A stretch of 58,410 nucleotides of DNA from contig PCWN01000011.1 of assembly GCA_002787355.1 (NCBI GenBank), forward strand, positions 1 through 58,410, read 5' to 3'. Positions 1 through 58,410 of this stretch are shown piece by piece (position 1 is the stretch's first letter; each line of letters begins with the position of its first letter). The notes under the pieces were generated by a model. It was not told the DNA's origin. It was given only the letters and a program-made list of their open reading frames with translations, and made no database searches. Made by a program: the position numbers and the translations under genes. This DNA comes from Candidatus Magasanikbacteria bacterium CG11_big_fil_rev_8_21_14_0_20_39_34. Lineage in GTDB: Bacteria; Patescibacteriota; Patescibacteriia; Magasanikbacterales; UBA922.

Positions 1-182
1 ACAATACAACACAAGGTACAACTGCTACTACCCAAGTTCGTATGCTTGGTTCAAAGGCAGCCGTTGCAACAAACAACGCGCTTACCTGGAGCTACATCAG
101 AACACTCAATGGCAGTAGTAGTGGATCTCTCACATTTTCAGACTCCTACATTGTTTCCGGTAAATCACTTCTCTATCAATAA
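1..182 (+). CDS. C-terminal end of a Ser/Thr/Gly-rich protein (partial)
   Basis: An open frame entering from the left edge (reading from base 3) and ending at TAA 180-182. About 59 residues are visible, rich in Thr, Ser, Gly and Asn, ending GKSLLYQ. This composition is typical of secreted or surface-exposed beta-rich proteins such as pilin-like or adhesin-like proteins. The other forward frames are less likely: one hits a stop at once and the other has an improbable composition. The family cannot be named from this fragment. A terminator follows directly. Confidence 0.55.
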   Translation, partial: NTTQGTTATTQVRMLGSKAAVATNNALTWSYIRTLNGSSSGSLTFSDSYIVSGKSLLYQ

Positions 183-194
183 AGTGGGAAAAAT

Positions 195-223
195 AAAAAC
201 ACCGACGTAAAGCCGGTGTTTTT
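195..223 (+). terminator. Intrinsic terminator
   Basis: Stem aaaaacaccg (195-204) pairs with cggtgttttt (214-223) around a 9-nt loop and ends in a T run. It follows the partial gene by 12 bases and also lies just beyond the 3' end of the oppositely oriented RNase P RNA, so it may serve both strands. Confidence 0.8.
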
Positions 224-227
224 GTAT

Positions 228-634
228 CTGCTGTTGTAAGCCGAATTTTGTCTTCCCAACAAAGTTGGGACGATGATCATTTCTCTAGGATACTTGTTAC
301 CAAATATCTCAAACGAGCTAACTTTTTACATATTTTCAAAGAAAATATGCTCTGCTCTTTCTCTCTGGTAGGGTTTACCACAACTATAGGTTACCCTATA
401 GCGAGTTAGGTAGCGTTCGTACAGGGGATATCCAACATGTATGAACACATCCTCACACTTTTCACCTTTCTCCCAAGAAACTTGGGATAGTATTGTCTCT
501 GCGGCACTTTCCCTCTCAAGTTCTCACAAACTTGAGGGTGGGCGTTACCCACTACCATTTTTGACTCCGAAGAGTTCAGAGAGTTCGGACTTTCCTTCCC
601 GACTGAGTCGAGACGATCATCCACAGTAGATACA
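228..634 (-). ncRNA. rnpB: RNase P RNA, bacterial class A
   Basis: Read on the minus strand, this has the RNase P RNA hallmarks in order: gaggAAAGTCCG-type conserved region near the 5' end (gggaaggaaagtccgaac), GGTAACGCCCACC, GTGCCGCAGAGACA, GGTAAACCC, and the 3' conserved segment with AAATGATCATC and AATTCGGCTTACA. It is the catalytic RNA that removes 5' leaders from pre-tRNA. Length of about 400 nt is normal. It has its own consensus promoter. Ends are approximate: the 5' end is set from the -10 box, the 3' end from the conserved terminal word. Short ORFs in this stretch are artefacts. Confidence 0.93.
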
Positions 635-640
635 AGGCGT

Positions 641-669
641 ATTATAGCGTATTTTTTCCCATTTGTCAA
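641..669 (-). promoter_or_regulatory. Promoter of RNase P RNA
   Basis: On the minus strand TTGACA (664-669) and TATAAT (641-646) are separated by exactly 17 bp, a full sigma-70 consensus. The start would fall at about 634. It is one of the strongest promoters in the window, as expected for a housekeeping RNA. Confidence 0.9.
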
Positions 670-752
670 TGTTTGACGTAGGTGTCTTTTTTCGCTAAAA
701 TAAGATATATAGGGAAAAATTTTATAATTTTCCTTTGTTTTGATAAGAACGT

Positions 753-2171
753 ATGAAGAAAACACAAGTATTTTTCATGGTAGTCCAGCTTCCTTTGGAT
801 TTTTTGATGCTTCTTCTGGCATCTATAAGTGCCTACTACCTTCGGTTTTCTCCATGGGCAATATCGTTAAAACCAGTTCTTTTTGAGATGTCCATTGCAC
901 GTTTTGTTCATGTGATCATTCCGGTTATTTTTTTATGGCTTTTTGTATTTGCTCTTTCGGGACTCTATAGTACTGATCCAAATCGAAAATTTGGAACAGA
1001 TATGGTAAGGATTTTTGTAGCAAGTCTTGCGGGCCTTGCTGTGGTTGCTATTTATTTAATGTTTGCACAACAGTTATTTGATTCTCGATTTATTGCTGCG
1101 TCTGCATGGAGTTTTGCATTGGTGTATACTATTCTTGGTCGTATGACTATGCGGGGTTTGCGTTCGCTGGTATATAGAAGTGGTATAGGATTGCGAAAAG
1201 TTATTCTTGTAGGAGAAGGGGTTCACATTGAACAAATGCAAGCGGCACTCAAAAAGAGATTGGAACTTGGTTATCAGGTTATTTCAACATTGAAAAAACT
1301 TGATTTTAAAAAGTTAAAAATGAGTTTGAAGGAGGGTTTTGATGAAGTAATTATTTCTCCTCCACATGCCTCCAAGGAAGAAATGTTACAACTTGTTGAA
1401 TTCTGTAACGAAAATCATATTACTTTTAAATACTTTGCAGATTTGTTTACCACGTATTCTTCAAATATTGGGGTAAGTGCATTGGCGGGGATTCCTATTG
1501 TTGAGATCAAAAAGACGCGTCTTGAAGGTTGGGGAAATGTTGTGAAACGTATCGTTGATATATTGGCTGCTTGTATTTTACTGATTCTTACAAGTCCTAT
1601 TATGCTCTTGAGTGCCCTCATAATATTTTTTGAAACGGGCATGCCTATTATCTACAAAAATGAACGTGTGGGGAAAAATGGTAATCGATTTATGGCATAT
1701 AAATTTCGATCCATGTATACAAAGGACTGTACAGGGAAGCAATTTGGAGAATCTGGTGAGCAGGCTTTGGTTCGTGAAAAAGATTTGATCAAAAAACAAA
1801 ATACACGGATGGGTCCTATTTATAAAGTAAAAAATGATCCACGAGTAACCCCATTTGGGCGTTTCATGCGTCAGTGGAGCATAGATGAGCTTCCACAATT
1901 TTTTAATGTATTAAAAGGGGATATGAGCATTGTTGGACCAAGACCGCATCAGGAACGAGAGGTAAATGGATATACTTCTGGTCATAAAAAGATTTTTACC
2001 ATTCGTCCAGGAGTTACAGGTTTGGCTCAAATTTCGGGCCGGAGTGATCTTGATTATGAAGAAGAAGAAAAGCTTGATGTATTTTATATTGAGAATTGGT
2101 CTTTTATTTTGGACCTCATTATTTTTTTAAAGACTCCATTTATTCTTTTTCGGAAGAGAAAGGCAGAATAA
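753..2171 (+). CDS. Polyprenyl-phosphate sugar transferase (WcaJ/WbaP type)
   Basis: A 472-aa membrane enzyme expected to move a sugar phosphate from a nucleotide sugar to undecaprenyl phosphate, the first step of surface polysaccharide synthesis. Four or five N-terminal membrane segments (about residues 8-125) lead to a Rossmann-like middle region (about 145-235), then the bacterial sugar transferase domain with its hydrophobic entry segment (about 265-292), KFRSMY, and IDELPQFFNVLKGDMSIVGPRP-type signature near residue 375. Length matches the family. A TATAAT at 723-728 lies 24 bases before ATG; no clear Shine-Dalgarno is present. It leads an operon with two glycosyltransferases (10-bp gap, then overlap). 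The sugar cannot be told from sequence. Confidence 0.88.
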   Translation: MKKTQVFFMVVQLPLDFLMLLLASISAYYLRFSPWAISLKPVLFEMSIARFVHVIIPVIFLWLFVFALSGLYSTDPNRKFGTDMVRIFVASLAGLAVVAIYLMFAQQLFDSRFIAASAWSFALVYTILGRMTMRGLRSLVYRSGIGLRKVILVGEGVHIEQMQAALKKRLELGYQVISTLKKLDFKKLKMSLKEGFDEVIISPPHASKEEMLQLVEFCNENHITFKYFADLFTTYSSNIGVSALAGIPIVEIKKTRLEGWGNVVKRIVDILAACILLILTSPIMLLSALIIFFETGMPIIYKNERVGKNGNRFMAYKFRSMYTKDCTGKQFGESGEQALVREKDLIKKQNTRMGPIYKVKNDPRVTPFGRFMRQWSIDELPQFFNVLKGDMSIVGPRPHQEREVNGYTSGHKKIFTIRPGVTGLAQISGRSDLDYEEEEKLDVFYIENWSFILDLIIFLKTPFILFRKRKAE

Positions 2172-2181
2172 CTCAGGTTCT

Positions 2182-3279
2182 ATGAAGATAGCATTGGTTC
2201 ACGATTATTTAGCACAAGATGGTGGTGCGGAACGTGTGGTAAAAACTTTTCATGAAATATGGCCTGAGGCACCTATTTTTGTATTATTTCATGATAAGAA
2301 TAAAATTGATTCTTTTGAAAATTTACAAATTCGTGAATCATTCCTTTCAAAGTTTCCGTTTGTGTGTGATCATTATCAGTGGTATTTGCCACTTATGCCA
2401 CTTGCTACAGAACATCATGATTTGCGAGGATATGATGTGGTATTGTCCTCTACGAGTGCCTTTGCTAAAGGAGTTATTACCGATCCAGGGACTATTCACA
2501 TCTGTTATTGTCATACGCCTACAAGGTACCTATGGACCGATACTCATGAATATATACGTGATTTGAAATACAATAAATTAGTAAAAATTTTTCTTCCTAA
2601 ACTGGTTCATAAGCTTCGTATCTGGGATAGAATGAGTGTGGATCGTGTTGACCATTTTGTGGCAAACTCACAAACGGTGCAGCAAAGAATTCAAAAGTAT
2701 TACCGAAGAGATGCAACCGTCATTTATCCGCCAGTGAATGTAGAAGAATATTCCGTATCTTCAGAAATTGGTGATTATTTTATTACGGGTGGGCGTCTGG
2801 CAGCATACAAAAGATTTGACTTGGTTATACAGGTATTCAATAGATTGGGATGGCCGCTAAAAATTTTTGGGTCCGGTCCGGGATGGTGGAATGATGTGAA
2901 AAAACACGCAAAAAGTAATATTGAATTTTTGGGACGGGTAGACGAAAAAGAAAAAGCAAAACTTCTTTCTCGTGCTCGTGCATTCATTCATCCCCAAGTT
3001 GAAGATTTTGGGATTACGCCGGTAGAATCTATGGCAAGTGGTTGTCCCGTTATTGCATTTGGAGAGGGTGGGGCACGGGAAACCATTATTGCTGGGAAAA
3101 CAGGTCTTTTCTTTTATGAGCAAACGTGGGAGGCCTTATTTGACCTTCTTCTTCGAAAATTTGATGCTGCTGCTTTTGATAGACATGCTATACGTGAGCA
3201 TGCGCTTCATTTTAGTACAGAACGTTTTATTGAAGAGATGACCGGGCTGCTAAAAGAAAAATATGAACATCGGAATTGA
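2182..3279 (+). CDS. GT4-family glycosyltransferase
   Basis: 365 aa with the GT-B fold of retaining glycosyltransferase family 4. The N-terminus MKIALVHDYLAQDGGAERVV carries the acceptor-side glycine-rich loop; CYCHTPTRYLW is typical of the WbaZ/mannosyltransferase-like branch; the C-terminal half has RLAAYKR and the catalytic EX7E motif (EDFGITPVE, about residue 275). Cytoplasmic, probably membrane-associated, adding a sugar to the lipid-linked glycan started by the upstream transferase. It begins 10 bases after that gene and its end overlaps the next gene by 17 bases, so the three are co-transcribed. Donor and acceptor are unknown; mannose is plausible given the mannose-1-phosphate guanylyltransferase at 15853. 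Confidence 0.87.
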   Translation: MKIALVHDYLAQDGGAERVVKTFHEIWPEAPIFVLFHDKNKIDSFENLQIRESFLSKFPFVCDHYQWYLPLMPLATEHHDLRGYDVVLSSTSAFAKGVITDPGTIHICYCHTPTRYLWTDTHEYIRDLKYNKLVKIFLPKLVHKLRIWDRMSVDRVDHFVANSQTVQQRIQKYYRRDATVIYPPVNVEEYSVSSEIGDYFITGGRLAAYKRFDLVIQVFNRLGWPLKIFGSGPGWWNDVKKHAKSNIEFLGRVDEKEKAKLLSRARAFIHPQVEDFGITPVESMASGCPVIAFGEGGARETIIAGKTGLFFYEQTWEALFDLLLRKFDAAAFDRHAIREHALHFSTERFIEEMTGLLKEKYEHRN

Positions 3280-4393
3280 TATACGCTCTCTTTTTAGTGA
3301 ACATAAAACCGGGGTCGGAGAATTTACCAGTGAATTTTTAGAGAATCTTTTTGCTGCTGATAAAGAAAATCAGTATTTTTTATTTTATGGGAGTTGGAAA
3401 AAAGATCCAAGCTGGCGTGAACCTTGGAAACAAAAAAATGTCCATTATATTTGCATTTCTTGGCCAAGCAAATTGGTGAATATTCTCTCTTTATTGAGAA
3501 TAAAAAAGATAGATTCTTTTTTTAAAGAACAGTTGGATTGGTTTATATCACCAAATATTGGTTTTGCAACGGTGAGCCGTAGGTGTAAACATCTTTTGGT
3601 TGTTCATGATTTATCCTTTGCACTGCATCCTCAATGGTACTCATGGAAGAGACGATTTTGGCATTTTATTATATCACCAAAACGGCAATGTAGAAGAGCT
3701 GATATCATTATTGCACCTTCTGAAAATACAAAAAGAGATATTATACACAGATATCAAATACAGCCGGAAAAAGTGCAAAGAATATATCCGGGTTTAAGTA
3801 AAACTTTTTTGGATGATACTACGCAAATTACTCCAGAGAAAATACATGAAGTAAAGCAGAAGTATACATTACCCTCTCGATTTTTACTTTTTTTGGGAAC
3901 GATAGAGCCACGAAAAAATATAGAAAGTGCTATTACTGCATTTACCAAATGGAATAAGAAACAGAAAGAAGCATATATATTAGTAATTGCAGGACCATTG
4001 GGTTGGAAGTATAAAAAAATTATAAAAAAAATAGATTCTCATTCGGATGTTGTATATATTGGATATGTTGATGCACAGGATAAGGCCGCATTATACAAAC
4101 TTGCACGGGTATTTATCTATCCAAGCTTTTATGAGGGGTTGGGGTTTCCTATTTTGGAAGCGCAATCAGTAGGAACTCCTGTGGTTACGAGTAATAATAG
4201 CTCTCTAGTTGAGGTAGCTTTTCAAGATACATATCTTGCACATCCGCTTGACAGCAATGAGTTAGAAAAGGGGATTGCATTTCAATTTACAAAAGAAAAG
4301 GCAGATAATGAGAAAAAATTTGTGCATTTTTCTTGGACTTCATTTGTTAAAGAATTTTTGGATAGTGTTTCTGCGAATAAATATAGAAAATAA
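3263..4393 (+). CDS. GT4-family glycosyltransferase
   Basis: 376 aa. Starts MNIGIDIRSLF with KTGVGEF, the usual opening of the GT4 branch that includes mannosyl- and rhamnosyltransferases. HDLSFALHP, the DIIIAPSENTKRDI segment and the C-terminal EX7E motif EGLGFPILE (about residue 290) fit a catalytic enzyme. It overlaps the previous gene by 17 bases (start inside the upstream reading frame), indicating translational coupling in place of its own ribosome binding site. It is the last gene of the operon; a terminator follows at 4504. Role: a further sugar addition in surface glycan assembly. The exact linkage cannot be read. Confidence 0.87.
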   Translation: MNIGIDIRSLFSEHKTGVGEFTSEFLENLFAADKENQYFLFYGSWKKDPSWREPWKQKNVHYICISWPSKLVNILSLLRIKKIDSFFKEQLDWFISPNIGFATVSRRCKHLLVVHDLSFALHPQWYSWKRRFWHFIISPKRQCRRADIIIAPSENTKRDIIHRYQIQPEKVQRIYPGLSKTFLDDTTQITPEKIHEVKQKYTLPSRFLLFLGTIEPRKNIESAITAFTKWNKKQKEAYILVIAGPLGWKYKKIIKKIDSHSDVVYIGYVDAQDKAALYKLARVFIYPSFYEGLGFPILEAQSVGTPVVTSNNSSLVEVAFQDTYLAHPLDSNELEKGIAFQFTKEKADNEKKFVHFSWTSFVKEFLDSVSANKYRK

Positions 4394-4503
4394 ATATATT
4401 TTTTCTTTTTTTATTCACAGTTAAGTCACAAAACAAGAGATTCATTAAAGATTTTCTGAAAAAATATGGAGGGGTGAATCATAGGTGCAAATAATATAAT
4501 AAT

Positions 4504-4533
4504 AAAAAATACGCTCTATACAGCGTATTTTTT
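4504..4533 (+). terminator. Intrinsic terminator of the glycosyltransferase operon
   Basis: aaaaaatacgct (4504-4515) pairs with agcgtatttttt (4522-4533), followed by T-rich sequence. It lies 110 bases beyond the last glycosyltransferase stop; the bases between hold no gene I can see. Confidence 0.8.
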
Positions 4534-4586
4534 ATGTTTTTTGTGAAAAAACGTTCGTCAAGTCTGTCAATTTTGTCAATAGTGTA

Positions 4587-4656
4587 TACTTATCCACAGC
4601 TGTGTACAAACTGTTGACAAGTGGGCGTTTCGGAGAAAGTGTTTTCGCGTTATAAT
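4587..4656 (+). promoter_or_regulatory. Control region of the LexA-type gene with facing DnaA-box-like sites
   Basis: TTATCCACA (4590-4598) is a perfect DnaA box. Just downstream, tgtgtacaa (4601-4609) reads TTGTACACA on the other strand and also fits TTNTNCACA, so two boxes face each other around the palindrome cacagctgtg (4595-4604). A TATAAT lies at 4651-4656, 46 bases before the ATG. A TTGACA at 4614-4619 is 31 bp from it, too far to be its -35. The region could hold the operator of the repressor itself. Confidence 0.5.
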
Positions 4657-4701
4657 GAGATGCACAGATGAGCATTTTTTGTTGCCTGTACAAAAAAATT
4701 T

Positions 4702-5337
4702 ATGCACCCCATACAAAGAAAACTTTTAGAACTCACAGTGAAAAAAAATCTTTCACATCTGACTTTGCGTCAGATTGGGGAGCTTATTGAAATTGAAAAT
4801 GCACCACAGAAAATCAAACATCACCTTTATCAGCTGGCGAAAAAAGGATTTATACGCATGGATCGAAAAAAGGGAATTTTGCAGCTTGTGAATGCATCAA
4901 AAAATAGATCACTTCTCGCTGTTCCAGTATTGGGGAGTGCGAGTTGTGGTGCCGCAACTATTTTTGCTGATAATACGGTAGAGGGGTATCTGCAGGTTTC
5001 TCCTGGGATGCTTAAAAAAACGAAAAATATTTTTGCTATACAGGCAGTTGGAAATTCCATGAATAGGGCAAATATCAATGGGAAAAATATTGAAGAGGGG
5101 GATTATGTTATTGTGGATAGTCAAAACCAATCACCCAAAAATGGCCAATATGTCGTTTCTCTTATTGATGGTTTGGCAAACATAAAACGTTTTTATCACG
5201 ATAAAGAAAACGAGCAAATTGCACTTGTTTCCGAATCTACTTCGCAATATATGCCGATTTACATCCACCATGATGATGCCGATGCATATCAGGTGAGTGG
5301 GGTTATATTGCAGGTGATAAAGCAACCAAAATTTTAG
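4702..5337 (+). CDS. lexA: LexA/S24-type repressor with self-cleavage domain
   Basis: 211 aa. The N-terminal ~65 residues form a winged-helix DNA-binding region as in LexA; the C-terminal part is an S24 self-cleaving peptidase. The cleavage site is Cys-Gly (GSASCGAA, about residue 78), the nucleophile Ser lies in VGNSM (about residue 117), and the base Lys in NIKRFY (about residue 155), with GDYVIV between. It would repress SOS-type genes and cleave itself when stimulated by RecA-DNA filaments. It is followed after one base by an unrelated glycosyltransferase. No LexA targets are evident here; the upstream palindrome is a candidate operator. The symbol is given by family resemblance and a phage-type S24 repressor is the alternative. 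Confidence 0.75.
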   Translation: MHPIQRKLLELTVKKNLSHLTLRQIGELIEIENAPQKIKHHLYQLAKKGFIRMDRKKGILQLVNASKNRSLLAVPVLGSASCGAATIFADNTVEGYLQVSPGMLKKTKNIFAIQAVGNSMNRANINGKNIEEGDYVIVDSQNQSPKNGQYVVSLIDGLANIKRFYHDKENEQIALVSESTSQYMPIYIHHDDADAYQVSGVILQVIKQPKF

Positions 5338-5338
5338 T

Positions 5339-6475
5339 ATGCGAATTGGGATAGATGCACGCATGATGGGGAAAGGGGCTGGTATTGCACGATATGTAGA
5401 GCAGTTGGTTTTGGCCTTGGGGAAAATTGATTCAGAAACGGAGTATATTCTTTTTGTAAACTCTTCCTCACGTATTCCAGAGTTAGGAAATAACTTTCGT
5501 TTGGTTTTTTGTGATATACCATGGTATTCCCTAGAAGAGCAAACAAAACTTATTGGTATTCTCGATCGTGAAAATTTAGACCTCCTTCATTTTCCACATT
5601 GGAATGTTCCTCTTTTATATAAAAAGCCTTTTGTCATTACCGTTCATGATCTTATCATGTATCATTTCCCTCGTGCAGAGGCTACCACGCTTGGTCCATT
5701 AAAATATTTTTTTAAGGATAGAATTCATAGAGTGGTCTTAAATCATGCTTGCAGAAAGGCACAACGTATTTTTGTAACGAGTGAATTTACCAAAAATGAT
5801 CTGCATCAAACCCTTAAGGTTCTTCTTGAAAAAATGGTAGTTACGTATCAGGCACCGTTTGAGACTCATGCATCGGTTGACATGCAAAGGCGTGCGTCTC
5901 TTCTTCAAAAGTACAAAGTACAGGAGCCCTATATACTCTATGTTGGGTCTGCGTATCCGCATAAAAATTTGGAAAATCTTCTTCGAGCCTGGAAAATCTT
6001 TAAACAAAGAGATACCGGAGGGTATACTTTGGTTCTTGTGGGAAAACGTTCAGCTTTCTATGAAAGACTCATACAGATGAAAGAAATGCAGGAAGGCCAT
6101 GACGTGATCTATACTGATTTTTTGGAGGATGAAGATCTGGAACTTCTCTACCAGGGTGCATCGCTTTATGCGTTTCCAAGCTATTATGAGGGTTTTGGTC
6201 TTCCACCACTTGAGGCCATGGCCAAAGGGGTTCCAGTTGTCAGTTCTTCTGCGACCTGTCTTCCGGAAGTACTCGGCGATGCTGCTTTGTACTTTGATCC
6301 GAAAAGTCCTGAAAATATGGCTTCTATTATAGAAAAAGCACTTACCGATGAAGATATACGGCTTGATCTTCAAATAAGGGCAAAAGAGATACTCATGCAA
6401 TATTCATGGGAAAAATTGGCCAAAACAACGGTAAAAGGATATCATGAAATTTTTTCCCAACTTTCTTCAAATTAA
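5339..6475 (+). CDS. GT4-family glycosyltransferase
   Basis: 378 aa. MRIGIDARMMGKGAGIARYV is the typical start of this GT4 branch; VTVHDLIMYHFP, the DP-binding region around YVGSAYPHKN, and EX7E as EGFGLPPLE (about residue 285) support an active retaining glycosyltransferase. It starts one base after the LexA-type stop and so may be read through from it, although the functions are unrelated; it more likely belongs with the surface-glycan enzymes at 753-4393, separated from them by the repressor. No Shine-Dalgarno is visible. The sugar specificity is unknown. Confidence 0.86.
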   Translation: MRIGIDARMMGKGAGIARYVEQLVLALGKIDSETEYILFVNSSSRIPELGNNFRLVFCDIPWYSLEEQTKLIGILDRENLDLLHFPHWNVPLLYKKPFVITVHDLIMYHFPRAEATTLGPLKYFFKDRIHRVVLNHACRKAQRIFVTSEFTKNDLHQTLKVLLEKMVVTYQAPFETHASVDMQRRASLLQKYKVQEPYILYVGSAYPHKNLENLLRAWKIFKQRDTGGYTLVLVGKRSAFYERLIQMKEMQEGHDVIYTDFLEDEDLELLYQGASLYAFPSYYEGFGLPPLEAMAKGVPVVSSSATCLPEVLGDAALYFDPKSPENMASIIEKALTDEDIRLDLQIRAKEILMQYSWEKLAKTTVKGYHEIFSQLSSN

Positions 6476-6500
6476 ACTGTGCGTATCTTCTTTACTTTTC

Positions 6501-6530
6501 TTGTGACAAGTTGCAATTTTATGCTATAAT
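6501..6530 (+). promoter_or_regulatory. Promoter of the DUF4012 gene
   Basis: An extended -10 TGC-TATAAT (tataat at 6525-6530) with a weak -35 TTGTGA at 6501-6506 (18-bp spacing). The ATG at 6555 lies 24 bases downstream, giving a leader of about 18 nt. Confidence 0.65.
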
Positions 6531-6554
6531 ACGAGCAGAATGTAAGCTTGTCGC

Positions 6555-9272
6555 ATGCCAAAAAAACGAGGAAGAATTACCCGTCTTTGTTCTGTTTGCC
6601 GGTTGTCTGGTCATACAAAAAAGACCTGTAAACTGGAAATTCAGGATACAAAAAAGACCACTTCGTTGGAATCAGTTGGAGATTCTAATGTTTGGATCAC
6701 TCCAAATACGATTCCGTCCTCTACCAAGAGGCATATTTTTGTATGTGTACATGATCGGGCAGAAACTTCTCCTCATGTAGTAAATCTCCGTCCTAAAGAA
6801 GAAGTTTGTCTAAAAGATGTTGGGGTATTTACCGAAAAGCCAGTAGCACAGCAAAAGAAACTTTTGGTTGATTTTCCTCGTTTAGTTCAAAACTCACAAC
6901 AAAGATGGGCGGTTTCTCCAGGAATTCTTTCTGCATATCGAGAAGATATGGCAGAAAAGCGAGAGCAACGTGACGTACCCGTTATAAAAAAGTTTTTACA
7001 AAAGAAAGAACAGGAATCGGTTGCTTTATTTCCTTCCGATGCAGAAGTGGATGTTTTAGCTAAGTATCGTACCTTAGATCAAAGACCTTTAGTACAAAAT
7101 TTTCAGAATAGGGGAGAAAGAGCAATTAGCATAGAAGAGGATGAATATTCTCTTCCGGTTGCTATTGTTCACGAAGATACTCCAAAAGAAAATGTCACAA
7201 CATATTCTCAAAAAGAAGATGACTCTTCTTTTATAGATCGACCTCGATTTCAGATATCACGTTTCTTCCCTAAACCCGTTTTGCGGTATGCTTTTGCATT
7301 TATTGGTCTATTATGTGTTCTCCCATTCCCGGTATTTGGGTACTACAAAAAAGTAAAATCTGATGGAAAAGAGGTTATTGAACAGAGTACAAGTGCATTT
7401 TTGTCACTTCAGGCTTCTACGGTTGCGGCACTCCAGGCCAATATAGACAAGGCGCAAGGAGACTTGGTTTCTGCATTGGCCGCATTTTCTCAAGCAGAAT
7501 CTCTTTTAGAAAAAGATCACAAAGTTCTCCTGTTTGTTTCAAAGTTACTTCCCATTATTGGTCCGCAAGTTGAAAGCAGACAACATATCCTTATTGCCGG
7601 AGAGCATCTCGCTTTGGGAAATAAGTACTTGGTAGATGGATTGGATCAGATAAATACAAATTCTGAACTTGCTTTGACTTCTAAATTGGTGATTTTACGT
7701 GAACATATGGAAGCGTCTGCTGTGCAATATAAAACAGCATTGGAAAGTTTGGAACATGTAGGCTCTGAAGCCCTCCCGGTCGAGTACCAACAAAGCTTTG
7801 AAGAATTCAAACTTCTTTTCGCTACTTTTGTGGATGATATGAATGATTTTTCAGATCTGATTGATGCAACGACAACCATTTTTGGTCATGATGATTTTCG
7901 ACGTTACTTGATTGTATTTCAAAATGATCACGAGATCCGTCCTACAGGTGGATTTATGGGAAGTTTTGCGACTGTAGATGTGCAGAAAGGGAAACTTTTA
8001 CACGTAGATGTGCCTGGGGGTGGCACCTATGATGTGCAGGGGCAATTGAATGAAAATTATAAACCACCAGTCCCATTACAACTTATCAACACGAAGTGGG
8101 AATTTCAAGATGCAAATTGGTTCCCAGATTTTCCAGCAAGTGCACAAAAGATGCAATGGTTTTATAGAAAAACGCGAGGTGCTTCAACAGATGGTGTTAT
8201 TGTTTTGAATTCAAATCTTCTTTCACATATCTTGAATGTAGTTGGACCCATTACGCTAGATGAGTACGGCGTGACCTTTGATGGTGACAATGTTTTAGAG
8301 AAACTTCAGCAGTATGTAGAAAAAGATTATGATAAGGAAGAAAACAAGCCAAAGGCAATTGTTGGTGATTTACTTGAAAAAATTATGGATAAGGTGGTAC
8401 ATGCCGGGGTTGTCGATATGCTTCAACTTTTAACACAACTTCATAATGGTCTTGAGAATAAAGATATTCAGGTATACTTTAATGATCCAAATATTGAAAA
8501 TAAAATGGGAAGTTTTGGTTGGACCGGGCAGATACGGCAAGTTCCTGAAGATCAAGATTATCTCTTTGTGGTAAATACCAATGTTGGAGGATCAAAGTCA
8601 GACGCCAAGATAGAACAAACCATAAAACATTTGGTTGAGGTAAATGAAAATGGTGAGGTAACTGATACGGTTATTATTCACCGTGAGCACAAAGGACAAA
8701 TTGGTGAAGAGTTTTATGGGTATGATAATATTGATTACCTACGGGTTTATGTCCCAGAGGGAAGTCAGCTTATAGATGCTGGAGGATTCCAGTTTCCAGA
8801 AGAGAGTGCATTTTTAGCTCCTGAACAGGGTGCACAGGATGACCCAGATATTCTCTCATATGAAAAGGATGAGTCTATTCATGTAAAGACGGGAACGCGT
8901 GTTACACACGAGTTTGGTAAGACCGTATTTGCCAATTGGATGATTACGCCGGTTGGCCAAGTGCAAGAAGCATATTTTACATATAAGCTTCCATTTAGCA
9001 TACGAAAACGACCCATTCCAATGACAAATTTTGAAAAATGGCGTAATAGTTTGTCGGGGATAGAAAAAACCGAAGCACTTCGGTATAGTTTATATGCGCA
9101 AAAGCAGTCCGGTGTGCAAAGTGACTATGTTTTTGAACTTCTTCATCCTGAAAATGTGAATTTGGTGTGGGGGAGTGATGACGACTTAGTTGATTCTGGT
9201 AAAAGTTATCACTATGAGAAAAAAATGCAAAATGATATGATGTTTGGTTTAGTGATGCAACAGGATAGTTAA
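6555..9272 (+). CDS. DUF4012 membrane protein with an N-terminal zinc knuckle
   Basis: 905 aa. Residues 11-24 read CSVCRLSGHTKKTC, an exact CX2CX4HX4C (CCHC) zinc knuckle. A long, charged, probably disordered cytoplasmic region follows up to one membrane segment at about residues 231-251 (FIGLLCVLPFPVFGYY). Beyond it comes a helical stretch and then the DUF4012 core, recognised by YLIVFQNDHEIRPTGGFMGS (about residues 450-470). DUF4012 proteins are common in Patescibacteria and Actinobacteria near envelope genes; their function is unknown. The topology implies a large extracellular domain. It is followed by another long membrane protein, and the pair probably form one operon. The knuckle is in the correct frame and right at the start codon used. 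Confidence 0.8.
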   Translation: MPKKRGRITRLCSVCRLSGHTKKTCKLEIQDTKKTTSLESVGDSNVWITPNTIPSSTKRHIFVCVHDRAETSPHVVNLRPKEEVCLKDVGVFTEKPVAQQKKLLVDFPRLVQNSQQRWAVSPGILSAYREDMAEKREQRDVPVIKKFLQKKEQESVALFPSDAEVDVLAKYRTLDQRPLVQNFQNRGERAISIEEDEYSLPVAIVHEDTPKENVTTYSQKEDDSSFIDRPRFQISRFFPKPVLRYAFAFIGLLCVLPFPVFGYYKKVKSDGKEVIEQSTSAFLSLQASTVAALQANIDKAQGDLVSALAAFSQAESLLEKDHKVLLFVSKLLPIIGPQVESRQHILIAGEHLALGNKYLVDGLDQINTNSELALTSKLVILREHMEASAVQYKTALESLEHVGSEALPVEYQQSFEEFKLLFATFVDDMNDFSDLIDATTTIFGHDDFRRYLIVFQNDHEIRPTGGFMGSFATVDVQKGKLLHVDVPGGGTYDVQGQLNENYKPPVPLQLINTKWEFQDANWFPDFPASAQKMQWFYRKTRGASTDGVIVLNSNLLSHILNVVGPITLDEYGVTFDGDNVLEKLQQYVEKDYDKEENKPKAIVGDLLEKIMDKVVHAGVVDMLQLLTQLHNGLENKDIQVYFNDPNIENKMGSFGWTGQIRQVPEDQDYLFVVNTNVGGSKSDAKIEQTIKHLVEVNENGEVTDTVIIHREHKGQIGEEFYGYDNIDYLRVYVPEGSQLIDAGGFQFPEESAFLAPEQGAQDDPDILSYEKDESIHVKTGTRVTHEFGKTVFANWMITPVGQVQEAYFTYKLPFSIRKRPIPMTNFEKWRNSLSGIEKTEALRYSLYAQKQSGVQSDYVFELLHPENVNLVWGSDDDLVDSGKSYHYEKKMQNDMMFGLVMQQDS

Positions 9273-9332
9273 TGATGCATAATCAATAAGAAAAAACATT
9301 TTTTTCCTGCTTATTATTCATTATCACGTTGT

Positions 9333-11621
9333 ATGCCTGTCAAAAAAAATAAACAAAAAGAAGAGGGGCAGGCGGCTGCTGAGAAAAAAGCACGCAAGCC
9401 GGCTAAGAGGATAACAAAATCATCTCGTAGAAAAAAAACGGGAATTTCTTTGGTATCCAAAAAGAAAAAAAAGAAGGATCTTGAGGATGGTGTTGAGGTT
9501 GTGCATCTGCCTGAAAAAGAAAAAGGTGTTCAACCAGAAGTCCAATTGGAGGATCCGGGCATTCCACATTTCTTAACTAAAGATCTTGATTCTGGCCATC
9601 ACTCAGATATGGAAATTGATGATTTACTGGTAGATTCTTCGGAAAATCCTGTAAACCTTAAAGCGGTTGTGAAAGATGCTCTTAAAGAATTAGAGGAAGA
9701 AGAACATGTAAGCAGTGTTCATGATTTGAAAAATATGCCATTCCCACCTACTGTGGTGAAACATTCGGAAGAATCAGAAGAAGATGAAAATCAAGAAGAT
9801 AGTGCTCACGCTGAGATACCCAAAGTTGTCCCAAATAAAGAAAAAATAAATACACAGCTGGCCAAGATATACGAAAATAAAGATGGAAGCATGCCAGACA
9901 TGAAATATTTTGAAAAACGAAAGAGGAACAAGCTTATCACGGCCTTTTTTACACTTATATTTTCATGTATATTTGTTGGGGTTGTGGCATATGTTGGATT
10001 TTTTATTTTGCAAAGAGGTTCTTCTTTTTCAGAAGAATCAGTAACACTTTCCATTGAAGGAGCGGATAAAGTGAGCTTTAACCAAGATGTTCGTTATAGA
10101 ATTCGGTACAGAAATGATCAACGTATTGCACTCAATAATGCAATTTTGCAAGTCCGGTATCCAGAGGGATTTGAGTATCAAGATAGTACTCTGTATCCAG
10201 ATAATGATACCCATGATAAGTGGAACCTTGGTACACTTCAACCATTTGCCAGTGGATATATTGATGTATTTGGAAAGATGCATGCAGATGCAGATAATAA
10301 AGAATCTTTCCGCGTCTTTTTGAATTACTTTCCACAGAATTTTAGCTCAGAGTTTCAAAAAGTATCCCATTTGAATATAACTATGGGTACAGCTCCCATG
10401 AAGCTTGAGGTATCTGCTCCAAAAGATGTGGTGGTGGGAGATACGGTAGATATTACGCTTACGTTTGATACGGATCAGATTGATATGTTTGATACGGCGG
10501 CATTAGAACTTATTCCCAATGATGCTTTTGCGGTACAATCAAGTAGTATTCCATCAACTGCACTGGATCCCAATCGGTGGCTTCTTTCAAGCGTTTCATC
10601 GACCAAAGAAATGACGATCTCAGGAATTTTTACTGCAGCAGAAGATTTTTCTGGGATTACTTTTTCATTGCGTGGGTGGAGTGATAAGAAAGAGATGGAT
10701 ACGCAAGAAGGGTATATATTCTGGGAGGAAAATTATGCTCCAAATTTAGCCCAAACAGATTTTGTCAGTAAACTGGTGATAAATGGAGGGACCGATCAGT
10801 TGACCGTTGAACCTGGTGAAGTATTGAATATGAGCATATTTTTGAAAAACGAAGGGAAAAATGCGGTGGATAATGCAGACGTAGAACTTACGTTGGATGG
10901 TCCTTCATTCAATAAACAAAGTTTGTTGAAGTGGGCTGCCTTGGAAGATGAAAATGGTGGTGATATCATTGGAGACCAGCTCTCTGTGGATCTTCGTCGT
11001 GGAGTCCTTTCATGGGACAAGCGTCAGATTCCTAAGTTAGGTATGATTGAACCAGGGGAAGAGGTGATTATTGATATTAACCTTCCGGTGAAATCAGCAG
11101 AGGATATTGCATTATCAGAGTTTGTGTTACATGAAATTTCTGCGACATTGAAAGTAGAATATGAAGTAGATGGTGAGGTTGAAATCATAACACAAAAACC
11201 ACTTGCGCTCACAGTGAATTCTGACCTTGACTTGGAAGTTCGACACGAAGTTGAAAAAGATACTTCTGAACATACGCTTACCTGGCTTCTTACAAACTCT
11301 TTTCATGAAATAAAAAATATTGAAATTGAAATGGATCTCTACGGTAAGATAGACTGGAATGAGGATCTTCTGGTGGTACCAGCTGGCAAGGTGGATTATG
11401 ATCAAAATGCACAACGGATTATATGGCGGGTTGACTCGATGCCAACCTCAGTTGATGTATTGGCACTTCAATTTGGTTTTCAGCTTTCGGGAGCGAATCC
11501 AACACAAACCAATCTTACCTCAAAGATTAAACTTCAGGCCGTGGATGCTATAACCGAAAAAGATATTTTAAAGGTTATCGATGGAGTAAAATTAAATGGA
11601 GAAGACGGAACCTCACCGTAA
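9333..11621 (+). CDS. Single-pass membrane protein with extracellular Ig-like/DUF11-type domains
   Basis: 762 aa. The first ~200 residues are highly charged: Lys-rich in the first 60, acidic after, probably disordered and cytoplasmic. One membrane segment at about residues 205-226 precedes about 530 extracellular residues that look like repeated beta-sandwich modules with conserved-repeat (DUF11) style words, such as YRIRYRNDQRIALNNA and LRVEPGE-like segments. It lies 60 bases after the DUF4012 gene and 15 bases before a small coiled-coil protein. A structural or scaffolding envelope role is likely; no catalytic motif is visible. The family name is an inference from the layout. Confidence 0.65.
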   Translation: MPVKKNKQKEEGQAAAEKKARKPAKRITKSSRRKKTGISLVSKKKKKKDLEDGVEVVHLPEKEKGVQPEVQLEDPGIPHFLTKDLDSGHHSDMEIDDLLVDSSENPVNLKAVVKDALKELEEEEHVSSVHDLKNMPFPPTVVKHSEESEEDENQEDSAHAEIPKVVPNKEKINTQLAKIYENKDGSMPDMKYFEKRKRNKLITAFFTLIFSCIFVGVVAYVGFFILQRGSSFSEESVTLSIEGADKVSFNQDVRYRIRYRNDQRIALNNAILQVRYPEGFEYQDSTLYPDNDTHDKWNLGTLQPFASGYIDVFGKMHADADNKESFRVFLNYFPQNFSSEFQKVSHLNITMGTAPMKLEVSAPKDVVVGDTVDITLTFDTDQIDMFDTAALELIPNDAFAVQSSSIPSTALDPNRWLLSSVSSTKEMTISGIFTAAEDFSGITFSLRGWSDKKEMDTQEGYIFWEENYAPNLAQTDFVSKLVINGGTDQLTVEPGEVLNMSIFLKNEGKNAVDNADVELTLDGPSFNKQSLLKWAALEDENGGDIIGDQLSVDLRRGVLSWDKRQIPKLGMIEPGEEVIIDINLPVKSAEDIALSEFVLHEISATLKVEYEVDGEVEIITQKPLALTVNSDLDLEVRHEVEKDTSEHTLTWLLTNSFHEIKNIEIEMDLYGKIDWNEDLLVVPAGKVDYDQNAQRIIWRVDSMPTSVDVLALQFGFQLSGANPTQTNLTSKIKLQAVDAITEKDILKVIDGVKLNGEDGTSP

Positions 11622-11636
11622 ATCTTTTGAAATGGT

Positions 11637-11900
11637 ATGGATGAGCGTTTGCGACACACAAAAGAAATTATTGCAAAAAGGAGATGGTCTGCAATAATTT
11701 CTGCAGTAACCTTTTTTTTAGGGCTTATCTGGATAGCATACAATCAGTATCAACGTATTGAAATGTATAATCAAAAGTTAGAAAAACAAATGGAAGAATC
11801 CCAACAACAAGCGGATAAAGAATCAAAAAAAATTCAAGATGCTATTCAAAAAAAAATAGAACAAGATCTAGAAAAACAGGGGATACCTATAAGTGAATAA
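11637..11900 (+). CDS. Small membrane protein with a coiled coil
   Basis: 87 aa. Basic N-terminus, one membrane segment at about residues 18-35 (IISAVTFFLGLIWIAY), then a long, charged helix with heptad-like spacing to the C-terminus. The shape recalls FtsB/FtsL-type division proteins, but no specific motif supports that and the assignment stays open. It follows the long Ig-like membrane protein by 15 bases and precedes a strong terminator, so it is the last gene of this envelope block. Confidence 0.6.
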   Translation: MDERLRHTKEIIAKRRWSAIISAVTFFLGLIWIAYNQYQRIEMYNQKLEKQMEESQQQADKESKKIQDAIQKKIEQDLEKQGIPISE

Positions 11901-11901
11901 T

Positions 11902-11934
11902 AAAAAACCAATGCATAAATGCATTGGTTTTTTT
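11902..11934 (+). terminator. Intrinsic terminator
   Basis: aaaaaaccaatgca pairs with tgcattggtttttt (14-bp stem, TAAA loop) followed by T residues. It ends the forward envelope block and, read on the other strand, also ends the tRNA-Arg transcript. Confidence 0.88.
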
Positions 11935-11935
11935 G

Positions 11936-12007
11936 TGCCCCCGCCAGGACTTGAACCCAGAATTCGTGGTCCGAAGCCACGCGTGATATCCGTTTCACTA
12001 CAAGGGC
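11936..12007 (-). tRNA. tRNA-Arg (UCG)
   Basis: On the minus strand a full cloverleaf: acceptor GCCCTTG/CGGGGGC (two G-U pairs), anticodon stem CGTGG/CCACG with loop CTTCGGA giving anticodon UCG, and T-loop GGTTCAAGTCC. The 3' CCA is not encoded. It decodes CGA and related Arg codons. It sits 25 bases downstream of tRNA-Lys on the same strand. Confidence 0.92.
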
Positions 12008-12032
12008 AGAAAGAAGATATACATCTTCTTTG

Positions 12033-12105
12033 TGGGTCGCCTGGGGATTGAACCCAGAACCTTGGGCTTAAGAGGCCCCTGCTCTACCAATTGAGCTAGC
12101 GACCC
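12033..12105 (-). tRNA. tRNA-Lys (CUU)
   Basis: Minus-strand cloverleaf: acceptor GGGTCGC/GCGACCC, D-arm AGCTCAATTGGTAGAGC, anticodon loop CTCTTAA (anticodon CUU) and T-arm CTGGGTTCAATCCCCAG. The CCA end is not encoded. A short hairpin (aagaagat/atcttctt, 12012-12030) separates it from tRNA-Arg and may guide processing. Confidence 0.93.
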
Positions 12106-12130
12106 ATGCTTTCTTTCATTGGGCGCATGG

Positions 12131-12892
12131 TTAGCCGAATGGATCTCCATCAGTTCTCTCTAAAATTTCCGTTTTTGGTCCTTTCCAGGCCTTTGCCTTC
12201 AATGCATTTTCTGCAGCTTCTACCTGTGCTTCTTGTTTGCTGCCACCGGACCCGTCAGCAATCTTTTCATCACCAAGGTATACTCCTACCATAAACTCTT
12301 TTGCATGGTCAGGGCCATGTTCTTTCAGTACACGATAGGTTGGAGTGATTCCCACAATTTCTTGTGCTGATTCTTGGAATCGGGATTTTGGATCCATCCA
12401 GAGACCAAGTTCGAGTACTTCCGGAAGTTTTGTAATAATCCAACGTGTAATAAATTGTGCAGCCATTTCATATCCTTGGTCAAGGTAGATAGCTCCAACA
12501 ATGGCTTCAATAGCATTGGCAAGAATATAATCCCTTGCTTTTACGTTGGTATCTTTTGACTCCCCATGAGAGAGAAAAAGATAGTCTTCGATTTCAATTT
12601 CCCTTGCCACCTGTGCACACATCTTTCCATTTACAAGGGCTGCGCGCCAGTTGGTAAGTTCCCCTTCCGGGTTGAGATAATTCTCAAAAAGGAATTCGGT
12701 AACTACCAGTTCCAAAACGGCATCACCTAAGAATTCTAATCTTTCATTGTGTGCAAGAGGGAAGTTTCTGTTTTCATTCAGGTAAGATCGGTGTACGAGC
12801 GCCTGAACGATCAGATCCTTATTTTTGAAATCAACACCTATTTTTTCCTCGAGGTTTTTAAATTTTTTGTCTTTGTATGCAGATACGGCCAT
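12131..12892 (-). CDS. rnc: Ribonuclease III
   Basis: 253 aa. The N-terminal RNase III domain has the signature NERLEFLGDAVLE (about residues 48-60) with the catalytic acidic residues, plus a second metal-binding region around ANAIEAIVGAIYLD. The C-terminal ~70 residues form a double-stranded RNA binding domain (TPTYRVL...GGSKQEAQVEAAENAL). It cleaves double-stranded RNA, including the pre-16S stalk, whose stem is visible around the 16S gene here. It follows nusB and L32 on the same strand; the link of RNA-processing and transcription factors is functionally sensible. The C-terminal tail is short and variable. Confidence 0.95.
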   Translation of the reverse strand: MAVSAYKDKKFKNLEEKIGVDFKNKDLIVQALVHRSYLNENRNFPLAHNERLEFLGDAVLELVVTEFLFENYLNPEGELTNWRAALVNGKMCAQVAREIEIEDYLFLSHGESKDTNVKARDYILANAIEAIVGAIYLDQGYEMAAQFITRWIITKLPEVLELGLWMDPKSRFQESAQEIVGITPTYRVLKEHGPDHAKEFMVGVYLGDEKIADGSGGSKQEAQVEAAENALKAKAWKGPKTEILERTDGDPFG

Positions 12893-12904
12893 AAGTTTAT
12901 ATAT

Positions 12905-12978
12905 GGATCAATAGATTCTCCATACGGATTTACGGATATAGATGATATACCCGTAGATCTGTAGTAATATCTATGATC
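12905..12978 (-). other. Structured nusB-rnc spacer
   Basis: The 84-bp gap between nusB and rnc contains ends that can pair (ggatcaatagat at 12905-12916 with atctatgatc at 12969-12978) and an inner tacgg/ccgta pair. On the minus-strand transcript this would form a hairpin of about 70 nt just upstream of rnc, a possible RNase III autocleavage or control site. Only pairing is seen. Confidence 0.4.
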
Positions 12979-13408
12979 ATTCTCCTTTGTGAGTAATGTC
13001 TTTGTATAGGCTTCCCAAAATACCATTTACAAATTTTCCCGCAGGTGTTCCACTGTAGGTCTTTGCAATTTCAATCGCTTCATTTATAGCTACTTTTGCG
13101 GGTATTTCTTTTTCAAAGAGCATTTCGTAAACTCCAATGCGGAGGATATTTCTATCAACCAGAGTGATGTGTTCCAAGGGCCAATTCTTGGCGTATTGTT
13201 CTATCTTGGTATCAATCTCTTTTTGATTATCAATAATAGCATTGACGGTTTTTTCTATATAAGAAAGGTTGGCAGCATCGAGCCCTTTTCCAAATTCTTG
13301 GATGTTTTGTTCGATAATTGCAGGCAGGGCACCGGTCGGTTTGTCTTTAAAATCCCATTGAAAGAGAATTTGCATGACCATTGAACGAGCCAGGTGCCTG
13401 TTGGACAT
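12977..13408 (-). CDS. nusB: Transcription antitermination factor NusB
   Basis: 143 aa, all helical. The N-terminus [20 protein letters not shown] contains the Arg-rich RNA-contact segment of NusB, and the C-terminus has [15 protein letters not shown] and the terminal FVNGILG motif. NusB with NusE (S10) binds boxA RNA and supports rRNA transcription. It lies between L32 and RNase III on the minus strand, 5 bases after L32. Length and motifs are normal. Confidence 0.94.
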
Positions 13409-13413
13409 AGATC

Positions 13414-13632
13414 TTATTTAGAAAGTTTTTTTGCCTTTTGAAGCAATTTTTGAGTGCGTTTTTGGGTATCAACCACTTGTCTATCTTTATATTTTCCCGT
13501 TTTTGGATTTACGGTATGAGGAAGATATGCATTACCTGCCTCATCATAGCGTACTTGTACGCCTTTGAGAGCAAAATGAGATGCTCTGTCTTTTTTTGAA
13601 GTTCGTGTTCGTCTTTTTGCTGGTAGACCCAT
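13414..13632 (-). CDS. rpmF: 50S ribosomal protein L32, zinc-free form
   Basis: 72 aa. Starts [18 protein letters not shown], the L32 opening, and ends in basic helical sequence. In zinc-type L32 four Cys residues follow; here the matching segment ([20 protein letters not shown]) has none, so this is a C-minus form. It leads the minus-strand group rpmF-nusB-rnc-tRNAs. No second L32 copy is in the window. Confidence 0.78.
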
Positions 13633-13745
13633 ACTGATTCTAAATAATAAGTGAATGTCGTATCCGAAAATGAAAACGGAAAGACTGCTTAACGTGGAGA
13701 TTGTACCTTAGATTGGCCAAAAAATCAAGTACCCACCTGGGGACA

Positions 13746-13774
13746 TTGCCAAATTAGCTTTGTTTAGCTAAAAT
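13746..13774 (+). promoter_or_regulatory. Promoter giving a leaderless FemAB-type mRNA
   Basis: TTGCCA (13746-13751), 17-bp spacer, TAAAAT (13769-13774). The ATG begins at 13781, six bases after the -10, which is where transcription should start. The mRNA is therefore predicted to be leaderless. Confidence 0.7.
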
Positions 13775-13780
13775 AGAGAC

Positions 13781-14761
13781 ATGGAAAGCATTTTGTGCAC
13801 AAATCGGAATTTGTGGGAGAATAAACAAAATTCTCATTTTTTGCAGTCTTTTGATTGGGGGGAGTTCCAGAGACATTTTGGCAAGGAAATCCTTCGGATA
13901 CAGATAAAAGAAGGGAATCAGGTTGTCGGTCAGGTGCAAGGAGTGGTTCATGCTTTTCCTTTGGGGATAAAGTATCTCTATATTCCAAGGTCTGAAATAT
14001 CTACATCGGAGGAGTATTCATGCCTACTGGATTTTCTTAAAAAGCAATTTTCATTTGTTTTTGTACGTTTTGAACCCGTTTCATTACAATCAAGCATTAT
14101 AAAGGATTTGCAGATCGTTCCAACACACCCACGTCTCTGGCAACATACACTTGTATTGAATTTAGAAGATTCCTTAGAAACGCTTCTTGCTCAGATGCAC
14201 AGTAAAACTCGATATAATATTCGTCTGGCAGAACGAAAGGGGGTTGTTATTGAAGAAATTGAGGATATAGATATTTTTTGGAAGCTGAATGAAGAAACCT
14301 CACTGCGGGATAAAATAAAAACCCATGACAAAGCCTATTATAAAGAAATGATTAAGGGAAAGCAGATGCGTCTCCTGTGTGGTTTTGTAGAGGGGAATCC
14401 TGTCTGTGCTGGAATTTTTTCTTTTTACAATAAGAGATGTACCTATTTGCATGGAGCTTCGGGAAATGCATATAGAAATGTTATGGCACCGTATCTTTTG
14501 CAATGGCATGCCATAAAAATGGCACAGGACCTTGGGTGTGAGGAATATGATTTTGGTGGTATTGCAGCTCCTGCTCAAAAAGATAAGCCAAGTACAGAGT
14601 TTCATAATCTTTGCTGGAGTGTTGAGGATAAACTTACGGGTGTTACACGATTTAAAGCAGGATTTGGAGGAGGACGTGAAAGCTATGGGGATTCGTTTGA
14701 TATCATTTTAAACTTAACTTTATACAAATTGTATACTTTTTTGAGGAGACTAATAGTATGA
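13781..14761 (+). CDS. FemAB/FemX-type peptidoglycan aminoacyltransferase
   Basis: 326 aa with two GNAT-like halves. SFDWGEFQRHFGKEI near residue 25, the lysine/arginine-rich MHSKTRYNIRLAERKGV (about residues 140-157) and GASGNAYRNVMAPYLLQW (about residue 225) are typical of FemAB-family enzymes, which transfer amino acids from aminoacyl-tRNA to the peptidoglycan stem peptide. Cytoplasmic, acting on lipid-linked precursors. It starts a run of closely spaced genes: Nudix after 4 bases, PAP2 after 5, guanylyltransferase overlapping, MltG after 29; most concern envelope synthesis. The promoter position predicts a leaderless mRNA. The amino acid added is not known. Confidence 0.85.
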   Translation: MESILCTNRNLWENKQNSHFLQSFDWGEFQRHFGKEILRIQIKEGNQVVGQVQGVVHAFPLGIKYLYIPRSEISTSEEYSCLLDFLKKQFSFVFVRFEPVSLQSSIIKDLQIVPTHPRLWQHTLVLNLEDSLETLLAQMHSKTRYNIRLAERKGVVIEEIEDIDIFWKLNEETSLRDKIKTHDKAYYKEMIKGKQMRLLCGFVEGNPVCAGIFSFYNKRCTYLHGASGNAYRNVMAPYLLQWHAIKMAQDLGCEEYDFGGIAAPAQKDKPSTEFHNLCWSVEDKLTGVTRFKAGFGGGRESYGDSFDIILNLTLYKLYTFLRRLIV

Positions 14762-14765
14762 ATCT

Positions 14766-15323
14766 ATGATAAAAAAGTGGAAACTCATTAGTGAGAAAAA
14801 GAACATTGGACGTTCTTCTCGTATGATCATTGATACCCGTTATTACGAGCTGCCTACAAAGAAAAAAATTGCTTGGGACGTACGGATGGGGTTGGGAAAA
14901 GTTATTATTTTTGCACTCGATAAAAATGGTAAGGCCATCATTATTCGACAATTTCGTCCGGGTATTTCTGCCATAGATACCGCATTGGTTGCGGGGGGAA
15001 TCGATGAGGGGCTTACACCTTTACAAAATGCCAAAAAAGAACTTGAAGAAGAAGCGGGGTATATATCTTCTCAGTGGATAAGACTTGGCAAATATGCTAC
15101 CAGTGCCGGAAACGCGTCTGGGTGGGTACATAGTTACTTGGCAATGGATTGTCAGTATGTTGGACAAAACCTAGAGGAGAATGAATTTATAGAAGTAAGT
15201 ACGCATTCAGTTGAAGATGTGCGTACGTTCATTGGACGTGGAAAGATGCTGGATTCCGCGTGTGTACTCACAGCACTGCTTGCTCTTGAGCATTTAACCC
15301 AAAAAAAATCAGAGAAGTATTAA
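14766..15323 (+). CDS. Nudix hydrolase (ADP-sugar pyrophosphatase-like)
   Basis: 185 aa. The Nudix box is GGIDEGLTPLQNAKKELEEE followed by AGY (about residues 78-100): the second half KELEEEAGY is intact and would bind the metal, but the first Glu of the usual G-x5-E spacing is Leu, as is the Arg replaced by Lys. Overall similarity is to the NudF branch (ADP-ribose and nucleoside-diphosphate-sugar hydrolysis), including the N-terminal VRMGLGKVIIFALDKNGKAI. It lies four bases after the FemAB-type gene and five before PAP2. Role may be nucleotide-sugar housekeeping. Confidence 0.82.
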   Translation: MIKKWKLISEKKNIGRSSRMIIDTRYYELPTKKKIAWDVRMGLGKVIIFALDKNGKAIIIRQFRPGISAIDTALVAGGIDEGLTPLQNAKKELEEEAGYISSQWIRLGKYATSAGNASGWVHSYLAMDCQYVGQNLEENEFIEVSTHSVEDVRTFIGRGKMLDSACVLTALLALEHLTQKKSEKY

Positions 15324-15328
15324 ACTCT

Positions 15329-15856
15329 ATGTGGTCAAAAAATCTTTTTCTTAAAGTAAATGCAAAGGTAGGAATGAATCCAAAATTTGATGCCATTATG
15401 ATTTTTATTACACATTTTGGTATTGTTTTTCTTACCTTTTTGAGCTTGATTCTATCGTGGTTTACTCTAAAAAATTTGTTTTTTAGTTATATTTTTTTTG
15501 TGTTGATTCCTTTGTGCCTGTTTGCATTGGTATTGAGTTATTCTATCGCTTTTATTTTTCGACACCCACGACCGGAAAAAGAGATTCCCAATGTCCGTGT
15601 CCTTATATCTACACTTGGAACCTGGAAATCATTTCCATCTGACCATACCTTATTTTCCTTTATTCTTGCAGCGCATCTCTTGTTGTTTGTACAAGCTCTT
15701 TCTCCTGTGGTAGTATTGATATCATTCCTTATGCTTGGTTTTGCCAGTCTCATTGGGATTTCCAGGGTATATGTAGGAGTTCACTATCCAAGAGATATTT
15801 TGGGTGGCTTTCTCCTTGCTTTGTTCTGTTGTTTATTGTTTCTCTTTTTATTATGA
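15329..15856 (+). CDS. PAP2-family membrane phosphatase
   Basis: 175 aa with five or six hydrophobic segments. The PAP2 motifs are visible: FRHPRPEKE (motif 1, with the usual upstream Lys not at its standard position), FPSDHT (motif 2, catalytic His) and SRVYVGVHYPRD (motif 3). Enzymes of this type remove phosphate from lipid phosphates; beside glycan and peptidoglycan genes the likely substrate is undecaprenyl pyrophosphate, recycling the carrier lipid. The stop TGA overlaps the start of the next gene (ATGA), indicating coupling. Confidence 0.87.
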   Translation: MWSKNLFLKVNAKVGMNPKFDAIMIFITHFGIVFLTFLSLILSWFTLKNLFFSYIFFVLIPLCLFALVLSYSIAFIFRHPRPEKEIPNVRVLISTLGTWKSFPSDHTLFSFILAAHLLLFVQALSPVVVLISFLMLGFASLIGISRVYVGVHYPRDILGGFLLALFCCLLFLFLL

Positions 15857-16905
15857 AATGTATTATCTTTGCAGGGGGTGCCGGTACACGGCTATGGCCA
15901 ATAAGTAGAAAAAATTCTCCAAAACAGTTTGAAAAACTTAAAGATGGTCGTTCAACGCTTCAGATGGCAGTAGAGCGGATTTCTGATTTGGGGATGGAGA
16001 ATATCTATATTTCTACCAACGAGGCTTATATATCTATTTTAAAAGAACAAGTTCCAAATTTGCCGGAAGAAAATATTTTTTTGGAACCTGCCAAAAGAGA
16101 TCTTACGGCTGCTGTTGGTCTTTCTTTGTGTCGACTAAAAAATTCGGGCTATTCGGGGCCCATTGCTATTTTGTGGGCGGATCATTTTGTAGAAAATGTG
16201 AATACTTTTGTACAAGCACTTCTCAAAGCAAAAGATTTAGTTTTGAAAAATCCAAATCGGTTTATCTTTTTGGCAGAGAAGCCAAGATTTGCAAATCAAA
16301 ATTTAGGATGGATCCATGTAGGTGATTGCATTGAAGAAAATCAGTTTCAGTTTGAGGGATGGAGGTATCGTCCAGAGCTTACTGAGTGTGAGCATATGTT
16401 TGAAAGTAAAAGTTGGTTATGGAACCCAGGATATTTTATTACGGATTTAGATTTTGTGCTTGACCTGTATAGGGTGCATGTCCCAGAAATGTACGAGCGT
16501 TTGCAGAATATGTCTACAAGTGAAGAAAAAATTCAGACAGAATACGCAAGTTTGGATGCTGTCCATTTTGATAGTGCTATCGTGGAAAAAGTTCAAAAAG
16601 ATCAAGCGGTGGTATTGAAGGTGGATTTAGGATGGAGTGATCCAGGGACATTGTATGCACTCAAGGAAGCCCTTGTACCAAAAACTGAAGATAATTTGGT
16701 AAGGGGAGATGTAGTAGACCTTGGTTCGCACGACAGTTTTATCTTTAATGCGGAAAAAGGAAAATTAGTTACCACCATTGGCCTTGAGGGGGTGATGGTT
16801 ATTAATACTGGGGATGCGCTGTTGGTGTGTCACAAGAATGATGTTCCAAAGATTAAGGAACTTTTGAAAAAAATTGAAGAAGAGGGGAAAGAACAATATT
16901 TATAA
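15853..16905 (+). CDS. manC: Mannose-1-phosphate guanylyltransferase
   Basis: 350 aa from the ATG that overlaps the PAP2 stop. The start MKCIIFAGGAGTRLWPISRK is the nucleotide-binding signature of this family, with SPKQF directly after. It lacks the C-terminal isomerase domain of bifunctional ManC, so it makes only GDP-mannose from mannose 1-phosphate and GTP. GDP-mannose would feed the GT4 enzymes at 2182-6475. A longer in-frame start eight codons upstream lies within the PAP2 gene and is less likely. Followed after 29 bases by MltG. Confidence 0.88.
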   Translation: MKCIIFAGGAGTRLWPISRKNSPKQFEKLKDGRSTLQMAVERISDLGMENIYISTNEAYISILKEQVPNLPEENIFLEPAKRDLTAAVGLSLCRLKNSGYSGPIAILWADHFVENVNTFVQALLKAKDLVLKNPNRFIFLAEKPRFANQNLGWIHVGDCIEENQFQFEGWRYRPELTECEHMFESKSWLWNPGYFITDLDFVLDLYRVHVPEMYERLQNMSTSEEKIQTEYASLDAVHFDSAIVEKVQKDQAVVLKVDLGWSDPGTLYALKEALVPKTEDNLVRGDVVDLGSHDSFIFNAEKGKLVTTIGLEGVMVINTGDALLVCHKNDVPKIKELLKKIEEEGKEQYL

Positions 16906-16934
16906 AAAATATTCATTTCCGTAGTAAAAATTTT

Positions 16935-17978
16935 ATGAAAATTGGATTCCACAAATGGACTCTGAGTATAGTTGGTATTTGTATAATTTTTTGTTTCTTT
17001 TTTTTATATTCAGAAATATATTCAAAAGATGTGTCGAATGGAAAGTCTGTAAGTTTTGAGTTACAACAAAATCAGACCGTATCAGAACTTGCAGCAAAAT
17101 TGGAAGAAAAAGGTATTATACGATTTTCGGGTCTTTTTAAAAAATATATTGTTTTTCGCGGTGTAGATAAAACAATGCAGCCCGGTGTGTATAGGGTTGA
17201 ACCACCGGTGACATTGGCACGGATTGTGGATGCACTCAAGAATACAAGACAAAATCGTGAGGAAATTTCACTTACGATACTTCCGGGATGGAATCTCAAA
17301 GATATTGCGGCTTATTTTGAAAAACAAAATATTGCCAAGGAAGAAGAAGTGTATACACTTTTGGGACACCCAGCACAAAAGACAAAATTTCAATTTCCAA
17401 TTGGGGATATAAAATTATTTAAAGATGTTCCTCGTTCAGGAAGTCTCGAGGGGTATCTTGCGCCAGAAACAGTACGTTTTTATAGTGATGTAACTTTAGA
17501 GGAAGTTATAGAAAAGTTTCTTCATATTCGTGAAGCCCAGTTCAGTGACCAAATGCTTTCCGACATAAAAAAACAGGAGAAGAGTATCCATGATATACTA
17601 ACTATGGCAAGTATTCTCGAACGTGAGGTAAAACATCCAGAGGATAGAGCGATGGTGGCAAATCTCTTTTGGAGACGGCTCACCGCGAATTGGGCACTTC
17701 AAGCTGACTCTACCGTTCATTACGCCGTTGAACGTGAGGACAAACAAGTTTTTACTACGGATGAGCAAAGAAAATTTGATTCTCCATGGAATACCTATAA
17801 GTATCCCGGACTCCCTCCTACGCCTATTTCTATACCAAGTATTGATTCTATTATGGCGGCAATATATCCAACACAAAATAGTTATTGGTTCTTTCTTACT
17901 ACTCTGGACACCGGCGAAGTGAAATTTTCAAAAACTCTTGAAGAACATAATGCAAAAGTTCAAAAATATTTACGATAG
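16935..17978 (+). CDS. mltG: Endolytic murein transglycosylase MltG
   Basis: 347 aa. One N-terminal membrane anchor (about residues 8-28), a LysM-like domain (SFELQQNQTVSELAAKL), then the YceG catalytic domain with MASILEREV (catalytic Glu) and the conserved ADSTVHYA...NTYKYPGLPPTPI stretch (about residues 255-300). MltG cuts nascent glycan strands and sets chain length. Length is normal for the family. It ends the envelope gene group. Confidence 0.92.
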   Translation: MKIGFHKWTLSIVGICIIFCFFFLYSEIYSKDVSNGKSVSFELQQNQTVSELAAKLEEKGIIRFSGLFKKYIVFRGVDKTMQPGVYRVEPPVTLARIVDALKNTRQNREEISLTILPGWNLKDIAAYFEKQNIAKEEEVYTLLGHPAQKTKFQFPIGDIKLFKDVPRSGSLEGYLAPETVRFYSDVTLEEVIEKFLHIREAQFSDQMLSDIKKQEKSIHDILTMASILEREVKHPEDRAMVANLFWRRLTANWALQADSTVHYAVEREDKQVFTTDEQRKFDSPWNTYKYPGLPPTPISIPSIDSIMAAIYPTQNSYWFFLTTLDTGEVKFSKTLEEHNAKVQKYLR

Positions 17979-18003
17979 ATATTTAAAAAAATAAAATGTA
18001 TCT

Positions 18004-18531
18004 ATGCCCAAACAACCGTCTCATTCCCATTGAGTTTCACTTACTGAAAATGGGGCAACGTATACTGATGCAATAACGGCGGCGGATAATTGGGAGGAGA
18101 AGGAACGTTCAAGATCTTTACTTTCAAAAAAGTTACAAAATGCAAAAAGGAAAAGTAACCGTGCTTTGTTGGATAGGGTCCGTATAAAAAAGTTGGTATC
18201 ATACAGTCGCAAGGGAGTTGATGTTTAGATAGTTGGTGGTGAAGCAATACAGGACATGTTTTTTATAGATTTTACTTGTGGTGGGCATGATTTTGTATAC
18301 CACTTTGTCCCATCCGGTGAGGTCTGGATTGATAATGATATAATGCCCAAGGGACAAAAATTTGTTCTTTTACATGAACTTCACGAGAGGAGACGCATGG
18401 CAGAAGGTTGGGGTTACCCAAAAGCACATTACGAGTCGAGTAAGATAGAGTATCATTGTAGGCATTTTCCATCGGAGTTAGATCTTCATCTTCGACAAGA
18501 ACATAAAATCAATGGTAATATTACTGCATAA
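18004..18531 (+). pseudogene. Disrupted gene, one frame broken by UGA and UAG
   Basis: A continuous forward frame from ATG 18004 to TAA 18531 is interrupted only by TGA at codon 10 and TAG at codon 75. The part before the TAG is basic and helical (SLLSKKLQNAKRKSNRALLD); the part after, IVGGEAIQDMFFIDFTCGGH and FVLLHELHERRRM, looks like one conserved protein with a metallopeptidase-like HELHE word. The sense runs straight through the TAG, so the simplest reading is a decaying gene of about 175 residues. The last 91 codons (ATG 18256) could still be translated alone. Stop-codon readthrough is the alternative. The family is remembered as uncharacterised. Confidence 0.55.
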
Positions 18532-18561
18532 TTTTTATTTACTATTTTAGATTCAGCTACT

Positions 18562-19698
18562 ATGAAAATTACTCCACTCCTATTTCACAAAAAATTACAG
18601 GGAAAGATTGAGGTCGTATCCAGAAAAAAAATTCGTACACGAGAAGATTTGAGTTTAGCCTATACTCCAGGGGTAGCGGATCCTTGTCGGGAGATAGCAA
18701 AAGATGTGTCAAAAGTTTATGCGTATACACGTAAGTCCAATATGGTAGCTGTGGTAACTGATGGAAGTGCTGTTTTGGGTCTTGGAAATATTGGTCCGGA
18801 GGCTAGTCTCCCGGTTATGGAGGGGAAGGCCGTTTTATTTAAAGAATTTGGTAATGTAGATGCTTTTCCTATTGCACTTACCACTCAAGATCCCGATGAA
18901 ATTATTGAGACAGTTGTACGTATTTCTCCAATGTTTGGTGGAATTAACTTGGAAGACATTGCCGCACCAGCGTGTTTTTATATTGAAGAAGAACTCAATA
19001 AAAGATTGAGTATCCCCGTATTTCATGACGACCAGCATGGTACTGCGATTGTGGTTTTGGGTGGGCTCTACAACGCTTTGAAAGTTACAAAAAAGAAGAT
19101 AGATAATGTACGAGTAGTGATAAATGGAGCGGGGGCCGCGGGAATTGCTATTGCCAAATTACTTTTGAGTGCCGGAGTAAAGCATATATTTTTGGTAGAT
19201 TCTACGGGTATTATCTTTGAAGGAAGAGAGAATCTTACCGATGTAAAAAAAGAAATGGCAAAATGTACAAATGCAGAAAAACGCAAAGGTAGTTTGGAAG
19301 AAGCTATAGCCGGAAGTGATGTATTTATTGGGGTGAGTCGAGCAAATGTTCTTTCAAAAAAAATGGTAAAAAGTATGAATGATGATGCTATCATTTTTGC
19401 GATGGCAAATCCCATCCCAGAGATTATGCCAAATGATGCATTATCGGCAGGTGCGACCGTTGTTGCAACCGGAAGAAGTGATTTTCCCAATCAAATCAAT
19501 AATGTTTTAGTTTTCCCAGGCATTTTCCGAGGACTTCTTGATGCACGTATGGATTGTGTCACCAATGCTATGAAAATTGATGCAGCAAAGGCCTTAGCTC
19601 GTTATGTGAAAAAGCCTACAGCCAAAAAAATCATACCTTCGGTTTTTGACAAGGGCGTAGCACAGGCCGTTGCACGCGCAGTAAAAAAACACAAATAA
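18562..19698 (+). CDS. NAD(P)-dependent malic enzyme
   Basis: 378 aa. Residues about 15-40 hold LSLAYTPGVADPCREI, then VAVVTDGSAVLGLGNIGPEA with the catalytic region, HDDQHGTAIVVLGGL (metal ligands and substrate contacts, about residue 155), and the NAD(P)-binding loop INGAGAAGIAIAKLL. It decarboxylates malate to pyruvate with reduction of NAD(P). The length is that of the short bacterial form without the phosphotransacetylase-like domain. It is one of the few central-metabolism enzymes here. The upstream neighbour is a broken gene; a membrane protein follows by 7 bases. Confidence 0.93.
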   Translation: MKITPLLFHKKLQGKIEVVSRKKIRTREDLSLAYTPGVADPCREIAKDVSKVYAYTRKSNMVAVVTDGSAVLGLGNIGPEASLPVMEGKAVLFKEFGNVDAFPIALTTQDPDEIIETVVRISPMFGGINLEDIAAPACFYIEEELNKRLSIPVFHDDQHGTAIVVLGGLYNALKVTKKKIDNVRVVINGAGAAGIAIAKLLLSAGVKHIFLVDSTGIIFEGRENLTDVKKEMAKCTNAEKRKGSLEEAIAGSDVFIGVSRANVLSKKMVKSMNDDAIIFAMANPIPEIMPNDALSAGATVVATGRSDFPNQINNVLVFPGIFRGLLDARMDCVTNAMKIDAAKALARYVKKPTAKKIIPSVFDKGVAQAVARAVKKHK

Positions 19699-19705
19699 GG
19701 AAAGT

Positions 19706-20296
19706 ATGTTGAATACAATGTTCATTGTTGTAGCTAACCTGGTTCCTGTATTGGGAGTATATCTTTTGAGTTGGAGCACCTTTGAATTTTTTATTGCGTA
19801 CTGGTTTGAAGCAATTATTATAGGACTTTTTACTTTTGTTCGAATTCTCTGTGCCAAAAAAGTACCTGCTGCTGACACTGTACCTTATTCACATCTTTCT
19901 ACGAAGCAAAAAATTGGATATGCTCTTTTTTTCTTGATTTGGTATTCTATATTTTTGGGAGTGTTTCTTTTTTTCATTACTTTTGAGACTTCTGAAATGC
20001 ATAACAAACTTTTTTCAATGGGAAATTTAGCATTTTGGATTCCTGTTGGAATATTTTTTGCCAAGCATATAGTCAAGTTTCTTACTGAATGGAGTCAAAA
20101 AATGTTTGAACTCCTTGGACCAGATAGAGCATTTATGCCAGCGATTAAATGGGTGGTGGTAGTATTATCAATTCTCATTGTTGGGGGGTTCTTTTCTCTT
20201 AAAGACTCTGATGGAAAAGTTTTTGTTATTGTATTTTTTGTTTTGAAAAGTGTTTTTGAGATATATCAACTTCGAAAGAAGAGAAGTCTAAACTAA
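19706..20296 (+). CDS. DUF6498-like integral membrane protein
   Basis: 196 aa with five or six hydrophobic segments. The start LNTMFIVVANLVPVLGVY and WSTFEFFIAYWFEAIIIGLF match my memory of DUF6498-type proteins, whose function is unknown. It is squeezed between malic enzyme (7 bases) and queA (5 bases), suggesting co-transcription without an obvious functional link. Confidence 0.6.
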   Translation: MLNTMFIVVANLVPVLGVYLLSWSTFEFFIAYWFEAIIIGLFTFVRILCAKKVPAADTVPYSHLSTKQKIGYALFFLIWYSIFLGVFLFFITFETSEMHNKLFSMGNLAFWIPVGIFFAKHIVKFLTEWSQKMFELLGPDRAFMPAIKWVVVVLSILIVGGFFSLKDSDGKVFVIVFFVLKSVFEIYQLRKKRSLN

Positions 20297-20301
20297 TTCT
20301 T

Positions 20302-21420
20302 ATGTATACTTCAGATTTTGACTACAATTTGCCCACAGAGCTTATAGCACAAAAATCCGTTGATCCTCGGGATCATTCCAAGATGATGGTGGTAAATCAT
20401 GGTACAGAGAGTATTGAACACAAACATTTTTTTGATATTGTAGATTATCTCCAAAAAGGAGACCTGATTGTTTGGAATACTTCAAAAGTATTTAAGGCAA
20501 GACTCTTTGGAAAGCTTATGGCGCAAAATGGAGAAAATCTTTGGGAGCATAAACGGAAGATCGAACTTTTCTTGGTCCGACCCATGGAGAATGATGGGGT
20601 ATGGAAGGTTCTTGCAAAACCAGGAAAACATGTAAAAAACGGTATGAGAATTGTTCTCTCATGTTCGTGTGAAGACGTCTCAGACTGTAGTTGTAATAAT
20701 GAAGATTTTTTTTGTGATGTCCTTGTAAAGGAAAAAGAAGGGACCATTCTTGTGCAGTTTCCGGATACAGAAGAGGCGGTCAGAAAAAAAGCAAATCGGT
20801 ATGGGCATATCCCTATCCCACCGTATGTAAAAGATGAACCGCATCAGTTGGAGTTGTATCAAACAGCATATGCACAACAAGAAGGATCGGTTGCCGCACC
20901 AACCGCTGGGTTTCATTTTACAGATGCGCTCATAGAGAAGCTTACCAAAAAAGGAGTTGAATTTGCAGAGGTAAGTTTACATGTTGGTTTGGGTACATTT
21001 TTGCCGGTAAAGACAGAAAGGGTGAAAGATCATACTATGCATGCAGAGATTGTAGAGCTAACAAAAGAAAATGCAGAAAAAATAAACCGTGCCAAGAGAG
21101 AGGGAAGAAGAGTTATTGCCGTGGGGACTACCACAGTGCGTACTTTGGAAGGTATTGCTATGCTGCGGGATCTTTGTCCGACGCAAACTCCCATGCAGGT
21201 GCATGCCTATCATGGGGATATTAATATTTTTATAACGCCGGGGTTTGAATTTCAAATTGTGGATGCTATGATCACCAACTTTCATCTTCCAAAATCTACG
21301 CTTCTTATGTTGGTATGCGCGTTTTCAAAAAGCCAGGCACTCATGATGGAGTGTTATAGAGAAGCGGTAGCCCAAAAGTATAGGTTTTATAGTTTTGGAG
21401 ATGCGATGTTTATTGTCTAG
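20302..21420 (+). CDS. queA: tRNA preQ1 ribosyltransferase-isomerase QueA
   Basis: 372 aa. YTSDFDYNLPTELIAQ opens the protein, RVNTSKV-type segment appears as VWNTSKVFKARLFG, and YQTAYAQQEGSVAAPTAGFHFT (about residues 190-210) with LHVGLGTFLPVK are diagnostic. It uses SAM to convert preQ1 in tRNA to epoxyqueuosine, one step after the Tgt reaction encoded by the convergent neighbour. A segment near residue 118 carries five Cys residues in 19 positions (CSCEDVSDCSCNNEDFFC), which QueA proteins usually lack. A 23-bp inverted repeat terminates it. Confidence 0.94.
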   Translation: MYTSDFDYNLPTELIAQKSVDPRDHSKMMVVNHGTESIEHKHFFDIVDYLQKGDLIVWNTSKVFKARLFGKLMAQNGENLWEHKRKIELFLVRPMENDGVWKVLAKPGKHVKNGMRIVLSCSCEDVSDCSCNNEDFFCDVLVKEKEGTILVQFPDTEEAVRKKANRYGHIPIPPYVKDEPHQLELYQTAYAQQEGSVAAPTAGFHFTDALIEKLTKKGVEFAEVSLHVGLGTFLPVKTERVKDHTMHAEIVELTKENAEKINRAKREGRRVIAVGTTTVRTLEGIAMLRDLCPTQTPMQVHAYHGDINIFITPGFEFQIVDAMITNFHLPKSTLLMLVCAFSKSQALMMECYREAVAQKYRFYSFGDAMFIV

Positions 21421-21473
21421 ATTATCCCAAATAAAAAAATTGGTTATGTGCCAATTTTTTTATTTGGGATAAT
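21421..21473. terminator. Bidirectional terminator between queA and tgt
   Basis: A perfect 23-bp inverted repeat: attatcccaaataaaaaaat plus tgg at 21421-21443 and its complement at 21451-21473, loop TTATGTG. A T run follows the stem on both strands, so it can stop transcripts from both convergent genes. Confidence 0.9.
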
Positions 21474-21484
21474 TATGAAATTAT

Positions 21485-22690
21485 TTATGATTTATAACCC
21501 CATTCGTGTTTGAATTTTATAAATCGGTCTTCCCGTATAGACGCACGCATACGTGTCATAAGATCGAGAAGATAAAAAAGATTATGTTTAGTTGAAAGTT
21601 TGTAGGCAAGTAGCTCATTGGATTTAAAAAGATGGTGTAGATATGCACGTGAAAAATTTTGGAGTGGACTCTCTTCTAAGAGGGGATCAATTGGAAGGTG
21701 ATCATTGGCATATTTACTATTGGTGATGTCAATCCAGAGGCGTCTTGGATTTTTTTCATTTCCAGAAGCTTCTGTTTGAAAAGTTTGTGGTGTTACATAG
21801 AGGGCACCATTACGGGCCATGCGTGTAGGCGCGACACAGTCAAACATATCTATGCCACGCTCGACCACATCAAAAAGATCCAAGGGGGAGAAGCCTACGC
21901 CCATGGTATAGTGAGGTTTTTCTTTGGGAAGTAGTGGAGAAATCCAATCAAGAATATTTTTTGTGGCGTCCATGTTATATCCAATAGATTCTCCTCCAAT
22001 GGCAATACCATCAAAATCCATTCCGCAAATTTCCTTTGTAGACGTTTCACGAAGGGAACGATGATTTCCTCCTTGAATAATACCGAACAAAAATTTTTTA
22101 TAGAGGTCACTTTTCTCAGAAAGATTTTTTTTGTGTGCATCTATACATCGCTTTGCCCAACGATGTGTTCGCTCCATTGCTTGCGTTGCATAATCCATTT
22201 CTGCGTTGTCAGGGGTACATTCGTCAAACGCCATAATAATATCTGCACCAATTTTGTGTTGGATATCAATGGCAGACTCTGGAGTAAATCGATGTTTTGA
22301 CCCATCAATAAAACTTCGAAAATCAACACCATCTTCATCAATTTTTACCAATTTTTCTCCATTGCTTTGTGCATCTTTTTGCGCTCCAAGGGAAAATACC
22401 TGAAAGCCTCCACTATCGGTTAATACGGGTTTGTCCCATTGCATGAAGTTATGAATGCCACCAAAGGTATCAAGAAGATCTGCCCCAGGCTGGAGATGAA
22501 GATGATACGTATTGGCCAATATAATTTGTGCATCAATTTGATGAAGATCTTGAGTATCCAAGCTTTTTACCGTAGCTTTCGTTCCCACGGGCATAAAAAT
22601 TGGTGTTTCAATATCCCCGTGATCAGTATGGATAATTCCGGTTCTTGCAAGGCATTCACTGGATTGTGATGTTTGTTCAAAAAAATTCAT
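21485..22690 (-). CDS. tgt: tRNA-guanine transglycosylase Tgt lacking the zinc cysteines
   Basis: 401 aa. The catalytic words are present: LTDSGGFQVFSLG (Asp general acid/base), DECTPDNA, GGESIGYN and DLFDVVERGIDMFDCVAPTR (nucleophile Asp). Tgt swaps guanine 34 for preQ1 in tRNAs with GUN anticodons. In ordinary bacterial Tgt a structural zinc is held by CxCxxC and a His before and after SRAYLHHL; here the stretch is LLEESPLQNFSRAYLHHL, so all three Cys are gone, while the His in STKHN remains. A ~12-residue insertion precedes this region. Convergent with queA, which catalyses the next step. Confidence 0.92.
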   Translation of the reverse strand: MNFFEQTSQSSECLARTGIIHTDHGDIETPIFMPVGTKATVKSLDTQDLHQIDAQIILANTYHLHLQPGADLLDTFGGIHNFMQWDKPVLTDSGGFQVFSLGAQKDAQSNGEKLVKIDEDGVDFRSFIDGSKHRFTPESAIDIQHKIGADIIMAFDECTPDNAEMDYATQAMERTHRWAKRCIDAHKKNLSEKSDLYKKFLFGIIQGGNHRSLRETSTKEICGMDFDGIAIGGESIGYNMDATKNILDWISPLLPKEKPHYTMGVGFSPLDLFDVVERGIDMFDCVAPTRMARNGALYVTPQTFQTEASGNEKNPRRLWIDITNSKYANDHLPIDPLLEESPLQNFSRAYLHHLFKSNELLAYKLSTKHNLFYLLDLMTRMRASIREDRFIKFKHEWGYKS

Positions 22691-22746
22691 ATGCTCATAG
22701 CATAGGCGATTTTGTATTTTTTTTCAATAGGGGTACAATGAGCAAT

Positions 22747-23610
22747 ATGAGCATACGAAATTTCAATATTTTTTGTGTTGTCAGTATAGGATTCTTTTCT
22801 TTTGGAACGGCGTATCTTTGGTATGAAAAAATGTCTCCTGAGAGAGCAGATTTTGATCCGGGTATTGAACTGACAGAATTTTATGACTTTCAAGAAGAAA
22901 AAAACGTACCCAAAAAAAATGAAGAAGTTATTCGTTCCACTGTTTTAGAAGATACGGTAAAGGATGAAGAAAAAGATGCCGCAGTGGACGATACGACTCC
23001 AAATATACCAGAAAAAAATGATATTCAATTGCTTCCCAAGGAAATAAATTTAGATGTTCCTTTTACATCTCAGGCACCGGAAAAAAATTGGGAACAGCCA
23101 TGGCAAGATGCGTGTGAAGAGGCTGCTGTATTGATGATGGATGCCTATTATAAAAATTACGATGTAAGTCCATTATTTGCAAAGGATGAAATTCTGAAGA
23201 TGGTAGCGTGGGAAGAACAAAAGGGTTGGGGGGAAAGCATTGGAATAGAACGGGTGAGTCAATTGGTAGAATACTACATGGGAGAAAAAAGTCTAAAAAG
23301 TAGAGAGCATTTACAAATTATTGAAAATCCTAAGGTAGAGGAAATGAAAGCATCCCTTGCTCTCGGGCATCCAATCCTTGTAGTTGCCAACGGAAAGATT
23401 CTTCCCAATCCAAATTTTCGGGGAGATGGTCCGGTGTATCACGCACTTATAATACGTGGATATACGGAGGAAAAATTTATTACCAATGATCCTGGAACGC
23501 AGTTTGGAAAGAATTTTTTATACTCATATGAGGATCTTATGAATGCCATTGCAGATTGGAATGGCGGGGAAGTTGTGCAAGGAAGAAAGGTAATACTTAT
23601 GTTTAAATAA
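22747..23610 (+). CDS. Membrane-anchored C39-like cysteine peptidase
   Basis: About 287 aa. N-terminal membrane segment (IFCVVSIGFFSFGTAYLWY), an acidic linker, then a C39-like papain-fold domain: DVPFTSQAP, DACEEAAVLM with the catalytic Cys (about residue 120), VYHALIIRGY with the His, and FITNDPGT with the Asp. The active site would face outside. The start is uncertain: TACAAT at 22734-22739 is a plausible -10, which puts ATG 22747 at the predicted transcription start (leaderless); ATG 22738 overlaps the box. Divergent from tgt. Confidence 0.78.
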   Translation: MSIRNFNIFCVVSIGFFSFGTAYLWYEKMSPERADFDPGIELTEFYDFQEEKNVPKKNEEVIRSTVLEDTVKDEEKDAAVDDTTPNIPEKNDIQLLPKEINLDVPFTSQAPEKNWEQPWQDACEEAAVLMMDAYYKNYDVSPLFAKDEILKMVAWEEQKGWGESIGIERVSQLVEYYMGEKSLKSREHLQIIENPKVEEMKASLALGHPILVVANGKILPNPNFRGDGPVYHALIIRGYTEEKFITNDPGTQFGKNFLYSYEDLMNAIADWNGGEVVQGRKVILMFK

Positions 23611-23621
23611 AAGTTATTCAC

Positions 23622-23649
23622 TTGACAGAAAATTTTAGGTTGGTATAGT
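23622..23649 (+). promoter_or_regulatory. Promoter of the tandem-attenuator transcript
   Basis: TTGACA (23622-23627), 16-bp spacer, TATAGT (23644-23649). The ATG of the first leader ORF starts 9 bases after the -10 box, so the leader ORF is nearly or fully leaderless. Confidence 0.8.
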
Positions 23650-23658
23650 AGGAGTACT

Positions 23659-23721
23659 ATGAAATATATTCAGAATACATTCCGTCGTTGGCACACCGAA
23701 TCCGTCTCGGCGATTTTGTAG
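23659..23721 (+). CDS. Leader peptide 1 of the tandem attenuator (20 aa)
   Basis: MKYIQNTFRRWHTESVSAIL. It begins just after a consensus promoter and ends in the element that pairs with the terminator's left arm. Arg-Arg-Trp codons (23683-23691) lie 15 bases before that element, a placement at which a stalled ribosome would leave it free while a ribosome at the stop codon would cover it. No known protein; proposed as a sensing peptide. Confidence 0.55.
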   Translation: MKYIQNTFRRWHTESVSAIL

Positions 23722-23776
23722 TGCAAGGTTTTTATAGCAAACAAAATTAAGAATCGCCGAAGGGCGATTTTTTCTT
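23707..23776 (+). promoter_or_regulatory. Attenuator 1: antiterminator arm and terminator
   Basis: Arm A tcggcgattt (23707-23716) lies in the leader ORF. Arm B gaatcgccga (23751-23760) pairs with A over nine or ten bases or with C ggcgatt (23763-23769) across a GAAG loop; C is followed by six or more T. A:B and B:C exclude each other, the classical attenuation arrangement. Confidence 0.65.
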
Positions 23777-23791
23777 TTTACTTTTTTATCT

Positions 23792-23857
23792 ATGATAACA
23801 TATTCAGCTTACAACAATTGTTCACGCCGTTGGTCTCGCATTTTATCTGCTCATTGA
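23792..23857 (+). CDS. Leader peptide 2 of the tandem attenuator (21 aa)
   Basis: MITYSAYNNCSRRWSRILSA plus His. Lies 16 bases after terminator 1. Like leader 1 it has Arg-Arg-Trp, here at codons 12-14, about 20 bases before its arm A, which overlaps the stop codon. The shared RRW and matched spacing argue that both leaders respond to the same signal. Confidence 0.5.
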   Translation: MITYSAYNNCSRRWSRILSAH

Positions 23858-23920
23858 GATCGCTTTTTGGTGTGAAAATATTTTTCTTCAAAATGCGGTC
23901 TCAATAGACCGCATTTTTGT
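23853..23920 (+). promoter_or_regulatory. Attenuator 2: antiterminator arm and terminator
   Basis: Arm A attgagatcgc (23853-23863) pairs with B gcggtctcaat (23895-23905) over 11 bases with one U-G pair. B is also part of the terminator stem aaatgcggtct/agaccgcattt (23891-23901/23906-23916), followed by T residues. The two pairings are mutually exclusive. Confidence 0.65.
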
Positions 23921-23950
23921 GGATTTTCCCACATTTTTGAGGAGGTGAGC

Positions 23951-24772
23951 ATGAACGGGAAGTACGGAAGCTGGCGCATTCAGGACGGAACCGTTTCGCG
24001 GATGATTGATGGGCAGCTTGTGGAGCTCTCGATTAATCCCGTGGGAGATGGTACGGCCATTGCCATGTATGGGGACATGCCCGAGCAGATCAAGACGGTG
24101 CTCATGGGCATGTGCCTGTTTGATGCGCGTTGGCAGGTGCAGTTCGAGAAGCCCAGCGGAAAGAATGGACAAAACGCACCACCGGCTCGTAGGAGTCTGG
24201 CTCTCCCACATGACCGGCAGCAGGCCTACGATCGGATCCTGCAGGGGAAGAAGGTCGAGTACATCTTTGTTCCTTCTACGCCAGGTGTCTATCACCAAAA
24301 GCTCCTTGTCTACCAAAGCAGGAGTCTACGTGACCTGCAGCCCGAGCGCGTTCTCTACCATCTTCCGGTATTGGAGTACCTGTCCTACATCTGTGAACTC
24401 GAGCAGGTGTTGGGGATGCCACTGCCGGAGCTGCGTGCTGCCCTTTCACGTTTTGCTGACATCATGCTTGGTCGAATCATGGAGGAACTCTGTTTTCTCG
24501 GTGATCGGCTGGAGTTCATCTCTCCCATGAGTGATGCTGGCATCCTGGATCCGGGCGAGTCCTATCTCCATCCCTACACGTACTTCGACCAATACAAAAT
24601 CGACCCCAACAGTGTCGTCGGGGTCGAGGATTTGGTTGAGCTGCGTCTGAGTCATACGGCACAAAGCCGTACGGGGGTGCAGATTCCCATGCAGTGCCTC
24701 ATCATGGATGCGACCAACCCCTACACGGACAAGACGCTCCGTCAGGGTGAGTTTGAAAGCATCAACTTGTAG
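23951..24772 (+). CDS. GC-rich island protein A, unknown
   Basis: 273 aa, no family recognised. The protein is mixed alpha/beta with many Leu and Asp, no signal peptide and no clear membrane segment; NPVGDGTAIAMYGDMPEQIK and ELPELRAALSRF-type helices are visible, no catalytic motif. The ATG follows a near-perfect Shine-Dalgarno (GGAGGTGA, 23941-23948), in contrast to the resident genes. Base and codon use is GC-rich against AT-rich flanks, which points to acquisition by transfer. Two attenuator-like units precede it, and a 41-aa membrane peptide follows on the same transcript. An upstream GTG (23945) in frame is less likely. Confidence 0.7.
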   Translation: MNGKYGSWRIQDGTVSRMIDGQLVELSINPVGDGTAIAMYGDMPEQIKTVLMGMCLFDARWQVQFEKPSGKNGQNAPPARRSLALPHDRQQAYDRILQGKKVEYIFVPSTPGVYHQKLLVYQSRSLRDLQPERVLYHLPVLEYLSYICELEQVLGMPLPELRAALSRFADIMLGRIMEELCFLGDRLEFISPMSDAGILDPGESYLHPYTYFDQYKIDPNSVVGVEDLVELRLSHTAQSRTGVQIPMQCLIMDATNPYTDKTLRQGEFESINL

Positions 24773-24882
24773 ACCCGCCCGTCAAAGCCTTCCGGCAAGA
24801 CGGGCAAGGCCCACCTTTGGCGGGGAGCGTTACAGCGCTTCCCCGTCACACCAACTATACCGTGTGAGAAAGGAATTCGTCA
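24773..24882 (+). other. Structured spacer within island A
   Basis: Two hairpins: gcccgtc/gacgggc (about 24779-24815) and ggggagcg/cgcttcccc (about 24824-24845). They separate gene A from the 41-aa ORF and may protect or partly terminate the transcript. No T run follows, so intrinsic termination is unlikely. Confidence 0.45.
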
Positions 24883-25008
24883 ATGCGTTTTTTTTGCACT
24901 GTCTTTCCACATTCTGATCCCAAACACCTCCCACCACCCAATGATCCAATTTGGAAGTGGATTATGGCCGTTGTTGCCATGAACATTCTCCTTCTGTTTC
25001 TTATCTAA
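24883..25008 (+). CDS. 41-aa single-pass membrane peptide
   Basis: MRFFCTVFPHSDPKHLPPPN followed by DPIWKW and a C-terminal membrane segment (IMAVVAMNILLLFLI, about residues 27-41). It starts 8 bases after AAAGGA, a usable ribosome site. It lies in the same GC-enriched island as gene A and ends just before a hairpin. Possible partner or immunity-like small membrane protein; function unknown. Too short to be certain. Confidence 0.5.
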   Translation: MRFFCTVFPHSDPKHLPPPNDPIWKWIMAVVAMNILLLFLI

Positions 25009-25034
25009 TCCGCCGTAGGCGTCTTACGGCGGCT
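25009..25034 (+). terminator. Hairpin ending island A
   Basis: ccgccgta (about 25010-25017) pairs with tacggcgg (about 25025-25032). The following sequence is only moderately T-rich, so this may be a weak or 3'-protecting terminator. Confidence 0.5.
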
Positions 25035-25047
25035 CAATCACTTTTCT

Positions 25048-26052
25048 ATGAAATCAATTCATAAAAACAATTTGGATACATATTTACTTGGAAGTCAATT
25101 TTTTGGTACGGGCGGAGGGCTTCCATTAGAAAAACATAAAAAAATTTTCCTACAGGCTTTGGAAAAAAAATATGATCTGTCTTTTACCAATATTCATTCC
25201 TTTGAAAGTCATGACAGGTTGGCTTCCATATACGGAGTAGGAGATCCATCAAAAGCGCAAGAAAATTTTGAAGAACTTACTTTGCAATCACTTGCGCAAT
25301 TTGAAAGATTAAGTGGAATAAAAGTGAAAGGAATTATTCCGGGAGAAATTGGAGCAGAAGGTCTAGCTTTTTTATCCGGATCTATTTTAGATTTGCCTGT
25401 GGTGGATTCTGATTTGGTGGGGGGGAGAGCAGCCCCCGAGATTCAATTGGATACTTTTACGGTGCATGCAAAGCCGCTTACTCCGCTCTTGGGTTTTGCA
25501 GAAAATAAAAAAAGTATTTTTTTAGAAGGAAATTTTTCAGCAGAAGAAATAGAAAACATACTCAGAACATTTTTTGAAAAAAATGGAAGTTCTGGAATGC
25601 TCGTTGGGTATCCCATTTTTGCAGGTGAGTATGCAAAGATTGGTATGCTACAAACGTTAAGTGAAACCTTACAAATGGGTGAGATTCTTGCAGACAAAAA
25701 ATTATCTTCATTTGTCAGTGATCAGAATGGAAAACTGTTTGAAAATGAAATAATAGAAGAAGTTCATCTTGAAAGTGGGGGAGGATTTTTACAGGGGAGT
25801 ATACAGACAAAGAATTATGAGATAGAGGTGAAAAATGAAAATATGGCTTTAATCCAAAAAAGGAACAGAAAGGATTTAGCTCAAGTACCGGAAATAATTA
25901 TGGTTTTAAGTGCAGAAGGTACTCCTTTGCATAATGCTGACATTGCAAAATATAGGGGAAAGGAAGTACAAATAGTCGTCTTACCGGCAAAAGGGTATTG
26001 GAATGTTCATGAGAATCAACTTGCATGGGAGACTTTGCGCAGGCAGGAGTAA
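25048..26052 (+). CDS. DUF917-family protein (hydantoinase-associated type)
   Basis: 334 aa. LGSQFFGTGGGLPLEKHKKI (residues 10-30), the IIPGEIGAEGLAFLSGSILDL segment and LPVVDSDLVGGRAAPEI (about 130-145) match the DUF917 / S-methyl thiohydantoin desulfurase fold. Family members occur next to hydantoinases, but none is present here, so the substrate is unknown. Resident AT-rich codon use, lying between the two GC-rich islands A and B, so these islands were not a single insertion. The next ORF starts 33 bases downstream and may be co-transcribed. Confidence 0.72.
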   Translation: MKSIHKNNLDTYLLGSQFFGTGGGLPLEKHKKIFLQALEKKYDLSFTNIHSFESHDRLASIYGVGDPSKAQENFEELTLQSLAQFERLSGIKVKGIIPGEIGAEGLAFLSGSILDLPVVDSDLVGGRAAPEIQLDTFTVHAKPLTPLLGFAENKKSIFLEGNFSAEEIENILRTFFEKNGSSGMLVGYPIFAGEYAKIGMLQTLSETLQMGEILADKKLSSFVSDQNGKLFENEIIEEVHLESGGGFLQGSIQTKNYEIEVKNENMALIQKRNRKDLAQVPEIIMVLSAEGTPLHNADIAKYRGKEVQIVVLPAKGYWNVHENQLAWETLRRQE

Positions 26053-26085
26053 AATTGTATCCACTTTTATGGAGGAGGTGTACTT

Positions 26086-26160
26086 ATGAGTTATACACAT
26101 TGTGGATTGACTGGGGAAGGCAAGTATGCTACCATCCGATTTGTAACACAAGATATATGA
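26086..26160 (+). CDS. First leader ORF of island B (24 aa)
   Basis: MSYTHCGLTGEGKYATIRFV followed by TQDI. It has a very strong Shine-Dalgarno (GGAGGAGG at 26071-26078, 7 bases from ATG), unusual here. Its stop overlaps the start of the next small ORF (ATGA), so translation of the two is coupled. Probably regulatory. Confidence 0.5.
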   Translation: MSYTHCGLTGEGKYATIRFVTQDI

Positions 26161-26246
26161 AAAATACGTATTCAAACCACAGACTAGGGATTCTCTTTAT
26201 GGTGTTTGTCCTCCTCACAAGCGGTGGTTTGAGTTGTACTGAATAA
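26157..26246 (+). CDS. Second leader ORF of island B (29 aa)
   Basis: MKNTYSNHRLGILFMVFVLL followed by TSGGLSCTE. It looks like a signal peptide ending in a Cys, but the lipobox is poor and no mature part follows. Codons 22-25 carry arm A of the downstream attenuator, so its translation would decide which RNA hairpin forms. It is read by coupling from the preceding 24-aa ORF. Confidence 0.5.
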   Translation: MKNTYSNHRLGILFMVFVLLTSGGLSCTE

Positions 26247-26297
26247 AAAATAAGCTACAAAGTTCTCAAAACCACCGCTCTGCAAGCGGTGGTTTTT
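26220..26297 (+). promoter_or_regulatory. Attenuator of island B
   Basis: Arm A agcggtggttt (26220-26230), inside the 29-aa ORF, duplicates the terminator's right arm C agcggtggttttt (26285-26297). Both can pair with left arm B aaaaccaccgct (26268-26279). A also matches ctc/gag beyond the core after a one-base bulge. The terminator has a 12-bp stem, 5-nt loop and T run. Confidence 0.68.
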
Positions 26298-26394
26298 CTT
26301 CCTATAGGTTGTTGGGCAGAAACGACTTCGAAACCGGTTTCCGGTTTTCTGAGTCGACGTGTTCGACAACCAAGGGACAACCCAGGGGAGAAAG

Positions 26395-27582
26395 ATGCGA
26401 ATCGAAAACGGCCTCCCCGTGTTGGAGCTGGAGAGCTTCATCACGGGGATGAAGAAGGCTCTGCCGAGCCTGATCAGGTTTCTGAACAGCGATCGGGTGC
26501 GGCAGCATCCGATCTGGGGGCAGCTGCTCCCGTTCCACGTCCGGCCCTACGGGACCGGGCGTTCGCCGGGGCACATCGTGCGCCCCGACATCGTCATCAC
26601 GGAGCATGGCCCACGGATCACGGAGATCGACTTCGTCCCCTCGGGACGAGGGTTCTTGCTCTCGGTTCTCCGGGAGCAGGAGCAGCGCGACTTCTTGAGG
26701 TCCTTCTCCCAGTGGTACCGGGACATGGGGGCCGACAAGGTCTCCTACGGCACCACGACGAAGGACGGATGTCGCCCGGAGGTTCGCCTCTTCGCCGAGC
26801 GGCTGCGGGACATGATGGGGGTGGACATCCAAGCCCACGACATGGACACCGAAGCCAACCTGGTCAACGGGCACCTCGTGGACCGACTCTTCTACTGGTC
26901 AGAGCTGCCGGACAGGACGGTGGTGGATGGCAAGAACATCATGACGCGCGAGCCTTGGCTCGACAGCAAGATGATCTTCGCCATGATCCACCACTCCAAC
27001 CCCGAGATGACGCAGATCCTGGAGGAGGAGATCGGCGCGGAGAACCTCCGGTTCCTGCGGAAGGTCATCCCCCACACGGAGGCACTCGATCTGCTGGATG
27101 AGACGGTACTGCGTGCGCGCTTCTCCACGAAGGAAGCGCGTGCGGGCGTCGTCATCAAGTCCACGGACGTCGAGACGGACGAGTCTTGGGGGGCCAGGGG
27201 CACCTCGATGCCGCGACGCGGCATGAGTGCCACCCAGTTCTTCAAGGCGGTCATCGATAGGGTTCCTCCGAAGGGAAAGTCCCTGGGAGACCACCCGGTC
27301 CTCCAGGACTTCGAGCCCTCCCTCGACTTCACGCAGGTATGGAACGGTGCCGTCGATGGCCGGATCCGGCTGGCGGATCCGGATCAGCTGGATCGGCCGC
27401 TCGGTGAGGTCACCTCCCAGTACGCCAGCTGGTTGGTGTTCGCCCGCGTCGGTGTCTACTTCCTCCTCAACAACGAGACGGACTCGGTCATCGTCCCGCC
27501 CTACGGGATCGTGACGTTGCGTCAGAACGAGGTCGCACATGGTGCCGCTGATTCCATGATCACGGCCTTCGAGATCAACTGA
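26395..27582 (+). CDS. GC-rich island protein B, possible circularly permuted ATP-grasp
   Basis: 395 aa from the ATG that follows GGGGAG by 5 bases. RPDIVITEHGPRITEIDFVP and the following SGRG resemble the acidic beta-strand motif of circularly permuted ATP-grasp proteins (RPD...leiN..tpSG), and VVIKSTDVETDESWGARGTS (about residue 255) resembles a lysine plus glycine-rich nucleotide loop. This suggests ATP-dependent ligation, but the key residues cannot be confirmed by eye. GC-rich with strong third-position G/C bias between AT-rich DUF917 and M20 genes, so probably transferred. It is preceded by leader ORFs, an attenuator and a structured 5' region (26298-26390), and followed by a C-rich tail. 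Confidence 0.6.
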   Translation: MRIENGLPVLELESFITGMKKALPSLIRFLNSDRVRQHPIWGQLLPFHVRPYGTGRSPGHIVRPDIVITEHGPRITEIDFVPSGRGFLLSVLREQEQRDFLRSFSQWYRDMGADKVSYGTTTKDGCRPEVRLFAERLRDMMGVDIQAHDMDTEANLVNGHLVDRLFYWSELPDRTVVDGKNIMTREPWLDSKMIFAMIHHSNPEMTQILEEEIGAENLRFLRKVIPHTEALDLLDETVLRARFSTKEARAGVVIKSTDVETDESWGARGTSMPRRGMSATQFFKAVIDRVPPKGKSLGDHPVLQDFEPSLDFTQVWNGAVDGRIRLADPDQLDRPLGEVTSQYASWLVFARVGVYFLLNNETDSVIVPPYGIVTLRQNEVAHGAADSMITAFEIN

Positions 27583-27589
27583 TCGATAC

Positions 27590-27652
27590 CCACCACCCGT
27601 AAAACCCACCACAAAACCCACCGTTGGGGGAGGCATTCAGTGTCCTCCCCCC
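27590..27652 (+). terminator. C-rich tail and GC-rich hairpin after island gene B
   Basis: About 35 bases almost without G contain AAAACCCACC twice (27600-27624), then gggggagg (27626-27633) pairs with cctccccc (27645-27652). C-rich, G-poor RNA followed by a hairpin resembles a Rho loading region with a 3' end structure; there is no long T run. Confidence 0.5.
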
Positions 27653-27685
27653 TCCAAATAAAAAGTCCATATATAAATAAAATTG

Positions 27686-27694
27686 TGCTATAAT
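27686..27694 (+). promoter_or_regulatory. Extended -10 promoter of the M20 peptidase gene
   Basis: TGC-TATAAT (tataat 27689-27694), 26 bases before the ATG at 27721. No good -35 is visible, consistent with an extended -10 promoter. Confidence 0.65.
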
Positions 27695-27720
27695 AAATTT
27701 TACTTATATATCTATTTTTT

Positions 27721-28809
27721 ATGGAAGTAGCAGCTCTCGCAAAAAAACTAATTCAATTTGAAACAACACATGAAAAACCTGATCAAATTCAGGAATGTTT
27801 AAATTTTTGTAAATCTTATTTAGATGGATTTCCGGTTATTATAAAGGAATTTGTATCTGAAGGAATTCCAAGCATTGTAATTCAAACAAAAGATACAACT
27901 GACGTAGATGTTCTTCTATTGGGACATATAGATACCATTCCTGGTCCAGATGAACTCTTTGAAGGAAAAGAAAAGGATGGCAAGTTGTATGGGCGGGGAA
28001 GTTTAGATATGAAGGCTTTTGTGGCTACTTCTTTGCAGGTATTGCGGGAACTTCTTGAGGAAGGCTACTTAGGGAATATTGCACTTGCCATAGTTTCAGA
28101 TGAAGAGCTTGGTGGAAAGAATGGTGCAAATTATCTTGTGAATACAATAGGTTATAATGCAAAAGTAGTTTTGGTACCAGATGATGGAGAACGTATTGAG
28201 AACATTGTAACCGAGACAAAGCATATTTTACATCTTGAATTTTTTGCAAAAGGAAAAGAGGCTCATGGGTGTCAGCCGTGGTTTGGAAAGAATGCTATTC
28301 TTGATCTTATAAAGACATATAAAAATTTGGAAACACATTTTGAAGAATGCTTGAGTGCAAAAGATGAACAGTGGGTAAACACCATCAATTTAGGAATGAT
28401 TGAAGGTGGTGTTGCTACCAATGAGGTACCTTCATCTGCCAAGATGAGTGTAGATATACGTTTTACCAAAAATACCTCAAAAGAGCAGATGATCCACTTT
28501 ATTGAACAGTCGTGTGAAAAAGATGTTCATTATAAAATCCGAATGGAGGGCTTCCCAACTATTTTGGAAGAAGAAGATCCATTTTTGAAATCCTACGCTC
28601 AATTGGTAATAGAAGAGATAGGCAGACCAGTAACATTTTTAAAAAGTGGTGGTGGAACAGATGGAAGATATTTTGCGGAAAAAGGTATGAAGGTGTTAGT
28701 ACATCAGAGTAATGGTGGAAATTGCCAGGCAGAAGATGAATATGTAGAAGTTGATGGTCTGTCTCGTCTTGTAAATATTCAAAAAAAATTCATTGTCAAA
28801 AATTTTTAG
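27721..28809 (+). CDS. M20-family metallopeptidase (ArgE/DapE/ACY1 type)
   Basis: 362 aa. LLGHIDTIPGP provides the first metal His-x-Asp, GRGSLDMKAF the bridging Asp, SDEELGGKNGA the catalytic Glu pair, and ETKHILHLEFFAKGKEAHGC begins the lid/dimer domain; GGTDGRYFAEKG near the C-terminus adds the last metal ligand region. It hydrolyses an amide bond of a small N-acyl amino acid or peptide; the exact substrate is unknown. Own extended -10 promoter, and a terminator follows. In a reduced genome it may serve peptide or cell-wall fragment salvage. Confidence 0.87.
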   Translation: MEVAALAKKLIQFETTHEKPDQIQECLNFCKSYLDGFPVIIKEFVSEGIPSIVIQTKDTTDVDVLLLGHIDTIPGPDELFEGKEKDGKLYGRGSLDMKAFVATSLQVLRELLEEGYLGNIALAIVSDEELGGKNGANYLVNTIGYNAKVVLVPDDGERIENIVTETKHILHLEFFAKGKEAHGCQPWFGKNAILDLIKTYKNLETHFEECLSAKDEQWVNTINLGMIEGGVATNEVPSSAKMSVDIRFTKNTSKEQMIHFIEQSCEKDVHYKIRMEGFPTILEEEDPFLKSYAQLVIEEIGRPVTFLKSGGGTDGRYFAEKGMKVLVHQSNGGNCQAEDEYVEVDGLSRLVNIQKKFIVKNF

Positions 28810-28817
28810 GAAAAAAC

Positions 28818-28846
28818 AAAAAAACTTCTTTAACAGAAGTTTTTTT
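28818..28846. terminator. Intrinsic terminator (probably bidirectional)
   Basis: aaaaaaacttct pairs with agaagttttttt around TTAAC. It lies between the convergent M20 gene and the P-loop ATPase gene and has T runs on both strands. Confidence 0.85.
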
Positions 28847-28863
28847 GTTTTTTTGAGCTACTA

Positions 28864-29931
28864 TTACTTATGTGCTACAACTGGATGCATGGTAAGCCGA
28901 AGATCTTTTCTGAAAACATAGTCAAAAAGTTCTGAAAAGAATTCTCTTCTCTTACTTGGGTCATGCATAAGTTTTTGAAGTTCTCTGTGTTCATCAAAGA
29001 CGTCGGAGCATATCAGTTTAAGCGTTGCATAGTGACGCATAAGCATTACAAATTCATGCCAGCGTTCCATACGGGGCCATCTCTCTGCAAATACTTCTTG
29101 AGCTTCTTTATTGTCTGCTATATTGAGAAGTAAATCAACTTCGGCATCAGAAAATTTAGGGGATCCTTCGAGAAGAGAAGTAACTGATGCTTCTTTTTTG
29201 GAAACCTTTTGTGCTCGTAAGAACATCTCAGCCGTAGCCGTACTTCCAAATGCTTCAGGAAGTTGGTAGGGGACATAATCCTCGGTGAGGTCATCAAATG
29301 CCCGCATAAGATCAGGGTCACCAAGATGTTGTCTCCATGCTGCCTCATGCACTGTGCCTATGACAGTAGGAACTTTTTTAAGTTCATCAAAAAATTTCTT
29401 TGTTCTTTTTGCAAATTGTTCTGCTCCCATTTTTCGAAGTTTACGTTTTCCTGCATAGAAGTAGTCCATACTATCTACCAAAACGATTCCTCCTTCTGTT
29501 TGTGGGTTTTGTTGTTCGGCTACTGCTTTTAAAAGCAGCTCTTGGTCCATTGCATGAAAATGACCATCAATAAAAGTAAAACCAACCTCATTAAGGCGTA
29601 GAAGGTGTCTGAGTCCTGTAATAACGGCACCTTTTCCGGATCCAGCCCGGCCTTCAATGATAACGGATTTTCCGGCGAGCATCTGGTGGAGGGTTTCAAG
29701 GGTCTCTTCTGGTCGCCAGAGATGCATTTTTCGAAGTTCCTCTGCTGAATATGAACCAAGACGTGCTCGAACCTCGGCATCTAAAATATTCCTGGATGCA
29801 TGTTCTACTTTTAGGCCATTTATCTTTTCTCCTTTTGGCCCTTGTTCTGTATCAATATCATCTTCTTCTCTGAATTCTTGTATAGGATGTCCTAATTCCA
29901 GAATGGGAGGTTTTATTTTCCTTTCGTCCAT
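28864..29931 (-). CDS. P-loop ATPase of unknown role
   Basis: 355 aa from MDERKIK; an upstream in-frame ATG (29964) is also possible. The Walker A motif GRAGSGKGA lies near residue 90, Walker B IVLVDSMDYF near 145, and a possible sensor region VIGTVHEAAW near 195. The rest is helical with no recognised fusion. The sequence before Walker A ends HLWRPEETLETLHQMLAGK, as in AAA/STAND-like or helicase-loader-like NTPases. Transcribed divergently from the amidotransferase at 30004. No family confidently named. Confidence 0.65.
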   Translation of the reverse strand: MDERKIKPPILELGHPIQEFREEDDIDTEQGPKGEKINGLKVEHASRNILDAEVRARLGSYSAEELRKMHLWRPEETLETLHQMLAGKSVIIEGRAGSGKGAVITGLRHLLRLNEVGFTFIDGHFHAMDQELLLKAVAEQQNPQTEGGIVLVDSMDYFYAGKRKLRKMGAEQFAKRTKKFFDELKKVPTVIGTVHEAAWRQHLGDPDLMRAFDDLTEDYVPYQLPEAFGSTATAEMFLRAQKVSKKEASVTSLLEGSPKFSDAEVDLLLNIADNKEAQEVFAERWPRMERWHEFVMLMRHYATLKLICSDVFDEHRELQKLMHDPSKRREFFSELFDYVFRKDLRLTMHPVVAHK

Positions 29932-30003
29932 AAAATTGAGTCTAAAAATATGGATTATCAACAATTTTATGATAATATATATCTATAAAAATGTCTATAT
30001 TTT

Positions 30004-30732
30004 ATGAAAAAAATACTTATCGTACAATTTCGTACTGACGCCACATGGGAGCATGAACAGTCTTGTTTTCATCAAGATTTTGAGGATCTCTGGGAACAAT
30101 TTGAATTTGTAGATGCAGTACGAGACACAGAAAAATTGGAAAAAATAGGAAATTCACTCAAGTTGGGTACTTCGTATGCAGGGATAATTTTTGGGGGGTC
30201 AAGTGAATTTAACTATACCAAGGGGGATGCAGAAAAAGATTGGTGTAAAAAAACTTTTGACTTTATCCAAAAAATTCTAGAATCAAAGACACCTCTATTG
30301 GGAATTTGTTTTGGTTTCCAAACTATTGCTTTACAGCAAGGTGCAAAAATTGTGGATGACCTTACCATGCGAGAAGCGGGAACATACGTTTCCTATGTCA
30401 CGGATATTGGACAAAATGATCCAATTTTTAAAAACATTCCACAAAAATTTTTGGCACAGTTTGGACACAAAGATACCATTATTAACTTCCCAGAACAGTT
30501 TGAGAAATTAGGATATTCAGAGCGTGTGATGTGTAATGCATTTAGAATAAAGGGGGAAAATGTTTGGGGTGTTCTTTTTCATCCGGAATTAAATCCTGAT
30601 AGAATGCGTTTTCGTCTTCAATTTTCGCCTTCGTATGTTGATGGTATGGAGGTAGACAATGTATTTGAAAATTTAGAAGAGTCACCCTACGCGTTGGACG
30701 TGTTAAAGAATTTTATAGAGTATTGTCTCTAA
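30004..30732 (+). CDS. Class I glutamine amidotransferase-like protein
   Basis: 242 aa. GIIFGGSSEFNY gives the oxyanion-side motif, PLLGICFGFQ the nucleophilic Cys (about residue 102), and LFHPELNPD the His-x-Glu of the triad (about 198). It may hydrolyse glutamine or a gamma-glutamyl compound; free-standing family members resemble GuaA's glutaminase domain. No synthetase partner is adjacent. A terminator follows 25 bases later. Confidence 0.85.
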   Translation: MKKILIVQFRTDATWEHEQSCFHQDFEDLWEQFEFVDAVRDTEKLEKIGNSLKLGTSYAGIIFGGSSEFNYTKGDAEKDWCKKTFDFIQKILESKTPLLGICFGFQTIALQQGAKIVDDLTMREAGTYVSYVTDIGQNDPIFKNIPQKFLAQFGHKDTIINFPEQFEKLGYSERVMCNAFRIKGENVWGVLFHPELNPDRMRFRLQFSPSYVDGMEVDNVFENLEESPYALDVLKNFIEYCL

Positions 30733-30756
30733 ATTATTTTTCCAGAGAAAAGAATG

Positions 30757-30783
30757 AAAAAGGTCCCCTAAAAGGGGACTTTT
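30757..30783 (+). terminator. Intrinsic terminator
   Basis: aaaaggtcccc pairs with ggggactttt around TAAAA. Ends the amidotransferase transcript, 53 bases before the next promoter. Confidence 0.82.
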
Positions 30784-30833
30784 GTATTGTTCTTCTTGAG
30801 GACAGAGGAGATTTCTTTTGTTTTTTGTTTTCT

Positions 30834-30841
30834 GATACAAT
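30834..30841 (+). promoter_or_regulatory. Extended -10 of the helicase gene
   Basis: TGA-TACAAT (tacaat 30836-30841). The ATG at 30851 lies 9 bases beyond the box, so the mRNA leader would be about 0-3 nt. Confidence 0.6.
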
Positions 30842-30850
30842 ACACAGACT

Positions 30851-32968
30851 ATGATTGACTACACAAAAGAACTCAATGAAGAACAACTTGCTGTTGTGGA
30901 GCGGGGGGATGGCCCCTGCCTCGTTTTGGCCGGTGCCGGGTCTGGAAAAACACGTACCATTTGTTATCGGGTGGCGTATCTTTTGGAACAGGGAGTTGAC
31001 CCGGCACATATTCTTTTGGTTACTTTTACGAATAAAGCAGCAAAGGAGATGCAAGAGAGGGTGGCAAATATTATTGGAGCGGAAAAGAGAATACTTTGGT
31101 CTGGTACCTACCATCATATAGCTTTCCGTATGCTCAAACAGTACGGATCGCTTCTTGGATACCAAAATAATTTTACTATTTTGGACAGCGAAGATTCTCG
31201 CGATCTTTTAAAAATTTGTATGAAGGTAGAAGGTGTTGATAAGAAATCACGACGGTTTCCTTCTGCCAAAGTGTTGCAGGGAATTATAAGTTATGCAAAA
31301 AACGCAGAGCTTACCGTAGCAGAAGTTTTGGCCATGAAGCATCCCAACTGGGAACCACTGGAAGGTGAAATTACCACTATTGCCAGTGAATATCAAAAGA
31401 GAAAATTTGCTGCCAATGCCATGGATTTTGATGATCTACTTTCTAACCTTTATCTTTTACTTTTGAAGTCCGCTCCTGTTCGTGAAAAACTTTCCAAGCA
31501 ATTTCAGTATATTCTTGTGGATGAGTATCAGGATACCAATAGAGTTCAGGCAAGTATTGTAGATACGCTGGCTTCACTGCACAGAAATATTTTGGTAGTG
31601 GGGGATGATGCCCAAAGTATTTATTCCTTTCGTGCGGCAGACATTGAAAATATTTTAGGTTTTGAAAAAAAATATCATGATGCAAAAATATTTAAGCTTG
31701 AAACCAACTACAGATCTACTCCAAATATTTTACAAGTTGCCAATGTTGTTATTGCCAATAACATTTCACAATACGAAAAAAATTTGAAAAGTGTTTTGGA
31801 CATATTTGCAAAACCAGAGGTACGTGCATTTGCAGATAGGAATGAAGAAGCAGAATTTATAGCTGAAAGGATTTTGGAGCTTCGTGAAGAGGGAGTTCCA
31901 CTTTCACATATTGCAGTTTTATTTCGGGCCACACATCATTCCCAAGCTTTGGAAGTGGAACTTACCAAGCGTGATATTCCCTATGACTATCGTGGTGGGG
32001 TGAGATTTTTTGAGCGGTCACATATAAAAGATGTTCTTGCGTACTTACGAATTTTTCATAATAAAGACGATGCTATTGCCTGGAGTCGTGTACTCAATAT
32101 GCAGGTAGGAATTGGACCATCATCTGCACAAAAAATTATTGATCGAGTGCAAAAACAAGAAAGAGTGTACCACGCGGAAAATGATTCTCAGTATGAAGAA
32201 GCAGAAATTGCAAAAGTACATACTTGGTTTAAAAACATAGAAATTTCTCAGTTTGGTGCTGGACTTTCTGCACGTGCGCAAGTTGGATGGAATGATTTCC
32301 TTCAGATTTTTGAATCCATGCAAAAAGTAAAACCAAACTCAGAAATGGGATATCATCCTGCGGATCTTATTGAAGCCGTTTTGGATTCTAAATACAATGA
32401 GTACTTGGAATCAGAATATGAAAACTATAGAGAAAGAATACGTGATATAGAGCAGTTGGCACTTTTTGCAGAACGTCAGTCCGATTTAGGAAAATTTTTG
32501 GGAGAGGCATCAATGCAAGAAAGTTTTCAGAACGCTTCCAACAAAGAAATTCACGATGATGAAAAAATAGTTTTATCTACTATTCATCAGGCGAAAGGTC
32601 TTGAATGGGAAGCCGTATTTATTATGAATGTTTCTCAAGGTGAATTTCCCAATGAGCGTTCTCTTCAGGAAAGAAAAGGAATAGAAGAAGAAAGGCGACT
32701 TTTTTATGTGGCCATAACAAGGGCAAAAAAATATTTGCACATGACATTTCCATTGGTTTCCGGTTTTCGTAGTGTCTTGGGGGGACCATCTATGTTTTTA
32801 GATGAGATTAACCGGGATCTCATAGATGAGTCTGGTGCATTTGGGGAAACTACGGTATTTTTTGATCCAAGTGACGATGTGGATGATGTGCAGTATGTTC
32901 CGGAAGATGAACTTTTTGATTATGAAAGAAGGAAAAGGAGTTTTTTAAAAGATATCAATGAATTATAA
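30851..32968 (+). CDS. UvrD/PcrA-type superfamily 1 DNA helicase
   Basis: 705 aa. In order: Q-motif LNEEQLAVVERGDGP, Walker A LVLAGAGSGKTRTI (about residues 25-38), motif Ia LLVTFTNKAAKEM, Walker B VDEYQDTN (about 225), motif III GDDAQSIYSFRAAD, motif IV NYRSTPNIL, motif V STIHQAKGLEWEAV and motif VI EERRLFYVAITRAKKYL. A 3'-5' helicase for nucleotide excision and mismatch repair or replication restart. Length is normal. Probably leaderless from the extended -10 just upstream. A strong terminator ends it. Confidence 0.94.
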   Translation: MIDYTKELNEEQLAVVERGDGPCLVLAGAGSGKTRTICYRVAYLLEQGVDPAHILLVTFTNKAAKEMQERVANIIGAEKRILWSGTYHHIAFRMLKQYGSLLGYQNNFTILDSEDSRDLLKICMKVEGVDKKSRRFPSAKVLQGIISYAKNAELTVAEVLAMKHPNWEPLEGEITTIASEYQKRKFAANAMDFDDLLSNLYLLLLKSAPVREKLSKQFQYILVDEYQDTNRVQASIVDTLASLHRNILVVGDDAQSIYSFRAADIENILGFEKKYHDAKIFKLETNYRSTPNILQVANVVIANNISQYEKNLKSVLDIFAKPEVRAFADRNEEAEFIAERILELREEGVPLSHIAVLFRATHHSQALEVELTKRDIPYDYRGGVRFFERSHIKDVLAYLRIFHNKDDAIAWSRVLNMQVGIGPSSAQKIIDRVQKQERVYHAENDSQYEEAEIAKVHTWFKNIEISQFGAGLSARAQVGWNDFLQIFESMQKVKPNSEMGYHPADLIEAVLDSKYNEYLESEYENYRERIRDIEQLALFAERQSDLGKFLGEASMQESFQNASNKEIHDDEKIVLSTIHQAKGLEWEAVFIMNVSQGEFPNERSLQERKGIEEERRLFYVAITRAKKYLHMTFPLVSGFRSVLGGPSMFLDEINRDLIDESGAFGETTVFFDPSDDVDDVQYVPEDELFDYERRKRSFLKDINEL

Positions 32969-32974
32969 AAAGAA

Positions 32975-33009
32975 AAAAAGAACCGCAAGGGAAATGCGGT
33001 TCTTTTTTT
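32975..33009. terminator. Intrinsic terminator (both strands)
   Basis: aaaaagaaccgca (32975-32987) pairs with tgcggttcttttt (about 32995-33007). It lies between the convergent helicase gene and phosphoesterase gene and has T runs on each side. Confidence 0.85.
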
Positions 33010-33058
33010 CTGCAAAAAACTGAATATTTCAGTGCTTTGTGGAGATTCGGTTCAGGAA

Positions 33059-34102
33059 TCATTTTCGGGTCAGCACGAGAATGGTGATCTCGTTGTGACT
33101 CATGAACCGAAGAGGTGGGCCCCAGAGCCATGTTCCGGGGTTGACGTAGATGGGAATTCCGTTGGAGGTGTGCATGCCACCTGCGGAGAAGGGTTCACCT
33201 TCGGCGAGCATGAGCACGTCCCCAATGGGTCGGATCTGGCCACCGTGGGTGTGACCACACAGTGCAAGGTCCGCCATGTAGCGGGAGGCCAGGATGGCTT
33301 CGCCAGGCCGATGTGCCAGGAGGATCCGAGTGCTCGCTTGTTTTTCGGGAACTTCCAGATCTTCGGATGAACCGATACGATCTTCGAGTCCTACTACTTC
33401 AAGCGGTGCGCCTTGGTGGTGGAGTGTGAGCATTTCGTTGCTCAGCACACGTACACCATATTTGCGCATCCAGATTTCCCAGAGCAAAACCCGTTGAGGA
33501 TCCAGCTCCTCGTGATTCCCGCTGACGAACATCACCCCGTGCGTGGACGGGATCTTCGTCATGATGGGGAGGGCCTGTGATCCCAGATCATCCGGGTCAC
33601 CATCTGCAAGGTCCCCGGTGATTACGAGGAGATCGCAGGACTCGTGCGCAAGCGAGCGCACAATCCGCTCGCCGATTTGCTGGTTGGTCCCCAGTGCCCC
33701 TCCGAGGTGAATGTCGGAGAGCTGACAGATTCGGAACCCCTCGAGCCTTGGATCGAGCTCCTGGATTCCCACTGCCTCCGTCACCAGGTATGGCCCTGCC
33801 ATACCGGATACGAAGAATGTGGTGGTTGTCAGGAGCGTCAGGAGGATAGGAAACCAGATGCCGTATTGTTTCTGTAGGAGCCATGCTCCTACGGAATAGG
33901 TGATCATGTATATGGCGAGGAGTCCCGAGATCGTGATCTCGAGGTATGAGAGTTGCTGAATGGTACCACCGTCGTCGCAGAAGGCGCCGTAACCAACGGC
34001 GACTGCGAACATGGTGGCGGGGAGAAACCACACCCGCTTGTTGATCCCCGTGAGGATCAGGATGGCGAGGTGGTTGAAGAGGCTCCCAAGGATGAAAATC
34101 AC
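33059..34102 (-). CDS. Membrane metallophosphoesterase (GC-rich island C)
   Basis: 347 aa from GTG 34102, which has AAGGGA six bases upstream. The N-terminal ~110 residues have three or four membrane segments; the catalytic domain follows with all metal motifs: CQLSDIHLGG (D-x-H), ITGDLADG (GD), VSGNHEEL (GNH), and CGHTHGGQIRP (GHTH). This is the YkuE/calcineurin-like layout, acting on lipid or nucleotide phosphoesters at the membrane. The upstream ATG at 34150 overlaps the predicted -10 (TACATT), so it cannot be the start if that promoter is used. GC-rich codons, unlike the helicase and ndk genes around it. Confidence 0.82.
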   Translation of the reverse strand: MIFILGSLFNHLAILILTGINKRVWFLPATMFAVAVGYGAFCDDGGTIQQLSYLEITISGLLAIYMITYSVGAWLLQKQYGIWFPILLTLLTTTTFFVSGMAGPYLVTEAVGIQELDPRLEGFRICQLSDIHLGGALGTNQQIGERIVRSLAHESCDLLVITGDLADGDPDDLGSQALPIMTKIPSTHGVMFVSGNHEELDPQRVLLWEIWMRKYGVRVLSNEMLTLHHQGAPLEVVGLEDRIGSSEDLEVPEKQASTRILLAHRPGEAILASRYMADLALCGHTHGGQIRPIGDVLMLAEGEPFSAGGMHTSNGIPIYVNPGTWLWGPPLRFMSHNEITILVLTRK

Positions 34103-34140
34103 GGTCTTTCCCTTGTGTCCAAGAAAGTTGTGGACAGGGG

Positions 34141-34169
34141 AATGTATCATATATTCTCTGCAAAGTCAA
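34141..34169 (-). promoter_or_regulatory. Promoter of the phosphoesterase gene
   Basis: On the minus strand TTGACT (34164-34169), 17-bp spacer, TACATT (34141-34146). Predicted start about 34134, giving a ~30-nt leader to GTG 34102. Confidence 0.65.
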
Positions 34170-34202
34170 TCCCCAGTGCTTAAATAACGTAAAATATTTT
34201 TC

Positions 34203-34240
34203 AAAAAAAAGAAATCCAATGGTATTGAATTTCTTTTTTT
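34203..34240 (-). terminator. Intrinsic terminator after the zinc-ribbon gene
   Basis: aaaaaaagaaat-t-caat pairs with attg-g-atttcttttttt across ACC. Lies about 70 bases downstream of the minus-strand zinc-ribbon gene and just before the phosphoesterase promoter. Confidence 0.8.
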
Positions 34241-34310
34241 GGTGGTTCCCCCCCCTGCTCACCCAAAAAAAGAATATTTCTTATCTTGAGTGATTTTTGC
34301 AGGGGGGATG

Positions 34311-35054
34311 TCAGTAGTAGTGGGAATGTTGTGGGGTGGGGGGACGGTCGTTGATGCTGGGACGTGAGCATCTACATCTGGGACAGCGTTGATCTTCAGA
34401 GTAGAATCGTCCAGCCGAACAGTCCGGGTTGGTACAGATCCAGCTGTGGTGGTTCTCCCAACGTCCGACGTAGGTGGTTTGGATGCGCTGTCTTGCTGCC
34501 GCTGCTTGTTGGGTGGCTTCTGCTTGGCGGCGTTCTTCCGCCACATTCGGGCAGCGCCACCTCACGCTCTGGCGACCCGTTCGCGGGCTCGTCTTCACCG
34601 AGAAGTGTTGGGTGATGGAACCCTCCTCCACCGTACATTCGCAGTGCGGGCAGGTTTCTCCTGCCCGTGGGACCTTCCGTCCCGAGGCATCGGTGATGCG
34701 CTTCGGTTGGGTCGGGAGCGTAGCGACGGGTTCTGAGACGGTGTGCACGGGTCGACTGAGCAAGCCGCAGCTTCCGTGCATCTCCCGTACGTGCCCCACC
34801 AGGATCAGCTGTTCGCAGTGCGGGCAGTTCTCCGGTGCGCATCGAGTGGAGATGTAGCACCAGAACCCGGTGTCCGCGTCCTTCACGCGGTGGTTGGCGT
34901 GGGTGTCGTTGCCGCCGCAACGCTCGCAGCGGCGGGTCGCCGCACCGCGCTGGTGCCCCGCTGCGCGTTGTGGTCCGCCCTTCTTCTTGCGTGAGGGAGG
35001 CGGAGCTTCTTTCTTCTTCTTCTTTCCACTTCCGCCTTGCTTCTGCTTGGCCAT
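34311..35054 (-). CDS. Multi-zinc-ribbon protein (GC-rich island D)
   Basis: 247 aa. A Lys/Pro-rich basic tail (residues 1-40) precedes three Cys clusters: CERCGGND...CPHCEQ (about 43-80), CPHCECTVEE (about 135) with a later CP, and WICTNPDCSAGRF...CPRCRCSRP (about 205-233), the last close to a RanBP2-type zinc finger (W-x-C-x4-C...C-x2-C). Nucleic-acid or protein binding is likely; no catalytic domain. The start ATG has GGAG seven bases upstream and its own TTGACA promoter. GC-rich third positions set it apart from ndk. It shares its zinc-ribbon style with the 70-aa protein at 36209. Confidence 0.72.
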   Translation of the reverse strand: MAKQKQGGSGKKKKKEAPPPSRKKKGGPQRAAGHQRGAATRRCERCGGNDTHANHRVKDADTGFWCYISTRCAPENCPHCEQLILVGHVREMHGSCGLLSRPVHTVSEPVATLPTQPKRITDASGRKVPRAGETCPHCECTVEEGSITQHFSVKTSPRTGRQSVRWRCPNVAEERRQAEATQQAAAARQRIQTTYVGRWENHHSWICTNPDCSAGRFYSEDQRCPRCRCSRPSINDRPPTPQHSHYY

Positions 35055-35093
35055 GTCTGCTCCATGGTGCCGTGGAGTGGCACACTGTTGCCT

Positions 35094-35122
35094 ATTTAAC
35101 CGTTATTGTGGTGTTATGTCAA
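35094..35122 (-). promoter_or_regulatory. Promoter of the multi-zinc-ribbon gene
   Basis: Minus strand TTGACA (35117-35122), 17-bp spacer, TTAAAT (35094-35099). The start near 35087 leaves a leader of about 32 nt containing the Shine-Dalgarno. Confidence 0.72.
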
Positions 35123-35170
35123 GAAAAAATGGTATAAACAGGGGGAAGAGAGGATTGTATTATTGGATTC

Positions 35171-35199
35171 TTGACTCTTTCTCTTTTTTCCTCTATACT
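35171..35199 (+). promoter_or_regulatory. Promoter of ndk
   Basis: TTGACT (35171-35176), 17-bp spacer, TATACT (35194-35199). Leader of about 50 nt, very A/T-rich, without a Shine-Dalgarno. Confidence 0.75.
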
Positions 35200-35256
35200 T
35201 CCGAAAAAGTTTCTCTTTTTTAAAACATCTTTTTCTAATTTTTAAGAAAAAAAAAT

Positions 35257-35736
35257 ATGCGTTTTGATGGCGTTTTTGAAAAAACACTTATTATCGTAAA
35301 ACCGGACGGTGTACAGAGAAGTCTTATTGGTGAAGTTATCAAGAGGCTTGAGACCAAAGGACTCAAGATTGCCGGGCTTAAGCTCATGTATCTCTCTGAG
35401 GACAAACTTCGTGAACACTATGCACACCATGTAGAAAAACCTTTTTATCCGGGGCTTGAAGGCTTTATGAAGTCAAGTCCTGTAGCGGTTATCTGTGCAG
35501 AAGGGCGTGGAGCCGTTGACGCTGTACGACTTATTGCAGGTATTACACATGCGGGAAAGGCAGATGCAGGGACTATTCGAGGAGACCTTGCCATGGGGAT
35601 GTGTAATGTCGTTCACTGTTCTGACTCTATAGAAAATGCTCAAGCAGAAATTGCACGATTTTTTGAAGATGGAGAGGTATTTGAATACGACAAGACTGAG
35701 TATCTTCATGTATATATGGATGATGAAAGAGCCTAA
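35257..35736 (+). CDS. ndk: Nucleoside diphosphate kinase
   Basis: 159 aa. EKTLIIVKPDGVQRSLIGEV (residues 8-27), FYPGLEGFMKSSPV, and the catalytic segment GDLAMGMCNVVHCSDSIENA with the phospho-accepting His (about residue 126). It equilibrates NTP pools by ping-pong phosphate transfer. Slightly longer than the usual 140-150 aa because of a short N-terminal and C-terminal extension. Resident AT-rich codon use, own promoter and terminator, between two GC-rich zinc-ribbon genes. Confidence 0.95.
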   Translation: MRFDGVFEKTLIIVKPDGVQRSLIGEVIKRLETKGLKIAGLKLMYLSEDKLREHYAHHVEKPFYPGLEGFMKSSPVAVICAEGRGAVDAVRLIAGITHAGKADAGTIRGDLAMGMCNVVHCSDSIENAQAEIARFFEDGEVFEYDKTEYLHVYMDDERA

Positions 35737-35752
35737 AATTTTAGAGAAAATG

Positions 35753-35784
35753 AAAAAAATCACGGTCGAATCCGTGATTTTTTT
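35753..35784 (+). terminator. Intrinsic terminator of ndk
   Basis: aaaaaatcacgg pairs with ccgtgattttttt around a short TCGAAT loop; T run follows. Confidence 0.85.
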
Positions 35785-35859
35785 ATTGAGAGATCCCCTG
35801 TGGATAGATCATTTGACGATATTTTTTGTATAGGGTAATCTGAATATAGATAATAAAGT

Positions 35860-36030
35860 ATGAAACAATTTTTCAGCACAATTATGCAGAATATTGTGGA
35901 TCGCCTTTGGGTGGTTGTCTTTATGTATGTGAAGATGGCACTCCCAGTGCAAGGGGTGGTTTACATGGAAGAGGATGATGAGCATATATGTTGTGGAGGA
36001 GGATGTGATGGATGCGACTGCTCAAAATAG
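35860..36030 (+). CDS. Cys-rich small protein or leader ORF (56 aa)
   Basis: A hydrophobic, probably membrane-associated middle (RLWVVVFMYVKMALPVQGVV, residues 16-35) and an acidic tail with five Cys in 11 positions (CCGGGCDGCDC, residues 44-54), a plausible metal site. AT-rich like the resident genes. It precedes a terminator whose left arm is complementary to the VQGVV codons, and then the GC-rich zinc-ribbon gene, so it may be a Cys-responsive leader, a metal-binding peptide, or both. Confidence 0.5.
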   Translation: MKQFFSTIMQNIVDRLWVVVFMYVKMALPVQGVVYMEEDDEHICCGGGCDGCDCSK

Positions 36031-36084
36031 TATAAATCCAATAACCGGTAAACCGCCCCGATCATATGATCGAGGCGGTTTTTG
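35953..36084 (+). promoter_or_regulatory. Candidate attenuator and terminator before the 70-aa zinc-ribbon gene
   Basis: Left arm B aaaccgcccc (36050-36059) forms a terminator with aggcggttttt (36073-36083) enclosing the palindrome cgatcatatgatcg. ggggtggttt (35953-35962) in the preceding ORF can pair with B over ten bases with one G-U pair. Here the arm lies well before the stop codon, so the ribosome logic is less clear than at the other loci. Confidence 0.5.
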
Positions 36085-36197
36085 TTTATTGATCTTTGCT
36101 CTTTGAAAATACCTGATGCATTGAATATATCCTAGAATAGGAAATTGTAAGATATATTCAGGGCATGAGTTCCTGAGAGTTTTCCACCGGCCAACGA
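36085..36197 (+). other. Structured 5' region of the 70-aa zinc-ribbon gene
   Basis: tgaatatatc (about 36122-36131) pairs with gatatattca (about 36152-36161) and encloses ccta/tagg. The element lies between the terminator and the Shine-Dalgarno. A downstream cagg/cctg pair adds to it. Function unknown. Confidence 0.45.
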
Positions 36198-36208
36198 AGG
36201 GGAGAATC

Positions 36209-36421
36209 GTGGCCAAAGTACAAGTTGAGTGCGGGGCCTGTGGTCCCGTGAAGGTCTCGGAAGGCACACACGTCTGCCCTCGCTGCAGCGTCATCTTTGC
36301 CGCCGTTCCTACCACGTTTCGGGTGCGTATGGCACCCATCAACCCCCCGCCTCGCGAGCATGGTCGAGGTGCCCGCAAGCCGAAACGTGCGAGCAACCCT
36401 CCCGCTCCCATCCACTCCTGA
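36209..36421 (+). CDS. 70-aa zinc-ribbon protein (GC-rich island E)
   Basis: GTG start with AAGGGGAG 5-6 bases upstream. CGACGPVKVSEGTHVCPRCS (residues 8-27) is a C-x2-C...C-x2-C zinc ribbon, followed by a basic, Pro-rich tail (PPPREHGRGARKPKR). It may bind RNA or DNA. GC-rich against AT-rich surroundings, and similar in style to the 247-aa zinc-ribbon protein 1.2 kb away on the other strand, though not obviously a paralogue. It is preceded by the Cys-rich ORF/attenuator and followed by a C-rich tail. Confidence 0.62.
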   Translation: MAKVQVECGACGPVKVSEGTHVCPRCSVIFAAVPTTFRVRMAPINPPPREHGRGARKPKRASNPPAPIHS

Positions 36422-36472
36422 CCCACCTTTACAACCTACCCACCTCAAAACCCATCCATCCACAACTGAGTG
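36422..36472 (+). other. C-rich, G-poor tail after island gene E
   Basis: About 45 bases with one G at most, built of cccacc/aaaaccca words like the tail of island gene B (27590-27625). Suggests a Rho loading site or a shared 3' motif of the GC-rich genes. Confidence 0.5.
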
Positions 36473-36484
36473 TGTGAAACCTAT

Positions 36485-36492
36485 GGTACAAT
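36485..36492 (+). promoter_or_regulatory. Extended -10 promoter of leader 5
   Basis: TGG-TACAAT (tacaat 36487-36492), no strong -35. Start about 36499, 22 bases before the leader ORF. Confidence 0.55.
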
Positions 36493-36520
36493 ATTACCAA
36501 CGTTCGCTCATTCAGACATC

Positions 36521-36598
36521 ATGGATGGGTTTTGGTTTTTGGAGGGGATCCTTCATGGGTCCCGGTCCACATGGAACCACCTCTTTTGCTCCGAGTAA
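36521..36598 (+). CDS. Aromatic-rich leader peptide (25 aa)
   Basis: MDGFWFLEGILHGSRSTWNH followed by LFCSE. Codons 4-6 read Phe-Trp-Phe and Trp recurs at 18. It ends five bases before a large terminator hairpin. Downstream lies a structured RNA and an aminotransferase gene with a second promoter between. Proposed leader peptide; no family. Confidence 0.4.
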   Translation: MDGFWFLEGILHGSRSTWNHLFCSE

Positions 36599-36603
36599 GA
36601 ATT

Positions 36604-36664
36604 CCGCTCACATTCCACTTGATCTTATAAATATTTACAAGATCAGGTGGTGGGCGGTTTTTTT
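36604..36664 (+). terminator. Large terminator after leader 5
   Basis: ccgctca/tgggcgg, ccac/gtgg and cttgatctt/aagatcag (36604-36657) form a long interrupted stem, followed by seven T. No clear copy of the right arm is seen in the leader ORF, so alternative pairing is not established here. Confidence 0.7.
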
Positions 36665-36675
36665 ATTGAGAGGAT

Positions 36676-36704
36676 TTGACACTCAAAAAAAGCTATTATA
36701 TACT
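36676..36704 (+). promoter_or_regulatory. Strong promoter of the structured RNA
   Basis: TTGACA (36676-36681), 17-bp spacer, TATACT (36699-36704). Transcription should begin at about 36711, exactly at the gatccc that starts the structured element. Confidence 0.85.
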
Positions 36705-36710
36705 TTGTAT

Positions 36711-36882
36711 GATCCCAGAAAGTGCCAGGCGATATCATATCCGATGCAAATCCATAGGGACGCCTACATAGCTAAAACCTGAGGGTTTTAGGTGCGGCGA
36801 CCCACCTACTTGTGTAGGGATATGGATTATCACCTCGTGCTTGCGGGATCGATGAAGGCAACTTGGGATCAAGTTGTTTTTT
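36711..36882 (+). ncRNA. Structured RNA, riboswitch or 6S-like, ending in a terminator
   Basis: The 5' gatccc can pair with gggatc at 36845-36850 or, as tgatccca/tgggatca, with the loop of the terminator (36865-36870). Inside, catatcc/ggatatg, cctaca/tgtagg, ctaaaacc/ggttttag and gggacgcc/ggcgaccc (one mismatch) give a compact multi-stem fold. caactt/aagttg plus six T (36859-36882) is an intrinsic terminator. The layout fits a riboswitch controlling the aminotransferase gene 18 bases downstream. Length (172 nt) and the bubble-like middle would also fit 6S RNA. Words GCAAATCC...GGGACGC and TAGGTGCGG recall the c-di-GMP-I riboswitch core, but its GNRA-capped stem is absent. Confidence 0.6.
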
Positions 36883-36899
36883 CATTTAGAGTGTATTCT

Positions 36900-38060
36900 A
36901 TGAAATTTTCACAAAGAGTTCATATTCCTCCTTCTGCAACACTTGCTATGAATAGTGCAGCCCAAGAGAAAAAAAAGAAAGGAGAAACTGTTTTTAACCT
37001 TACAACCGGAGAGCCAAGGGTTCCGCTTTCTTCGTTTATTCAGGAGGGAGCTTTGAAGGCTATGCAATCGGGTAAAACATTTTATACACCTACTTCTGGA
37101 ATTGTGGAATTGCGTGAAAAAGCTTTTGAATGGATGAATATAAACTATGGAACTCATTATACTTTGGAAAATAGTTTTGCGACCAATGGTGGAAAATACG
37201 CACTCTATGCACTGTTTCAAGCGTTTCTTGAGACGGGCGATGAAATACTTATTCTTGATCCTTATTGGGTATCATACCCCAGCATGGCGCATCTTGCCGG
37301 CGCTACTTCAAAAATTCTTTCGACCACTTTTGAGAATGGGTGGAAAATTACGGTCTCAGAAATACAGAATGCTCTTTGCGAAAAGACAAAAATGCTTATT
37401 TTGAATAATGGTTCCAACCCAACCGGAGTTCTCTATACTCGTGAGGAATTAAAAAATATTGCAAAGGTTTGTTTTGAAAACAATATTCTTCTTGTTTCAG
37501 ATGAAGTGTATAGTGGTCTTACCTATGATGATGCGGAATATGTTTCCTGTGGAGAATTTTCTGAATTTGTAGAAAATATCGTGGTGGTACAAAGCATGTC
37601 TAAAAACTTTGCAATGAGCGGTTGGAGAGTTGGTTTTATTTTTGCAACAAAAGAAATCATTTCTCAACTTTCTACATTTCAAGGACAAAGCACTTCGGGA
37701 ACTTCCAGTATTTCTCAGTGGGCTGCTGTAGCCGCGTTTGAACACAGTAAAGAAATTATGCCAGAGATAAAACATGAACTGGAAATGAGAAGAAACATTT
37801 TTGCAGAAAAATTTGAAAAAATATTTCAAAAAAAAATTCCTGTTCCAAAATGTGGTTTATATTATTTTATTCCTATGCACTTTTTTGGGAGTGTAGGGGA
37901 GAACTCATTGGAGTTTTGTATGCAGATGCTTGATCGTGCAAATGTTGCTATGGTTCCAGGCATTGCCTTTGGAAAAGAAGGATATGTACGATGCTCTTTT
38001 GGTGGAGAAATGGAAGAAATTGAGCAGGCTCTTGAAAATTTAGGAAAAGTTATGCTCTAA
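36900..38060 (+). CDS. Class I/II pyridoxal-phosphate aminotransferase
   Basis: 386 aa from the ATG just after the structured RNA; longer versions would start inside that RNA. NLTTGEPRVP, the YTPTSGIVELREKAF segment, LNNGSNPTGVLYTREEL (substrate/PLP contacts), VSDEVYSGLTYD and SMSKNFAMSGWRVGF with the Schiff-base Lys (about residue 220) are typical of the aspartate/aromatic aminotransferase branch. It moves amino groups between an amino acid and 2-oxo acid; substrate not determinable. The aromatic-rich leader and RNA element upstream hint at amino-acid-responsive control. Its end overlaps the convergent MFS gene by 4 bases. Confidence 0.88.
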   Translation: MKFSQRVHIPPSATLAMNSAAQEKKKKGETVFNLTTGEPRVPLSSFIQEGALKAMQSGKTFYTPTSGIVELREKAFEWMNINYGTHYTLENSFATNGGKYALYALFQAFLETGDEILILDPYWVSYPSMAHLAGATSKILSTTFENGWKITVSEIQNALCEKTKMLILNNGSNPTGVLYTREELKNIAKVCFENNILLVSDEVYSGLTYDDAEYVSCGEFSEFVENIVVVQSMSKNFAMSGWRVGFIFATKEIISQLSTFQGQSTSGTSSISQWAAVAAFEHSKEIMPEIKHELEMRRNIFAEKFEKIFQKKIPVPKCGLYYFIPMHFFGSVGENSLEFCMQMLDRANVAMVPGIAFGKEGYVRCSFGGEMEEIEQALENLGKVML

Positions 38061-39298
38061 ATCTTTTTTAAAGAAGTACGTGTCTCTTTTATGATCACAC
38101 GTATTTTTTTTGGTGTGATAGAAAGTAAAATAATGGAAACAATACAACCAATAACTCCAAGGAGAGAAAAAGCAGGGGCAATCCCAATGTGGTCAGATAA
38201 AAATCCAGCCATCATAGGACCAATTATGAATCCAATATTTGTATAAAAATCCTGTATTCCCTCAATTTCTTTTTCATACTGCAGAGTTTCTCGAATATAG
38301 TCCGCAAAGGCTCCATTGATTGCGGGGAAAGACATGGCGATAAAGAATGAAGATGCAAAAATTTGGAGTACGATAAGTACTGGATTTTGGGTAAGATGGA
38401 GCAGTGCAAGAATAAAACTTCCTAAAAAAAGTGCCCAAAATGCCGTATGCTTTTTCCCGTACTTTTGTGTAAGTTTTCCAACAAACCAACCAACAAGAAG
38501 TGATGGAAAGGTATGTGCCGCCATAAAAAATCCTCCCAAAGGATGTTGAGTCAAGAGTTGTTCAGCAAAAATTGGTCCTATCGTCCAAAAGAATGATTCA
38601 GAAACATAGAGAAAAAGTACCAAGAGAAGAACAGGTGAAAGTATTTTTATACATTTTTTCCAGAGGTAGAGTTCTAGAAAAATACTTCGTTTCGGTGGAT
38701 CTTGCTGAATTTCATGAATATTTTTTTCACGACGTCGCAACATGATTATAAAAAAGAGAAGAGAAAAAAATAAAAAAATCCACCCAATAAAATAAGATTG
38801 CCATGCAACTGCACCAAGAGTAAGGAATCCAATAAGTATGGGGGCAATGAGGTAACCCAGGGTCTCAAAGATTTGTATAAGTCCAAAGTTCTCCGTAAAC
38901 TCTTTTTGTGGAGTTGCACGTGCGACAAAGTCAAAAATACCAACATTCTTGAGGTCAAAGTAGATACCCCAGATAATCATTGCAATGATAAACATTCCTG
39001 CGGTTTGGGAGTGATACAAGAAAAGGGGATACCCAATACACAGGGCAAACATAATGGCAAAAACTCTTCGGTACGTAGTGTTCTTAAAGGTCTTGCAGAG
39101 AAAAAAATCAAAAAGAGCTCCACCAATAGATGAAGTTCCAAGAATAATTCCCATAGCGGTATTGGAGAACCCTTTTTCGGTAATGATAAGTGGCGTGATG
39201 TAGGATATGACAGCATCAAAAAGGTACCAAAAAAACATCATGCTGCATAAAAGATAAACGGGTTTTTTGATTGTGGTACTAGTGCGATGGGGAATCAT
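38057..39298 (-). CDS. Major facilitator superfamily transporter
   Basis: 413 aa from MIPHRTS, with 12 predicted membrane segments. The first half has YITPLIITEKGFSNTAMGI and GTSSIGGALFDF around the loop 2-3 region; the second half has VGWFVGKLTQKYGKKH, the cytoplasmic loop signature of MFS proteins (G-x3-D/K-R/K-x-G-R/K-like). Resembles drug/sugar efflux members; substrate unknown. The upstream in-frame ATG 39313 overlaps a TATAAT (39312-39317), so the start 15 bases later is preferred, with a very short leader. Confidence 0.82.
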   Translation of the reverse strand: MIPHRTSTTIKKPVYLLCSMMFFWYLFDAVISYITPLIITEKGFSNTAMGIILGTSSIGGALFDFFLCKTFKNTTYRRVFAIMFALCIGYPLFLYHSQTAGMFIIAMIIWGIYFDLKNVGIFDFVARATPQKEFTENFGLIQIFETLGYLIAPILIGFLTLGAVAWQSYFIGWIFLFFSLLFFIIMLRRREKNIHEIQQDPPKRSIFLELYLWKKCIKILSPVLLLVLFLYVSESFFWTIGPIFAEQLLTQHPLGGFFMAAHTFPSLLVGWFVGKLTQKYGKKHTAFWALFLGSFILALLHLTQNPVLIVLQIFASSFFIAMSFPAINGAFADYIRETLQYEKEIEGIQDFYTNIGFIIGPMMAGFLSDHIGIAPAFSLLGVIGCIVSIILLSITPKKIRVIIKETRTSLKKI

Positions 39299-39413
39299 AA
39301 AATATGTTCCCATTATACATTAAGAAGAGAATATGCACTAATTTTCTTAAAAAAAGTATGGTCTTGATTGAGAAAGAAATTTTTGATACGATGGCCATGT
39401 TTTTCAAAAGAAA

Positions 39414-39487
39414 CGGGCTATAGCGCAGTTGGCTAGCGCGTACGCATGGGGTGCGTGAGGTCGGCGGTTCGAGTCCGCCTAGCCCGA
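39414..39487 (+). tRNA. tRNA-Pro (GGG)
   Basis: Acceptor CGGGCTA/TAGCCCG, D-stem GCGC/GCGC, anticodon stem ACGC/GCGT with loop ATGGGGT (anticodon GGG), T-arm GGCGGTTCGAGTCCGCC. CCA is not encoded. It lies just upstream of a small conserved gene, possibly on the same transcript. Confidence 0.92.
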
Positions 39488-39502
39488 CAAGAAATATTAC
39501 GT

Positions 39503-39829
39503 ATGAAAATAGAGTTTGAAGGAAAATATAGGATGATCCCTGGACAACTCTTGAGAAGATGTAGTTATGCGGAATTTCGTGATCCGCACACGCAAAAGGT
39601 GAGTTATGTGAAACGTCTTCGCCCTGGAATGCTCTATCCACGGTTTCACGTTTACATAGACGCATTCAGCGAGGGATTTACCCTCAATCTTCATCTGGAT
39701 CAAAAGAAAGAGAGCTATCGTGGTTGCTCCATGCACAGTGGAGAATACGATGGGGAGCAAGTGTCACTGGAGGCAAAAAGAATCCAGGGAGTTATTCTTG
39801 AAATGAAGATGCAGACCGATGCCTCTTGA
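39503..39829 (+). CDS. Conserved 108-aa protein of unknown function
   Basis: MKIEFEGKYRMIPGQLLRRC at the start and LHLDQKKESYRGCSMHSGEY with DGEQVSLEAKRI at the C-terminal half. I recall close relatives with LHLDQKKPSY..AHSGEYDG annotated as hypothetical in many CPR genomes. Predicted all-beta with a short C-terminal helix, no signal peptide. It starts 15 bases after tRNA-Pro; the start ATG is the first in frame after the tRNA. Confidence 0.65.
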   Translation: MKIEFEGKYRMIPGQLLRRCSYAEFRDPHTQKVSYVKRLRPGMLYPRFHVYIDAFSEGFTLNLHLDQKKESYRGCSMHSGEYDGEQVSLEAKRIQGVILEMKMQTDAS

Positions 39830-39878
39830 TTTCTTCTCTTTTTTATGGTATTTCTATTGAGATGATTAATATATATTT

Positions 39879-40808
39879 ATGTACAAAGTTCTTCTTTATT
39901 ACAAAATAGTAAAAATAAAACAGCCAAAATCCGAGTTGAAAAAACATACGGAGGTCTGTAAGGCATTGCAGTTAAAAGGTCGCATCCTTTTGAGTGACTA
40001 CGGAATTAATGGAACTGTAGCGGGGAGTCCTGAGGCTATTTCTTTGTATCGTGCATACATGGACAACCATAAAATTTTTCAAAGTATTGATTTCAAAGAA
40101 AGCGATTCAGAGTTTATGCCTTTCCCCAAGATGCGTATAAAAGTACGTGAAGAGATCATCACCACAGATGCAAAAGAAAGTTTCAATATTTGGCAACGTG
40201 GAAAGCATATTGATCGAGATACCCTACATGAATGGTTTTCTCGTGGTGAAGAAATTGTTCTTTTGGATATGCGTAATGATTATGAATGGGACATTGGGCG
40301 TTTTGTGGGATCTGTAAAACCTCCTATGAAATATTTTCGTGAATTAAAAGATCATATGGATTTTTATGATCAGTTTAAGGGAAAAAAGATTGTGATGTTT
40401 TGTACCGGGGGTATCCGTTGTGAACCCGCTAGTGCAATGTTTTTGTCAGCAGGTTTTGATAAAGAGAATTTATATCAGTTGGAAGGCGGAATTGTAAAGT
40501 ACGCAGAAAAGTATGGGAATGATGGTTTTTATGAAGGAAAATGTTTTGTCTTTGATGATAGATTAGCCCTTTTGGTAAATACGCAAGACGGGGGAACATC
40601 CGTTGGGGAGTGTCTCAACTGTGGTACTTCGACGGACCTACACAGAAACTGTATGAATAAGTTTTGTAATCGTCTTTTTTTGTCATGTGACGCTTGTTAT
40701 GAAAAGTTTCAGAATACGTGCAGTCAACCCTGTAGTGAAATGGCACTAAATCCGGCAAATCTTCGCCCACCCAGGTTGAGTAAGGATATTTTGCATAGGA
40801 ATAAGTAA
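39879..40808 (+). CDS. trhO: tRNA uridine-34 hydroxylase TrhO (rhodanese-fold)
   Basis: 309 aa. The N-terminal domain (LQLKGRILLSDYGINGTVAG) and the rhodanese domain with active-site CTGGIRCE (about residue 185) are diagnostic of TrhO/YceA, which hydroxylates U34 of tRNA to ho5U. The C-terminal region is Cys-rich (CLNCGTSTDLHRNCMNKFCN...CDACYEKF), the usual zinc-like tail. KVREEIITT and the PMKYFREL segment are also typical. With queA, tgt and trmD it adds to the tRNA modification set in this window. Confidence 0.92.
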   Translation: MYKVLLYYKIVKIKQPKSELKKHTEVCKALQLKGRILLSDYGINGTVAGSPEAISLYRAYMDNHKIFQSIDFKESDSEFMPFPKMRIKVREEIITTDAKESFNIWQRGKHIDRDTLHEWFSRGEEIVLLDMRNDYEWDIGRFVGSVKPPMKYFRELKDHMDFYDQFKGKKIVMFCTGGIRCEPASAMFLSAGFDKENLYQLEGGIVKYAEKYGNDGFYEGKCFVFDDRLALLVNTQDGGTSVGECLNCGTSTDLHRNCMNKFCNRLFLSCDACYEKFQNTCSQPCSEMALNPANLRPPRLSKDILHRNK

Positions 40809-40814
40809 ATATTG

Positions 40815-40857
40815 AAAATAAAAAATCATCCCTCTCAAGAGGGATGATTTTTTATTT
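40815..40857. terminator. Bidirectional terminator
   Basis: aaataaaaaatcatccctc (from about 40816) pairs with gagggatgattttttattt, loop TCAA. It overlaps the stop of the minus-strand regulator and ends both convergent genes. Confidence 0.9.
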
Positions 40858-41607
40858 CTGTGTATGATTGCTACAGTAGTAGTCTATTGCATCTTTCATA
40901 AAAGTGGCAAGACCAGGTGCAAATTTTTCATAGTAATCACCAAATCTTTTATCGTTTACATAGAGACTCCCAAGATTTTTGTACATGTCATATCCACATT
41001 CATAAAAAAAGTTTATTCCCTCATGATGTTTTTTTATAAGGAACTGCACTTCTGGATCTGCGATACCTTTGTTCATAGATTCAGCAATTTTTTGAGTGAG
41101 TTCAATTCCCTTTGCTTTCAGTTTTTCCATTTCTTTTTTGGTCATTTTGGAAACTCGTTTCATACTTTGCGTGTATGCATCGGAATTTCCCCAACGTTCT
41201 TTTACTTCATCTTGGTACTGTTTCATATCTTTATCTTCAAAAGCATCATAGAGTTCTTGATCTTTCATTTTTTGATTTTTTTGCATACGTTTGAGTGTTT
41301 TATCAATAGTTTGTATAAGTTTCTGTGTTCTGTTTTGTTTCATTTTAAGAAGTTTTTTTTGTTGCCGGAGACCTTCTTGGATATTATAATCTTTTTGTCC
41401 GAGCATGTGTTTGATTACCTTGAGAGGAAACTCAAGCTCACGAAAAAAGAGGATTTGTTGAAGGAGAATAAGTTCATTTTCTTCATAATAGCGATATCCG
41501 TTTGGAGCAAGAAATGCAGGACGAAGAAGCCCAATTTCATCGTAATAATGAAGGGTGCGGACACTTATATTGGCAAGTTCTGCAAGTTGATGTACGGTGT
41601 AGGTCAT
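40852..41607 (-). CDS. MerR/TipA-type regulator with TipAS domain
   Basis: 251 aa. The MerR winged helix MTYTVHQLAELANISVRTLH with YYDEIGLLRP is at the N-terminus, followed by the long coiled-coil dimer helix (about residues 75-125), and a C-terminal TipAS-like helical domain (about 130-251) that in TipA binds thiopeptide antibiotics. It would activate its own promoter on ligand binding; a 19-bp-spaced promoter with a dyad precedes it. Ligand unknown. The gene is divergent from the Met-leader locus. Confidence 0.86.
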   Translation of the reverse strand: MTYTVHQLAELANISVRTLHYYDEIGLLRPAFLAPNGYRYYEENELILLQQILFFRELEFPLKVIKHMLGQKDYNIQEGLRQQKKLLKMKQNRTQKLIQTIDKTLKRMQKNQKMKDQELYDAFEDKDMKQYQDEVKERWGNSDAYTQSMKRVSKMTKKEMEKLKAKGIELTQKIAESMNKGIADPEVQFLIKKHHEGINFFYECGYDMYKNLGSLYVNDKRFGDYYEKFAPGLATFMKDAIDYYCSNHTQK

Positions 41608-41630
41608 AAAATTTTATTCCCCCTATAATC

Positions 41631-41661
41631 ATAGTAAACCCCTACGTTACGTGAGAGTCAA
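41631..41661 (-). promoter_or_regulatory. MerR-type promoter with 19-bp spacer and dyad operator
   Basis: Minus strand TTGACT (41656-41661), 19-bp spacer ctcacgtaacgtaggggtt, TACTAT (41631-41636). The spacer contains the dyad ctcacgt/acgtnagg. The 19-bp spacing and central dyad are the hallmark of MerR-family activated promoters, so the regulator probably controls itself. Confidence 0.75.
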
Positions 41662-41730
41662 ACAACTTATACACAGACACAATCTTGTAAGAAAATGGAT
41701 ACCACAGTAGTATAAAATTAGGAATATTTT

Positions 41731-41808
41731 ATGAGAAATAATTTTGCATACAACTCCATGATGGCCATGATGACCTTACAGCGAAGGCCATGGTTTTGTG
41801 TGTACTAG
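41731..41808 (+). CDS. Met-rich leader peptide (25 aa)
   Basis: MRNNFAYNSMMAMMTLQRRP followed by WFCVY. Codons 10-14 (41758-41772) are Met-Met-Ala-Met-Met. The RNA arm used for antitermination starts 12 bases beyond them, so a ribosome waiting for methionyl-tRNA would leave it free, whereas one reaching the stop codon would cover it. Downstream is a gene of SAM metabolism. Confidence 0.62.
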   Translation: MRNNFAYNSMMAMMTLQRRPWFCVY

Positions 41809-41856
41809 ATTTTACTACATAGATAGCGGTGGCCTTCAGAGAAAGGCCATTTTTTA
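41761..41856 (+). promoter_or_regulatory. Methionine-type attenuator
   Basis: Four segments as in classical attenuators: 1 atggcc (41761-41766), 2 aaggccat (41784-41791), 3 tggcctt (41830-41836), 4 aaggcca (41843-41849) plus T run. 1:2 and 3:4 (terminator) or 2:3 (antiterminator) can form. Segments 2 and 4 share aaggcca. Confidence 0.65.
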
Positions 41857-41879
41857 TTTTTATGAAATAACAAAAAAAT

Positions 41880-42653
41880 ATGTTTATAACGATTATAAAT
41901 GATTGTAGATGTGAAAACGCAAAAATACGACAGCTTACTCGTGCCGCCAGTCTGTTTGATGCATCTGTGCATTTTTCTGGAGTGCAAAGTGATAGAGAAG
42001 CTGCATATATATTGGGGGATGTTTTGGATGCCTCAGAAGGGAGAAAAGGAGTGGTTTTGGTAAATGTTGCTCCAAGGAATGGAAGTGGAAAAAAGTACCC
42101 AAATGGAACTCCTTTCGGATACTTTTTTTTCAAAGATACTTTGGTTATCAGTTCTATTGCAGGGCTTACACTTTCTGTAGTAAAAAAACTGGGGATTACG
42201 GAATCGGTACGAGTTATTGATATCCCTGAGGTACTATCTTTTATAAAGGAGAAAGAAAAACTATCGGAATCACTTTGTGATCAAATTATCAATACGCAGT
42301 TTCGAAGTTTTGATTATTTACCTCGTGTCGCACAGTGGATTCTCAATGGATATGAAATTCCATTTGAAGAATACTCTCTTGAAAATGTTGAAAGTGCTTT
42401 GGGGACTGTTTGTTGGATTGATAATTTTGGGAATTGCAAAACAAATATTTTGGAGAAAGAAAAGCAAGATGAAATTTCTTTGAATGGTATTTCTCTTCCT
42501 TTTTATAAAAGGCTCAAAGACGTACCAGATGGGGAAGCGGCTGTAGTTGTGGGAAGTTCTGGAGTGGGAGATAGTCGATTTTTAGAAATTGTAGTTCAAG
42601 GAAAAAGTGCTGCAAAAATTTTCAACCTTCAGGTAGGGAATAAAGTTTTGTAA
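41880..42653 (+). CDS. SAM hydrolase / chlorinase-fluorinase family protein (DUF62)
   Basis: 257 aa. DREAAYILGDVLDA, VVLVNVAPRNGSGKKYPNGT followed by PFGYFFF, and the C-terminal WIDNFGNCKTNI are typical of the S-adenosyl-L-methionine hydroxide adenosyltransferase family, whose members cleave SAM to adenosine and methionine. The N-terminal Asp region (FITIINDCRC) is divergent. A Met-rich leader with an attenuator precedes it, in accord with a role in SAM or methionine balance. A terminator shared with L28 follows. Halogenase activity is not implied. Confidence 0.68.
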   Translation: MFITIINDCRCENAKIRQLTRAASLFDASVHFSGVQSDREAAYILGDVLDASEGRKGVVLVNVAPRNGSGKKYPNGTPFGYFFFKDTLVISSIAGLTLSVVKKLGITESVRVIDIPEVLSFIKEKEKLSESLCDQIINTQFRSFDYLPRVAQWILNGYEIPFEEYSLENVESALGTVCWIDNFGNCKTNILEKEKQDEISLNGISLPFYKRLKDVPDGEAAVVVGSSGVGDSRFLEIVVQGKSAAKIFNLQVGNKVL

Positions 42654-42678
42654 AACTGTTATTCTCAAAATTGAGTAC

Positions 42679-42709
42679 AAAAAAATCCGACGTGAGTCGG
42701 ATTTTTTTA
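42679..42709. terminator. Bidirectional terminator overlapping the L28 stop
   Basis: aaaaaaatccgac (42679-42691) pairs with gtcggattttttt (42696-42708), loop GTGA. Confidence 0.88.
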
Positions 42710-42883
42710 AGCGGTTTGTTTTTGCTGTCTTTTTGTTTCGGTCTTGATACACTTAGTACAGATTTTTTTTCCATCACGTTTTTGGAGGTTGATTCTGTTG
42801 ATTTTAAGTGTTTTGATCATTGAGTGTGACCGTGAGGCTGACTTTCGTGGGCCTCTGTTACAGCTTTCGCAGACTCTAGACAT
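42707..42883 (-). CDS. rpmB: 50S ribosomal protein L28, zinc type
   Basis: 58 aa, minus strand, ATG 42883 to TAA 42707. MSRVCESCNRGPRKSASRSH opens the protein, then INRINLQKRDGKKICTKCIK. Two CxxC pairs (CESC and CTKC) form the zinc site of C-plus L28. It has its own consensus promoter. Easily missed because it is short. Confidence 0.9.
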   Translation of the reverse strand: MSRVCESCNRGPRKSASRSHSMIKTLKINRINLQKRDGKKICTKCIKTETKRQQKQTA

Positions 42884-42954
42884 ATTATTACGTTTCTTTA
42901 TGAGATTAGGGTTGTATTTTCTCTCTTATAGAGATATAATTCGAAGGTGGAAAA

Positions 42955-42983
42955 AGTATACCAGATTTACCCTATACTGTCAA
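42955..42983 (-). promoter_or_regulatory. Promoter of rpmB
   Basis: Minus strand TTGACA (42978-42983), 17-bp spacer, TATACT (42955-42960). Leader of about 65 nt with no Shine-Dalgarno. Confidence 0.82.
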
Positions 42984-43025
42984 GGAGTAGCTTTTTCCCT
43001 CTAAAATGACTTAAAATACAAGATT

Positions 43026-43652
43026 ATGAATGATTTTCTTCTCCAAATTTTCTTCTTTGTGGTGATCATCCCATCTGCCATTATACACGAATATATGCAT
43101 GGATGGGTAGCAGATCAGTTGGGAGACCCTACCGCAAGGTATTCTGGGCGACTTACACTGAATCCAAAGGCTCATATTGACCCTGTAGGGACACTTCTGA
43201 TGCCAGCAGCTTTGTTTATCCTTACGGGGGGACGTTTTCTTTTTGCCTATGCAAAGCCGGTTCCGTATAACCCGTATAATTTACGGGATCAAAAATGGGG
43301 GAGTGCCAAAGTTGCTGCGGCCGGACCACTTTCAAACTTTTTTTTGGCGGTCGTTTTTGGCTTTGTTGTCCGTGCGATTGTGCTTTTGGACCTTGTTCAG
43401 TTTGCCAATATTATTCCCTTTTTGATTATTATTGTTCAGGCAAATGTATTGTTGGGAGTCTTCAATCTTGTTCCCATCCCCCCTTTGGATGGATCAAAGG
43501 TACTTTTTTCCATACTTCCAGATTCTGCATGGAAATTGCGGGTGTTTCTTGAAAAATATGGCTTTATTCTCCTCATTTTCTTCATTTTCTTCCTCTTTGA
43601 TCTTCTACATCCCATAATTTTGACGTTGACCAATTGGTGCATAGGTGCGTAA
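43026..43652 (+). CDS. Site-2 protease family M50 membrane metalloprotease
   Basis: 208 aa, four or five membrane segments. PSAIIHEYMHGWVADQLGD contains HEYMH (HExxH zinc motif, about residue 21), and FNLVPIPPLDGSKVLF (about residue 150) carries the second-metal Asp in the NPxPPLDG-type motif. The LNPKAHIDPVGTLLMP stretch is conserved in the short M50 branch lacking PDZ domains. It cleaves membrane-embedded segments, probably of signalling or leftover signal peptides. A terminator follows. Confidence 0.88.
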   Translation: MNDFLLQIFFFVVIIPSAIIHEYMHGWVADQLGDPTARYSGRLTLNPKAHIDPVGTLLMPAALFILTGGRFLFAYAKPVPYNPYNLRDQKWGSAKVAAAGPLSNFFLAVVFGFVVRAIVLLDLVQFANIIPFLIIIVQANVLLGVFNLVPIPPLDGSKVLFSILPDSAWKLRVFLEKYGFILLIFFIFFLFDLLHPIILTLTNWCIGA

Positions 43653-43654
43653 GT

Positions 43655-43684
43655 AAAAAAAAGTCCCTTGCGGGGGCTTTTTTT
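43655..43684 (+). terminator. Intrinsic terminator
   Basis: aaaaaagtccc pairs with ggggctttttt around TTGC/G-rich loop; ends the M50 gene. Confidence 0.8.
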
Positions 43685-43768
43685 GTGCCAAAAATATTTA
43701 AAACCCAATATGGAAGGTACGGCGCGGTGGAGGCGTCGCTGGGAAGGAATGGAGTACAGATGGAAGCG

Positions 43769-44101
43769 CTACTCGATGACTACGTTGGTTTTGGTTGGTT
43801 CTTGTTCACCCATGTACCGTAGTGGCCACTCTACAAATATTTTGAGGTGAACTGGGTGGTTGGAACGCTTCGTACGTACCCTTTTGCAGGCTCTCCAGCC
43901 GGGCTCGCAAAACTTTCGTGCGAGCATAATTCGGAAGTCGAAATCCTTCTCAATCCACTGTGCGCACCGCATTTGGTTGCCATCACCGTAGCAGGTGAAC
44001 ATTTCAACTGGACCTGGGACGAAGATATGTCCCTGTTGGCGTGTGCCACAGGCCGTGAGGAGGAATATCGCGGCGGCAATATGCAGGACCCAGTGCTGCA
44101 T
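43769..44101 (-). CDS. Lipoprotein, unknown (GC-rich island F)
   Basis: 110 aa. Signal peptide with lipobox LLTAC (Cys about residue 18); the mature part has three further Cys pairs or singles (FTCYGDG, RCAQW, KFCEPGWRAC) and basic residues. GC-rich third codon positions on this strand, in contrast to its neighbours. AAGGGAG lies six bases before the ATG. Upstream, gggtgct/agcaccc (44128-44153) forms a hairpin in the leader. ORFs on the opposite strand over the same DNA lack these features. Function unknown. Confidence 0.66.
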   Translation of the reverse strand: MQHWVLHIAAAIFLLTACGTRQQGHIFVPGPVEMFTCYGDGNQMRCAQWIEKDFDFRIMLARKFCEPGWRACKRVRTKRSNHPVHLKIFVEWPLRYMGEQEPTKTNVVIE

Positions 44102-44127
44102 GGTGGCTCCCTTGTTGCTTCGGTCTT

Positions 44128-44153
44128 GGGTGCTTACATACTATTCAGCACCC
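44128..44153 (-). promoter_or_regulatory. Leader hairpin of the island F lipoprotein gene
   Basis: gggtgct pairs with agcaccc around 12 nt, between a candidate promoter (TTGACA about 44218-44223) and the Shine-Dalgarno at about 44108. It may affect translation. The -10 of this promoter is unclear. Confidence 0.4.
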
Positions 44154-44256
44154 TCCATATTAGGCTTTAAAGATCAAAATTATGCTTAATTGGGTGTTAA
44201 AATCATAGCATTTTTGTCAAGATTGAGAAGAATATATACAAAAGTTGAAGAACCTC

Positions 44257-44285
44257 TTGACATATTTGAACACATATTGTACACT
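44257..44285 (+). promoter_or_regulatory. Promoter of the rpsL-rpsG-fusA operon
   Basis: TTGACA (44257-44262), 17-bp spacer, TACACT (44280-44285). The leader of about 170 nt holds an attenuator. Confidence 0.82.
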
Positions 44286-44331
44286 ACGGCTACATTTTAG
44301 AAGCGAGTATTCCCGGGAACCCCGGGGAGAA

Positions 44332-44419
44332 GGATACGCTTACCCCATTTCTTTTCCTTTCATCTATGTTAGGGGGTTCAGAAATATTGCAAGCGTATCC
44401 AAAAAAGATACGTTTTTTT
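44332..44419 (+). promoter_or_regulatory. Attenuator in the rpsL leader
   Basis: ggatacgctt (44332-44341) pairs perfectly with aagcgtatcc (44391-44400). The latter also forms a terminator with gatacg (44407-44412) across AAAAAA, followed by seven T. gaacccc/ggggttc (about 44318-44324/44373-44379) can enclose the first pairing. The two states exclude each other. There is no evident leader ORF over the first arm, so a ribosomal protein (S7 or S12) is the likely ligand. Confidence 0.62.
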
Positions 44420-44461
44420 ATTCAAATCTTAATTTAAGAGTCATAACTTAAAATATAAGGT

Positions 44462-44881
44462 ATGCCAACAATGAATCAGATCCTTCGAAAAGGAAGGACA
44501 AAGCAAAAGGAGAAATCGGATAAACCTGCGTTGCAGTTTACCCATGATTCTTTGCACAGAAAAAAAACAGCGCTTCGCAGAGGAGCCCCATTTAAACGTG
44601 GTGTATGTACAAAAGTATATACTGCTACCCCTCGTAAACCAAACTCTGCTATGAGAAAGGTCGCAAAAGTTCGTCTCTCAAATGGAGTGGAAATTATTGC
44701 TTATATTCCGGGTGAAGGACATAACTTACAAGAACACTCTATTGTGCTTGTACGTGGTGGTCGTGTGAAAGACCTTGCCGGTGTACGTTATACCGTAGTT
44801 CGTGGTGTATATGATACCCAAGGAGTTGCCAACAGAAGACGTAGCCGTTCACGTTACGGAGCAAAAAGGCCAAAAGCATAA
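44462..44881 (+). CDS. rpsL: 30S ribosomal protein S12
   Basis: 139 aa. [12 protein letters not shown], the loop [20 protein letters not shown] (about residues 60-80, contacts the decoding centre), [20 protein letters not shown] and [14 protein letters not shown] are all standard S12. First gene of the str operon, followed by S7 and EF-G. N-terminal ~10 residues longer than usual between residues 14 and 25. A helix-forming gctcaggtttttgagc lies in the spacer before rpsG. Confidence 0.97.
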
Positions 44882-44959
44882 AGAGAAATATTGAAGTATA
44901 CTCATGCTCAGGTTTTTGAGCAACATTTATAAAGCATATAAAGTTTATTTATAAAACGT

Positions 44960-45433
44960 ATGCCAAGAGGAAAAGCAATTCCGAAAAGGAAAATCAAACC
45001 AGATCCAAAGTACAAGAGTGAGCTTCTTGCGAAGTTTATTAACTATATCATGATGAGCGGAAAGAAGACCGTGGCACAAGCTATTGTGTATGGTGCACTT
45101 GATATTTTGGAACAAAAAACTGGAAAAAACCCATTAAAAGTTTTTGAAGAAGCTATTGATAAAATTCGACCACAAGTGGAAGTACGTTCACGACGTGTGG
45201 GTGGAGCAAACTATCAGGTTCCTATGCCGGTATCTGGTGAACGTCAGAATGCACTTGCATTCAGATGGATCATTGGTGCATCTCGTGCAAAGTCAGGAAA
45301 ACCTATGATGGAATGTCTTGCAACAGAACTTCTTGATATCATGGAAGGAAATGGAACATCTATCAAGAAAAAGGAAGATGTACAAAGAATGGCCGAGGCA
45401 AACAGAGCTTTTGCACACTTTGCAAGAAGATAG
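44960..45433 (+). CDS. rpsG: 30S ribosomal protein S7
   Basis: 157 aa. MPRGKAIPKRKIKPDPKY, LAKFINYIMMSGKKTVAQAI, FEEAIDKIRPQVEVRSRRVG and GGANYQVPMPV are S7 signatures. It binds the 3' domain of 16S rRNA and starts head assembly; in other bacteria it also represses its own operon by binding the leader or spacer RNA. Here the spacer before it (79 bases) has a short hairpin. Normal length. Confidence 0.97.
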   Translation: MPRGKAIPKRKIKPDPKYKSELLAKFINYIMMSGKKTVAQAIVYGALDILEQKTGKNPLKVFEEAIDKIRPQVEVRSRRVGGANYQVPMPVSGERQNALAFRWIIGASRAKSGKPMMECLATELLDIMEGNGTSIKKKEDVQRMAEANRAFAHFARR

Positions 45434-45499
45434 GGTGCAATTTATTTTTACTCTCAGTACGTTTGTATTTTTACAACGTAAATAATAAACAATACATTT

Positions 45500-47578
45500 A
45501 TGTCTCGTGAATATCCACTTGATAGTACGCGCAATATAGGTATCATGGCCCATATTGATGCGGGTAAGACCACAACCACAGAACGTGTTCTTTTTTACAC
45601 CGGTAAAAAACACAAAATTGGAGAAGTTCATGAAGGTGCTGCCGAAATGGACTGGATGGCTCAAGAAAAAGAGCGTGGTATTACCATCACTTCCGCTGCT
45701 ACCACATGTTTTTGGAAGGATCATCGTATTAACATCATTGATACTCCAGGTCACGTTGACTTTACCGTTGAGGTAGAACGTTCTCTGCGTGTGCTTGACG
45801 GTGCTTGTGCACTATTTGATGGTTCACAAGGAGTAGAGCCACAGTCTGAAACAGTATGGCGTCAAGCAGATAAGTATCATGTTCCTCGTGTTTGTTTTGT
45901 AAACAAAATGGACAAGATGGGGGCTGACTTTTATATGAGTTTGAAATCTATTCAAACTCGTTTGTCAGACCAGGCGTATGCTATTCAACTTCCTATTGGT
46001 GCAGATTCCAGTTTTTCTGGGATTATTGATTTGATTCGTCAAAAAGCATATCGTTTTGAAGGAAATATGGGAATTGATGTGGTAGAAATGGAAATTCCGG
46101 AAGACATGAAAGAATTAGCAACAGAGTATCGTGGAAAACTTCTTGAGAAAGTTGCAGAAGCAGATGACCAATTGATGAATGTATACTTGGAATCTGGGGA
46201 ACTTTCACCAGAACAAATTGTGCAAGGTATCCGCAAAATGGTTATTGCCAGTGAGCTTTACCCAGTACTTTGTGGATCAGCTCTTGGAAACATTGGTGTC
46301 CAACAAATGTTGGATGCTGTGGTTGCATTCTTGCCAAGTCCACTTGATGTTGGTGAATATGCAGCATCTGATCCAGATGATGCAGAAAAGAAAATTTCTG
46401 TAAAACCAGCAGATACTGAACCTCTTGCAGCTCTTGCATTTAAGATTGCAACGGACCCATACGTTGGGAAACTTGTTTTCATTCGTGTGTACTCTGGAAC
46501 ACTCAAAGCAGGAAGTTATGTTTTGAATACTACCACTGGTGATAAAGAACGTATTGGTCGTTTGGTACGTCTTCATGCAAACTCACGTGAAGAAATTACG
46601 GAAGTTGGTGCTGGAGATATTGCCGCTGCTATTGGTTTGAAGGATGTAAAAACCGGAGATACCATTTGTGCAGAGAATAGGCCAGTAGTTCTTGAAAAGA
46701 TTGAATTTCCAGAACCAGTTATTCATATTGCTATTGAACCAAATTCAAAAGCAGATCAGGAAAAGATGGGTATTGCTCTTCAGAAACTTTCTGAAGAAGA
46801 TCCATCCTTCAAAGTCCGCACCGATGATGAGACTCTTCAGACCATTATCTCAGGTATGGGTGAGTTACATCTTGAAATCATTGTGGACCGTATGAAGAGA
46901 GAATTTGGTGTGGAAGCAAATGTTGGTGCTCCACAGGTTGCATACAAAGAAACCATCAAACAATCAGCAGAAGCAGAGGGAAAGCACGTCAAACAATCTG
47001 GTGGACGTGGTCAATACGGTCACTGTTGGCTTCGTGTTGAACCATTGGAACCAGGTGAAGGATTTATCTTTGTAGATGAAATTAAGGGTGGAACCATTCC
47101 AAAGGAATACATCCCAGCTATCCAAAAAGGTGTGAAAGAAGCGGTAGACAAAGGTGTGGTTGCAGGATATCCTCTTATGGATGTAAAAGTGACTTGTTAT
47201 GACGGAAGTTACCATGAGGTAGACTCTTCTGAAATTGCTTTCAAATTAGCAGGAAGCATGGCTTTTGTAGCGGCTGCTAAAAAAGCAAATGCTGTACTTA
47301 TGGAACCTATCATGATTGTAGAAGTTACTACCCCAGAGGATTACATGGGAGACGTTGTGGGAGATCTTTCATCACGTCGTGGTCAAATTGAAGAAATGTC
47401 AGATAGAGGAAATGCCAAGATTATTCGTGCGAAAGTGCCATTGGCAGAAATGTTTGGTTATGTAAATAACCTTCGTTCTGTGACACAAGGGCGTGCAGCA
47501 TACTCTATGGAATTTTCTAACTATGCGGACTGTCCAAAGAATGTTGAGCAGGAAATTATTGCTGGACAACGTTCATAA
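45500..47578 (+). CDS. fusA: Elongation factor G
   Basis: 692 aa. GTPase motifs: [19 protein letters not shown] (P-loop, residues 17-35), [14 protein letters not shown] (switch I), DTPGHVDFT (switch II) and [10 protein letters not shown]; domains II-V follow with [15 protein letters not shown] (domain IV, about residue 495). It drives translocation in translation. Completes the str operon rpsL-rpsG-fusA. tuf does not follow; a terminator does at 47610. Confidence 0.98.
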
Positions 47579-47609
47579 AGGAAGTTTGTACGCATTCACA
47601 AAAAGAGAG

Positions 47610-47638
47610 AAACGACCCAGGATAACTGGGTCGTTTTT
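47610..47638 (+). terminator. Intrinsic terminator of the str operon
   Basis: aaacgaccca pairs with tgggtcgttttt around GGATAAC. Confidence 0.88.
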
Positions 47639-47664
47639 ATCTCAAGAGAGATATTTATGAGTAG

Positions 47665-47693
47665 TTGACAAGCTGTTTTTTTGGGGCTATTAT
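47665..47693 (+). promoter_or_regulatory. Promoter of the SpoT-like to SET operon
   Basis: TTGACA (47665-47670), 17-bp spacer, TATTAT (47688-47693). Transcription would start near 47700, ahead of two possible start codons (47711, 47729). Confidence 0.8.
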
Positions 47694-47710
47694 AAAAATA
47701 TGTCTGGGAA

Positions 47711-48622
47711 ATGAGGCATTTTTATCATATGAATACAAATACAGAGTTTACCCTTGAAGAGTCAACCTTTCACCGGTGTATAGAAGGTCTTCAAAAAGAT
47801 GATCAAGCTTTTTTGGTATCTGCCTTAGAGTTTTCTTGTGCGAACCATAAAAATCAAAACAGAAAGAGTGGTGAACCCTACATTATACATCCAATTGGGG
47901 TGGCCGTACGGGTCTTGGAACGTTACCATGATATTGCACTCACAGCAGCGGCACTTTTGCATGATACCGTTGAAGATTGTGAAGGGGTAACCATAGAAGA
48001 TATTTATTCTCAATTTGGAGACGAAGTGGGGTTTTTAGTTGATTCAGTAACCAAGCAACGTACAGATTTTTTTAAAATTCCGGGAGTTATCATTGAAGAT
48101 CGTATTGAGAGACTGATTTGGGCAGGGATGAAAGATATACGTGTTCTGCTTTTAAAACTTGCAGATCGTGAACACAATTTAAATACCATAAACTACTTGA
48201 AAAACCATAAGCAGATTCGTATGGCTTTTGAAACTCAGGCAGTGTATCAACCGCTCAAGCGTATTTTGGGATACACTGAAGGATATCAGGTTCAGGAGGC
48301 AGCACGTGCTTTTGCAGCGTACGCTGAGAGTCAAGGATTACATTCTGCCGGAGATATAAAGATGAATCTTATGGCTGAATCTTTTGAAAATTTTGATAAT
48401 GATTTATTTGGTTTGGTCTATAACGATACTAAAAGTATTATTTGGAAAATTACTGATTTTCAAACATATAAAAAAATTTGTGATACGGATAAACTTTCCG
48501 GTATCATTCAATTCCTCTCCGTGTGTGGAAATAAAAAGTGGTTTGAAGCCTCTTTTTGTTTTCTTGGTGGGGTAGTCATCGATGGGGATATCCAACTTGG
48601 TATTTCCTCGTTTCGTGGTTAA
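47711..48622 (+). CDS. Stand-alone SpoT-type HD hydrolase
   Basis: 303 aa (297 if ATG 47729 is used). The N-terminal ~190 residues are the RelA/SpoT HD domain: HKNQNRKSGEPYIIHP (His ligand), LLHDTVEDC (HD metal pair), KLADREHNL. There is no synthetase (Y-R-S), TGS or ACT domain, so it resembles small alarmone hydrolases that break down (p)ppGpp. The C-terminal ~110 residues are unfamiliar. It leads an operon with EgtD-like methyltransferase after 8 bases, trmD, a CDPS-like gene and a SET gene. An alternative is another nucleotide pyrophosphohydrolase. Confidence 0.8.
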   Translation: MRHFYHMNTNTEFTLEESTFHRCIEGLQKDDQAFLVSALEFSCANHKNQNRKSGEPYIIHPIGVAVRVLERYHDIALTAAALLHDTVEDCEGVTIEDIYSQFGDEVGFLVDSVTKQRTDFFKIPGVIIEDRIERLIWAGMKDIRVLLLKLADREHNLNTINYLKNHKQIRMAFETQAVYQPLKRILGYTEGYQVQEAARAFAAYAESQGLHSAGDIKMNLMAESFENFDNDLFGLVYNDTKSIIWKITDFQTYKKICDTDKLSGIIQFLSVCGNKKWFEASFCFLGGVVIDGDIQLGISSFRG

Positions 48623-48630
48623 TTATCTCT

Positions 48631-49584
48631 ATGAATTATATAAAAAAATTACAGACAGGTGATGAGCTTTCACAAGAATTTCTCAAGCATTTTCAGCAGT
48701 ATAAAGTGTTAAAACAAAAGGTCTTTTATTTTGGTTCTGGAGTGGAGATGTATTTTGATATTTCTTCTTCCCTCAAGGATGCATTTTTAGATCAAAAAGA
48801 AGAATACTTAAACTTCTTTGAAGAATATTTTCATCTTCAAGGTAAGCCTTTTGTGATCATTAGTCTTGGTTGTGCGGATTCGTCCAAGGAAGCTGCACTC
48901 ATAAAAAGACTGAAAGAAAAAGGATACCATTTTTCTTTTGTGGGGGTGGACTCTTCGGAAGACATGATAGAGGCGAGTCGAAAAACTTTGGAAAATTTGG
49001 ATGTAGAGTATCAGCTTATTTGTGCTGATTTTTCAACGGAAGAATTTACAGAAGAAATGAAGAAAATAGGATCAGACGTTATACGTGTGTTTACCTTTCT
49101 TGGGGCTACTTTTGGAAATGTAGAACAGGCATATATGGCAGATATTCTTTCTGATCTGTTAAAAAAAGATGATAAACTTTGGCTTGAGGTGGGTATTCGA
49201 AAAGAAATAAGTGATAAAAATGATCGGATGATTTTTGAGAGATATCTTGGTTGGTTGGAGAGTCCATTGCATAGAAAATTTTTATTGAAACCGCTTTTGG
49301 AATTTAATATTCCAGAAGAAAATGGAGATTTATTTTTACAAATGATTGTTGAGGCGGATTTGAATGCACTTATCTTTTCTTTCCGTTTCAAAATTTTGGA
49401 AAAAACAGTTTTAAATTTTCCGGATCATACCGTAACTTTGTTACCTGGGAATATTATTGATCTTCTTACTATTCGTTCCTATGATCCGGGAGGGCTCACC
49501 AATTTCTTCGAAGAAAGAAAGTTTAAATTACTTTCCAAAAGAGACAATGGGAGAACCGGAGAACTTATGTTTGAAAAATTATGA
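48631..49584 (+). CDS. EgtD-like SAM-dependent methyltransferase
   Basis: 317 aa. VFYFGSGVEMYFDI near the start, VIISLGCADSSKEAALIKRL (SAM motif I), FVGVDSSEDMIEASRKTL, and VFTFLGATFGNVEQ (the LG-x-T-x-GN word of the histidine-specific methyltransferase family) place it with Methyltransf_33. EgtD trimethylates histidine to hercynine; here the substrate is unknown. Starts 8 bases after the SpoT-like gene; its stop overlaps the start of trmD (ATGA). Confidence 0.75.
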   Translation: MNYIKKLQTGDELSQEFLKHFQQYKVLKQKVFYFGSGVEMYFDISSSLKDAFLDQKEEYLNFFEEYFHLQGKPFVIISLGCADSSKEAALIKRLKEKGYHFSFVGVDSSEDMIEASRKTLENLDVEYQLICADFSTEEFTEEMKKIGSDVIRVFTFLGATFGNVEQAYMADILSDLLKKDDKLWLEVGIRKEISDKNDRMIFERYLGWLESPLHRKFLLKPLLEFNIPEENGDLFLQMIVEADLNALIFSFRFKILEKTVLNFPDHTVTLLPGNIIDLLTIRSYDPGGLTNFFEERKFKLLSKRDNGRTGELMFEKL

Positions 49585-50300
49585 AATACAACATTGTAAC
49601 TATTTTTCCACATCTTATCTCAGGGTATGGTGGAGAAAGTATTTTGAAGCGGGGGCAAAACTCTGGTGCCATAGAGATATGCCCTTTGGATTTACGCGTT
49701 TTTACACAAGATAAACACAACAAAGTAGATGATACCCCCTATGGGGGAGGTGCTGGAATGGTCATGCAAGTGGAGCCAATTTTTCGTGCCCTCAAATCCA
49801 TAGATGCCATTCCTTTTTCCAAGGTGGATGGGCTTACCAAAGTAAAGAAAGTTTTTAATGGGAGTTTAGCTCGCAAAAAAAGGACCATTCTTATGTCTCC
49901 TCGAGGGAGGCAGTTTGATCAGAGTGTGGCAGAACAGTGGAGTCATCTGGATGAGTTAACTATTATTTGTGGACGCTATGAAGGTATTGATCAGCGTGTG
50001 GTTGATCATCTCATTGATGAAGAAATTTCCATTGGTCCCTATGTTTTGGCTGGCGGAGAGTTGGGGGCAATGGTAATTATAGAAGCGGTGTCGCGACTTA
50101 TTCCAGGAGTTTTGGGGAATGCAGAGTCTCTTAAAGATGAAACACATAATGTCCTGGTAGAAGATGGTGGTGTTGAGTCAGAATATCCACACTATACCAA
50201 GCCAGCAGATTTTAAGGGGTGGAAGGTTCCTGATGTTCTTCTTTCGGGGGATCATAAAAAAATTGAAGAATGGAGAATGGAACAGTCAAAAAAAAAGTAA
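49581..50300 (+). CDS. trmD: tRNA (guanine-37-N1)-methyltransferase TrmD
   Basis: 239 aa. MKYNIVTIFPHLISGYGGES, DDTPYGGGAGMVMQVEPI, TILMSPRGRQFDQ and the trefoil-knot SAM-binding site IICGRYEGIDQRVVDHLIDE with SIGPYVLAGGE (about residues 120-160). It methylates G37 of tRNAs, preventing frameshifts. In most bacteria it lies next to rimM/rplS; here it sits between EgtD-like and CDPS-like genes, an unusual setting. Overlaps the upstream stop. Confidence 0.95.
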   Translation: MKYNIVTIFPHLISGYGGESILKRGQNSGAIEICPLDLRVFTQDKHNKVDDTPYGGGAGMVMQVEPIFRALKSIDAIPFSKVDGLTKVKKVFNGSLARKKRTILMSPRGRQFDQSVAEQWSHLDELTIICGRYEGIDQRVVDHLIDEEISIGPYVLAGGELGAMVIIEAVSRLIPGVLGNAESLKDETHNVLVEDGGVESEYPHYTKPADFKGWKVPDVLLSGDHKKIEEWRMEQSKKK

Positions 50301-50301
50301 T

Positions 50302-51021
50302 ATGAAACCTAAAGTTCCTCCTCAAGATTTTTATGATATAAATCAACTTCCAAAAGAAAAAGGGATGATTCTTTTTGGAATTTCTATGAGTAATATTGCT
50401 CATACACAATCTCCTCAGAAATGTTTTGAATATATCCAATATTTGTGTACCAAGATTAAAAAAACAGAAGGCATAGGGCTTACCTTTATATATTCGGACT
50501 ATCTTTATATGATAACGGATAGCTCACCTGCAAAGAAATTGCGAAAAAAATATATTCAACAAATGCGGAGCCACAAATATGGAATCTTGAAGTTGCTTGA
50601 GAGGGATCCGGCTTGGATTGTTCCTTCCTTTTCCTTTTTGAGCTGGGGCCAATTATTACTGGATTTCAAAGATATACAAATGTATCTGGACAGTATAAAG
50701 AAAGAATATGCGTCCAATAAAAAGTTTAAAGCTGCAGTAAAAGCCGATATGCTAAAAAAGCGACTTACGAAAGAGCAAGTAGATTTTTTTTTGGAGGAAA
50801 TTACTATTTTTTATCTTTTGGTAAAAGGAAAAATTTCACTTTCAAATGATTATATTCATCACCATGAAAAGTGGGTTTTAAATTGTTATCCTGGAAATCC
50901 TTTGGAATGCGAAAAATTTTTGTATCGGTATAATCTCCTGGGATTAGAAAATAAACACAATAAATTTGAAAATCACCAATACAACTTAAAAAGAAAGCAT
51001 CTAATCAATTTAAGCGTATAA
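50302..51021 (+). CDS. Cyclodipeptide-synthase-like protein
   Basis: 239 aa, the usual length of cyclodipeptide synthases (CDPS). LFGISMSNIAHTQSP (about residue 22) resembles the GIS-x-GNS region with its catalytic Ser; GLTFIYSDYLYMI the following beta-strand; RKKYIQQMRSHKY a basic helix that in CDPS binds tRNA; and EQVDFFLEEITIFYLL (about residue 158) the region of the conserved Tyr and Glu. CDPS join two aminoacyl-tRNAs into a cyclic dipeptide. The likeness is by eye only. Starts one base after trmD and is followed by a SET protein after 3 bases. Confidence 0.5.
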   Translation: MKPKVPPQDFYDINQLPKEKGMILFGISMSNIAHTQSPQKCFEYIQYLCTKIKKTEGIGLTFIYSDYLYMITDSSPAKKLRKKYIQQMRSHKYGILKLLERDPAWIVPSFSFLSWGQLLLDFKDIQMYLDSIKKEYASNKKFKAAVKADMLKKRLTKEQVDFFLEEITIFYLLVKGKISLSNDYIHHHEKWVLNCYPGNPLECEKFLYRYNLLGLENKHNKFENHQYNLKRKHLINLSV

Positions 51022-51024
51022 ATT

Positions 51025-51579
51025 ATGTCCGTGTATGATTGGGATATGAATTTGGCTGCAAAGAATGTACCGTTTTCGCTTGACGAGATGTTAGAAAAAA
51101 TTGAAGTTCGAGATGTTTCTGAAGATATAGGAAAAGGGATATTTGCAAAACGATTTCTTAAAAAAGAAGAAATTATATGGGTATTGGCAGGGCCGGTGGT
51201 CTACAAGCCATCCATAAATACTGTCCCAATATATTGGGATGGCGAGGATGATTGGTTATTCATTGATCCTCTCGAGCCAGTTTCCAATATGAACCACTCC
51301 TGTAGTCCCAACGCCGGTATCCATGGCCGAACTATGGTAGTTGCCATGCGTGATATTGAAAAAGGAGAGCATATTACCATTGATTATGCCATGATCGTAC
51401 CAAGATACAATTTTGAACAACTTCCACAAACGGAAGAGGACCTTTTATGTACATGTGGCACAGAAGAATGTCGTGGGTCCTTTGGTGCCTATAAAAATTT
51501 ATCAGAGGAATTAAAGAAAAAATATCGACCCTATGTGTCGGAGTATATTTTAGAATTGGAAGAAAAAGGTAAATTATAA
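51025..51579 (+). CDS. SET-domain protein methyltransferase
   Basis: 184 aa. IEVRDVSEDIGKGIFAKRFL begins the SET fold, NMNHSCSPNAGIHG (about residue 92) and GEHITIDYAM (about 115) are the SAM/substrate motifs, and CTCGTEECRG (about 145) is the post-SET Cys cluster. SET enzymes methylate lysines; bacterial members are scattered and target ribosomal or chromatin-like proteins. It closes the five-gene operon. Its end is two bases from the convergent transglutaminase-like gene, with no terminator seen between. Confidence 0.85.
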   Translation: MSVYDWDMNLAAKNVPFSLDEMLEKIEVRDVSEDIGKGIFAKRFLKKEEIIWVLAGPVVYKPSINTVPIYWDGEDDWLFIDPLEPVSNMNHSCSPNAGIHGRTMVVAMRDIEKGEHITIDYAMIVPRYNFEQLPQTEEDLLCTCGTEECRGSFGAYKNLSEELKKKYRPYVSEYILELEEKGKL

Positions 51580-51581
51580 CG

Positions 51582-53708
51582 TTACCTCCTCACATGAACT
51601 TTGATTTTCCCTTTAAATATTATTTGAAGTTTAAAGATTCGTAATTCTAGTTCAGAGGAATCTGTCTCTTTATTATAATTTTTATAAATAGTGATATCCA
51701 GTTCATCGCAAGCAGCTCCTGCAAGTGTATCCATGACATCTTCATTAAATTGATCTTCGTTTAATTGAATTTCAAGAGTTTTTATAAGAGCTCTCTCCAT
51801 TTGAAAGGTGAGCCCCCATACTGCACTTTGGATGGTACCAATATCTTCTCCGAGGTCTTGCTCTATAAAATGCACAAAATTGGCGCTCAATTTTTTAACC
51901 TTAATATATTGAGATCCTTCTGAAAAGCTTTTGATTGCATTTGGGGGGAAAATTTCAAGGGTTTCAATTTCGGTTGGACCCTCAAGATCAAGAACCCCTT
52001 CTTCAAATCGTTCGTTGAATTTATTTGAGTCTATGAAGATATTTAGGGAAACTTTTTTATTTGCTTTTTGGAGTACCGAATTGATAAATTCATTCATTCG
52101 TTTGATCTTTTCTTTGGAGAGTGTATTTTCAGAATCAGAATAAAAGGAAAGTTCAAGAGTTCCTTCAAAATTTTTGAATGTGTCTGGGATGGTTCCGGAT
52201 ACATCACCCATCACAAGAGTAAGGTGTGCATTTTTTTGTTTTTGAAAAAATTCGGTTAATACTTCAGGATCCAGTGGTGCTGGTGATTGTATATAAACGG
52301 ATGGATTGGGAAGGCCTAACTCTACAATTTGTTGAAAAGATTTTTTTGAAAAGTCTGGGGAGAAAAGAATATTTTCTGGTTTATTTTTTTCTAAAATCTC
52401 TTTATTTTTTTCGTTGAGTAGAATTTCGGGATGTTTAATTTCAATGTCGTCAGCAGTAAATTCTAAAAGTTTTTCAAGCGCTTCCGGACTTATGAAGCGA
52501 AGACTTTCAAGTTGGGGTACAGGTAAACCTTCAGAGCTTGCCTCGTTCCATTTATCTAAAATAATTTGTACCTGGTTGGGATCTCTGAGTGAGAGAATTT
52601 TTGTAAGGTCACCATAGAGAAGCTCATGGTCGGAGGGTTCTTGTACCAGAACAATTGGAAGTATTTCATTTTGTCTTGGTTGGGGGAGTTTGTGAAGATC
52701 AAGTATGGCGTTTTGTGCTGTATTGTCGACAGGGCCTGGAGCGTAAGAATTCATATGAATTTCTACGGTTCCAGATGTTGGGAAGGTTAATCCAGAGTGA
52801 GTATCCGGGAGGTCGGAAGAAAAAGAAGGGAAAATTTGATGTACTGGATCTCCACTTTTTTTGGTAGCGAGCGCTTTTTGCGCAATGGATTGAAAGTCTG
52901 GATTTTTTTGCTCAGAATCAAAATATGTAGAGGGATCCTCTGTTGCTAAGAATGTTTTTTGAAGATCTTTTGGTGAGATTCGCACAGAGTTTTGAAGTGT
53001 TTGTTCATCAACATGCTTTACTTTTCCATTATCAAGAGCAAAGGTTTTCCCGTCAATTTGGATTGTTGCATAAACGTGATCTACAACTTGAGTATTTCCG
53101 GTTTCTGGATCTAAATACATTTGGTGTGTTGGGATAATTTCACTGTGTGCTTTTTCTCCGTAGATGCGTGTGAGCGCCATGTTGGCAAATTTTGCTCTTG
53201 CTTCGCAATTTCCGACTCCCTCTGTCAGGAGTTCAACAACCGTGGAATATCCCTCAAGTTTTCGTGCATCGGGGTGGTCACCAAAAAATTGTAGAAGAAA
53301 ATTGGCGACTTCCTTTTCATTGGCACCACTGTGAATTTTTTGTTGTGCCTGAAAAATGATTTTTTCAAAAGTATCTTTGGCTAATTGAACTTTTTTATGT
53401 ACTTCAGCTCTTTTTTCTACTCCCAAACTTTCCTCGGTTCTTTCTTCCAGTGTTAACTCTTCTTGCGCCCAGATAAATTCTTCGGGAGAAAGAGTTTCAT
53501 GCCTTAGTTTTTCAATAAAGTCTTCTTTGGTAAGCTGTTCACCTCGCAGAGTTACTACGGATGGTTTTTCCAGTATTCTGGTTCCAAGTTCAATAGCCCC
53601 GGCATTAACAAGCATGGAGATAAAAAAAGGAAGGACCCATCGAGATCCGGGAATTTTTTCATGAAATCTTTCTCGAGGTGCATCAGGATGACGTGGCCTT
53701 CTTTCCAT
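51582..53708 (-). CDS. Membrane-anchored protein with transglutaminase-like domain
   Basis: 708 aa from MERRPRHP (or 712 from GTG 53720). One N-terminal membrane segment (about residues 25-42), then a helical stretch and a papain-like transglutaminase core with a plausible triad: Cys in GVGNCEARAKF (about residue 165), His in VVDHVYATI (about 208), Asp in FALDNG (about 220). The C-terminal ~430 residues have repeated predicted strands and helices reminiscent of leucine-rich repeats (LPVPQLESLRFISPEALEKL, LDLEGPTEIETLEIFPPN). The active site faces outside. An extended -10 lies just upstream. Role unknown; protein crosslinking or hydrolysis in the envelope is possible. Confidence 0.66.
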   Translation of the reverse strand: MERRPRHPDAPRERFHEKIPGSRWVLPFFISMLVNAGAIELGTRILEKPSVVTLRGEQLTKEDFIEKLRHETLSPEEFIWAQEELTLEERTEESLGVEKRAEVHKKVQLAKDTFEKIIFQAQQKIHSGANEKEVANFLLQFFGDHPDARKLEGYSTVVELLTEGVGNCEARAKFANMALTRIYGEKAHSEIIPTHQMYLDPETGNTQVVDHVYATIQIDGKTFALDNGKVKHVDEQTLQNSVRISPKDLQKTFLATEDPSTYFDSEQKNPDFQSIAQKALATKKSGDPVHQIFPSFSSDLPDTHSGLTFPTSGTVEIHMNSYAPGPVDNTAQNAILDLHKLPQPRQNEILPIVLVQEPSDHELLYGDLTKILSLRDPNQVQIILDKWNEASSEGLPVPQLESLRFISPEALEKLLEFTADDIEIKHPEILLNEKNKEILEKNKPENILFSPDFSKKSFQQIVELGLPNPSVYIQSPAPLDPEVLTEFFQKQKNAHLTLVMGDVSGTIPDTFKNFEGTLELSFYSDSENTLSKEKIKRMNEFINSVLQKANKKVSLNIFIDSNKFNERFEEGVLDLEGPTEIETLEIFPPNAIKSFSEGSQYIKVKKLSANFVHFIEQDLGEDIGTIQSAVWGLTFQMERALIKTLEIQLNEDQFNEDVMDTLAGAACDELDITIYKNYNKETDSSELELRIFKLQIIFKGKIKVHVRR

Positions 53709-53746
53709 ACAAAAGTTCACTATGAATAAACAAGAAAATATGTTCC

Positions 53747-53755
53747 ATTATAGCA
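53747..53755 (-). promoter_or_regulatory. Extended -10 promoter of the transglutaminase-like gene
   Basis: Minus strand TGC-TATAAT (tataat 53747-53752). Start about 53740; leader 20-30 nt. Confidence 0.65.
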
Positions 53756-53838
53756 TATTTTTATTCTAAAAATGGAGTCATATAGATACCGCTTGCACTT
53801 TACACAAAGTTATCCCCACATGTGGTGAGGAAAGCGCC

Positions 53839-53868
53839 TTGACACATAGGTAGACCTTTGTATATAAT
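53839..53868 (+). promoter_or_regulatory. 16S rRNA promoter
   Basis: TTGACA (53839-53844), 18-bp spacer, TATAAT (53863-53868). A TTATCCCCACATGTGG element (53810-53825) with a DnaA-box-like half lies just upstream. Confidence 0.85.
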
Positions 53869-53874
53869 AGCCCC

Positions 53875-54235
53875 ACGTCAATATTACAACAGAGCTTTTC
53901 CTAAGCCCAAATTGAGTTGGGGACTGGGAAGAAAAAAGAGTAACTTAGCTGGATTTCCAGCAGAGAAAGGTTCCTCTTTTTTCTTTCTAGGGGGATTTTC
54001 GGAGATCGAACCTTTGACCTTGAACCTGTAAAAAGGGGATCAAATCAAAAGTTTGATAGCTGAATAGCTATTGTGTTCATTACAATTCATAACCATAATA
54101 TAGACAACCATATATATTAGGTAAGGAACAGTTGCAAAGAATTTGCAATACAAATGTGACAAGAACCATAATAGTCTATTTCCTAAATAAATGAATCATA
54201 CCTCCGACGAGATGTCGGAGTTCAAATCTCTTATA
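53875..54235 (+). other. 16S rRNA leader with terminator-like hairpin and processing arm
   Basis: Contains cccaa/ttggg, then gaaaaaagag (about 53931-53945) pairing with ctcttttttc (about 53977-53990) around an inner gctgga/tccagc hairpin, ttgcaaa/tttgcaa (54132-54148), and the processing arms 54150-54166 and 54173-54183. No tRNA or gene is present. The A/T-rich hairpin followed by T residues could be an attenuator or an antitermination site. Confidence 0.6.
54150..54183 (+). other. 5' arm of the pre-16S processing stem
   Basis: acaaatgtgacaagaac (54150-54166) pairs with gttcttgtcacgtttgt (55807-55823), one G-U pair, and agtctatttcc (54173-54183) with ggagatagact (55794-55804). This is the RNase III stalk that brackets 16S rRNA. 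Confidence 0.85.
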
Positions 54236-55736
<1,501 letters not shown>

Positions 55737-55793
55737 TGGAGTTAACTTTTGGGAAACCAAAAAACTTCGTCGATCTCGGATTTATTCGAGAGA

Positions 55794-55823
55794 GGAGATA
55801 GACTTTGTTCTTGTCACGTTTGT
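55794..55823 (+). other. 3' arm of the pre-16S processing stem
   Basis: Complement of the leader arms at 54150-54183 (see there). Located between the 16S 3' end and the terminator, showing that the transcript unit is 16S alone. Confidence 0.85.
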
Positions 55824-55833
55824 AAGGCAAATC

Positions 55834-55862
55834 AAAAAAACAGGTAAAAAGCCTGTTTTTTT
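55834..55862 (+). terminator. Intrinsic terminator of the 16S unit
   Basis: aaaaaaacagg pairs with cctgttttttt around TAAAAAG; T run follows. Confidence 0.88.
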
Positions 55863-55916
55863 ATTTTGTAAGATTTTAGGTTATATTAACGTCAGTTAGA
55901 GTAGAATAAAAAATGT

Positions 55917-57425
55917 ATGCATTACAAGAAACATTATATTTTCATAGCGCTCTTTATACCTACTCTTTTTATTTTTCTTTCTCTTTTGGGGTTAAAGATT
56001 TTATCATACTCGCAAAAATATTCTGATGAGAATACTGTACAAAAGGAGAATACACATAAAGAAAAGGCGGTCCTTCAAACAAATGAGCAGTTGGGCCAAA
56101 AAATACAAGAAGTATTGGATACAAAGAAAAGTTCTGCATCTTCTTTGTGCAAAGAGAGGGCTGAAGGATATTATCTGAGTAATGTCGTATTCACTCTTCC
56201 GGGTATGGATAGGTTTACTGAAGGTTCTGTAACTGTGTTATGTCACGGAAATAAATATATTCCGGGTTCATATATTCAAAGATTTTTTCTTGAGGATGGA
56301 ATAGATCGTCCACTGGCATATGCGTATGAAAATTTTGCAACTTTTGAAACTCCAAATGAAATACACATCTTCTTGAAAAGAAGGAATAGATCGCAAATGA
56401 GTGAAACGCTTCCATTGCAAACCTATATCTCTCTTGATAAAAAAACGGATACATTTACTCTCAGAAAGCTTGCCCCAATTGAAGATTCCCATGGTGTCGT
56501 CCCTCTTTTTCTCCCTCGCGGTGAACAAAAAAGTGATCTACTCTCAAAGGGAATTCTTGGTTTTGCCTATACTATTTTTGAAGATCAAAAAAGTATTGTT
56601 TATGTATATCAACAAGATCAAGGAGAAGAAGTGTGGAGTTACAACTTTGAAAAAAATGAAACTTCACTGCAAACACGTCTTGATACTTGGGATTTACTTT
56701 CTTGTGATCAAAATGGAAAATGTAATCTCAAAGAGAAAAGAATGAAGTGGCAAGACCACATACTTATTGTCTCCAAAGAACCGTTTATTTGTGATAAACA
56801 AGGGTATTATCTGGATGATTTTGTAGATATAGATATGACACATTTTATCTGTCATGATCATACGGTTATCTATGATTTGGATACAAAAGCATTTGTAGAA
56901 AATTCAGATAATTTAGATCCCGATTATATCTATCCTAGTATTCAAGAATATTTTCAGGTTCAGGATGGAAGGAATCGGAGGATGTACTTTATCTGGGCAT
57001 ATGGATGTGATGGTGCTTGTGCAGGGATAGAAAAACATTATGTGAGTATTGATAAAGATGATACGGTTACAATGAAAAAAATGGATTCCGACTCAGGACT
57101 TTTTGATAAGGGTACATTGCTTCTCCAACCACGGCTTTCTCCAGACAAAACAAAAATGCTTTTTATGGATATAGAACTTTCTGACGAAGGAACAGGTGTG
57201 AAGAAACGCGTTATTAAGGTATTTAACTTCCTCAAAGAACAAGAAACAACTATTCAAGTCCTTGCACCAGATCAGTTTCTGTTTCAGTGTGAAATGGGGT
57301 GTTATTTTCTTGATGGTGCAAAGCTTGATTGGAGTGGGGATAAACCCTTGGTTTTGACAAAGTCATATGATGAGCTTACAGAGAATCAAAAAATGCTTCT
57401 TTTCGTTTCTCCAAATGGAGAGTGA
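55917..57425 (+). CDS. Membrane-anchored extracellular protein, unknown
   Basis: 502 aa. N-terminal membrane segment (about residues 7-27), a charged linker, then about 440 residues rich in beta strands with blade-like repeats (KNETSLQTRLDTWDLLSCDQ, VYVYQQDQGEEVWSYNFEKN), suggesting a beta-propeller. Paired Cys in CKERAEGYYL/TVLCHGNK, CDQNGKC, CDGACAG and FQCEMGCYF could form disulfides, in line with an outside location. No catalytic motif found. Stands alone between the 16S unit and the next promoter. Confidence 0.6.
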   Translation: MHYKKHYIFIALFIPTLFIFLSLLGLKILSYSQKYSDENTVQKENTHKEKAVLQTNEQLGQKIQEVLDTKKSSASSLCKERAEGYYLSNVVFTLPGMDRFTEGSVTVLCHGNKYIPGSYIQRFFLEDGIDRPLAYAYENFATFETPNEIHIFLKRRNRSQMSETLPLQTYISLDKKTDTFTLRKLAPIEDSHGVVPLFLPRGEQKSDLLSKGILGFAYTIFEDQKSIVYVYQQDQGEEVWSYNFEKNETSLQTRLDTWDLLSCDQNGKCNLKEKRMKWQDHILIVSKEPFICDKQGYYLDDFVDIDMTHFICHDHTVIYDLDTKAFVENSDNLDPDYIYPSIQEYFQVQDGRNRRMYFIWAYGCDGACAGIEKHYVSIDKDDTVTMKKMDSDSGLFDKGTLLLQPRLSPDKTKMLFMDIELSDEGTGVKKRVIKVFNFLKEQETTIQVLAPDQFLFQCEMGCYFLDGAKLDWSGDKPLVLTKSYDELTENQKMLLFVSPNGE

Positions 57426-57432
57426 AGACTTC

Positions 57433-57460
57433 TTGACGGAATGGTCTATACTGATATAAT
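57433..57460 (+). promoter_or_regulatory. Promoter of the acidic Phd-like gene
   Basis: TTGACG (57433-57438), 16-bp spacer, TATAAT (57455-57460), 33 bases before the ATG at 57494. Confidence 0.75.
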
Positions 57461-57493
57461 CTGGGGTATAAGATATAGATCAATATTACGCAT

Positions 57494-58168
57494 ATGAAGA
57501 ATCTTAAGCGATATATAGGCCTTGCAAAAAAGACGGGGAGTCCGGTGATTCTTTGTGATCCGCACGGTGAGGATCTCGTTTTGATGGGAATTGAACACTA
57601 TGAGGCGCTTCTTTCTTTGGAAAAAGAGCAAGAAGAAGTAGAATTACAAGAATTTTCTTCCCAGGAAGAAGAGATGTTTGATGATACCTTTGATGGTGGG
57701 GAGGCTCTCCCTGGCGAAGAAATCCCTTTTCCAGAGGCAGATCTCCAAGAAAATGCTTTTCCAGAAGCTCAAGAGGATACATTTCTCTTTGAGCAAGACT
57801 CCTTTGAAGAACAAAAATCAGAGGTCACAAAAGAGAATGAGGAGGAACTTTTTGACCTGCAAAGTTATGATTTTCCCCTGCAGGAGGAGACTGCGAATCC
57901 TATACCTCAGAAGAAAGAAGAAATATCCGTACAGAAGACAAATGGTGATTGGGCGCGTGCTGGAGATATTCTTGCACAAAAATTTCAAAACCTTTCAGGA
58001 AATAGAGAGGAGGCAGGAGGAAGTGATGGAATTCACTATGTTTCCCAGGGGCAAGAACCAGCGCAGGGGATTCCTTTTAGGCAGGTTGATGAAAACTTAG
58101 AGTGGGAAAATCAAGATACTGAGCTTCCGCATTCAGATGAACCGGTTTTTTATGAGGAACCGCTGTAA
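57494..58168 (+). CDS. Acidic protein with N-terminal Phd/YefM-like fold
   Basis: 224 aa. The first ~42 residues (KRYIGLAKKTGSPVILCDPH and LVLMGIEHYEALLSLE) look like the Phd/YefM antitoxin DNA-binding fold. The rest is very acidic (Glu/Asp/Gln-rich), low complexity and probably disordered. No toxin gene follows, so this is not an ordinary toxin-antitoxin pair; a DNA-binding or scaffolding protein is as likely. Confidence 0.55.
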   Translation: MKNLKRYIGLAKKTGSPVILCDPHGEDLVLMGIEHYEALLSLEKEQEEVELQEFSSQEEEMFDDTFDGGEALPGEEIPFPEADLQENAFPEAQEDTFLFEQDSFEEQKSEVTKENEEELFDLQSYDFPLQEETANPIPQKKEEISVQKTNGDWARAGDILAQKFQNLSGNREEAGGSDGIHYVSQGQEPAQGIPFRQVDENLEWENQDTELPHSDEPVFYEEPL

Positions 58169-58192
58169 ACATTTTTTGAAAATAATAATGAC

Positions 58193-58231
58193 AAAACAGC
58201 TTAATATTTCGCAAGATTAAGCTGTTTTTTT
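58193..58231 (+). terminator. Intrinsic terminator
   Basis: aaaacagcttaat pairs with attaagctgtttt around ATTTCGCAAG; T run follows. Two copies of ttacaatctttttt follow it. Confidence 0.85.
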
Positions 58232-58304
58232 ACAATCTTTTTTACAATCTTTTTTTTATTGGAGTTTGAACACAAAATATCCCCAAATTCCACAGGGGAA
58301 TTAC

Positions 58305-58333
58305 TTGACAGCTCACGATGTCTTTAGTATAAT
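58305..58333 (+). promoter_or_regulatory. Promoter reading out of the window
   Basis: TTGACA (58305-58310), 17-bp spacer, TATAAT (58328-58333). It is a full consensus promoter for a gene or RNA beyond base 58410; no start codon is evident in the last 70 bases. Confidence 0.85.
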
Positions 58334-58410
58334 TGGCACGTCTTGTTTGGACACCTTTTTTATATACATTTTATTCATATTTTAGATAAAAATCCGCTGG
58401 ATTACAAAAC

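Follow-up and report, generated by a model that had tools for sequence, protein, structure and literature searches.

A putative methionine-sensing leader peptide attenuator upstream of a gene of the predicted SAM hydroxide adenosyltransferase fold in Patescibacteria

Organization of the locus

We analysed a 58,410-nt stretch of DNA (hereafter the window; contig PCWN01000011.1, assembly GCA_002787355.1) from Candidatus Magasanikbacteria bacterium CG11_big_fil_rev_8_21_14_0_20_39_34, in which a short Met-rich ORF, MRNNFAYNSMMAMMTLQRRPWFCVY, and an intrinsic terminator precede a gene encoding a 257-aa protein (Table 1). The initial annotation reported a 25-aa leader with MMAMM at codons 10–14, located 12 nt before an antiterminator arm, and four segments able to form 1:2, 2:3 and 3:4 pairings as in the trp and his leaders. 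This observation is confirmed, except that the antiterminator arm, GAAGGCCA, begins 10 nt rather than 12 nt after the Met codons. The terminator consists of the hairpin GGTGGCCTTCAGAGAAAGGCCATT followed by TTTTATTTTT, and the region folds better than all 200 dinucleotide shuffles (z –3.2). All three duplexes exist, with energies of –19.4 kcal/mol for 1:2 (p 0.004), –17.1 kcal/mol for 2:3 (p 0.013) and –11.5 kcal/mol for 3:4. In dinucleotide shuffles of the 300-nt upstream region, a Met cluster this dense appears in 0.7% of cases, and the locus is the only match of ATGATGNNNATGATG plus a downstream T-run in the whole genome. No riboswitch or T-box was detected in the window at the Rfam gathering score.

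The best –10-like hexamer ends 12 nt before the leader ATG, but the –35 match is weak and a promoter scan listed no plus-strand promoter at this position. The probable terminator after the gene was read by eye and was not scored by the terminator scan; with it, the unit appears monocistronic. A MerR-type regulator with a TipAS antibiotic-recognition domain is divergent from the leader and possibly unrelated to it. Elsewhere in the window, an S-Me-THD family protein lies in one of two stretches near 48–49% G+C (24–28 kb and 32–36 kb), in a window otherwise near 38% G+C, and these stretches are possibly recent acquisitions.

Table 1. Coordinates of the features of the locus and of other genes of the window discussed in the text.
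Feature	Position	Strand	Remark
–10-like promoter element	41711–41718	+	TATAAAAT
Leader ORF	41731–41808	+	25 codons
Segment 1	41745–41766	+	pairs with segment 2
Regulatory codons	41758–41772	+	ATG ATG GCC ATG ATG
Segment 2	41783–41804	+	antiterminator 5' arm, also partner of segment 1
Segment 3	41820–41837	+	antiterminator 3' arm and terminator 5' arm
Intrinsic terminator (segments 3:4)	41828–41861	+	with U tract
Regulated gene (inferred regulation)	41880–42653	+	divergent member of the SAM hydroxide adenosyltransferase/fluorinase fold family (predicted fold)
Probable terminator after the gene	42680–42708	+	AAAAAATCCGACGTGAGTCGGATTTTTTT
MerR-type regulator with TipAS domain	40852–41607	–
SAM-using enzymes (QueA, EgtD-like, TrmD, SET domain)	20302–21420, 48556–49584, 49581–50300, 51025–51579
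S-Me-THD family protein	25048–26052

Recurrence of the leader and its RNA pairings among orthologues

The initial annotation had proposed searching orthologous loci for Met-rich leaders, and we therefore collected orthologues from relatives, from phylum and class samples and from genome contigs. Named hosts include a Parcubacteria group bacterium, a Woesebacteria, a Levybacteria and a Dojkabacteria, showing that the family is spread across Patescibacteria. Of 40 upstream regions, 14 (window included) hold a Met cluster, against 0.10 expected from dinucleotide shuffles. Besides the window, the leaders (loci are numbered L) are MRNTTIQLAMMMAPPNGGCGSYA (L002), MIQKYTQYMMMVLMTSTQRRPRV (L004), MHSLQNSNISNTMMSMMMHFRAPWIMFC (L010), MNSSKYQTTNLMMARMMSGFRWEVSC (L012), MTQKQMMMEMETS (L013), MKNYTLIQKFMMMYSPPGS (L015), MTHANSINMMMQSPS (L016), MIATQTSMMMAMMMRRSAEVLS (L021, GTG start), MSFVFNFQKSSLTMMAMMMKLPGKAGFKFI (L023), MVQITRININIMEMMTLKNRGRLSRI (L024), MTKTLLTNPGLMMMRP (L025), MMKRQSIMMSMTMMPAPTG (L026) and MLNQQAKMMMSMMMGMMPQSFSLENFV (L027), and weaker versions with two Met codons are found at L018 and L020. 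Apart from Met the peptides share little, and start-codon or SD support for the leader ORF is variable. In a count of the same kind for every amino acid, Met is the most frequent upstream (14 loci) and is absent from downstream control regions. Each of the 14 leaders is followed by a terminator-like hairpin with a T-rich tract. Some tails are weak U tracts (L018, L002).

In the 13 loci analysed automatically, the duplex between the stretch following the Met codons and the 5' arm of the terminator (2:3) beats shuffles at p<0.05 in every one (Fisher 7e-17). L096, described below, adds p 0.006 whereas L027 is not significant (p 0.21), giving 14 of 15 loci. The 1:2 duplex, which is clear in the window, is individually significant at p<0.05 in only 5 of 13 loci (Fisher 3e-5). 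A partition-function model in which the ribosome footprint is blocked gives, for the window, a terminator probability of 0.83 in free RNA, 0.00 with the first Met codon in the A site and 0.94 with the ribosome at the stop codon; in this model the 2:3 duplex is formed when a ribosome sits at the Met codons. The stalled value is below the stop value in 13 of 14 loci (Wilcoxon p 0.0006), and sliding the ribosome codon by codon puts the switch point at the Met cluster in most loci. However, in L015, L023, L024 and L025 the terminator outcompetes the antiterminator thermodynamically wherever the ribosome sits, and switching at these loci would have to be kinetic, depending on 2:3 forming before segment 4 is made.

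At L012, L013, L016, L021, L025 and an orphan leader (L099), a –10 hexamer ends 6–8 nt before the leader start codon, with a –35-like hexamer 17 bases further upstream, and the mean –10 score of 15 leaders was reached in 0 of 2000 shuffles. Many leader ORFs therefore probably begin at or near the 5' end of the transcript and are probably leaderless.

To ask whether the leader alone predicts the gene, we searched 381 class genomes for ATGATGNNNATGATG followed by a T run, without reference to any protein. The fetched loci, together with those from a looser pattern searched in 13 genomes, were screened by script for a short ORF, a terminator and a following ORF. This left only the present gene family, the orphan leader L099 and two false cases: L093, an acidic protein tail read in another frame, and L065, which has no gene downstream. 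A search for MMM in 22 mainly metK-less genomes, the hits of which were read by eye, gave no other gene family. L099 (genome G749, contig C26, minus strand, about 34133–34260) encodes MNNQPRQSVNMMMSMMMSSCRGCF with a TTGACA-17-TAATAT promoter and a terminator, and lies after the methionyl-tRNA formyltransferase gene (fmt) and a tRNA gene with no SAM_HAT gene downstream; it is perhaps a remnant or a trans-acting RNA. Besides known loci, the blind search retrieved L096 in genome G017, which carries the leader MIKRINNSMMDMMMQNLCELS, a terminator and a 333-aa protein (P0003) missed by the protein searches; here the leader predicted the gene. P0003 is a very diverged member of the same family, as indicated by profile comparison (E 5e-6), a SAM_HAT_C match (E 0.004) and the invariant Asp, NxAPR..NG and DxFGN. 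A model of P0003 matched only this fold family at E < 0.001, but these matches are only supportive because the model has low confidence (pLDDT 62) and its alignment contained the other family members. A search for divergent P0003 relatives in 241 relatives found none. With this case, the arrangement recurs in at least fifteen very different tiny-genome bacteria.

Many orthologues lack the leader. L005, L007 and L008, relatives of the same gene, have an S-box (SAM-I, RF00162) riboswitch in the leader position, followed in L005 and L008 by a terminator-like hairpin as read by eye; L006 looks similar but is below threshold and is probably a fourth case. The S-box, which binds SAM directly, independently ties the gene to Met/SAM control, and exchange of sensing systems in front of one gene is a known pattern (PMC2965389). 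Three families (f25, f198 and f203) have the gene without leader or S-box, and a few single orthologues also lack the leader. In L028, L029, L030 and L036 (family f203) the SAM_HAT gene follows directly on a gene ending in YGLIDKIIK or similar (ClpP/SppA-like). On the protein tree, 12 of 15 Met-leader rows fall in one clade with a few outside, which fits an old feature with repeated loss or exchange. One orthologue, L019 (genome G124, contig C31), has 12 in-frame TGA codons and reads as a good family member with TGA = Gly (code 25), so the gene also occurs in a Gracilibacteria-like genome. A group I intron lies near a tRNA gene at L011 (2312–2508), close to the Levybacteria orthologue.

The predicted enzyme and its metabolic setting

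The downstream protein matches SAM_HAT_C (PF20257, E 9e-12), but its N-terminal Pfam domain is not recognised and it scores 36.6 bits against a cut-off of 350 for the curated NCBIfam (R)-SAM hydrolase family. Sequence searches of the PDB with the protein, the family profile and L008 found nothing useful, and we therefore compared folds. The AlphaFold model (pLDDT 90.5) matches the SAM hydroxide adenosyltransferase PH0463 (2WR8, E 2.3e-12, TM 0.69), all top 19 Foldseek hits belong to this family, and only this family is matched down to E 4e-7. The SAM-pocket motifs are kept, and the N-terminal Asp, DxFGN and GSSG..E motifs of the SAM hydroxide adenosyltransferase (DUF62) and fluorinase-chlorinase family (PH0463, SalL, FlA) remain. 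However, the Asp-Arg-His triad, described as strictly conserved in DUF62 hydrolases and absent from the halogenases (PMC10491745), is missing. In an hhalign alignment of the family profile with a PDB-verified PH0463 sequence, whose N-terminal part is aligned only in the global alignment, D68 falls at A64, R75 at the variable K71 and H127 at the invariant R142. An invariant NxAPR..NG and a QFRS motif are found instead. The protein thus shares the fold and probably SAM-type binding, but hydrolysis cannot be assumed. The SAM-enzyme fold and the S-box in relatives point to Met/SAM. StDUF62, a DUF62 enzyme, prefers (R,S)-SAM and its physiological role is disputed (PMC12120602).

The window genome (99% complete) has no metK, nor have 11 of the 14 other leader-bearing genomes, against 35% without it in the class sample (binomial p 0.0005, not corrected for kinship). 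No archaeal-type synthetase that could act as a hidden replacement was found in the 25 genomes tested. Yet the window alone encodes QueA, an EgtD-like methyltransferase, TrmD and a SET protein, members of families that use SAM, implying SAM import or an unknown SAM source. SAM is therefore probably imported; EamA-type transporters exist, though with no known substrate. The S-box cases are all in metK-bearing genomes.

A proposed Met-tRNA-specific attenuator and its alternatives

The explanation in which we have high confidence is a trp/his-type, ribosome-mediated transcription attenuator that senses charged methionyl-tRNA. In this model, when Met-tRNA is plentiful, the ribosome following RNA polymerase would run through the Met codons to the stop codon and cover segment 2, and segments 3 and 4 would form the terminator before the gene. 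When Met-tRNA is scarce, the ribosome would stall on the ATG run and leave segment 2 free to pair with segment 3, and the gene would be expressed. Untranslated RNA would fold 1:2 plus 3:4 and terminate. The ORF, the Met codons, the pairings, their conservation and the fold are established computationally, whereas translation of the leader, ribosome stalling, antitermination upon methionine starvation and the reaction of the enzyme are inferred from sequence alone. The most likely role of the product, a divergent adenosyl-transfer enzyme, is to relieve a methionine shortage, for example by releasing methionine from SAM or a SAM-like sulfonium compound in cells that mostly lack SAM synthetase. 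The initial annotation had proposed that a gene of the family splitting SAM into adenosine and methionine is logically controlled by scarcity of Met-tRNA, and this interpretation is partly supported: the regulatory half well, the enzymatic half only partly, as methionine return from SAM is plausible, especially since the genome lacks metK, but not shown.

Chance association of an ordinary terminator with a random ATG-rich ORF could be suspected, since such ORFs do occur and the inverted repeats here include the self-complementary ATGGCCAT, but it is refuted by the comparative counts, the 2:3 pairing and the blind recovery of a new homologue. It is also unlikely that the leader senses a general translation slowdown, a ribosome-targeting antibiotic through erm-like programmed stalling, or the formyl-Met/initiator pool. 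A TipAS regulator does lie next door, and ribosome stalling of any cause at those codons would antiterminate in the model. However, Met residues are the only conserved feature of the peptides while their other residues vary freely, unlike nascent-chain stallers that need a fixed sequence, and SAM riboswitches, not antibiotic elements, replace the leader in relatives. Action at the level of translation or Rho-dependent polarity is similarly improbable: some U tracts are weak and Rho-dependent modes were proposed for actinobacterial Cys leaders (PMC1262725), but an intrinsic-terminator-like hairpin with a T-rich tract lies directly between leader and gene at every leader locus, with antiterminator pairing to its 5' arm.

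A more serious possibility, still tentative, is that the regulation is as proposed but the enzyme does not hydrolyse ordinary SAM, and instead recycles (R,S)-SAM or another adenosyl sulfonium, or runs towards SAM formation in metK-less cells. The missing triad, the preference of StDUF62 and the absence of metK from most leader genomes are consistent with this view, as is S-box control, which implies expression when SAM is low and does not fit a SAM-destroying enzyme. Conversely, expression on Met-tRNA shortage does not suit an enzyme that would consume methionine to make SAM, and the S-box members L006–L008 are distant (about 31–33% identity), although L005 is closer (44%). Splitting an imported sulfonium compound when Met-tRNA runs short would make sense. 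A further-reaching hypothesis, which we consider unlikely on present evidence, is that an attenuator with largely leaderless leader ORFs is the conserved regulator of a new triad-less (NxAPR) branch of the fold, and that in Patescibacteria that have lost SAM synthetase this enzyme is the only link between imported SAM-type compounds and the methionine pool, methionine for protein synthesis being salvaged from a cofactor taken from other cells.

By comparative standards the attenuator is real. Leader attenuators of the trp/his/phe/leu/ilv type are described in Proteobacteria, with Trp, Leu and Cys leaders in Actinobacteria and a His leader in bacilli, and share with the present element a short ORF with tandem codons for one amino acid, alternative 1:2, 2:3 and 3:4 pairing, of which 1:2 is individually significant in only 5 of 13 loci, and an intrinsic terminator before the gene. 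The differences are the amino acid, the patescibacterial host, the controlled gene and the probably leaderless nature of several leaders. We found no earlier report of a leader peptide attenuator for methionine, although only open-licence papers were searched and an earlier report elsewhere cannot be excluded; PMC1262725 reports none for methionine in Actinobacteria, and PMC2965389 lists leader peptides only in Proteobacteria, Actinobacteria and, as its own finding, Firmicutes. The initial annotation had noted that methionine genes are usually controlled by riboswitches, T-boxes or MetJ and that peptide-leader control would be unusual. Methionine genes are known to be controlled by riboswitches, T-boxes and repressors, not by leader peptides; a Met-specific attenuator would fill that gap and show the mechanism in Patescibacteria, where little gene regulation is known. 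The leader itself can be used as a genome-search probe, as the P0003 case shows. In addition, it provides a functional clue, a methionine-starvation response, for an enzyme family whose physiological role is disputed, and raises the question of how SAM-synthetase-less symbionts obtain and exchange SAM and methionine.
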